A stretch of 26,857 nucleotides of DNA from a virus, in IMG/VR virus record IMGVR_UViG_3300025128_000264, positions 1 through 26,857 of that record. One strand, written 5' to 3'. Made by a program: the position numbers and the translations under genes. The notes under the pieces were generated by a model that did no database searches, was not told the DNA's origin, and saw only the letters and a list, made by a program, of their open reading frames with translations. Below, in pieces: positions 1 to 26,857 of this stretch. Position 1 is the first letter of the stretch. Every line of letters starts with the position of its first letter.

Positions 1-411
1 GTTAGATTTTGATGCTGGCAGATCCCTTAGTGCCTGACGATACGTTTTCATTTCATCAGACATCGTAACATCACTCAACGCATAGTAATCTGTTTCAGCT
101 AATCTAATGTCTCTCGATGCACGGATTTCTGCCCATTGTTCAGAATCAGTCTGATCAACTGCCGTGTGTGTGACTGTGACTGTTTCTTTGTCTTTATCAC
201 CAACAACAGTTGTGTCACCACGTTTTTTACCAGAAGTAACTTCTTCTGTAACCTCAGTAGCTTTGACAAGAACATAGTCTCCTAAATCTAAAGGCCGTTT
301 ATCTCCAGTAAAAACTATATCTCCACCTGTCTGCTCTGGCAGTTGTAGTCTACTAACTGTGTCGCCTAATCTAGTAGCTGTTCCATCTGATTTTTTAAGT
401 AAGTAGTCCAT
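1..411 (-). CDS. Tail assembly chaperone-like protein (3' end outside the window)
   Basis: The frame is open for 137 codons from an ATG at 409-411 to the left edge with no stop, so the C-terminus is missing. An AAGGA-type ribosome site precedes the ATG. The visible C-terminal part has W93, RD at 100-101, ETDYYALSD at 106-114 and YRQALRDLP at 124-132. This spacing (Trp, Arg-Asp, a 'D-x-x-x-L-S-D' segment and an 'Y-R-Q-x-L-R-D-L-P' segment) is the usual pattern of phage tail or fibre assembly chaperones. The N-terminal 90 residues are less recognisable. It lies directly downstream of fibre-like genes, where such a chaperone is expected. The family call comes from the motif pattern only. Confidence 0.6.
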   Translation of the reverse strand, partial: MDYLLKKSDGTATRLGDTVSRLQLPEQTGGDIVFTGDKRPLDLGDYVLVKATEVTEEVTSGKKRGDTTVVGDKDKETVTVTHTAVDQTDSEQWAEIRASRDIRLAETDYYALSDVTMSDEMKTYRQALRDLPASKSN

Positions 412-425
412 ATCTCTTTTCCTTA

Positions 426-1157
426 TTATGAAGGCCCAAAAACGACAAACGAAGCCGCATTATGTTGAGTTGTTCCTGAATAAGCCACAGTAAAATCTTC
501 AGATGAAGCTGCCGATGCAAAACTTCCATCCGCACAACCAACCTGTGTGCCTGAGCCAGCAGGGCTACCAGCATCTGGACCAAGACCTACATCGACTCTC
601 TCAGTAAGATTACTAGAAAAAGTTAAAGTATCACGATTCTCACCGTTAGCATGGATTTCAAAACCCATGACAACCTGCCCTGCTTCAATATCAAAAGTTT
701 TCGTAATGGTAGCACCTGACGATGACCCTGTTGACGATGAACCACTCTTGAAAACTAAATCTGTTCCCTCATAAACAAATATTCCACCTCTACTCGAATT
801 TCTTTGGTATGTGGTTACAATGTCTTTCGTTGTTCCTGATGTAATTGCACCGCCCGTAAATCTATAAATGGAGATTGTTGCATGATTATTCCCAATAAAT
901 TCAAAAACTTGAGTGCCAGCATCACCCCCACAAGTCATACCAGACATCCCGTCAGTACCACCCCCACCTCCGATCGTTACCGCAGTAACAAGAACAACTC
1001 GACTTGCACCAGCGTTACTTCCTATACTAATGGAGCTATAGGTGTTTGCGGTGAAATTTTGAAGTGTGCTTCCAGCATCACCACTAGCCGTAAACCCTAC
1101 AAAATTAAGGGTTGAGGCACTTGTTTTATTATATGGTGTATAACTTGGTATCAACAT
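426..1157 (-). CDS. Putative virion structural protein, tail/fibre region
   Basis: A 243-residue protein rich in Ser, Thr, Gly and Ala, with alternating hydrophobic residues suggestive of an all-beta fold. It has a Gly-rich stretch near residues 63-68 (IGGGGG), two Cys at about 81 and 209, and a hydrophobic, aromatic-rich C-terminus (SFVVFGPS). No enzymatic motif, signal peptide or membrane span is visible. The start lies four bases after the stop of the upstream fibre-like gene, so it is very likely co-transcribed and possibly translationally coupled, as no good ribosome site is seen. Position between a fibre-like gene and a chaperone-like gene suggests a tail, fibre or receptor-contact protein. 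I do not recognise a specific family. Confidence 0.7.
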   Translation of the reverse strand: MLIPSYTPYNKTSASTLNFVGFTASGDAGSTLQNFTANTYSSISIGSNAGASRVVLVTAVTIGGGGGTDGMSGMTCGGDAGTQVFEFIGNNHATISIYRFTGGAITSGTTKDIVTTYQRNSSRGGIFVYEGTDLVFKSGSSSTGSSSGATITKTFDIEAGQVVMGFEIHANGENRDTLTFSSNLTERVDVGLGPDAGSPAGSGTQVGCADGSFASAASSEDFTVAYSGTTQHNAASFVVFGPS

Positions 1158-1161
1158 TACA

Positions 1162-2616
1162 TTACTGTAGAGCCACTACGTTAAGGTGTTTAAACGAACC
1201 AATTACAGTCGAGTACAGCATGAAGTCGTCTCCATTTGTTGTCGTCAGGGAATCGCCCGTCACAACTGTGAACCCACTGGTCGTGACGGTCCCAGCACTT
1301 GCATTATTTGTAACCTGAATAATAATGCTTGATACCGTTGTCTGGGGGGCCAAAGTAAAAGCACCTCCATTAACAATGGTCTTATAATTACCTCCAGTAG
1401 TTGCAGGGGTGTATGTGCCACTTGACTTTGTGCCGTCATCATCAGCAGTAGCTGAGAACCCTGCACTCAAGACATCATCCACAGATGCCATTAGCACATC
1501 GTTTCCTTCAACAGCTAGGAAACCAGCCGCTGATCTACTTAATGTGGTATCCGTAGCATGACCTAACTCAATAGTTCCGGTAGTTTTGATAGTACCAGAA
1601 CCAGCGTCTAAACTGGTTACTGTTCCTGCACCTGCACTAAGAGTACCTGTTGTTGCCAAGTTTTCATTACCAAAATCGATTGCACCAGAACTGTCTGTAA
1701 TAGATCCAGAGCCAACAGTTAGGGTCCCCGCAGAACAACTGCCAACAACTGTAACATTAGTGGTTCCTGTTGGGATTTCTAAAACATCTTGGTCAGCGTC
1801 ATTCTTGATTGTCACATCATTCGTAGAGCCCTGACCTGTAAGAATAAGGCCTTCTGCCGCAGTATATCCCATCGCAGCATTGTCACCAGCAGATGTGTCA
1901 CCATCAGCATTTACCGTGGCGGCTGTAACGTCTCCAACTATATCAACGCTAGTGCCACCTGTTGCAATTGTAATTACATCTGCATCCGCATCGTTTTTAA
2001 TAGTTACATCATTGGTAGATCCTTGACCTGTAAGAATAAGACCTTCAGCAGAAGTATGACCTATAGATGCATCATCTCCCGCAGCCGTGTCTCCAGTTAC
2101 ATTAACTGTTCCAGCAGATGTAATATCTCCAGAAGCTGTTATTGTAGCTAACTGCAAATCAGAAATAGCATCTACGACCGCTGCTCCAGAACCTGCCCCG
2201 TCCATGTAAACAATTGCAGACTTACCATTCGCAACTGTTATGTTAGCACCTGAACCTTGAGTAAGAATTACGGAGTATGGTCCACTAGATCCAGAATCAG
2301 TAGTTGCATTGATAATAATAAAGAAAGCAGAAGTCGTGTTAGGGGCTACTGTAACTGTGCAGTTTGAATCCAATGCTCCTGTAAATTTAATTACACGATA
2401 CATACCATCCTGAAGGTTTTCTGTACCTGATCCAGGAGATGCCTCTCGCACAGTTAAAGTGTGCGTGTCTGCGTTCGTTGTTATCGCAACAGATTTGTAT
2501 GAAGCTATCCGGTCTAGGATATCTAGGTTGTGATTAGTGGTATCTCCCCAAGCTCCAGATTGTTCTCCAGACCCTATCTTTTCAATACCAAAACTCGTTG
2601 TATATGATGATGCCAT
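1162..2616 (-). CDS. Tail-fibre-like structural protein with internal repeats
   Basis: A 484-residue Ser/Thr/Gly/Asp-rich protein with the look of an elongated beta-structured fibre. The N-terminal region (about 1-40) contains GSGEQSGAWGDTTNHNLDILD, typical of the virion-anchoring end of many marine phage fibres. Two copies of a roughly 45-residue segment, at about 175-219 and 239-283 (offset 64), share EGLILTGQGSTNDVTIKND. The repeat is also plain in the DNA around 1775-1870 and 1980-2070. A later segment (LGHATDTTLSRSAAGFLAVEG) resembles another fibre repeat unit. The C-terminal 100 residues are beta-rich with no peptidase motif that I can identify. An AGGAAGAAAAT-type leader precedes the ATG. 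Fibre assignment is inferred from composition, repeats and position. Confidence 0.7.
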   Translation of the reverse strand: MASSYTTSFGIEKIGSGEQSGAWGDTTNHNLDILDRIASYKSVAITTNADTHTLTVREASPGSGTENLQDGMYRVIKFTGALDSNCTVTVAPNTTSAFFIIINATTDSGSSGPYSVILTQGSGANITVANGKSAIVYMDGAGSGAAVVDAISDLQLATITASGDITSAGTVNVTGDTAAGDDASIGHTSAEGLILTGQGSTNDVTIKNDADADVITIATGGTSVDIVGDVTAATVNADGDTSAGDNAAMGYTAAEGLILTGQGSTNDVTIKNDADQDVLEIPTGTTNVTVVGSCSAGTLTVGSGSITDSSGAIDFGNENLATTGTLSAGAGTVTSLDAGSGTIKTTGTIELGHATDTTLSRSAAGFLAVEGNDVLMASVDDVLSAGFSATADDDGTKSSGTYTPATTGGNYKTIVNGGAFTLAPQTTVSSIIIQVTNNASAGTVTTSGFTVVTGDSLTTTNGDDFMLYSTVIGSFKHLNVVALQ

Positions 2617-2626
2617 AATTTTCTTC

Positions 2627-3088
2627 CTATGCCGCTATTTTAACCCAATCTGGTGTTTGTGAATCATCAATAGAAATAAAATTCGGTGTTTGTGACTCAT
2701 CAATAGAACTCCAAACTAGAGCATTATTAACTTTTCCTTCTGCTGAAACACCTGTGACAGTAAAAGAGAAATTTATTTGTGTGCTTCCAATCGCACTTGT
2801 TGCTGAAACTCCACTCGGTGAAAGAATAGAATTAGTAACAATAGTAGAAGATCCAATTGCACTTGTTGCTGAAACTCCACTCGGTGTGACGGTAACAGGA
2901 ACAATAACAGTAGAAGATCCAATTGCACTTGTTGCTGAAACACCTGTGACACTTACAGTAACAGGAAGACTTACAGCAGCAGATCCTATAGCACTGGAGG
3001 CTGAAACACCTGTGACAGCAAGAGGGATAGGGCTGTTCCAAGCCCCTTCGTTCCAAGATCCTCTATTCCAACCAGTAAGAGACGACAT
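2627..3088 (-). CDS. Repeat-containing virion protein (22-residue TGVSATSAIGS repeats)
   Basis: A 153-residue protein in three parts. The N-terminus is Trp-rich (GWNRGSWNEGAWN). The middle (about 25-117) is four 22-residue repeats plus a half copy, each with a core like TGVSATSAIGSS followed by a hydrophobic beta-type run such as TVIVPVTV. The C-terminus carries two short repeats, SIDESQTPNF and SIDDSQTPDW. The repeat unit is visible in the DNA as 66-bp near-identical blocks between about 2775 and 3015. Start and stop overlap or abut the neighbouring structural genes (1-base sharing at 3088), so translation is probably coupled. I infer a fibre or tail-decoration role. I see no catalytic motif, and repeat number may vary between relatives. 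Confidence 0.7.
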   Translation of the reverse strand: MSSLTGWNRGSWNEGAWNSPIPLAVTGVSASSAIGSAAVSLPVTVSVTGVSATSAIGSSTVIVPVTVTPSGVSATSAIGSSTIVTNSILSPSGVSATSAIGSTQINFSFTVTGVSAEGKVNNALVWSSIDESQTPNFISIDDSQTPDWVKIAA

Positions 3089-3597
3089 TATGAAATCCTA
3101 ATCACCGCATTGTTTGCATCGTTAGCAGGATATTGAATAGTAAAATCTCCTGAACTTGAGGACTTATCTCCTCCAAAATTAATTACTGCTACGGCAGGAT
3201 CTGCGGCATGATTTGTTGTAGACCCTGTGCCAGCAGTGCTTAATGTGCTATTGTAAATTAAAGCACCTCTTGCACTAGATATGGTGGAAGATGAAAAAGT
3301 AGTATCAGCAAAATCTACAAAAGCGGTAGGTACAGCACTACTATTATCCGCAAGTCCAATAGTGACACTACTAAGAGCAGCTCCTCCAGCAGAATATCCT
3401 GTACCGGAAACTTCGTTACTAGTTGTGTACCCAGTAGTATCAGCATCAATAGAAGAGCTGTTTGTAAACATAGCAACTTTAAAAGTATCTGCTGAAATAG
3501 CACTAGATCCTGTTCTTGTGTGAGCGGTTAAAAAATGTATTCCAGCAAGTATTTCTCTTTTGAAAGTACCACACATAGCAGAAGAACCAACAGCCAT
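3088..3597 (-). CDS. Virion structural protein
   Basis: A 169-residue Ser/Thr/Ala-rich protein beginning MAVGSSAMCGTFKREILAGI. The chosen ATG at 3595-3597 has an AGGAGG ribosome site five bases upstream and overlaps the TGA of the preceding gene (TGATG), which favours it over the GTG one codon earlier. Features include a segment ADTFKVAMFT at about 36-45 and EVSGTGY with GGAALSSV at about 62-77, then a beta-rich, Ser-rich body ending NNAVIRIS. The order KREILAG, TFKVAMFT, EVSGTGY recurs in structural proteins I associate with marine podoviruses, located between neck and fibre genes. Exact role is unknown; tail or fibre-base protein is plausible. Confidence 0.72.
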   Translation of the reverse strand: MAVGSSAMCGTFKREILAGIHFLTAHTRTGSSAISADTFKVAMFTNSSSIDADTTGYTTSNEVSGTGYSAGGAALSSVTIGLADNSSAVPTAFVDFADTTFSSSTISSARGALIYNSTLSTAGTGSTTNHAADPAVAVINFGGDKSSSSGDFTIQYPANDANNAVIRIS

Positions 3598-3887
3598 CAC
3601 AACCTCCTTATAATCTCAGCCATGTCTTCATGGCCTTGTTGTTTCATAAGAGCCCATATAGTAGTTCTTTCACTTTGGGCCATTCTATTCATATAGAAAA
3701 TTAATATTTCTTTCAACTTATCTCTATGATCTATTGCTTGGTCTCGTATGACAGGAGGAGCATCTTTCGATACTACCATAATCTTATTCATAGCCATTTC
3801 TGCCATTTCTTCTGGCGAATGCCCTCTGTTATTACTTGTAAATACAAAAGGATCTAATATCTTTGTGTGACCCTCGCTATCAAACAT
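3597..3887 (-). CDS. Small helical protein of the neck/tail gene cluster
   Basis: A 96-residue mostly alpha-helical protein. Residues 24-45 (about HSPEEMAEMAMNKIM) and 50-90 are predicted helices, with DHRDKLKEIL in the middle and ending AEIIRRL. There is no signal or membrane segment. Its ATG shares one base with the stop of the upstream adaptor gene, and its stop overlaps the next start, so it is part of a tightly coupled translation chain. Small helical proteins at this place in phage maps are often assembly factors or connector components. I cannot assign a family from sequence, so the function is unknown. Confidence 0.68.
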   Translation of the reverse strand: MFDSEGHTKILDPFVFTSNNRGHSPEEMAEMAMNKIMVVSKDAPPVIRDQAIDHRDKLKEILIFYMNRMAQSERTTIWALMKQQGHEDMAEIIRRL

Positions 3888-4531
3888 TACGCAACATCTC
3901 TTCTAACTCTATCATACCTATACTGATCTCTTGTTTGTTTTCCTTCCCCTAGATTTTTCAACCATTGAATAGATTCTAAAAAACGATCTGTGTATTGTTT
4001 TAAAATGTCGGGTTCTCCCTTCATAAAAGTGTATGCCTCTACTAAACTACCATATAAAAGAGCTAACTCTGCATTATCTCCTAAATAACTTGTTCCATCT
4101 CCACTAGCGGTAATAGAGGTTGGTCTGTAAAAGTAATGAAGCTCCATTGTGTAATTTGAGTCAGGAGTTGGTGCTAATAAAAAAGTGTCGTTATCCCAAT
4201 CAGCATAGTACTTAGGTGTCCCTGTTGTTGCGGGATTTGGAGTGTAGTCTTGTAAAGCTGTAACATTTTTATACAAAAGAAACTCTTTATTAGATGAATT
4301 AATCACACTTAAAGAATTTTGAGATAGAAAATCAGTTGGTTTAGATAAATATTGATTTCCAGACGTAGCGGAACCTTGAACATTTTTTCTAAACACATCT
4401 AATTGACACTCTTTAAATATACGCTCTTCTGCGTTCAATATAAATCTAGGCAACTGACTTACAAAGGTTGTTTCCGCGTTTTGTGTGTAATCTTGAATAG
4501 CTGTTTTTAGAGTTGTAAAAGTATACGCCAT
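3887..4531 (-). CDS. Head-tail adaptor-like protein (phage adaptor / gp11-type)
   Basis: A 214-residue protein from the ATG at 4529-4531. The GTG three codons upstream is an alternative but starts inside the preceding gene. It opens MAYTFTTLKTAIQDYTQNAE, then has LPRFILNAEERIFKEC, a core with LHYFYRPTSIT and, near the C-terminus, helices NAELALLYGSLVEAYTFMKG and DRFLESIQWLKNL. The alternation of N-terminal helix, beta core and C-terminal helices ('AL-LYG-L-EAY-F-KGE') is what I know from phage adaptor proteins that join portal rings to tails in short-tailed phages. It sits two genes from the gp4-like protein, which supports a neck role. The assignment rests on remembered family patterns. Confidence 0.65.
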   Translation of the reverse strand: MAYTFTTLKTAIQDYTQNAETTFVSQLPRFILNAEERIFKECQLDVFRKNVQGSATSGNQYLSKPTDFLSQNSLSVINSSNKEFLLYKNVTALQDYTPNPATTGTPKYYADWDNDTFLLAPTPDSNYTMELHYFYRPTSITASGDGTSYLGDNAELALLYGSLVEAYTFMKGEPDILKQYTDRFLESIQWLKNLGEGKQTRDQYRYDRVRRDVA

Positions 4532-4532
4532 G

Positions 4533-5036
4533 TTATGCACTCACTGTTACAGGTCCAGCAGAGGCAAAACCTCCACCACCATTTATGCTTCCAGAAGAAG
4601 CGGTTTCGCTATCTGCGCTAAATGTATACTTATCAGAAGTAATTTTAGTAATTGTGTAGCCGCTAGATCTTTCTATTGTAGAAGAAGAAAACCCGTCAAA
4701 CGGAGCGACAGAACGAAACCGAACAATATCTCCTGTGCTTCTATTATGACCTGGTTCAGATACCGTTATGACAGCAGATCCACTATCTCCAGAACGAAAA
4801 GAATTCAAAGAAAGAAGAACCTCTACAGCAGGTTCTGTTCTATCTGGTCTAGGATCTCGAAGAGCTTGCGGATCAGCAGGAGCGTTTACAGGCATTAGTT
4901 GAGGCTGTTTAGCCTCCCACTCGTCTTTTCCGACAAGCATACCAGTCCATTCTTTTCGCATATCCTGTAAGCGATACGCTACACCAGAACGATCTGAAAT
5001 TCCTAGAGCGTATTTATTAGAGGCATATCTAGGCAT
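4533..5036 (-). CDS. Virion/tail protein with C-terminal beta domain
   Basis: A 167-residue protein. The N-terminal half (MPRYASNKYALGISDRSG, then YRLQDMRKEWTGMLVGKDEWEAKQPQL in two stretches) is a charged Trp-containing segment that I associate with marine phage structural proteins next to gp4-like genes. Residues about 85-160 look like a small beta domain: SAVITVSEPGHNRSTGDIVRF, then GYTITKITSDKYTFSA and a Gly-rich SINGGGG. This 'H-x-x-S/T-G-D-x-V-x-F ... Y-x-I-T ... Y-T-F' pattern recurs in phage tail proteins. Start shares a base with the stop of the gp4-like gene (4-gene coupled chain). Probably a tail or connector accessory protein. Confidence 0.65.
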   Translation of the reverse strand: MPRYASNKYALGISDRSGVAYRLQDMRKEWTGMLVGKDEWEAKQPQLMPVNAPADPQALRDPRPDRTEPAVEVLLSLNSFRSGDSGSAVITVSEPGHNRSTGDIVRFRSVAPFDGFSSSTIERSSGYTITKITSDKYTFSADSETASSGSINGGGGFASAGPVTVSA

Positions 5037-5935
5037 TAAGATACCGCACTAACAAACGTATAAGAAGGAACTAGGTTAATACTTACTTTGTCCCTATCTT
5101 CGTCCGCAGCCCTTATAAACTCTTCTTCATAAAGCCCTTTTAAAATTTGAATCCTATCAGGAGCCCTTTTTAAAGATATGTAGTAAGCTAATCCAGCAGC
5201 TAAACAAGGATAAAATCGAAAAGGAACTTCTACTGTGTTTACTGAAGAATCTGCATCATCTATTCTTACCAACCGGTCATATACAAAAACGTCCGTGCTG
5301 TTTTCTGGAGTAGGCCAAATTTTAATTAGTGGAGTGATCTGCCTGTCCACATAATACTGAGTAGGTCTTGCTGTTGTTGTTTTATTAGGAATATTCAAAA
5401 AAGTGCTTCTACTAATTCGGCTTATGGAAACATCTGTTCCATCTCGACGTATTACACCAGACAAAATATCTATTGTGGAACGTACATCTTCTACGCTGGG
5501 GTCAGCAGATATTGTAGTGGTAGTAGCAGAGCCTCCACTATCTGTACTAGAAATAGTTTCTCCAGCAGTAAATGCTCCACTAGGAACACTAACAGTAATA
5601 GTGGTAGAACTAGGTTTGGTTAAAACTATAGCAGTAGAACTGCTGGTTTGACCTGTAATGGTATTTCCAATAACTAGATTAGCAGAAGACCCTACAGTAG
5701 CCGTGATTGTGCCTACCGGGTACTCTGCAAGACCAGAAACCACCGTCTGACTTACTTGGTTTATAGTCCAACGATTTAATCCTCTATTCGCCCAATCGGC
5801 GAAAAGAAAATTTAAAGATCTACGAGCCGTTACAGCGTCGTAACCGGTGCGAAACTCTAGTCCACACCTCTCAAACGCTTCCTCAACATAGTCTGCTACA
5901 TTAGGCTCAAAGTCCTTAGATCCAGAAACAGCCAT
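5036..5935 (-). CDS. P22 gp4-like neck / tail accessory protein with an inserted beta domain
   Basis: A 299-residue protein. The N-terminal helices (about 12-60: VADYVEEAFERCGLEFRT and LNFLFADWANRGLNRWTI) match the pattern of head-completion/tail accessory proteins of the P22 gp4 type, which bind below the portal ring. The later part also fits: DVRSTIDILSGVIRRDGTDV at about 150-169, RISRSTFLNIPNK, RPTQYYVDRQ and KIWPTPENSTDVFVYDRLVRI, then PFRFYPCLAAGLAYYIS. Between about 74 and 146 there is a Ser/Thr-rich segment with GNTITGQTSSSTAIV and GAFTAGETISS, which reads as an extra beta domain that simpler family members lack. Starts about 33 bases after the upstream stop with its own ribosome site. 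Family call is from pattern recognition. Confidence 0.65.
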   Translation of the reverse strand: MAVSGSKDFEPNVADYVEEAFERCGLEFRTGYDAVTARRSLNFLFADWANRGLNRWTINQVSQTVVSGLAEYPVGTITATVGSSANLVIGNTITGQTSSSTAIVLTKPSSTTITVSVPSGAFTAGETISSTDSGGSATTTTISADPSVEDVRSTIDILSGVIRRDGTDVSISRISRSTFLNIPNKTTTARPTQYYVDRQITPLIKIWPTPENSTDVFVYDRLVRIDDADSSVNTVEVPFRFYPCLAAGLAYYISLKRAPDRIQILKGLYEEEFIRAADEDRDKVSINLVPSYTFVSAVS

Positions 5936-5968
5936 TATACAATAAACCTTTCACACCAACTCCAAACA

Positions 5969-6373
5969 TCAATATTGTTTTAAGCAATAAATAACAATTG
6001 AATAAGTGTCTCCACTACTATGTCCTACAGTAGTCAGTTGAATGTCTCCGGTATTACCACCGGATGCTGCAACGTTTGGAAGTCCACTAATATCAGAGTA
6101 GTCTAATGTATCAGAATAATCTGCTGGAAGTTCTGCCGCAATAACATCGGTAGAAGCATCCCAAAGAAGTTTAACGCCCATGCCAACGTTAGTAAAAATT
6201 ATCTTTTTAATACGAACACCAGTACAAGCAGTTCCATCTTGCAAAGAAGCAAGCTCAGAAATATCTATTTTAGTTACAGCAGCCTCTCCAGTGCCATCAC
6301 TAGTATTTGTAAGATAAAAGGTAGCCTTTTTAGGCCCGTCTTCAATTGTGGTAGCGGTTACAGCATCAGCCAT
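5969..6373 (-). CDS. Small virion structural protein
   Basis: A 134-residue protein, beta-rich: ATFYLTNTSDGTGEAAVTKIDIS near 18-40, VRIKKIIFTNVGMGVKLLWD at about 53-72 and a C-terminal YSIVIYCLKQY. No catalytic motif, signal or membrane segment is visible. It lies between a likely structural protein and the gp4-like neck gene, and its ribosome site (GGAGATG) begins just past the hairpin at 6392-6412. Composition and place suggest a virion protein, possibly a head or neck decoration component. I do not recognise the family with certainty. Confidence 0.68.
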   Translation of the reverse strand: MADAVTATTIEDGPKKATFYLTNTSDGTGEAAVTKIDISELASLQDGTACTGVRIKKIIFTNVGMGVKLLWDASTDVIAAELPADYSDTLDYSDISGLPNVAASGGNTGDIQLTTVGHSSGDTYSIVIYCLKQY

Positions 6374-6390
6374 ATAAACATCTCCATAAA

Positions 6391-6412
6391 AGGGGAGGAG
6401 CTTCTCCTCCCC
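6391..6412 (-). terminator. GC-rich hairpin followed by TTTT (terminator or attenuator)
   Basis: On the minus strand a perfect 9-bp stem, GGGGAGGAG/CTCCTCCCC, closes a 3-base loop and is followed directly by TTTT. It sits between the stop of the 6421-6969 gene and the start of the 5969-6373 gene. The T-run is short, so partial termination (adjusting downstream gene dosage) or mRNA 3'-end protection is more likely than complete termination. Confidence 0.6.
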
Positions 6413-6420
6413 GATCTAAC

Positions 6421-6969
6421 CTATGCAACCTGAACGTATTCAATAATAAACGTAAAGGAGCCAGCAGTTGTAGCGTCTACCGTGTTTGTAATATTACAAA
6501 AGATAGTTCTTTCCGCTGATGTGTACTGAACAGAAGCGGGTGCCGTAGTTGCATCTTGTGTTTGTAAAACAAGATCCGTAGTTGTCACGTTACCTACTAC
6601 AACTGTGGTTCCGCCATCTAATATCTCATCTGTCTGTGCCGCAACAATTTGAGCACCAGAACTAGAAGTTCCAACTTCGTAGCCAATATCACCAGTTCCA
6701 ATAACAGGAGCTGTGACACAGAATATTTTAATGTCAGTAATAATTGTATTTGCAGGTTGTGTAAACTCACCAATGTTATCACTGTCACCAGCCGTGGTGT
6801 TAACAGTAACACCAGTAGCAAAACCTACATGCTTAATAAATTTGTTTGTTACAATTCCTGTAGAAGCTATGTCACAGGTTGTAGTCACGGCACCTGTGCC
6901 AGATGCAACGTTAATTACTTCAAAACCGTTTTCAGAACGGACGGGACCGTTAAAAGTTGTGTTAGCCAT
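6421..6969 (-). CDS. Virion structural protein downstream of the capsid gene
   Basis: A 182-residue Thr/Val/Ala-rich protein opening MANTTFNGPVRSENGFEVI. This opening and the following beta-rich body (CDIASTGIVTNKFIKHVGFATGV in two parts, then TIITDIKIFCVTAPVIGTGDIGYEVG) are familiar from structural proteins in marine phage genomes next to the major capsid gene. The C-terminus SFTFIIEYVQVA is strongly beta. It has an AAGGAGG ribosome site about 9 bases before ATG, and that site overlaps the 3' arm of a hairpin at 6982-7014, so its translation could depend on RNA folding. It may be a head or tail surface protein; the role is unproven. Confidence 0.72.
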   Translation of the reverse strand: MANTTFNGPVRSENGFEVINVASGTGAVTTTCDIASTGIVTNKFIKHVGFATGVTVNTTAGDSDNIGEFTQPANTIITDIKIFCVTAPVIGTGDIGYEVGTSSSGAQIVAAQTDEILDGGTTVVVGNVTTTDLVLQTQDATTAPASVQYTSAERTIFCNITNTVDATTAGSFTFIIEYVQVA

Positions 6970-6981
6970 TATGGCATCCTC

Positions 6982-7080
6982 CTTACGAGAGATTTACCCT
7001 AGAGTCTTCGTAAGCGTCTGCTGGGACAGTCGCTAGGGCTATGTTTCCCAGAAATTTGGGAGGAGGTTACCCTCCTCCCA
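6982..7080 (-). ncRNA. Candidate structured mRNA leader: three hairpins, two with complementary loops
   Basis: Transcribed leftward, the segment between the capsid gene and the next gene can form three hairpins. First, 7057-7080 has a perfect 10-bp stem with a GUAA (GNRA-type) tetraloop. Second, 7021-7026 pairs with 7046-7051 (CTGGGA/TCCCAG, 19-base loop). Third, 6982-6988 pairs with 7008-7014 (CTTACGA/TCGTAAG, 19-base loop). The loop of the third contains CTAGGG and that of the second CCCTAG, so the two loops could kiss over 6 bp (6997-7002 with 7033-7038). The last arm overlaps the AAGGAGG site of the downstream gene. The pairings are read directly; an RNA function is inference. Confidence 0.4.
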
Positions 7081-7091
7081 GAACCCCAAGC

Positions 7092-8000
7092 TTACGCTCC
7101 GGGAGAACCAAAGATACCGCGTGGGTCAGAGAACCCGAACGCATAGCGCTCACGAGCTTTGTACCGCACGTTACCTGTGTCAAAGTCACCTTCCATAGAA
7201 GTACGAACAGCGGTTCGGTTGAAACCTTTCAAGCCGTTTGGAGCGTCCGTAAGAATAAAGAAAGCATCCGTATCTGTAAGGAAATGATTAACGGCGTAGC
7301 CTTCAGGAAGCATTCCCATGTTCCTAATAGCGTTTACGTCGTTGTCTGCACTTCCAGGTCTCAAGGTAGACTCAAGAAGACGGTCCGCTGTAAATTGAAG
7401 TTCTTTTGGAACTATCAATTTAGTGCCGCGGACAGCAACTTTAAGACCACGCTCGTCTACAAAACCAGCAATATCAATAAGACTTTGCTCTAAGCTAGTC
7501 TCATTAAGGTCTGCGGCTGTAGAAAGCTCATTACGGAAAGTGCTGCCATTAACAAGAGGATGGTCTGTAGCACAAAGCTCTTTCCCATCTCCTCCAGCAA
7601 CAGTGCTGTCAAAAGCATTGTTAAGAACCGCAGCGGCTTTAACCTGCTTTGTTTGGCTCATGCTTCGAGCAAGAGCTCTTGTGTAGCGGCTGGCAAGACG
7701 ATCATAAAGATTATCTTCAATAGCCTCTTCCGTAATAGAGAAAGCCAATGCAATGGTTTCCATTGTATAACGAGCAGTATAAGCTTCCTGCGCGTCATCA
7801 AAAGATACGGCACTGCCTTCACCTTTAATCGGTGCTGCTCCAAAACCACTGAGCATCACTTCTTCTTCAAAAGCACGATCTGAAGTCTCCATTGTAAAGA
7901 TTTCCTCGTGCTCACGATCATATTGATCGTACTCCATTCCGAACAATGCGTTCAGGCCGGGTTCCAACTCTTTTACGAGTTGTGCTCTACTAATAGCCAT
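7092..8000 (-). CDS. Major capsid protein
   Basis: A 302-residue protein whose pattern fits the Mu gpT-like group of HK97-fold major capsid proteins. The N-terminus (AQLVKELEPGLNALFGMEYD and EHEEIFTMETSDRAFEEEV) has the helix and early strand typical of this group. The middle has YTARYTMETIALAFSITEEAIEDN and a helix RLASRYTRALARSMSQTKQV, then a loop GKELCATDHPLVNGSTFRN and LKVAVRGTKLIVPKELQFTA. The C-terminus has FFILTDAPNGLKGFNRTAVR and VRYKARERYAFGFSDPRGIF. Length is in the usual range. A scaffold gene and co-chaperonin gene lie upstream, as expected for a capsid operon. No N-terminal cleaved delta domain is evident; a separate scaffold is present. Confidence 0.88.
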   Translation of the reverse strand: MAISRAQLVKELEPGLNALFGMEYDQYDREHEEIFTMETSDRAFEEEVMLSGFGAAPIKGEGSAVSFDDAQEAYTARYTMETIALAFSITEEAIEDNLYDRLASRYTRALARSMSQTKQVKAAAVLNNAFDSTVAGGDGKELCATDHPLVNGSTFRNELSTAADLNETSLEQSLIDIAGFVDERGLKVAVRGTKLIVPKELQFTADRLLESTLRPGSADNDVNAIRNMGMLPEGYAVNHFLTDTDAFFILTDAPNGLKGFNRTAVRTSMEGDFDTGNVRYKARERYAFGFSDPRGIFGSPGA

Positions 8001-8013
8001 TGTTTAAACCCTC

Positions 8014-8658
8014 CTATACGCCAGTGGTTGAAGGAGTGCCCGCAGCAATGGACCCAACGGGCGCATTGAAAGGGTTGTTCAACCTAACGATTAAAGGAAT
8101 GCCAGCAGCGGTAAAGTCCTCATTCATAGGATCTTCTAGCCAACCCATAAGCCGTAGAGTAAGGCTGTTGGTAGTGGCTAACGTGCTGACGGCGAGACGA
8201 CCTAAAGAAACGCCAGTAGAATCAGTACCAGTAATACCGGTAGATAGACTAGCATTTAAAAACACACTTGCTCGTGCGTTTGCTTTACTAGTCAAAGACG
8301 CATCCGATGCAATCACATACAACTGCATTGGGTCATCAATAACAAAGGCTTTAATCGGATGGTTGCTATCCGCTCCCGATCCGGGCCAAAAGTTACTGAA
8401 AGTTGGTTTTCCAGTGGTGCTGGAGACATACTCACAACCTTGAAAAACGCCTAGATGGCTAACTGTTCCACCAGCAGCATTAGCTGTGTGGTCGATAAAA
8501 CCAGAAGCAAGGGGAATAACCACTTGACCCTGATAAATCTTGTCTGTGTTACCATTAGCGATTTCATAAGGAGTATAGCCTGTAAGACCAGTGGAATTGG
8601 CTCCACCGCCCAATTTATTGAGCGGACGGAGGCCAAAGCTTCCGTTCGTATTTGCCAT
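8014..8658 (-). CDS. Putative capsid decoration / minor head protein
   Basis: A 214-residue beta-rich protein: MANTNGSFGLRPLNKLGGG, then TGLTGYTPYEIANGNTDKIY with QGQVVIPLASG, followed by HLGVFQGCEYV and FWPGSGADSNHPIKAFVIDD. This pattern is common next to the major capsid gene in marine phages and is often called a structural or decoration protein. The ATG has an AAGGAGCAC ribosome site and lies 13 bases upstream of the capsid gene start region, so capsid and this protein are almost certainly on one mRNA. Small beta proteins in this position usually bind the outside of the head. That function is inferred from context, not from a motif. Confidence 0.68.
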   Translation of the reverse strand: MANTNGSFGLRPLNKLGGGANSTGLTGYTPYEIANGNTDKIYQGQVVIPLASGFIDHTANAAGGTVSHLGVFQGCEYVSSTTGKPTFSNFWPGSGADSNHPIKAFVIDDPMQLYVIASDASLTSKANARASVFLNASLSTGITGTDSTGVSLGRLAVSTLATTNSLTLRLMGWLEDPMNEDFTAAGIPLIVRLNNPFNAPVGSIAAGTPSTTGV

Positions 8659-8699
8659 TTCTAGTGCTCCTTAAAGCAATAAAGTTAAAACAGTAAGTC

Positions 8700-9179
8700 C
8701 TAAGTCGAAGATTTAGGACCTCCAAATGTTACACGCGATTGACGCTCCGGATTTTGGATCGCCATCGAATGGTGCTGATTTTCCTTAAACAAATCGTTAT
8801 CAACCGCCTGCATAGCATCAACATTTTGTCGTTTGAAGTATTCAGAACGTTCTTCAACAATTTCTACAGGTATCCGCGCCAAAAGTAGCCCGCCCACACC
8901 AAAAACACCTTCGTATTTGCCTTCGTCTATAGTTGGTGCTTCAAAATCAGGGTATTCTTCTTTCCGAACTAACTCCCACCCTTCTCTTAAACGGGCAGAA
9001 ATATTTTTTCGGTCATCAAAACCCCGGACCTCAGAACGTATCCACCTATGGACATAGCCTTCTGGGGGGTTGGGTGCATCCAATAAGGATGGAGGAGCCC
9101 AAGACTTCCTTCTCGGTTTTGCAGTTCGAGTCTTGGAAGCGCGAGGAGATCTATCTAGTGTTTGTTTATTTTCAACCAT
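8700..9179 (-). CDS. Conserved head-module protein of unknown function
   Basis: A 159-residue protein between scaffold and decoration genes. The N-terminus (about 1-28) is basic and disordered (SPRASKTRTAKPRRKSW). Then come PPSLLDAPNPPEGYVHRWIR, FDDRKNISARLREGWELVR, EEYPDFEAPTIDEGKYEGVF and GVGGLLLARIPVEIVEERSEYF, with a C-terminal helix and a charged tail ending TFGGPKSST. The middle blocks are familiar from marine phage head modules, where they are left unannotated. There is no membrane span or catalytic triad I can see. Linkage to the scaffold gene (stop nine bases upstream of this start) suggests a morphogenesis role. Confidence 0.7.
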   Translation of the reverse strand: MVENKQTLDRSPRASKTRTAKPRRKSWAPPSLLDAPNPPEGYVHRWIRSEVRGFDDRKNISARLREGWELVRKEEYPDFEAPTIDEGKYEGVFGVGGLLLARIPVEIVEERSEYFKRQNVDAMQAVDNDLFKENQHHSMAIQNPERQSRVTFGGPKSST

Positions 9180-9188
9180 GCTTTACTC

Positions 9189-10073
9189 CTAGCGTTTGTG
9201 TTTCGCGTACTGATCTAGAGGAACCCCTAGTTTCTTTGCTATTGCAACCTCACTTGGGGATAACCGTACTGTTTTGCGCCCGGAAGAACCGGAACGAGTG
9301 GCAGAAGCTACAGACTGTTGTGGTCTTCGGCTTTCTGAGTAAGAAGCATTTCCATTAAACTTGTGTGGAAACGCCTCACGTATTCTTGCATCTACTTCAT
9401 CGTAGTACGAAGGAGACTCTGTGTCAAAGCCTTCTTCTTCAACTAATTTTTTATGTATTCCAAAAGCCGCAAAAGTCATGGCTTCGTCTTGCCCAAACCA
9501 ATCATTACGACTAGCCCATTCCTCCGCTTTTGGATCTGCTCTTGTAGGCGCAGAAGGAGCTTGCGGCAAAGCCTGTTGAGCCTGTTGAGCCTGTTGAGCC
9601 TGTTGAGCCATTTGAGCCTGCTGCTGTTTAGCCGTTCTGACCCGCTCCTCCTCAATAGCCATTTGAGCTAATTTTTTATTCAGTTCTACCTGGGCAGCCG
9701 TGTCATTAGTAGCAATTGCTGTTTCTAACTCACGAGTTAGAGACTCTGTCTGACTTGCTACACGGTCTCCGTACTCTTCGACGTAGCCTTGATCCAAACT
9801 TTGAACACGACTTTTCAAAGATTCATTTTCAGCTTGTACACTTTTAGCATAATGAATAGCCGCTTGTTGTTGTCTTTCGGCCTCTCGTGCTTTTTTTGTA
9901 AGCTTGTCAATTCTTTTTTTTACATTCTTACTGTAATTTTCGTGTTCTTCAGAAGATTCTGTTTCATTTTGTTCTTCTTCAGTGTTTTCTTTAGAAGAAG
10001 CAGTTACTTCTACTTCTACGTCCTCGCCGGAGGTTGGAAGGTCTACGGCTAGTTCTTCGTTAGCTTCAGGCAT
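9189..10073 (-). CDS. Capsid scaffolding protein
   Basis: A 294-residue protein with the architecture of phage scaffolds. Residues 1-48 are very acidic (Glu-rich). Residues about 48-160 are a long charged helix with heptad character (RIDKLTKKAREAERQQQAAI, QVELNKKLAQMAIEEERVR). Residues about 155-175 are a Gln/Ala tract with QQA repeated, visible in DNA as a 9-base repeat near 9575-9612. The C-terminal region (about 190-294) ends in a basic segment (GRKTVRLSPSEVAIAKKLGV). The acidic N-terminus, coiled coil and basic C-terminus, plus position directly upstream of the head genes, support the call. A scaffold directs procapsid assembly and is then lost. The QQA tract is the part most likely to vary in length. 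Confidence 0.78.
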   Translation of the reverse strand: MPEANEELAVDLPTSGEDVEVEVTASSKENTEEEQNETESSEEHENYSKNVKKRIDKLTKKAREAERQQQAAIHYAKSVQAENESLKSRVQSLDQGYVEEYGDRVASQTESLTRELETAIATNDTAAQVELNKKLAQMAIEEERVRTAKQQQAQMAQQAQQAQQAQQALPQAPSAPTRADPKAEEWASRNDWFGQDEAMTFAAFGIHKKLVEEEGFDTESPSYYDEVDARIREAFPHKFNGNASYSESRRPQQSVASATRSGSSGRKTVRLSPSEVAIAKKLGVPLDQYAKHKR

Positions 10074-10087
10074 GGTTAATCTCCATG

Positions 10088-10522
10088 TTAATAGTGCAAG
10101 ATATCATCCGGATCTTGTATAACGGCTATGACCTCATCGTCATTTAAAATGCGAACCTCACCACCATCAATCTTAAAGCGAGCACCCGCATATCGACCAA
10201 AAATAATCCAATCTCCTTTGCGGCACCACGCGCCACTAGGAAATTTCGTTTTATCGTCGTAAGCTAAAGGACCTGTTTTCAACACATAACCACAAACAGT
10301 TCCTACAGATTCTCTTTCTACAACAGAATCTGGCAAAAGTACGCCACCTTCTGTCTTACCTTTTCCGGCGTAGGGAAGAATCAAAAGTCTCCATCCCGTA
10401 GGGTTTGGAAGACGATCAAATGTTTCTTGAGGAATTTTGGAAGGGTCAAGTACTCTTTCTTCAGGTTTGACATAAGCTTCTTCGATAGAAACAACATTAG
10501 CAACTTCAGATTTATCTGACAT
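10088..10522 (-). CDS. GroES-like co-chaperonin (Cpn10 family)
   Basis: A 144-residue protein with a GroES fold signature over about residues 40-140. PTGWRLLILPYAGKGKTEGG opens the domain. GGVLLP at 59-64 matches the GroES mobile-loop hydrophobic tripeptide region that docks to GroEL (host GGIVLP-type). Then come ESVGTVCGYVLKTGP, the GDWIIFGRYAGARFKIDGGE strands and DDEVIAVI. It is longer than host GroES (about 97 residues) because of a roughly 40-residue N-terminal extension. Phage co-chaperonins such as T4 gp31 replace host GroES so that the host chaperonin can fold the capsid protein. The gene lies immediately upstream of scaffold and capsid genes, consistent with that job. Its start overlaps the upstream stop (TAATG). 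Confidence 0.85.
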   Translation of the reverse strand: MSDKSEVANVVSIEEAYVKPEERVLDPSKIPQETFDRLPNPTGWRLLILPYAGKGKTEGGVLLPDSVVERESVGTVCGYVLKTGPLAYDDKTKFPSGAWCRKGDWIIFGRYAGARFKIDGGEVRILNDDEVIAVIQDPDDILHY

Positions 10523-10707
10523 TAATCCGCCTTTTCTAAGATTTCTCTCAACTCTTGTCCTATATAATCTAAAGATTCGATATTGCCAACAAGTTGTTTG
10601 TATTCTTCAAAGTTTTTTGCTGAACCTGCACAAATAGATTCGGCTATTCTGGAACGACGTTCTTCAATAGATTTTAAAAGGTGCTCTGCTAAATGTATGC
10701 TGTCCAT
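10522..10707 (-). CDS. Small helical protein, unknown function
   Basis: A 61-residue, almost entirely helical protein from the ATG at 10705-10707 (MDSIHLAEHLLKSIEERRSR). An in-frame ATG six codons earlier exists but overlaps the upstream gene, while this one has a GGTGAAAT-type site and no overlap. It contains charged amphipathic helices (SIEERRSRIAES, FEEYKQLVGNIESL, LREILEKAD). The stop overlaps the start of the co-chaperonin gene (TAATG), so the two are translationally coupled. Such small helical proteins are often seen beside portal or scaffold genes, but no family is identifiable here. Confidence 0.62.
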   Translation of the reverse strand: MDSIHLAEHLLKSIEERRSRIAESICAGSAKNFEEYKQLVGNIESLDYIGQELREILEKAD

Positions 10708-10709
10708 AA

Positions 10710-11021
10710 TTATTTCACCACACACCTTGTTTTTTTAGAAGGAATCATGGCACCTCGTCCTCGAACAGCAAAACCGCCTGTAGAAGCGCGAACTACCGCA
10801 GCCTTCGTATTTTTTACAACAGTTTTTCCTTTTCGCCCTTCTCTTTTCTTTTTTTGAGCAGTTTTTGCACGTTCTGCTTTAGATAAACTATTGGCTTTTG
10901 CACGAGGCAAACAACGGTCAGGGTTCTTCTTGTCTTTAGACGTGCCGCATTTGCCCTTAATCGAGCCGTCAGGCCCGATTCTCACCCAATCTTGCTTTAC
11001 CCAATCTTTTAAAGCACCCAT
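10710..11021 (-). CDS. Basic Lys/Arg-rich protein with a CGTSKDKKNPDRCLP motif
   Basis: A 103-residue highly basic protein. The N-terminus MGALKDWVKQDWVRIGPDGS precedes KGKCGTSKDKKNPDRCLPRA (about residues 22-41), a Cys-containing motif followed by KANSLSKAERAKTAQKKKRE. It ends in a Gly/Arg segment (TGGFAVRGRGAMIPSKKTRC). The 'W-V-x-I-x-x-D-G-x-I-K-G-x-C-G-x-S' and 'R-C-L-P-x-A-K-A' blocks are conserved in many marine phages. Function is unknown; high charge suggests nucleic-acid contact. The two Cys in the motif could bind metal or be structural; I cannot tell. It is one of five basic proteins in a row. Confidence 0.68.
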   Translation of the reverse strand: MGALKDWVKQDWVRIGPDGSIKGKCGTSKDKKNPDRCLPRAKANSLSKAERAKTAQKKKREGRKGKTVVKNTKAAVVRASTGGFAVRGRGAMIPSKKTRCVVK

Positions 11022-11024
11022 TAC

Positions 11025-11153
11025 TTAACTCTTTTTCTTTTTCTTTCTAACAATAGATTTAAGGGTTTTAGCTTGCTGAGAATGTAAAGAAGAGGCTTTT
11101 TTAAGACCTTTAATAACTTTTTTAATTTTTCGTCCGTTTTGTCTAGAAACCAT
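11025..11153 (-). CDS. Very small basic protein (42 aa)
   Basis: ATG at 11151-11153 to TAA at 11025-11027 encodes 42 residues starting MVSRQNGRKIKKVIKGLKKA and ending RKKKKKS. There are about 16 Lys/Arg and almost no acidic residues. The gene fits exactly between two others (2 and 3 bases from the neighbours' ends) and has the same strand, which argues for a real gene despite its size. It has a weak ribosome site (GGTAGGTAATC). Highly basic small peptides here may bind DNA or RNA in the capsid, but that is inference. It has no recognisable domain. Confidence 0.6.
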   Translation of the reverse strand: MVSRQNGRKIKKVIKGLKKASSLHSQQAKTLKSIVRKKKKKS

Positions 11154-11155
11154 GA

Positions 11156-11368
11156 TTACCTACCTTTACGCTTCCCACCTTTAGATTTCTTGGCATAATT
11201 TGGATCTTTGCAATATTTAGAAGCAGCTAAGTTAGCGTACGCAGAAGGGTACGTATCAAAAGTTCTTTTTGCCCAAGCTTTACCTTCAGGGCAAATTTTA
11301 CTGCCCTTACTCTTGGAACTAGCTTCTCCACCTTTTCTATAATAAGAAAGTTTACCTAGTTTTGGCAT
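11156..11368 (-). CDS. Small basic Lys/Gly-rich protein
   Basis: A 70-residue protein from the ATG at 11366-11368, which has an AAGGAGA ribosome site about eight bases upstream. A TTG/ATT-type extension is not needed. It starts MPKLGKLSYYRKGGEASSKS, then GSKICPEGKAWAKRTFDTYP and SAYANLAASKYCKDPNYAKK, ending KGGKRKGR. The middle block with two Cys (about 25 and 53) and conserved CPEGKAWAKRTFD is a widespread marine phage sequence of unknown function. The start lies 17 bases inside the 3' end of the upstream gene, so the two are coupled. Likely nucleic-acid contact from charge, not demonstrated. Confidence 0.66.
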   Translation of the reverse strand: MPKLGKLSYYRKGGEASSKSKGSKICPEGKAWAKRTFDTYPSAYANLAASKYCKDPNYAKKSKGGKRKGR

Positions 11369-12053
11369 TTTTCTTTTTCTCCTTGCCTGTACTATACAGA
11401 TTATCAAAAGTTACGGAAGGGTCCATGTAACTTTCGTCTGATTCCGCGTTGTGCATCCACTGGCTGGGCTTAAAATCAGGTGCCCCGGTTCCTGTTTCCC
11501 AAAGTGCAGGACTTGTTGTTCTAACACGATTATTTGGTAATGCTACTATATTCCCTGTCCATGCTCCAGCATCTGTAAGTTCGATAACGTGACTTTGTTT
11601 GTGTTGAGCAGGGCAGTCTGCAATCCGTGAATCTGTATAATCAACAGTAAACATATACTTTCCTGTATAAAACTCTCCGTCAATCTTACAGAGCCACGGG
11701 CTTGAGCTTGTTCTGTCATACTCTATAACAGAATGATTTCTAGAGCTACAATCCCAAGGCTGTGCAAGATGAGTCATCATCCTGTCGGGCCATTCTTCTA
11801 GAGGTGTATCCGCAACAAGAGCTGTGATAGGCATTCTCGCCCACATAGCTCCTCCATGAATATTCTCATCATCTGTATCGTCACTTTCACACCCTGTAAA
11901 AATAACCTGAAAACTTAAAGAACGATCTGGAATCGTAGTAACTGCAATAGCCATACCATGAAGAAATTCTCCATGGTATTTACTATGGTTGTGTGTAAAC
12001 TCTCTTCGCACCCAGCAGTGAAAATGCGGGATGTTGCTTTGTAAATAAGACAT
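11352..12053 (-). CDS. Conserved phage protein of unknown function
   Basis: A 233-residue protein beginning MSYLQSNIPHFHCWVRREFT. Blocks include HGMAIAVTTIPDRSLSFQV, GGAMWARMPITALVAD, HLAQPWDCSSRNHSVIEYDR, and a C-terminal half with KYMFTVDYTDSRIADCPAQH and HVIELTDAGAWTGNIVALPN. It has several His and Cys (HFHCW near 10-14, CESD, CSS, CPAQH), which might bind metal, but no complete metalloenzyme motif is visible. No membrane segment is seen, and the C-terminus ends KEKKKNAKTR (basic). It contrasts with its small basic neighbours. Place before the capsid module suggests a virion or assembly role. I recall similar proteins in marine phages but no function. Confidence 0.68.
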   Translation of the reverse strand: MSYLQSNIPHFHCWVRREFTHNHSKYHGEFLHGMAIAVTTIPDRSLSFQVIFTGCESDDTDDENIHGGAMWARMPITALVADTPLEEWPDRMMTHLAQPWDCSSRNHSVIEYDRTSSSPWLCKIDGEFYTGKYMFTVDYTDSRIADCPAQHKQSHVIELTDAGAWTGNIVALPNNRVRTTSPALWETGTGAPDFKPSQWMHNAESDESYMDPSVTFDNLYSTGKEKKKNAKTR

Positions 12054-12055
12054 CC

Positions 12056-12319
12056 TTAACGTCTAACAGAACCGCCGCGAGCCATACCTTTCTTTTTCAT
12101 CATGCCGCCGCGAGCCATACCCTTCTTTTTCATCATGCCGCCGCCTCTTTTTTTAACAACACCGCCGCGAGCCATACCCTTCTTTTTCATCATGCCGCCG
12201 CCTCTTTTTTTAACAACACCGCCGCGAGCCATACCTTTCTTTTTCATCATGCCGCCGCCTCTTTTTTTAACAACACCGCCGCGAGCCATACCTTTCTTTT
12301 TCATTGTAGGTTTCTTCAT
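12056..12319 (-). CDS. Repetitive Lys/Arg/Gly-rich protein (19-residue repeats)
   Basis: An 87-residue protein made of 19-residue repeats (KKKGMARGGVVKKRGGGMM) in about three full copies plus partial ones, with an RGGSVRR end. It has no acidic residues. The 57-bp DNA repeats run from about 12070 to 12300 and are nearly identical. The repeats match the 'MARGG' and 'GGGMM' motifs found in several marine phage small proteins, including here the 134-residue protein ending GGGIMSLRGY. A role in binding DNA, RNA or membranes is possible. Repeat number probably changes by slippage. No catalytic function is apparent. The opposite strand has an open frame of similar length, which is an artefact of the repeats. 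Confidence 0.62.
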   Translation of the reverse strand: MKKPTMKKKGMARGGVVKKRGGGMMKKKGMARGGVVKKRGGGMMKKKGMARGGVVKKRGGGMMKKKGMARGGMMKKKGMARGGSVRR

Positions 12320-12331
12320 AACACATCTCCT

Positions 12332-12640
12332 TTAACTATTACGACATTTCCAACGTCTACGAGCCTGCCTAATCCTAGAATTAGGATCGTTTCTAGTCTT
12401 TGCAGAACTCTTTTTTAATTGTCCTAAAGATCGAGCGCAATAACTTTTTCGGCGGTTTGCTGCCGCGCCTCCTTTTTTAACTTTACCGGTTACCGCTGTT
12501 TTAAGTTTAGACCCAGGGTTTTTTGCTCTATACCTTTTCACGCCTGCCTTTGTCATTCCAGCGCCATCTTTAGTCTTACGATAGTTCGCGCCTTTGCCGG
12601 TCGTAGTGCGTCGAATAGGCTTTTCTTTTTTACGAGCCAT
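12332..12640 (-). CDS. Basic DUF6321-like protein
   Basis: A 102-residue extremely basic protein, MARKKEKPIRRTTTGKGANY, then DGAGMTKAGVKRYRAKNPGS with KLKTAVTGKVKKGGAAANRR, KSYCARSLGQLKKSS, and a tail NDPNSRIRQARRRWKCRNS. The 'G-A-G-M-T-x-x-G-V-x-x-Y-R-x-x-N-P-G-S-K-L' and 'R-R-K-S-Y-C-A-R-S-x-G-Q' blocks are those I recall from the DUF6321 domain, common in marine phages and of unknown function. Charge and the RRRWKC tail suggest nucleic-acid binding. It is the first gene of the leftward capsid-assembly block, with a likely promoter at 12668-12695 upstream and a leader AAGAGGTTTCTAAAA. Confidence 0.7.
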   Translation of the reverse strand: MARKKEKPIRRTTTGKGANYRKTKDGAGMTKAGVKRYRAKNPGSKLKTAVTGKVKKGGAAANRRKSYCARSLGQLKKSSAKTRNDPNSRIRQARRRWKCRNS

Positions 12641-12667
12641 TTTTAGAAACCTCTTGTCTAAAGTAGA

Positions 12668-12695
12668 ACTATACCCTGTTTTTAGTGTCCGACAA
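12668..12695 (-). promoter_or_regulatory. Candidate sigma70-type promoter for the leftward capsid block
   Basis: Minus-strand -35 TTGTCG (12690-12695), 16-bp spacer and -10 TATAGT (12668-12673), about 28 bases before the ATG of the DUF6321-like gene. The -10 is one base from TATAAT, while the -35 is only partly consensus. It lies in the 144-base intergenic region (12641-12784) between divergent genes. No second clear promoter for the plus-strand genes was found there, although TTGTGT with TACAAA 15 bases on (about 12727-12756) is a weak candidate. Confidence 0.42.
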
Positions 12696-12784
12696 ACTAA
12701 AAATACCTTTGTTGTAAGACTTTTCTTGTGTTAACCTACAAATACCTACAAAAGATTCTTGATTAAATGGTTAGGGAAAGAAAA

Positions 12785-12970
12785 ATGCCTAAACGAACTA
12801 AAGAAGATGCTCTAGGTTGGCCGAAAACTATTAAAAATCCTAAAGAAAGAGAAGAAAGGGTTGCACAAAAAATGAAAGGGTTGCAGTTTACGGATGTAAT
12901 TTTAAAAAGTGACAGACAAACTGTAATAGATTGGAACACCGTGCAAAAATTTAAAAGAAACTCGTTATGA
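12785..12970 (+). CDS. Small plus-strand protein, unknown
   Basis: A 61-residue protein from the ATG at 12785-12787, preceded by AGGGAAAG at a good distance; the ATG at 12767, in the same frame, has no ribosome site. It starts MPKRTKEDALGWPKTIKNPK and contains REERVAQKMKGLQFTDVI, a charged helical block. It is the first of two genes on the plus strand in an otherwise minus-strand window. It overlaps the next small gene by four bases (ATGA). The pair looks like a small independent insert (moron-like). No family recognised. Confidence 0.6.
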   Translation: MPKRTKEDALGWPKTIKNPKEREERVAQKMKGLQFTDVILKSDRQTVIDWNTVQKFKRNSL

Positions 12971-13065
12971 TAAGACAGATATTACTTAAAATTAACCGCT
13001 ATGTAGCTAATTTAGACAGTTATTTATGGAGAAAATTACACGGAAGGAAACAAAACAAGAATTAA
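12967..13065 (+). CDS. Tiny plus-strand protein coupled to the previous gene
   Basis: ATG at 12967-12969 overlaps the preceding stop (ATGA), and the frame runs to TAA at 13063-13065: 32 residues starting MIRQILLKINRYVANLDSYL and ending GRKQNKN. The amphipathic N-terminal helix has hydrophobic and basic faces. The end shares three bases with the stop of the convergent minus-strand gene (13062-13412), so the two transcription units abut exactly. The tight packing and ATGA coupling favour a real gene, but at 32 residues it could be spurious. Confidence 0.42.
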   Translation: MIRQILLKINRYVANLDSYLWRKLHGRKQNKN

Positions 13066-13412
13066 TCTTGTTTAGGATGCTTTCCATTATGTAGTTTTTT
13101 CATCATATCAGCTTCTTTAAATAACATTTCTTGTCCCATTTCTAAACGAGCCAGACGAGAATTAAGATCTGCAAGGTTATCTACAGAATTTATGGATGCT
13201 AGCGTATTTACACGAGCTGTCAAAACACTTCTGTCGGATTCAGCCGCATCTAATCTTTCATCAAAAGCAGCCTTATACTTATCGTGATTTTTATGAAACA
13301 ACTCAAGATCTTGCATTACACGGCTTAAATTAGATTTAACTACTGCATAACCTCCTGCAACAGTTGCTAACAACAAAACTCCTTGTATGGCGTGTGAAGC
13401 TGTTAATTCCAT
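13062..13412 (-). CDS. Single-span membrane protein with coiled coil (lysis region)
   Basis: A 116-residue protein. Residues about 8-27 (AIQGVLLLATVAGGYAVV) are one hydrophobic segment. The rest (about 30-105) is charged and helical with coiled-coil character (DLELFHKNHDKYKAAFDERL, LADLNSRLARLEMGQEMLF). It has an AAAGGATA ribosome site. It lies at the 3' end of a cluster with endolysin and holin. The topology (short N-terminal segment, one membrane helix, long periplasmic or cytoplasmic coiled coil) resembles i-spanin or membrane-anchored tail proteins, but no lipoprotein partner is seen. Its 3' end abuts the convergent plus-strand gene. Confidence 0.58.
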   Translation of the reverse strand: MELTASHAIQGVLLLATVAGGYAVVKSNLSRVMQDLELFHKNHDKYKAAFDERLDAAESDRSVLTARVNTLASINSVDNLADLNSRLARLEMGQEMLFKEADMMKKLHNGKHPKQD

Positions 13413-13431
13413 ACTAAATATCCTTTAACAC

Positions 13432-13647
13432 TTATTTCAAGATAAGTTTAACAATATGTTTTTTACCCATATACAATTCTAATTCTGCTTTAGATTTTAA
13501 ACATTCAAACCGTGTATTACTACTTGATTTTATTTGTCTCATAGCAATTCTTTTGCCCTTCAAACAGACTGACATAGAAGGCTGTATTCGATGCTCTTTA
13601 ATTTCGTTGTTCACCATCATTAATAATGCAACGACTGTTTCAATCAT
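13432..13647 (-). CDS. Small protein, unknown (lysis region)
   Basis: A 71-residue protein starting MIETVVALLMMVNNEIKEHR. The N-terminal 12 residues are hydrophobic but short, so a membrane span or signal-anchor is doubtful. The middle has SVCLKGKRIAMRQIKSSSNT and two Cys (about 28 and 49), and the C-terminus is KHIVKLILK. It lies between the two membrane coiled-coil proteins, with four bases to the upstream stop. I do not recognise it. A role in lysis or host-envelope interaction is suggested only by neighbours. Confidence 0.5.
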   Translation of the reverse strand: MIETVVALLMMVNNEIKEHRIQPSMSVCLKGKRIAMRQIKSSSNTRFECLKSKAELELYMGKKHIVKLILK

Positions 13648-13651
13648 TTTT

Positions 13652-14008
13652 TCAGTTTCCGTTCTCTCGAACTTTGTCTTTCAATTTTTCAATATCACTT
13701 AAAGCCTTTTCCAATTGCTTTTCTACATGTGTGAGCATCACTTGGTTGTGAATATTTTTATCCAAAAGTTCTTGATGCTTCTCAACCGTCTCATAAAGAT
13801 CTTCAAGCAACAGGAATTGTTCTTTGTCCACCGTTGTCTGTTCTGAAGCCTTAAGCAGATCAGCGTTCATAAGCTCACGACTTGTTTCTAAAGATGTAAG
13901 TCTAGCAGTTATCTCTGTATATGCAAAAATACCCATGGAAACAGCAATAATAATGCCAACCATGTTTTTGATTGGCATGGCAACGGCTGTTTCTGAGCTA
14001 ACTTTCAT
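13652..14008 (-). CDS. Membrane-anchored coiled-coil protein (lysis region)
   Basis: A 118-residue protein. Residues about 14-32 (KNMVGIIIAVSMGIFAYTE) form one hydrophobic segment, followed by a long helical coiled-coil region (about 35-115) with LTSLETSRELMNADLLKAS, LLEDLYETVEKHQELLDKN and EKQLEKALSDIEKLKDKVRE. There is no cleaved signal sequence or catalytic motif. Topology resembles the 13062-13412 protein, though the sequences are not obviously similar. In a lysis cluster this could be a spanin-type or regulatory membrane protein; that is inference. The ribosome site is weak, so translation may depend on the upstream gene, whose stop is 14 bases away. Confidence 0.58.
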   Translation of the reverse strand: MKVSSETAVAMPIKNMVGIIIAVSMGIFAYTEITARLTSLETSRELMNADLLKASEQTTVDKEQFLLLEDLYETVEKHQELLDKNIHNQVMLTHVEKQLEKALSDIEKLKDKVRENGN

Positions 14009-14022
14009 TCTTATTAAACCTT

Positions 14023-14253
14023 TTACTTCTCTCTTGGTATTAATCGAATAAAATCTAAAACAAATCCCATTGACGGAGGAAATTGTGTGGCGACCCGCCT
14101 TTCCACTTCCTCAATACTAGCGGCATTTTCTACATCATAGTACAATACGTTTTCATACGCGTCTGAAATACCCATATCATTGTTCCATTCTTCCCCGGAA
14201 CGTATTTTTTTTCTTACAAACTTGTTATACACACCAATTTCATAATCAGACAT
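14023..14253 (-). CDS. Small acidic protein, unknown (lysis region)
   Basis: A 76-residue protein starting MSDYEIGVYNKFVRKKIRSG, with acidic and aromatic residues in the middle (AYENVLYYDVENAASIEEVE) and ending PSMGFVLDFIRLIPREK. No membrane span or known motif is visible. It starts one base after the upstream stop, so it is coupled to the membrane protein at 14255-14743. A soluble partner for that protein is possible but unsupported. I do not recognise it. Confidence 0.55.
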   Translation of the reverse strand: MSDYEIGVYNKFVRKKIRSGEEWNNDMGISDAYENVLYYDVENAASIEEVERRVATQFPPSMGFVLDFIRLIPREK

Positions 14254-14254
14254 G

Positions 14255-14743
14255 TCAACAATTTCCTGAAAGACACCTGTTTACGTAGATTACGTAAGCA
14301 ACTCCACCAGCTACACCTAATATTAACGCCAGCTTACCAATTTCTTTTACCCAATAGAGCAGACGTTCATAAAATTCTTTTTCGGCTTCTTTTTTTGCCT
14401 TTAACTTCTTTGCCTCTTTAATTTTTTGTTCTTTTGCAAGCTCCATGCGTCTTTCACGCTCTTCTTTTATAGCGTTCCAAGTACCAAAACCAAATTTTTC
14501 GTCTACATCTATCTCTAAATTACGCAAAAGGGTACGATTATTACGCTCGGTAACAACATCTGAAATTACCGATTTGTAGCTAGTGTCACTTTCATCAACG
14601 TTAGCTGTTTTTTTAGCTTTCTCAGCTTTGCTAGTTAAATGGAATATGTTATCAAGAGCGCTTGCTACATCTTTAATGTCTGAAGAAACTTCAATAAGTT
14701 TTTTAGCTCCAACAAGAGCAGCACCTATAGTAAGTGGGTCCAT
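14255..14743 (-). CDS. C-terminal membrane-span protein with charged helix (lysis region)
   Basis: A 162-residue protein. The N-terminal part (about 1-45) has an amphipathic region (IGAALVGAKKLIEVSSDIKD). Residues about 85-125 are a highly charged helix (IKEERERRMELAKEQKIKEA and KKLKAKKEAEKEFYERLL). Residues about 135-155 (IGKLALILGVAGGVAYVIYV) are a clear membrane span, and the end is NRCLSGNC with two Cys. It is next to the holin. The charged helix before a tail-anchor span is unusual for holins, but could position it in the cytoplasmic membrane. The function is unknown. The start follows the holin stop by about 9 bases. Confidence 0.6.
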   Translation of the reverse strand: MDPLTIGAALVGAKKLIEVSSDIKDVASALDNIFHLTSKAEKAKKTANVDESDTSYKSVISDVVTERNNRTLLRNLEIDVDEKFGFGTWNAIKEERERRMELAKEQKIKEAKKLKAKKEAEKEFYERLLYWVKEIGKLALILGVAGGVAYVIYVNRCLSGNC

Positions 14744-14752
14744 GCATTTTAC

Positions 14753-15211
14753 CTACTTTTTACTCTGTAATGACCTATCACCGAACCACCAGGTTACTGC
14801 GCTGCTTGTCATAAACAGCACGGAGTCTATCACCCCAGCCTTCATGGCAAAATCGTCAGTCGTAAAATAAATTCCTCCAACAAGTATAAGAAGGAGAGCT
14901 GTTAGGACAGGGCGAACCAAACGCAAAACATCCACCACCCAACGATGAGGCTTGCCCAACGAATTGTCGTGAGCATAGGATGCTTCTCGTAAACTGGCGG
15001 CTGTCTCGGCATTAGCAATAGCTAATTCGTTTTCAGTTTCAGCGGTCCTCAGAGCAGCCTGTTTGTCCAGCAGCTTTAACTCTTGTTCGTACTCTAGGGC
15101 TTTGTCTTTTCGCCTCTGAGCTGCCTCGAAGATTCCTATACCTTTGCTTAAAAGACTGCCAACTAAACCAGTTGCACCACCAGTCAGAACAGATGAAATT
15201 ACTCCAAACAT
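14753..15211 (-). CDS. Holin, 3TM family
   Basis: A 152-residue protein. An N-terminal hydrophobic or amphipathic stretch (about 4-25) is followed by a long charged helix (30-80: RRKDKALEYEQELKLLDKQ, ALRTAETENELAIANAETAA). Then come LRLVRPVLTALLLILVGGIY (about 96-116) and IDSVLFMTSSAVTWWFGDRS (about 128-147). The two C-terminal spans and the signature 'R-P-x-L-T ... T-W-W-F-G-D-R' match the 3TM holin superfamily, which also occurs in gene-transfer agents. Holins form membrane lesions that release the endolysin. The endolysin gene is directly upstream, as expected. It has an AGGAG ribosome site six bases before ATG. Confidence 0.78.
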   Translation of the reverse strand: MFGVISSVLTGGATGLVGSLLSKGIGIFEAAQRRKDKALEYEQELKLLDKQAALRTAETENELAIANAETAASLREASYAHDNSLGKPHRWVVDVLRLVRPVLTALLLILVGGIYFTTDDFAMKAGVIDSVLFMTSSAVTWWFGDRSLQSKK

Positions 15212-15222
15212 GTCTTACTCCT

Positions 15223-15603
15223 TTACCATTTTCCCCATTGACGTCCTTTTCTTGTGTCAACATGAAGGAATGTTTTGTATTTACCGAAAGACCCAAATCC
15301 TGCTTGCTTGCACTGTGCAAGAAGGTCTTTTTTGTTGTGTCCTCGAAGGGAGATGTCGAAAGCCACTCCAAGTTTATGAGCCGATTTAGGTGCTCCACCG
15401 ATTTTTGCATTAAAGACCGGACTGCGGAAAGCTGACGTGATACGAAACGGACGGTCTGCCAAAATACGCGCTCGCACCAGAACATTAAGTGCAGTAGGGT
15501 TGACCAACAGGCTGTTAGTACCATTACAAGCGATTTCTTCAGGTTTGAAGTAAGGTCCCCAAATCCAATCATACTCAGCCTCCTCATAATGATCGTATAA
15601 CAT
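15223..15603 (-). CDS. M15-family peptidase endolysin
   Basis: A 126-residue protein matching the M15 (VanY/L-alanyl-D-glutamate or D-Ala-D-Ala peptidase) fold. SAHKLGVAFDIS supplies metal ligands H76 and D83, and FLHVDTR supplies H114; D116 lies beside it and ITSAFRSPVFN (55-65) is the conserved strand and 'S-A-F-R' motif. Length suits phage single-domain peptidases of this family. It should cleave the peptide part of the peptidoglycan. No secretion signal is visible, so release depends on a holin, and the 3TM holin follows directly. The N-terminal 30 residues (DHYEEAEYDWIWGPYFKPEE) may fold onto the domain. Confidence 0.8.
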   Translation of the reverse strand: MLYDHYEEAEYDWIWGPYFKPEEIACNGTNSLLVNPTALNVLVRARILADRPFRITSAFRSPVFNAKIGGAPKSAHKLGVAFDISLRGHNKKDLLAQCKQAGFGSFGKYKTFLHVDTRKGRQWGKW

Positions 15604-15615
15604 TGTTATCTGCCT

Positions 15616-15795
15616 TTAACAAACTTTAAACGAGCCCCCTCGAATCGCTTCTCCCATGCCTCGATTTTCACCAGAAACCATGGTGCCTTTTGAAACATTA
15701 GGAGTTTTTTCTTCTACTCCATTGTTATAAGGAACATATCCTTGATCTTTAATTTCAATACCTTTTTTAGTCGTTTCTTTAGCTGCTTTTGCCAT
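15616..15795 (-). CDS. Small conserved protein (59 aa)
   Basis: ATG at 15793-15795 with a GGAGACT ribosome site seven bases upstream, to TAA at 15616-15618, encoding 59 residues. It starts MAKAAKETTKKGIEIKDQGY and contains TMVSGENRGMGEAIRGGSFK with a Cys as the last residue. The 'R-G-M-G-x-A-x-R-G-G-x-F-K' block recurs in small proteins of marine phages. It fits neatly between portal and endolysin genes in the same direction. Function is unknown; basic and Gly-rich C-terminus suggests contact with nucleic acid or virion surfaces. Confidence 0.62.
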   Translation of the reverse strand: MAKAAKETTKKGIEIKDQGYVPYNNGVEEKTPNVSKGTMVSGENRGMGEAIRGGSFKVC

Positions 15796-15804
15796 AATAG
15801 TCTC

Positions 15805-18231
15805 CTACTTACCTTGTTGTTTCATAAGCTCTCGTTCACGAGCAGCTTTTATTCTGGCTGCTACGATACCTTCTTGAGAATCTATACGAGCCGCGCCTAG
15901 TTGTGCATTATTCTGAGCTTTCTGCTGGTCTAGAGCTAAACGAGCCTGATCTATCTGATTTTCTGCGGCATCCTGTTTGGCTCTGAGTTCTAGGTCTTGT
16001 TGCTTCAGAGCAATAAGAGGATCAGGTTGTCCACCGCCACTTATTTGAGTGCTTAAAGATTTAACCTCCTGCATTCCTTGAGCAACAAGATCAGCTACCA
16101 TTGCTTCAATCTCCATGGCCTGCTGCTCATTAGGTGGCTGGCCTTGAAGCTGCTGTTGCATTTGAGATGCAACCTGTTCTTTAGCTTTAACAGAAACATG
16201 CTCCATAACATGTTTTTGTAAAGCCATAGCGATTGCGGGCATTTGAGACACCATTGGCGAAGAACCAAAGACAAGGTGAGCTAAGATGTGTGCATCGTGA
16301 TTTTGACCTTGGAAAACCGTCAAAGGAAGGTTTTCTAAAGATTCTGAGTTTTCTACTGCGGGATCTTTAGGTGTTGGATCTCCCTGTTCAACAGGTTTTA
16401 AAATAGAATCTACATCCTTGACACCCACCGCCTTATACATGCGACGATACGCTTCATACAAATTGTGAAGCTCCGGAGCCGATTGCGCCAACTGCAATTC
16501 CGTTTGCGCGAGGGTAACTCTTTGTGCCATGGAGAAGATGTTGGGATCAGATACTGGTAATACATCCACCCTATCATCAAAATCCTCCGCTTTTACCGTT
16601 CGTTCCGCACCTACAACGTTGTAGGGGTATTCTGGAGGAAGATACTCTCCGAAAACGCTAGACAAAAGTTCAAATTCATCTTTTTGAGCATAGTGCAATC
16701 GCTTATGTATAGCAGACATTACCTTTGCACCTTGTTCTAACATAGCAATGGTTGTTCCAACCGCTGCCTGTTGGTTGCCATCTCCTACTTGCAGATTAGA
16801 AACCGCTGCAAACCGCTGACCTGCCTCTACACAGAAACCCATTAGTTGATACAAAGTTGAATCTGCTCCCTTGTAAGGAAGCAACATCAACGATTCTCTA
16901 ATAGATCCACCGGGAGAATCAACATCCCTGAACTCCCCAGGAGATAACGGCTCGTCATCGTTTCGTATACGAAGACCGCGACTTTTAAAACCAGCGGGCA
17001 GATTAGCAAGGGTTCCAGCATCAATAAGCTGACGAAGAGCCGCCGTGGCCGTGCGGCTGAGACCACCAATCATGTGTATCAGACCAAGGCCATAAAACCC
17101 AAAACCGGGAAGAAACTTAAAATGAACAAAATATTGTTTCTTTTTTCTTTGAGGATCTTCAGGGCTATAATTTCTTCTTATACTTAGAAGCTTGCCGTTA
17201 TTTTCTGCTACGGTAACAACATAAGGAAGTTTAATGCCCGTAGGTTCGCCATCCTCTCCTGAATCTTCATATCCTTCAAGATCTAAATCTACATGGCATT
17301 CCAAAAGAGTGACTTCTTGGTCCAAATGAGTAGGTGAAATACCCGATATTTCATCCATCTCTTCCTTAACCTCAGAAGGATCTAACTGAGAAGCCAAGAC
17401 CTCTACATCAGAATAAAAACCTGCAACCTGTTTTTTTCGTAATTCATTTTCGCTAATTTGAATTACATGAGTAACATTTTCGGAGGTTTCCAAATCCGTA
17501 GCTGTGTAAGGAACTACCAATTGTTCGGCAGGAACAAATTTACTTACCGCCCTCTCCAAAAATTCGTCGTAGTACACCTTTTTAAAAGTAGACCCGGAAA
17601 GCGGTAGATAAAACAACATCTGGTCAAATTCAGGTGTGTATTCTTTCATAACACAAGTAATTTGATAGTTCATAAAATGTCTTACGCGATCTGCTTGATT
17701 CTCTAATTCTGGAGTTATCTGTCCTAACACTTCTGTCCTAACAGGACCTCCAGCAGGAAGTAACTCTCCAAAAGCTTGCGCTTGAAATTGAGTCACAGCT
17801 TCAGCAAGTAACGGATGAGTTACACCGGTTGCACCACGGAAAGGCTCCGTTCGATCCTCATATTTAAACCCAAGAAGTTCCAGACCTGTTCGATACGCTT
17901 CCTGCCAATCTTTGCGGCTTTCTTTATTTGCTTCATACTGCTCCATAAGTTCGGACGAAACTGACGCAGCTATTCGATCTTCCAAACCATCTGCAAGATT
18001 AGCGTAAAAGTCGCCTGTGTCCGGAACTTTCATGCGCGGATCAAAATCCACTACTACCCCACCGTCTTCTTCCAGTTCAATATTTAAACCGGGGGCTTCT
18101 ATAACAGTGTCTTCTTCTAAGTCTACTTCCGCAGAATTGTTCTCTTCTAAGTCTACAGGAGGTATTTCATCCCGACGTTCTACAAGAGAAGCCGTTCCAA
18201 AATTACTGCGAGGAAGAGGTTTTTTTGCCAT
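15805..18231 (-). CDS. Portal protein
   Basis: An 808-residue portal protein. The first 60 residues are acidic and disordered. From about 70 there is the portal core: EANKESRKDWQEAYRTGLEL, then RTEPFRGATGVTHPLLAEAV and FQAQAFGELLPAGGPVRTEV, a wing/stem region with MNYQITCVMKEYTPEFDQML and LPLSGSTFKKVYYDEFLERA, and later GFGFYGLGLIHMIGGLSRTA and QAAVGTTIAMLEQGAKVMSA. The last 130 residues are Gln-rich and helical (about 680-808), fitting the barrel or crown helix of P22-like portals, whose length is comparable. The ring of portal subunits forms the DNA entry channel and docks terminase. It is two to three genes downstream of terminase, normal for late operons. Confidence 0.85.
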   Translation of the reverse strand: MAKKPLPRSNFGTASLVERRDEIPPVDLEENNSAEVDLEEDTVIEAPGLNIELEEDGGVVVDFDPRMKVPDTGDFYANLADGLEDRIAASVSSELMEQYEANKESRKDWQEAYRTGLELLGFKYEDRTEPFRGATGVTHPLLAEAVTQFQAQAFGELLPAGGPVRTEVLGQITPELENQADRVRHFMNYQITCVMKEYTPEFDQMLFYLPLSGSTFKKVYYDEFLERAVSKFVPAEQLVVPYTATDLETSENVTHVIQISENELRKKQVAGFYSDVEVLASQLDPSEVKEEMDEISGISPTHLDQEVTLLECHVDLDLEGYEDSGEDGEPTGIKLPYVVTVAENNGKLLSIRRNYSPEDPQRKKKQYFVHFKFLPGFGFYGLGLIHMIGGLSRTATAALRQLIDAGTLANLPAGFKSRGLRIRNDDEPLSPGEFRDVDSPGGSIRESLMLLPYKGADSTLYQLMGFCVEAGQRFAAVSNLQVGDGNQQAAVGTTIAMLEQGAKVMSAIHKRLHYAQKDEFELLSSVFGEYLPPEYPYNVVGAERTVKAEDFDDRVDVLPVSDPNIFSMAQRVTLAQTELQLAQSAPELHNLYEAYRRMYKAVGVKDVDSILKPVEQGDPTPKDPAVENSESLENLPLTVFQGQNHDAHILAHLVFGSSPMVSQMPAIAMALQKHVMEHVSVKAKEQVASQMQQQLQGQPPNEQQAMEIEAMVADLVAQGMQEVKSLSTQISGGGQPDPLIALKQQDLELRAKQDAAENQIDQARLALDQQKAQNNAQLGAARIDSQEGIVAARIKAARERELMKQQGK

Positions 18232-18232
18232 T

Positions 18233-18637
18233 CTAATATCCTCTCAAAGACATTATGCCGCCACCTGCCATCATTTCTGGATAATAACGTTGATTGCTTT
18301 CGGGTAAAGGAGGTGTGTAGGTATTGGTTACGGAATCATAACCGGGACTTTCTGTAATACTAGTTCCCAGCATCGGTTGCCTTTGACGATTCATAAGTCT
18401 AAAAATTTCAAGGTTGTCAGGAACGGAAGGCACCTCTTCGTTGGCTTTAGCTTGAGCTTGCAATCTACTAAGAGCCTCACTAAGCTTTTCAGTGCTCATC
18501 GAAGCAAAACTGTTGGCTTGCATTCCGGTCATAGACATAAGTTGATTAATAATCTCAGCCCTGAATGCATCGGTCGCGCCACCGCTTCTTGCGGCAATTC
18601 CTGCGGCGAGAGGGCGAAATCCCATCATATTATCCAT
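18233..18637 (-). CDS. Small helical protein ending in a GGGIMSL motif
   Basis: A 134-residue protein from the ATG at 18635-18637 (MDNMMGFRPL); a GTG one codon earlier is less likely. Helical segment about 20-70 (DAFRAEIINQLMSMTGMQAN and LSEALSRLQAQAKANEEVP), a Pro-rich region, and the end MMAGGGIMSLRGY. The Gly/Met 'A-G-G-G-I-M-S-L' ending recurs in marine phage small proteins and echoes the GG/M repeats of the 12056-12319 protein. The stop abuts the portal start (1 base), so it is strongly coupled to portal expression. Suggested role: portal or packaging accessory, unproven. Confidence 0.6.
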   Translation of the reverse strand: MDNMMGFRPLAAGIAARSGGATDAFRAEIINQLMSMTGMQANSFASMSTEKLSEALSRLQAQAKANEEVPSVPDNLEIFRLMNRQRQPMLGTSITESPGYDSVTNTYTPPLPESNQRYYPEMMAGGGIMSLRGY

Positions 18638-18718
18638 CACATGTGTTCCTTTTTCCTGAATTCAAGTTTCCTACTGTACCCGCATTTGCACCAGCAGGAA
18701 AGACTTCTTTGTCAAGTG

Positions 18719-19567
18719 TTAAAATTTCATTCTGTAATTAATAAGAGCTTGCGCGGCACTTTCTCCACCAATGGGATTATTGTAGGAACCCGTTGCCCGC
18801 AAGTTTCCACCAAATCCAAAAGGATTATTGACATTATAAGAGCCTCCAAGTGAACTTTCCGTGCCAACACCGCGAACGTCTGTAAGACTTCCACCAACAC
18901 CTAAGATGCCCGGACCCGCTTTTCCTTCATAGCCGCCACCAAAACGAGTTATGTTTGGAGATTGGGCCATGGGCCGTGTATCCTCAAACTTTGACTTTGG
19001 GCCACGGCTCGTTCCGAACTCTCGCGAAAGGTTCAGGTTTAACGGACCAATGTCCACGGAACCTCCTAGCGTATCCGTCGTACTGTCAGAAAGAGTGCTG
19101 TCAAAATACTTGACAAAATTACTGGGAACTACATCCTGACTAGACGTAGTACGATCTGCGTAAAGTTTTACAGGGCCTAAATTTACATTTGCACCAAAAG
19201 ACTTGTTTTGTAGATCCTGGTTATCGGCCTGCGACGATTCTTGGTAGTACCCTTTAACAGGACCAAAGTCTACTTCACCAGTGTCCGTAGTCGTGCTTCC
19301 AACTGGACTGTCTTCATACTTTCGAGACAGGTTAAATAATTTGTTTCCAATAGACAGAGACCCCATTTTAGGGCGGTCCGAACCTGCGGAACCTTCAGCT
19401 GAAACTTCAAGGTTACTTGAATCCATGGGAACAAAGGCTGCACCAAATTCAACACCTCCAGGACCTCCTGCAACTTTTGCCTGACCTTGGTATTCAGGAG
19501 ATATAAACATCAAATACTCAGCCGCAGACATGTTTGCAAGAGTTAATTTTTTCGATTGCTGTGCCAT
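18719..19567 (-). CDS. Beta-strand-rich protein with barrel-like C-terminus
   Basis: A 282-residue Gly/Ser/Asn-rich protein. Repeated strands occur across about 70-280: GSLSIGNKLFNLSRKYE, GEVDFGPVKGYYQESS, GANVNLGPVKLYADRTT, GSVDIGPLNLNLSREFG and later GGSYNVNNPFGFGGNLRATG. The protein ends ALINYRMKF: alternating residues with a terminal Phe, as in beta-signals of outer-membrane barrels. No signal peptide is present (start MAQQSKKLTLANMSAAEYLM), so it would not be exported by Sec on its own. The repeated 'G-x-V-D/N-x-G-P-x-x' pattern supports an antiparallel sheet or barrel. It might be a virion protein injected with the DNA, or an unusual structural protein. The barrel idea is inference. Confidence 0.62.
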   Translation of the reverse strand: MAQQSKKLTLANMSAAEYLMFISPEYQGQAKVAGGPGGVEFGAAFVPMDSSNLEVSAEGSAGSDRPKMGSLSIGNKLFNLSRKYEDSPVGSTTTDTGEVDFGPVKGYYQESSQADNQDLQNKSFGANVNLGPVKLYADRTTSSQDVVPSNFVKYFDSTLSDSTTDTLGGSVDIGPLNLNLSREFGTSRGPKSKFEDTRPMAQSPNITRFGGGYEGKAGPGILGVGGSLTDVRGVGTESSLGGSYNVNNPFGFGGNLRATGSYNNPIGGESAAQALINYRMKF

Positions 19568-19756
19568 CTAACCACTTTCCGTGTTAGGGTTTTTGTACTG
19601 GTTAACAACTTCATCTTCGTAGTCATCAAAGTCACTTATTACTTTTCCATTATACTTTCTAGGTAAATAAACGTCATCTATTGTTTTTGACTTACTTTGA
19701 TTTAGATAATCAAAGTAGGCTTTAGAAAAAAATTCAGTAGAAAGTCTTCTAAACAC
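19568..19756 (-). CDS. Small protein, unknown (GTG start)
   Basis: A 62-residue protein with a GTG start at 19754-19756 and no in-frame ATG near it. It is rich in aromatic and charged residues: FRRLSTEFFSKAYFDYLNQS, then DDVYLPRKYNGKVISDFDDY and EDEVVNQYKNPNTESG. The frame stays open upstream for at least twelve codons (RILRNWNGKKRK), so the true N-terminus could be longer with a non-standard start. It directly abuts the start of the next gene. I do not recognise it. Possible roles are structural or as a chaperone for the following gene. Confidence 0.5.
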   Translation of the reverse strand: MFRRLSTEFFSKAYFDYLNQSKSKTIDDVYLPRKYNGKVISDFDDYEDEVVNQYKNPNTESG

Positions 19757-19837
19757 TTTTCTTTTCTTCCCATTCCAGTTTCTTAAAATTCTGGTGAAAC
19801 TTTTGTAACGTCTGTGTTACGAATAATTACTTCTTGC

Positions 19838-21685
19838 TCATTTTTTCATTAGTTTTTCTGCGGGGGTCATGGACTCTACTGGAATATTATCTTCTTGACG
19901 ACGGCCATACGAAGGCATACCGGGGTCTCTCCTTAAAATAATATCATCTTCATCTCTGTCGAGCCCTCCTTCTCTTGTCCACGGAAACTTTTCTTTTCGT
20001 TCCTCGTCCGTTAAATCGCGTCGGTTTTGAACAAGTCGAGCCTCCGCTTCTCCTAGCAGCCGATAGTATATTTCTTTTTTGCCAAGTTTTTTCCCTGTTC
20101 GAGGATCTTTTATGTTGGTGTAACGAAACTCTTTTGCCGTACCGCCGCGCTCAAAACCTTCTCGGTGCTGTATTCCATGCATTAATTCGTGAAGCATGGA
20201 CGAACGAAAGCTGTCGGTTGGATCTAGCTCTTTTTTGTAAAATATAAAGCCAGATTCCTGTAACTGATCGAACTGTTGTTTTAAATAATCAGGCAACGTT
20301 TCCGGGTTTATGTCCGTTCTTTTTGTGTAAGGAGGTTCTCCCGTTGGAACAACCTTCTGTATTTTAAACTTATTTGCTTTGCCCACATCGTTTTCTACTA
20401 AAGTTAGACCCGCTTCGCTAAAATCCTCCAAAGCTTCGTTTAGAGCGGCTGTAAACTGCCCTTTTTTAAACGGTTGAATGTACCGGTCCTGCTCGTCAAA
20501 AGGCAAATAATCGTACTTGCTTTTTTTGCCCGGACGAGCGTCAGGACTCACGGAAATAAAATCTGTATAGGGGTTATACGCGGCTCCTCTTCTTTTTTGA
20601 GTTCCCAGAGAAATTTCTGACATAGGTCTTTGTATTCTTTGTGTGGTTTTTGTAAAAGGAGGGCCTACTTTCTCAGAGCCCGTAATAGAAGTTTTTACCT
20701 CCGGTATGTCACTTTCAAAATATTCTCTAAGAAGATCTCCGTCTTGATCCTGAAGCTTCTGATACTCCTTGGCATATTCATCAGGGTCTTTGTTACTAGC
20801 TTTTAACTCCGCCAGTTTTTTCACAAGAACCGCTCTTTTTTTCTGAAGATCGGCTAGGAGAGAAGAACCTGAAACTTCTGTTATTCCAGGGTAATTTTTA
20901 TAAAGTTCTGAGTGTTGAAAAAGGTCACTTACCACAGGGCTTTTGCCTTTTTTAAACATACCAGTAGGAGTTAACACGTCTGGATTTACAAAAGCTTTTG
21001 CCTGTTCGTCGGATATTTCAAACCGCCAGTCGCTTATAGGCTCTCCATTTCTCTCCCAGCGAAACAACCCCGTCTTTTCCCAGATCTCCTCTCTGGAACG
21101 ACCCTTTTTTGCCATTTCATCCGCTAGTTTAAATTTTTTAGGGTCCGCAGTTGCTGCTCTGCGACCTGCAAACATCCCGGCAACCACTCCCGGCCCCTTA
21201 ACCGGAGCAATTAATGATCCCGCGAACAACCCAAAAGGAAGAAGAACGTCTGGTTTTACTACTCTCTTCTCTTCAGGATCATAAAAAGACATTTCACCGG
21301 TCATTGCTCCAGAGGTAAGACCCTCTTGGTAATCCTCAAAAAGCTGACCGATACCCTTTGCAATAGCAGAGCCCGTCTCCTCACGGACCTTGCCGTCCGT
21401 TGCAAACTTTCCTGCAAAATCCAAAGCACCACGGGCTGCTTGGACAATGGGCATGTATTCAAGACCCTTTTCTACAGGGCCGTACTCTCCGGGAGTAGTT
21501 TTTGGACGATAACGACCATCCGAAACCATTTCGTAAGTAGTTTCCGGGGCGGTAATAACTTCGCGGCGTTCTGGCGTAAAGGCATCTACCACCGGACCAC
21601 GGAGAAAATTGAAAAAACCAAGCAGGCCTGAATCCGTCTCTTCGGGGGTCCTTCCGTATTCGTACTGTTTCTCTGGTTCAGCCAT
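19838..21685 (-). CDS. Large protein with HExxH metallopeptidase motif (polyvalent-protein type)
   Basis: A 615-residue protein starting eight bases inside the terminase 3' end. HELMH at 499-503 is a zinc-peptidase HExxH motif, with a run HREGFERGGTAKE after it and YRLLGEAEAR at 541-550, where a Glu in GEAEAR is a likely third zinc ligand. This arrangement ('H-E-x-x-H-x-I-Q-x-x-E-G-F-x-x-G-G ... G-E-x-E-A-R') is the kind found in large polyvalent protein domains of phages and mobile elements. At about 188-228, LADEMAKKGRSREEIWEKTG and DWRFEISDEQAKAF form a second recognisable polyvalent-protein block. A hydrophobic stretch at 145-171 (LLPFGLFAGSLIAPVKGPGV) may be an amphipathic segment. Substrate unknown; it could be an injected protein or a head-maturation protease. 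Confidence 0.65.
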   Translation of the reverse strand: MAEPEKQYEYGRTPEETDSGLLGFFNFLRGPVVDAFTPERREVITAPETTYEMVSDGRYRPKTTPGEYGPVEKGLEYMPIVQAARGALDFAGKFATDGKVREETGSAIAKGIGQLFEDYQEGLTSGAMTGEMSFYDPEEKRVVKPDVLLPFGLFAGSLIAPVKGPGVVAGMFAGRRAATADPKKFKLADEMAKKGRSREEIWEKTGLFRWERNGEPISDWRFEISDEQAKAFVNPDVLTPTGMFKKGKSPVVSDLFQHSELYKNYPGITEVSGSSLLADLQKKRAVLVKKLAELKASNKDPDEYAKEYQKLQDQDGDLLREYFESDIPEVKTSITGSEKVGPPFTKTTQRIQRPMSEISLGTQKRRGAAYNPYTDFISVSPDARPGKKSKYDYLPFDEQDRYIQPFKKGQFTAALNEALEDFSEAGLTLVENDVGKANKFKIQKVVPTGEPPYTKRTDINPETLPDYLKQQFDQLQESGFIFYKKELDPTDSFRSSMLHELMHGIQHREGFERGGTAKEFRYTNIKDPRTGKKLGKKEIYYRLLGEAEARLVQNRRDLTDEERKEKFPWTREGGLDRDEDDIILRRDPGMPSYGRRQEDNIPVESMTPAEKLMKK

Positions 21686-23144
21686 AGTAACTCCGTATGT
21701 AAGTAGACTCCTCCGTGGAATCTACCCAGTCGTCATTTGGAAGTTGCACAAAATTACCCTGACGGTAACGCATCAGAGCTTGCGTCGTGCTATCTACAAG
21801 GTCATCATAGTCGCCGTTTGGAAATGCAGCGCACTCGTCAATAACCTCGTCGGCCCAACGTTCGTCCGGCGCCCATATCATCCCACTCTCAAAAAGTGGC
21901 GATACAGAATGGACGCGAGTCAGCTTATCGTTTCCTTTGCTTGGTGTAAAGTTTACAACAGGTATTCCCAATTGTCTAAGCTCATGTGTAAGAGGGGTCC
22001 CTGAAGCCTTGGCCTCAATGATAACCGTTTCAGGCTCCCAGAAGTTATATTGATCCAGAGCCTGTGTCTTCAGTTCCGGAAAATCCCACCGGCCCTTTTT
22101 TGAATCCAGCAAAATTAAATTAGCCGGTCCGTCCTGTTTTGGATAAAATACCCCCCACGTTGTAATGGCAGAGTAATCCGCAGTCGTTGACTTGCTAAAT
22201 GCCGTATCGTAACTCTGAATTACATATTCAAGCTGGGGAACCTCGTCCTCTTTCCAACGCTGCCACCACTCCTTCTTTATAATAGCACCTTCCGCCGACG
22301 TGGGGTTTTGCTGCCACTGGGCATTCCACTTGGCAACAGACAACGAAGCACGGACACCCTCAAGCTCCTCCGCCTTCCAATACTCAGGCCAACATGCCTT
22401 GCCACTGGGCATGATTGCAGGAAACTCTACAACCTCCCACTTGTCCGCATTTTCATCATACCCCTGTGCCTTGATTACTTTCTCGGTAAGATCCTTCAAC
22501 GACCACCTTGTCATAACAATAACAATCGCACCCCCAGGCTGTAAACGCTGCCGGGGACCCGACGTGTACCACTCATACGCATGTTCCATTGCCGTCTCGG
22601 AAAGTGCATCCTGCTCCGAATGAGGATCGTCAATAATCAACAAGTCAGCACCGCGACCGGTAATCGCACCACCCACACCCGCAGCAAAGTACTCGCCACC
22701 ATGGTTCGTGGACCATCGGCCAGCAGCCTTGCTGTCAGACTGTAGGTCTACAGAATCAAATATATTTTGGTACTCGGTTGTTGCAATCAGGTTTCGGACT
22801 TTACGGCCAAAGTTTACAGCAAGCTCCGCAGTGTGCGTGGTTTGAATTATTTTTGTTTTTGGAGCACGGCCAATGATCCATGACGGGAACAGGTAACTTG
22901 CAAACTCGGACTTGGTGTGCCGTGGTGGCATGTTAATTATCAGACGTTTACTTTTCCCCGTAGCAATGTCCTCGAACTTTTTTGCAATCATTCGATGATG
23001 TGCGCCTGCAATAAATTCAGGCCAGACCTTGCGAACATATTTAAGAAAATCTTCTCGGCAACCTTCGACCTCTTCCATCTGGGCAAGGCGTAGTTCGAGC
23101 TTTAATCGCCGGTCTTCAACTTCTGGAGTTTCTGTACGTAACAT
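21678..23144 (-). CDS. terL: Terminase large subunit
   Basis: A 488-residue large terminase. The ATPase domain (about 45-260) has the Walker A-like loop PPRHTKSE at 73-80 after RLIINM, Walker B LLIIDDP at 168-174 (D172, D173), and the coupling motif MTRWS at 211-215. The RNase H-like nuclease domain (about 300-460) has the acidic catalytic residues in SYDTAF (D313), VIIEAKASG (E378) and DYDDLVDSTTQAL (D447-D451). Length is typical. It motors DNA into the prohead through the portal and cuts the concatemer. No obvious small-terminase gene lies just upstream; the 23145-23696 region is non-coding and may contain the recognition site. Start ATG at 23142-23144 follows an AT-rich leader. Confidence 0.9.
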   Translation of the reverse strand: MLRTETPEVEDRRLKLELRLAQMEEVEGCREDFLKYVRKVWPEFIAGAHHRMIAKKFEDIATGKSKRLIINMPPRHTKSEFASYLFPSWIIGRAPKTKIIQTTHTAELAVNFGRKVRNLIATTEYQNIFDSVDLQSDSKAAGRWSTNHGGEYFAAGVGGAITGRGADLLIIDDPHSEQDALSETAMEHAYEWYTSGPRQRLQPGGAIVIVMTRWSLKDLTEKVIKAQGYDENADKWEVVEFPAIMPSGKACWPEYWKAEELEGVRASLSVAKWNAQWQQNPTSAEGAIIKKEWWQRWKEDEVPQLEYVIQSYDTAFSKSTTADYSAITTWGVFYPKQDGPANLILLDSKKGRWDFPELKTQALDQYNFWEPETVIIEAKASGTPLTHELRQLGIPVVNFTPSKGNDKLTRVHSVSPLFESGMIWAPDERWADEVIDECAAFPNGDYDDLVDSTTQALMRYRQGNFVQLPNDDWVDSTEESTYIRSYYG

Positions 23145-23413
23145 GGCTAATCTTAGTAAACGATTTTATGCAAAAAACCAAGTGATATGGGAATAAATGT
23201 AACAAAAATATACCCGTTAACCCATATCATTTTTTCGGTGATTATTTGTGCGAAACAAGGCCGAAGCCGCCGCTACTCTAGGTCGTCGCGGAAATTTTGA
23301 AAAAATGGCGGTTTTCTGCGGTTTCTGGTGCTGAATCGGGCAGCGGGACCCTTGGACCATGACACGCGGACCATGCACCAACAAACGCGGACCATGCACC
23401 ATGCACCATGCAC

Positions 23414-23453
23414 CAGCTAAGACCACCAGCTAAGACCACCAGCTAAGACCATC
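23414..23453. repeat. Tandem 13-bp repeat AGCTAAGACCACC, about three copies
   Basis: Three consecutive copies of AGCTAAGACC with a CACC/ATC continuation follow a run of CACCATG heptamers (from about 23392). The copies are nearly identical. They belong to the GC-rich region before terminase and could bind a small terminase or replication protein; that is a guess from position. Confidence 0.75.
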
Positions 23454-23526
23454 GAGCAGGCAGGCAGGCAGGCGGGCGGCGGACCAGCAGGCGGGCGGCA
23501 GGCAGCAGGCAGCAATAAACCAGCCT

Positions 23527-23586
23527 GGGCAAATACCGGACACGCAGGCAGGCAACGAGTTTAGGGCGAATACCGGACACGCAGGC
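23527..23586. repeat. 23-bp direct repeat (one mismatch), 37 bp apart
   Basis: The two copies are GGGC(A/G)AATACCGGACACGC followed by AGGC, at 23527-23549 and 23564-23586. They differ at a single base. Perfectly spaced direct repeats near terminase are seen in phage packaging and origin sequences. Confidence 0.7.
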
Positions 23587-23696
23587 CAAGGGCCACTAGA
23601 CAAGGCCCTAGGGCAACGCTGGTAGGTTTCGAGGCCTTAGAGGCGGGCGGCAGGGCGCAGGATTAACGGAGCGCAGATTAACGCTAATTAGCGGAC

Positions 23697-23733
23697 AATA
23701 AAAAACCCGCCTCAGTTTCCCAAGGCGGGTTTT
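23697..23733 (-). terminator. Intrinsic terminator after the early genes
   Basis: Minus-strand stem AAACCCGCCT/AGGCGGGTTT (11 bp, 23702-23712 with 23723-23733), 10-base loop and a TTTTTT run. It closes the leftward transcription unit of the 23749-24063 gene and isolates the GC-rich region. Confidence 0.85.
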
Positions 23734-23748
23734 AAAACGTATCAAGGT

Positions 23749-24063
23749 TTATTGTGTAACGGCAAAACGAGGCACAAAACAATTCTTTAGGACGCCGTCC
23801 CAACGATCGTAATTATTATGAATTCCCGCGATATCGTGAATAAAATTACCATCGTCTGCCGCCAGCCACTCAGCGAGTCGCAAGGGCGTTTTTTTATGCA
23901 CTCGTTGAATATCCGTTCCTGTAACAAATCTATCGTAGCTATAACCAAGGCTGGTGTAGAAATCAACGGAGCGTTCAACAATTCGTTCAATCAAATCCGA
24001 ATCCTCTGCCGTAGTCCCAAGCGTGTCGCATAGGTAGGTAGATGGATGCTTATATTTTTTCAT
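23749..24063 (-). CDS. Small protein of early region, unknown
   Basis: A 104-residue protein starting MKKYKHPSTYLCDTLGTTAE with DLIERIVERSVDFYTSLGYS and a tail with RWDGVLKNCFVPRFAVTQ. No family is recognised. The ribosome site and leader (TAGGAGTCAAAGTA before ATG) are identical to those of the next gene upstream, suggesting copying. It is followed by a strong terminator, so it ends a two-gene unit with the 63-residue protein, driven by the promoter at 24302-24329. Probably an early-expressed host-modifying or regulatory protein; function unknown. Confidence 0.7.
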   Translation of the reverse strand: MKKYKHPSTYLCDTLGTTAEDSDLIERIVERSVDFYTSLGYSYDRFVTGTDIQRVHKKTPLRLAEWLAADDGNFIHDIAGIHNNYDRWDGVLKNCFVPRFAVTQ

Positions 24064-24078
24064 TACTTTGACTCCTAG

Positions 24079-24270
24079 TTAGTATGTGAAACCAATAAAA
24101 ACTCTTGTCCCTTTTTTAAGGCCGATAAAGCGGCTTATGTCTTGATCATCCATGAGCATATATCGCTTATCATAGCGACAATATTTGTCTTTTATAAACG
24201 TAGTTTTAGCATCTATTTTACGGCGAACAAATTCGCCTTTTTTAACATTTTCTATTTTAACTTGTTGCAT
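24079..24270 (-). CDS. Small basic early protein, unknown
   Basis: A 63-residue protein, MQQVKIENVKKGEFVRRKID, then AKTTFIKDKYCRYDKRYMLM, ending GLKKGTRVFIGFTY. Two blocks of short beta strands with basic residues suggest a small beta-barrel-like or nucleic-acid-binding fold. I recall related small proteins in other phages but with no assigned role. Start preceded by TAGGAGTCAAAGTA, and the promoter at 24302-24329 lies about 30 bases upstream. The first gene of a two-gene unit. Confidence 0.68.
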   Translation of the reverse strand: MQQVKIENVKKGEFVRRKIDAKTTFIKDKYCRYDKRYMLMDDQDISRFIGLKKGTRVFIGFTY

Positions 24271-24301
24271 TACTTTGACTCCTAATATTTAAGATAAATT
24301 T

Positions 24302-24329
24302 ATTATATAGATTGATCCTATATATACAA
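24302..24329 (-). promoter_or_regulatory. Sigma70-type promoter with palindromic spacer
   Basis: Minus-strand -35 TTGTAT (24324-24329), 16-bp spacer and a perfect -10 TATAAT (24302-24307). The region has an inverted repeat TATATAG/CTATATA around GATCAAT between the two elements. It is very similar to the promoter at 26467-26493. It should drive the 24079-24270 and 23749-24063 genes. Confidence 0.72.
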
Positions 24330-24333
24330 GACA

Positions 24334-24365
24334 AAATAAAACCCGCCTCAGTTACCCAAGGCGGG
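24334..24365 (-). terminator. Intrinsic terminator after the DUF932-like gene
   Basis: Minus-strand stem CCCGCCT/AGGCGGG (24342-24348 with 24359-24365), loop CAGTTACCCA, then TTTTATTTTG. The stem and loop are almost identical to the terminator at 23697-23733. Confidence 0.8.
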
Positions 24366-24377
24366 CTTTAGATTAGG

Positions 24378-24393
24378 CTAGGCGATCGCCTAG
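24378..24393. repeat. Perfect 16-bp palindrome with GCGATCGC core
   Basis: CTAGGCGATCGCCTAG is a perfect palindrome that includes the stop codon of the DUF932-like gene. Its central octamer is GCGATCGC, which also occurs once at about 26324-26331. It could be a weak hairpin or a protein-binding site. Confidence 0.7.
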
Positions 24394-25550
24394 GCGGCTA
24401 CTGCTACCGGAACTGAGGCGATGGCTTGCCACTGATTAGCGGGCAAATCTAAGACCTTGCCGCCGAGAACTTGCCACTCGGAAACCGAGTCGGCGTCCGC
24501 CTTGTGCGCCGCCGCCGTTACGGCGTTCACCATGGTGGCGCGACTCAGAGGCTCGCCTCTGTATCCGTCCTGCTGGATAGTTTGCATTAAGCCGTCAAGA
24601 ACACTGGATGTTTCCGCCTTGGAAAGTTTCAGAATTCCGCCCAATGCATTTACAGCAGGTTGCGCCGCCGCCATGCCATTCTCGACAATGTCACCAGCCG
24701 CAAGGCGGAACTGCTCAAGTACGGACTCGAACATGTCGCGACTAGCATATGCCGCCGTAATGTCTTTTAGTTTTGAACTAAGCGCGGCATTGTCTAGACG
24801 TTTGGATTCGTCCGTCAACATTGCCCACGTATCGCCATCTGAGCGTGAACTGGTCAGATGCGCCGTTCTATTTTTGTTGGCTGTTTGCATTCCATTAAGG
24901 CAAGCCAGCGTCCAAAGTAATTGAGCTACCTGAACGGAGCCGTGTCCGGTCTCAGAATTTGAGATCACCACACCCTGCGCCATAACATCGCCAACGCCCG
25001 CGCCAGTTCCGGTTATGAGGCGGCTTTTAAAACGTGCATATAAGCGCTTGTCCGTAACGGCGGCGTTTACAATTTCCCAGTCTGCTTCCGACTCAATTAA
25101 TGTAGGCAAAACGGACTCCAGTAAATCCGGATTGTCGAACGTTTTAAACTTATCAGAAACCACGGCCCTAAGAGTACCATGCATAGCATCACCTGCGGCG
25201 GGTGTATCGCCGTCAAATGTACGAAGCATGGCCGAACGCGATTCTTGGGTATGGATGCGATTCAAGGCATGGTCCAAAACGTCCGGATATTCCTGCTGGA
25301 GTCGGCGTCCGGTACGAACGTCTAGGCCCGCCTTAGTTACCATTTGATCGAACGCGACGCCGTTGGCGGTTAAAATTTTGGTAGGTTCGCCGCGCACACC
25401 TTCCAAGAATACTTGAGTTTCTTTAGTGAATCCGTCCGTCCGAACTTTTAAAGAATCCGTTTGCGCGACATAGTCCACTTTACGCGCCGATTGATCGCGG
25501 ACAGTTTGCAACAAAGACTCTAGAGTGTGCTTTTCGTTTTCTATATTCAT
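24390..25550 (-). CDS. DUF932-like protein
   Basis: A 386-residue protein from the ATG at 25548-25550, which has an AGGAGTCA ribosome site; the longer reading from 25577 begins with TTG and lies across the leader. It carries DUF932-type motifs (numbered from this start): LRAVVSDKFKTFDNP at about 127-141, VVISNSETGHGSVQVAQLLW at about 194-213 and ACLNGM at about 216-221. These proteins occur in phages and plasmids and have no proven role, though association with single-strand DNA or replication is often suspected. The second half is helical and Ala-rich. It has its own promoter at 25595-25623 and terminator at 24334-24365. The GC content looks higher than in the structural genes. Confidence 0.78.
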   Translation of the reverse strand: MNIENEKHTLESLLQTVRDQSARKVDYVAQTDSLKVRTDGFTKETQVFLEGVRGEPTKILTANGVAFDQMVTKAGLDVRTGRRLQQEYPDVLDHALNRIHTQESRSAMLRTFDGDTPAAGDAMHGTLRAVVSDKFKTFDNPDLLESVLPTLIESEADWEIVNAAVTDKRLYARFKSRLITGTGAGVGDVMAQGVVISNSETGHGSVQVAQLLWTLACLNGMQTANKNRTAHLTSSRSDGDTWAMLTDESKRLDNAALSSKLKDITAAYASRDMFESVLEQFRLAAGDIVENGMAAAQPAVNALGGILKLSKAETSSVLDGLMQTIQQDGYRGEPLSRATMVNAVTAAAHKADADSVSEWQVLGGKVLDLPANQWQAIASVPVAVAA

Positions 25551-25594
25551 AATGTGACTCCTTTTATGGCCCGCCAAAATTAGCGAGTCCCTGT

Positions 25595-25623
25595 TTTATA
25601 TAGGAACATTCCCACAGGGTCAA
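25595..25623 (-). promoter_or_regulatory. Sigma70 promoter (17-bp spacer) upstream of the DUF932-like gene
   Basis: Minus-strand -35 TTGACC (25618-25623), 17-bp spacer and -10 TATAAA (25595-25600), with the small palindrome GGAATGTTCC inside the spacer. This is a near-consensus housekeeping promoter. It sits about 45 bases before the start codon. Confidence 0.75.
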
Positions 25624-25647
25624 TTGCAATTTTAAAAAATGCAATAA

Positions 25648-26433
25648 TCAAGCAATAGCACGGCGCCTTGAGTCCATTAAACCATGGTCAGCAATGACAA
25701 TATTGCGGGCGGCTATTGTCGCGCCTTGGCATAATCCACAAGAGTCGCATTGGACTCGTTGTCCGCCCTCTTTACTTGCCGGACAAATGGACTCGACGCC
25801 GAACAATGTTTCTTGTTCTATTTTACGGACTCGGAATGTCCGCCAGCCTTTGGCGGTTGCGCTTGCAACGTCCGCCGCATTGTCGGCGCTTGCCATGCAA
25901 AGCTTTTTTAAACCTGCGCCAATTCTTTTATCCCACTGGTGAGTGTAGCCCGTGCGATTCTTAACAAGGCGCGTTGCTTTTTTCCATACGTTGGCGGGAA
26001 TAGCGGCAGGATCCCCATAAGATCCTATACGAAAAGACAAGCCCGAGAATAATTCAGGCAATAACGCGGAATCAAAATCAACGTCCGGCGCAGCATAGCG
26101 TCCGCGATGGTATGCATTCCAAACGGATAACGGCGCTTGGTAGACTCGGACATAACAACGAGTCGCGCCCTTGTGAATCGGCCTTAATTTACAATCCCCA
26201 CAAACGCTGGAATCGTCACCCGTTTTTAAGGCCTTATGTGGCGCGATATCCTGCCTCATTATAAACGTCTGGACCATTGCGCCGGTCTTAGCATTCCCGC
26301 TTGCTTCAGTAATCCGGCAAGCGATCGCAACAATTGGCTTGCCATCAATTTTGGACGGCCCCTCATATAATATAACGCCTGTATACTCAGAACGTTTTAT
26401 AGAGCGGCGCAGAATTTCAATATCTTTAATCAT
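25648..26433 (-). CDS. Cys-motif phage protein (DUF7227-like)
   Basis: A 261-residue protein from the ATG at 26431-26433 with an AGGAGTCA site seven bases upstream; the GTG at 26464-26466 is rejected because it lies upstream of the expected transcript start. Cysteines at 78 and 81 (SVCGDCKLRP), 93, 217, and 229, 232 and 235 (QCDSCGLCQG) suggest zinc binding. Conserved blocks are RCYVRVYQAPLSVWNAYHRG, FRIGSYGDPAAIPANVW, GWRTFRVR and ICPAS. I recall this set from phage proteins of unknown function placed near replication genes. It is separately expressed from a promoter at 26467-26493. A DNA-related role is possible but unproven. Confidence 0.72.
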   Translation of the reverse strand: MIKDIEILRRSIKRSEYTGVILYEGPSKIDGKPIVAIACRITEASGNAKTGAMVQTFIMRQDIAPHKALKTGDDSSVCGDCKLRPIHKGATRCYVRVYQAPLSVWNAYHRGRYAAPDVDFDSALLPELFSGLSFRIGSYGDPAAIPANVWKKATRLVKNRTGYTHQWDKRIGAGLKKLCMASADNAADVASATAKGWRTFRVRKIEQETLFGVESICPASKEGGQRVQCDSCGLCQGATIAARNIVIADHGLMDSRRRAIA

Positions 26434-26466
26434 GGTTGACTCCTGTATTGGTTTAATGATTCGCAC

Positions 26467-26493
26467 GTTATAGGATTTATCCTATATACGCAA
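26467..26493 (-). promoter_or_regulatory. Promoter with a strong palindrome between -35 and -10
   Basis: Minus-strand -35 TTGCGT (26488-26493) and -10 TATAAC (26467-26472), spacer 15 bp. The perfect inverted repeat TATAGGAT/ATCCTATA (26469-26486, two-base centre) covers the spacer and -10. The sequence is closely similar to that at 24302-24329. The short spacer lowers certainty. A regulator binding the palindrome would block RNA polymerase. Confidence 0.6.
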
Positions 26494-26495
26494 GC

Positions 26496-26523
26496 AAAAA
26501 AATGGCCCGCACAATGGCGGGCC
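26496..26523 (-). terminator. Intrinsic terminator of the right-end gene
   Basis: Minus-strand stem GGCCCGC/GCGGGCC (26504-26510 with 26517-26523), six-base loop, then a run of seven T. It ends transcription of the gene at 26549 and separates it from the promoter at 26467. Confidence 0.85.
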
Positions 26524-26548
26524 TAGTTTAGTGTGAGGAGTCAGCTCA

Positions 26549-26857
26549 CTAAACGGCAGTTTTTAAAACTTCCCCTACTGCAGGAATAAAGAAAACGGCG
26601 ACGGCGATTCCTTTCGTTACGTTTTGGATTATCAGTTTACCGCCGCGTATAACCAAGGCCATAACGTCGCCAGCGTCCGCGTAGTTTTTTAGGCCATTAA
26701 ACCATATGCGCTTGTCGCCGCGTGTCTTTGCCCTGTACGCAGAAATAGTGGTTTCTGTCCCGTCGCTATAAACGCCGCTCAAGGTCACTTTGTCGCCTGC
26801 GCTTAATTCGTCGTAGTCCAAAACATTCTCGCGCTTTAATAGATCACGCAAGGCCGC
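26549..26857 (-). CDS. Partial early-region protein (5' end outside window)
   Basis: The frame is open to the right edge: upstream of the TTG at 26849-26851 (LRDLLKRENVLDYDELSAGD) it continues with two more sense codons and no ATG, so the N-terminus probably lies beyond the window. Visible content is KVTLSGVYSDGTETTISAYR, then AKTRGDKRIWFNGLKNYADA and an end IAVAVFFIPAVGEVLKTAV, with mostly beta then a hydrophobic helix (about 79-95) that could be a membrane segment. It ends shortly before an intrinsic terminator. I do not recognise the family. Confidence 0.6.
   Translation of the reverse strand, partial: AALRDLLKRENVLDYDELSAGDKVTLSGVYSDGTETTISAYRAKTRGDKRIWFNGLKNYADAGDVMALVIRGGKLIIQNVTKGIAVAVFFIPAVGEVLKTAV

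Follow-up and report, generated by a model that had tools for sequence, protein, structure and literature searches.

The gene that follows the major capsid gene of this marine phage is preceded by a double-pseudoknotted mRNA element, encoded on the minus strand at positions 6982-7051 of the 26,857-nucleotide stretch analysed here (the window) and reaching into the downstream ribosome-binding site. Comparison with relatives identifies it as a genuine and widespread pseudoknotted phage RNA, and establishes its fold, its invariant core, its position and its tie to the downstream gene. We consider it rather likely that the element acts in cis to control translation of that gene.

The upstream gene (7092-8000, minus strand) encodes a gpT-like major capsid protein, with matches to phrog_371 (1.2e-26), PF25209 (4e-14) and the Mu-like gpT family PF10124 (7e-9). 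The downstream gene (6421-6969, minus strand) encodes a protein of 182 amino acids that is probably a head cement or decoration protein, judging from synteny and from its counterpart in phage DSL-LC04, which is annotated as a cement protein. Searches of PDB and Pfam gave no match for this protein, and its predicted structure has a pLDDT of 33. Its N-terminus, MANTTFNGPVRS, is common to otherwise different downstream proteins: those of all classes described below, which differ in length (about 150-260 aa), have in common the motif [ST]-x-F-x-G-P-[VIL]-x-S, also found in the form T-x-F-x-G-P-V-R-S, while the body of the protein differs between phages. Such a conserved terminus is possibly an arm that binds the capsid and can be joined to different bodies. 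A small recurring gene with an N-terminus like MKKFLVNIWAYDYHGKFEVEAEDNP..IVDKLGE is found between the capsid and cement genes in many HTVC027P-like phages (loci L275, L276, L313, L317, L320, L323, L326 and L344-L352).

Read on the minus strand from 7051 to 6978, the RNA runs CUGGGA-AACAUAGCCCUAGCGACUG-UCCCAG-CAGACG-CUUACGA-AGACUCUAGGGUAAAUCUC-UCGUAAG-GAGG, with its helical arms in the order A-B-A'-C-B'-C'. The primary helix is the loop-loop helix B, in which GCCCUAGCG (7031-7039), whose last base is the G of a first GAC element, pairs with CUCUAGGGU (6996-7004), as attested by covariation. Inward it continues beyond a C.U mismatch as far as the G7031-C7004 pair, which is invariant, and it surrounds a short stem P, whose 5' arm CUG (7027-7029) and 3' arm CAG (7018-7020), placed by the covariation alignment, enclose the A' loop. 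Two more GAC elements are invariant in the 82 diverse sequences compared below: the second (7016-7018) leaves A7017 and C7016 unpaired, and the third (7004-7006) provides C7004 as the partner of G7031.

The fold is better described as this central hairpin, B plus CUG/CAG, engaged in two pseudoknots. The apical loop UCCCAG (7021-7026) pairs with the upstream CUGGGA (7046-7051) to form helix A; the 3' strand of the internal loop between the second and third GAC, CUUACGA (7008-7014), pairs with UCGUAAG in the 3' flank (6982-6988) to form helix C. Both pairings are observed in the window and were submitted to a permutation test across loci. The last arm overlaps by three nucleotides the Shine-Dalgarno sequence AAGGAGG (6978-6984), as read from the sequence. 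The topology is the kissing-loop scheme of the first-pass annotation, whose two stems (6 and 7 bp), complementary hexamers (CCCTAG at 7033-7038 with CTAGGG at 6997-7002, in the minus-strand reading) and stem arm lying over the downstream AAGGAGG are all present. Standard folding of the window RNA predicts B; A and C together are not predicted, because pseudoknots lie outside its model. We discarded the idea that the GA steps form a kink-turn, since such a motif would be interrupted by the strand that joins the second GAC to the third.

Taken from a single sequence, the pattern is suggestive and not decisive. The same annotation had called the order A-B-A'-C-B'-C' with equal loop sizes unusual. 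When the 95-nt region was put through 1000 dinucleotide shuffles, some such arrangement, with helices of at least 5 bp, arose 482 times, while the observed score was reached only in 3 shuffles; by itself, the pattern is only slightly out of the ordinary. That six- and seven-base matches and some interleaved arrangement come so easily is all that speaks for chance pairings, an explanation whose probability we regard as negligible, for it is refuted by covariation in all three helices.

What makes the element decisively real is the comparative evidence. In a sample of 82 diverse sequences, with B aligned by the flanking GAC anchors, 91.9% of cells are paired in helix B and 93.9% in B and stem P combined. 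B and stem P reach a covariation score of 0.770, whereas shuffling the partners gives 0.173 and sliding them gives 0.066-0.154. Stem P is paired in 100% of cells, and its middle pair undergoes two-sided changes 12 times on the capsid tree. Helix B shows 113 two-sided changes on the capsid-protein tree versus 4-7 for slid pairings; recombination between the RNA and the capsid gene can inflate such counts, an effect to which the slid control is exposed too.

Since the A and C arms slide relative to the core, a column-by-column count for these helices on a MAFFT alignment was set aside, and an alignment-free permutation test, comparing cognate arms with arms swapped between loci, was used in its place. 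Each distinct arm entered the test once (47 for A, 73 for B and 45 for C), and relatedness was ignored; cognate arms beat swapped ones in 5000 of 5000 permutations for each of the three helices. The 82 sequences contain 34 distinct versions of A (among them CUGGG/CCCAG, CUAGG/CCUAG, CCGGG/CCCGG, CUCAG/CUGAG and CUGAA/UUCAG), 64 of B (GCCCUAG/CUAGGGC, UGACUUUAUAG/CUAUAGAGUCG, AAUUUUGUAG/CUACAAAAUU) and 40 of C (CUUACGA/UCGUAAG, GUAUAG/CUAUAC, ACAUGC/GCAUGU, UUGCAC/GUGCAA). Ten residues are invariant throughout, namely the three GA(C) elements and their closing pairs; the G33-C60 pair, joining the G of the first GAC to the C of the third, occurs in 82 of 82. Conservation and covariation of the arms in related phages, on which the earlier proposal had staked itself, are thus strong in all three helices.

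A covariance model built on B and the stem recovers the window RNA, which belongs to its training set, with an E-value of 4e-18. It also finds untrained loci of class 3 (E from 2.6e-10 to 3.8e-6), as well as three of class 4 (E from 2e-5 to 7e-4), HTVC027P itself reaching only 0.016, and its matches on loci of the RF03012 type are not significant. By these sequence comparisons, the window RNA belongs to an A-B-A'-C-B'-C' class that comprises the window, HTVC023P and freshwater subtypes together with classes 3 and 4.

Relatives were gathered by searches with the capsid protein, the downstream protein, three divergent capsid proteins and the core pattern, yielding over 500 IMG/VR loci. The same arrangement occurs in the isolates HTVC023P, HTVC027P and DSL-LC04, in phage 023Pt_psg01 and in the freshwater record ct7L0027; the RNA is present in phages of SAR11, in freshwater phages and in other aquatic ones. 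Nearly all pattern copies (161/166) come after a gene for a gpT-like capsid protein; the remaining five start at most 92 nt from a contig end. Scans of GTDB genomes gave 0 copies with the window pattern and a single one with a freshwater pattern, again at a capsid-cement junction. The element is absent from some related phages whose capsid genes are similar.

The position of the RNA follows the downstream gene. Its C' arm overlaps the Shine-Dalgarno sequence or lies within 3 nt of it in 76 of the 82 diverse sequences, which bears out the tie to the ribosome site suggested at the outset, and the distance from the core to the start codon is 40-78 nt, with a median of 60. In about 18 loci, 281-1091 nt have been inserted after the capsid gene, and there the RNA keeps its distance before the cement gene; this argues for a cis-regulator of the downstream gene and not for a 3' element of the capsid gene. 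In the window subtype the overlap with the Shine-Dalgarno sequence amounts to only 2-3 nt, so its occlusion would be partial.

A perfect 10-bp hairpin with a GUAA loop indeed follows the capsid gene (7057-7080, minus strand; an inverted repeat), but it had been counted as part of the same RNA and proves to be a separate element, its sequence being unconserved in relatives. It belongs to the setting and not to the conserved fold. In the window its region has no U-tract and scores as neither terminator nor promoter; in other subtypes, a terminator and a promoter occupy its place. Upstream of the RNA, 84 of 104 loci of the window subtype carry a perfect hairpin with a stem of 6 bp or more, the median gap between the two being 6 nt, and the GUAA hairpin is the one that the window has in this place. 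Its 3' arm, CCUCCUCCCA (7057-7066), is complementary to the Shine-Dalgarno region AGGAGGA (6977-6983), a possible alternative pairing that is probably incidental given the lack of conservation of the hairpin sequence.

The 5' boundary differs between subtypes. A -10-like hexamer ending 6-10 nt before the first arm is found in 96% of freshwater CATGC loci, 85% of HTVC023P-type loci, 59% of class 2 and 73% of class 3, compared with shuffled means of about 7%, 28%, 14% and 11%, respectively, and a T-tract usually lies upstream of it. Judging from these two motifs, a new transcript probably opens with the RNA in all four groups. The hexamer is present in 3 of 104 loci (3%) of the window subtype and in 0% of the GCAC subtype.

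The closest counterpart of the element is Mu-gpT-DE (RF03012), a family for which we know of no function, and whose original paper is reportedly that of Weinberg and colleagues in 2017. It is entered in Rfam as an sRNA. Its Rfam and ZWD versions differ (PMC7657543). The window matches no Rfam family at gathering thresholds; positions 6900-7120 have no match up to E=10, RF03012 included, and RF03012 was not matched in the phage's own IMG/VR record either. Seven other window-type loci likewise gave no RF03012 match at E up to 1, and we therefore do not claim membership. At the same junction, RF03012 does match L147 (68.5 bits) and Roseobacter phage CRP-901 (L278; 72.3 bits), above its gathering threshold of 49 bits.

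Mu-gpT-DE, like the window RNA, follows a gpT-like capsid gene and ends at the Shine-Dalgarno sequence of the next gene. Both share a core of GAC, hairpin, GAC and GAC, closed by helix B with an innermost G-C pair; the RF03012 consensus, CCUGACAG..CUGACA..CGACAGG, contains the three GAC elements. Moreover, Mu-gpT-DE is found before cement genes 84-92% identical to that of the window. It differs in being a nested hairpin with a self-paired apical stem, where the window has a CUG/CAG stem whose loop pairs upstream; it has no A or C helices, and its Shine-Dalgarno sequence lies in B'. It also carries a conserved UAGCCA strand in the place of CUUACGA. Among the features of RF03012, the window RNA thus has the location and the three-GAC/B-helix core, and lacks the score and the nested UAGCCA hairpin.

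Class 3 loci are intermediate: they share helices A and B with the window but carry AAGCCAAGAC, the AGCCA strand of RF03012, in place of C. The RF03012 model gave no match on the one class 3 locus it was run against, so the homology of the classes rests on their shared core, place and gene. On core and location, the best reading is that the window-type RNA is a sister class of Mu-gpT-DE, and common descent of the nested and knotted classes is likely. All 79 loci whose cement gene is at least 84% identical to that of the window carry one of three architectures, none being without an element: 31 are of the window class, 33 of the Mu-gpT-DE type (of which L109, L113 and L156 were assigned by eye from rows left unclassified by the script) and 15 of class 3, assignments made by sequence pattern, with RF03012 run on some of the loci. 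It would thus seem that one class can stand in for another in function.

We now propose a mechanism for the element. The three GA(C) elements of the central hairpin, B plus CUG/CAG, surround a junction, and helix C, which terminates within the Shine-Dalgarno sequence or immediately upstream of it, may alter ribosome access as C' opens and closes. The GAC core could be read by a trans-acting partner, most simply a virion protein (cement or capsid), since diverse aquatic phages have the RNA at this gene pair and nowhere else, while their downstream proteins vary in body; alternatively, kinetic folding might tune synthesis of the downstream protein. In either case, its synthesis would be tuned to that of the capsid protein, and we infer that the RNA sets the ratio between the two. 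Of all readings, control of the downstream gene at the level of translation has the best support, yet it is unproven: in the literature searched, with few subscription papers in reach, we found no experiment on this RNA.

Placement at the 5' end in many other subtypes fits a role in mRNA stability or in transcription as well. Lying at the beginning of the cement mRNA or close to it, a compact pseudoknot could act simply as a 5'-end stabiliser, blocking decay and raising expression without any ligand or switching, in keeping with the -10-like hexamer and T-tract that would place the RNA at the head of a new transcript in the CATGC, HTVC023P-type, class 2 and class 3 loci. We find this unlikely, because the window and GCAC subtypes (3% and 0%) have no such promoter, and because the tight link of C' to the Shine-Dalgarno sequence and the invariant junction residues exceed what a stabiliser needs. 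Much less probable still is put-like antitermination, in which the RNA would modify RNA polymerase for the late operon downstream: the RNA does often come just after a terminator and promoter, heading the remaining structural genes, but neither the conserved distance to the start codon nor an arm adjacent to the Shine-Dalgarno sequence is required for that. Between these two in likelihood, and improbable in our view, is a small-metabolite aptamer, a true riboswitch sensing the state of the host late in infection. The double pseudoknot, the invariant unpaired residues and the 3' helix close to the Shine-Dalgarno sequence would resemble translational riboswitches; however, the pattern copies and GTDB scans show the RNA at a single junction between phage structural genes, with none at metabolic genes, and no Rfam riboswitch matches it.

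Keeping capsid and cement proteins in balance is a real problem for a phage, as equal copy numbers can be needed: phage GP4 has 540 copies of its cement protein and 540 of its capsid protein (PMC9698820). Our analysis links Mu-gpT-DE and a larger, pseudoknotted sister class to a single gene, the next after that for the capsid protein, and to the ribosome site of this gene, so that their function can be tested directly. Nested, single-knot and double-knot folds interchange before nearly identical genes, and so provide a natural series for the evolution of RNA architecture. As a broader and tentative idea, which we hold with somewhat less than even confidence, a broad and as yet uncatalogued superfamily of pseudoknotted phage RNAs, with Mu-gpT-DE as its simplest form, may read a virion protein through the three GACs and keep cement in step with capsid, nested and knotted architectures having replaced one another before nearly the same gene.

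Repeats mark three other places in the window. In the gap that separates the terminase gene from the next one, a GC-rich stretch unlike its surroundings (23391-23512) contains short tandem repeats of 7, 13 and 19 nt (ATGGTGC, GTCTTAGCTGGTG and similar). On the minus strand, an open reading frame at 12056-12319 consists of 3.5 nearly identical 57-nt repeats and encodes a Lys/Gly/Arg-rich protein (MKKKGMARGGVVKKRGGG), and another at 2627-3088 has 66-nt tandem repeats coding for GVSATSAIGS-like units.

Pseudoknotted translational riboswitches are known in SAM-II, preQ1-II and glutamine-II. Like the window RNA, they have a pseudoknot with the Shine-Dalgarno sequence in or beside the 3' helix; the window RNA differs from them in its two interlocked pseudoknots, its core, its phage structural-gene context and the absence of an Rfam match. 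Phages also regulate their own translation through RNA structure, as with the pseudoknot of T4 gene 32 mRNA and the coat-replicase operator of RNA phages. The window RNA is not recognisably related to these in sequence or fold, again with no Rfam match, but the principle proposed for it would be the same: a virion or other phage protein acting on a structured ribosome-binding region.
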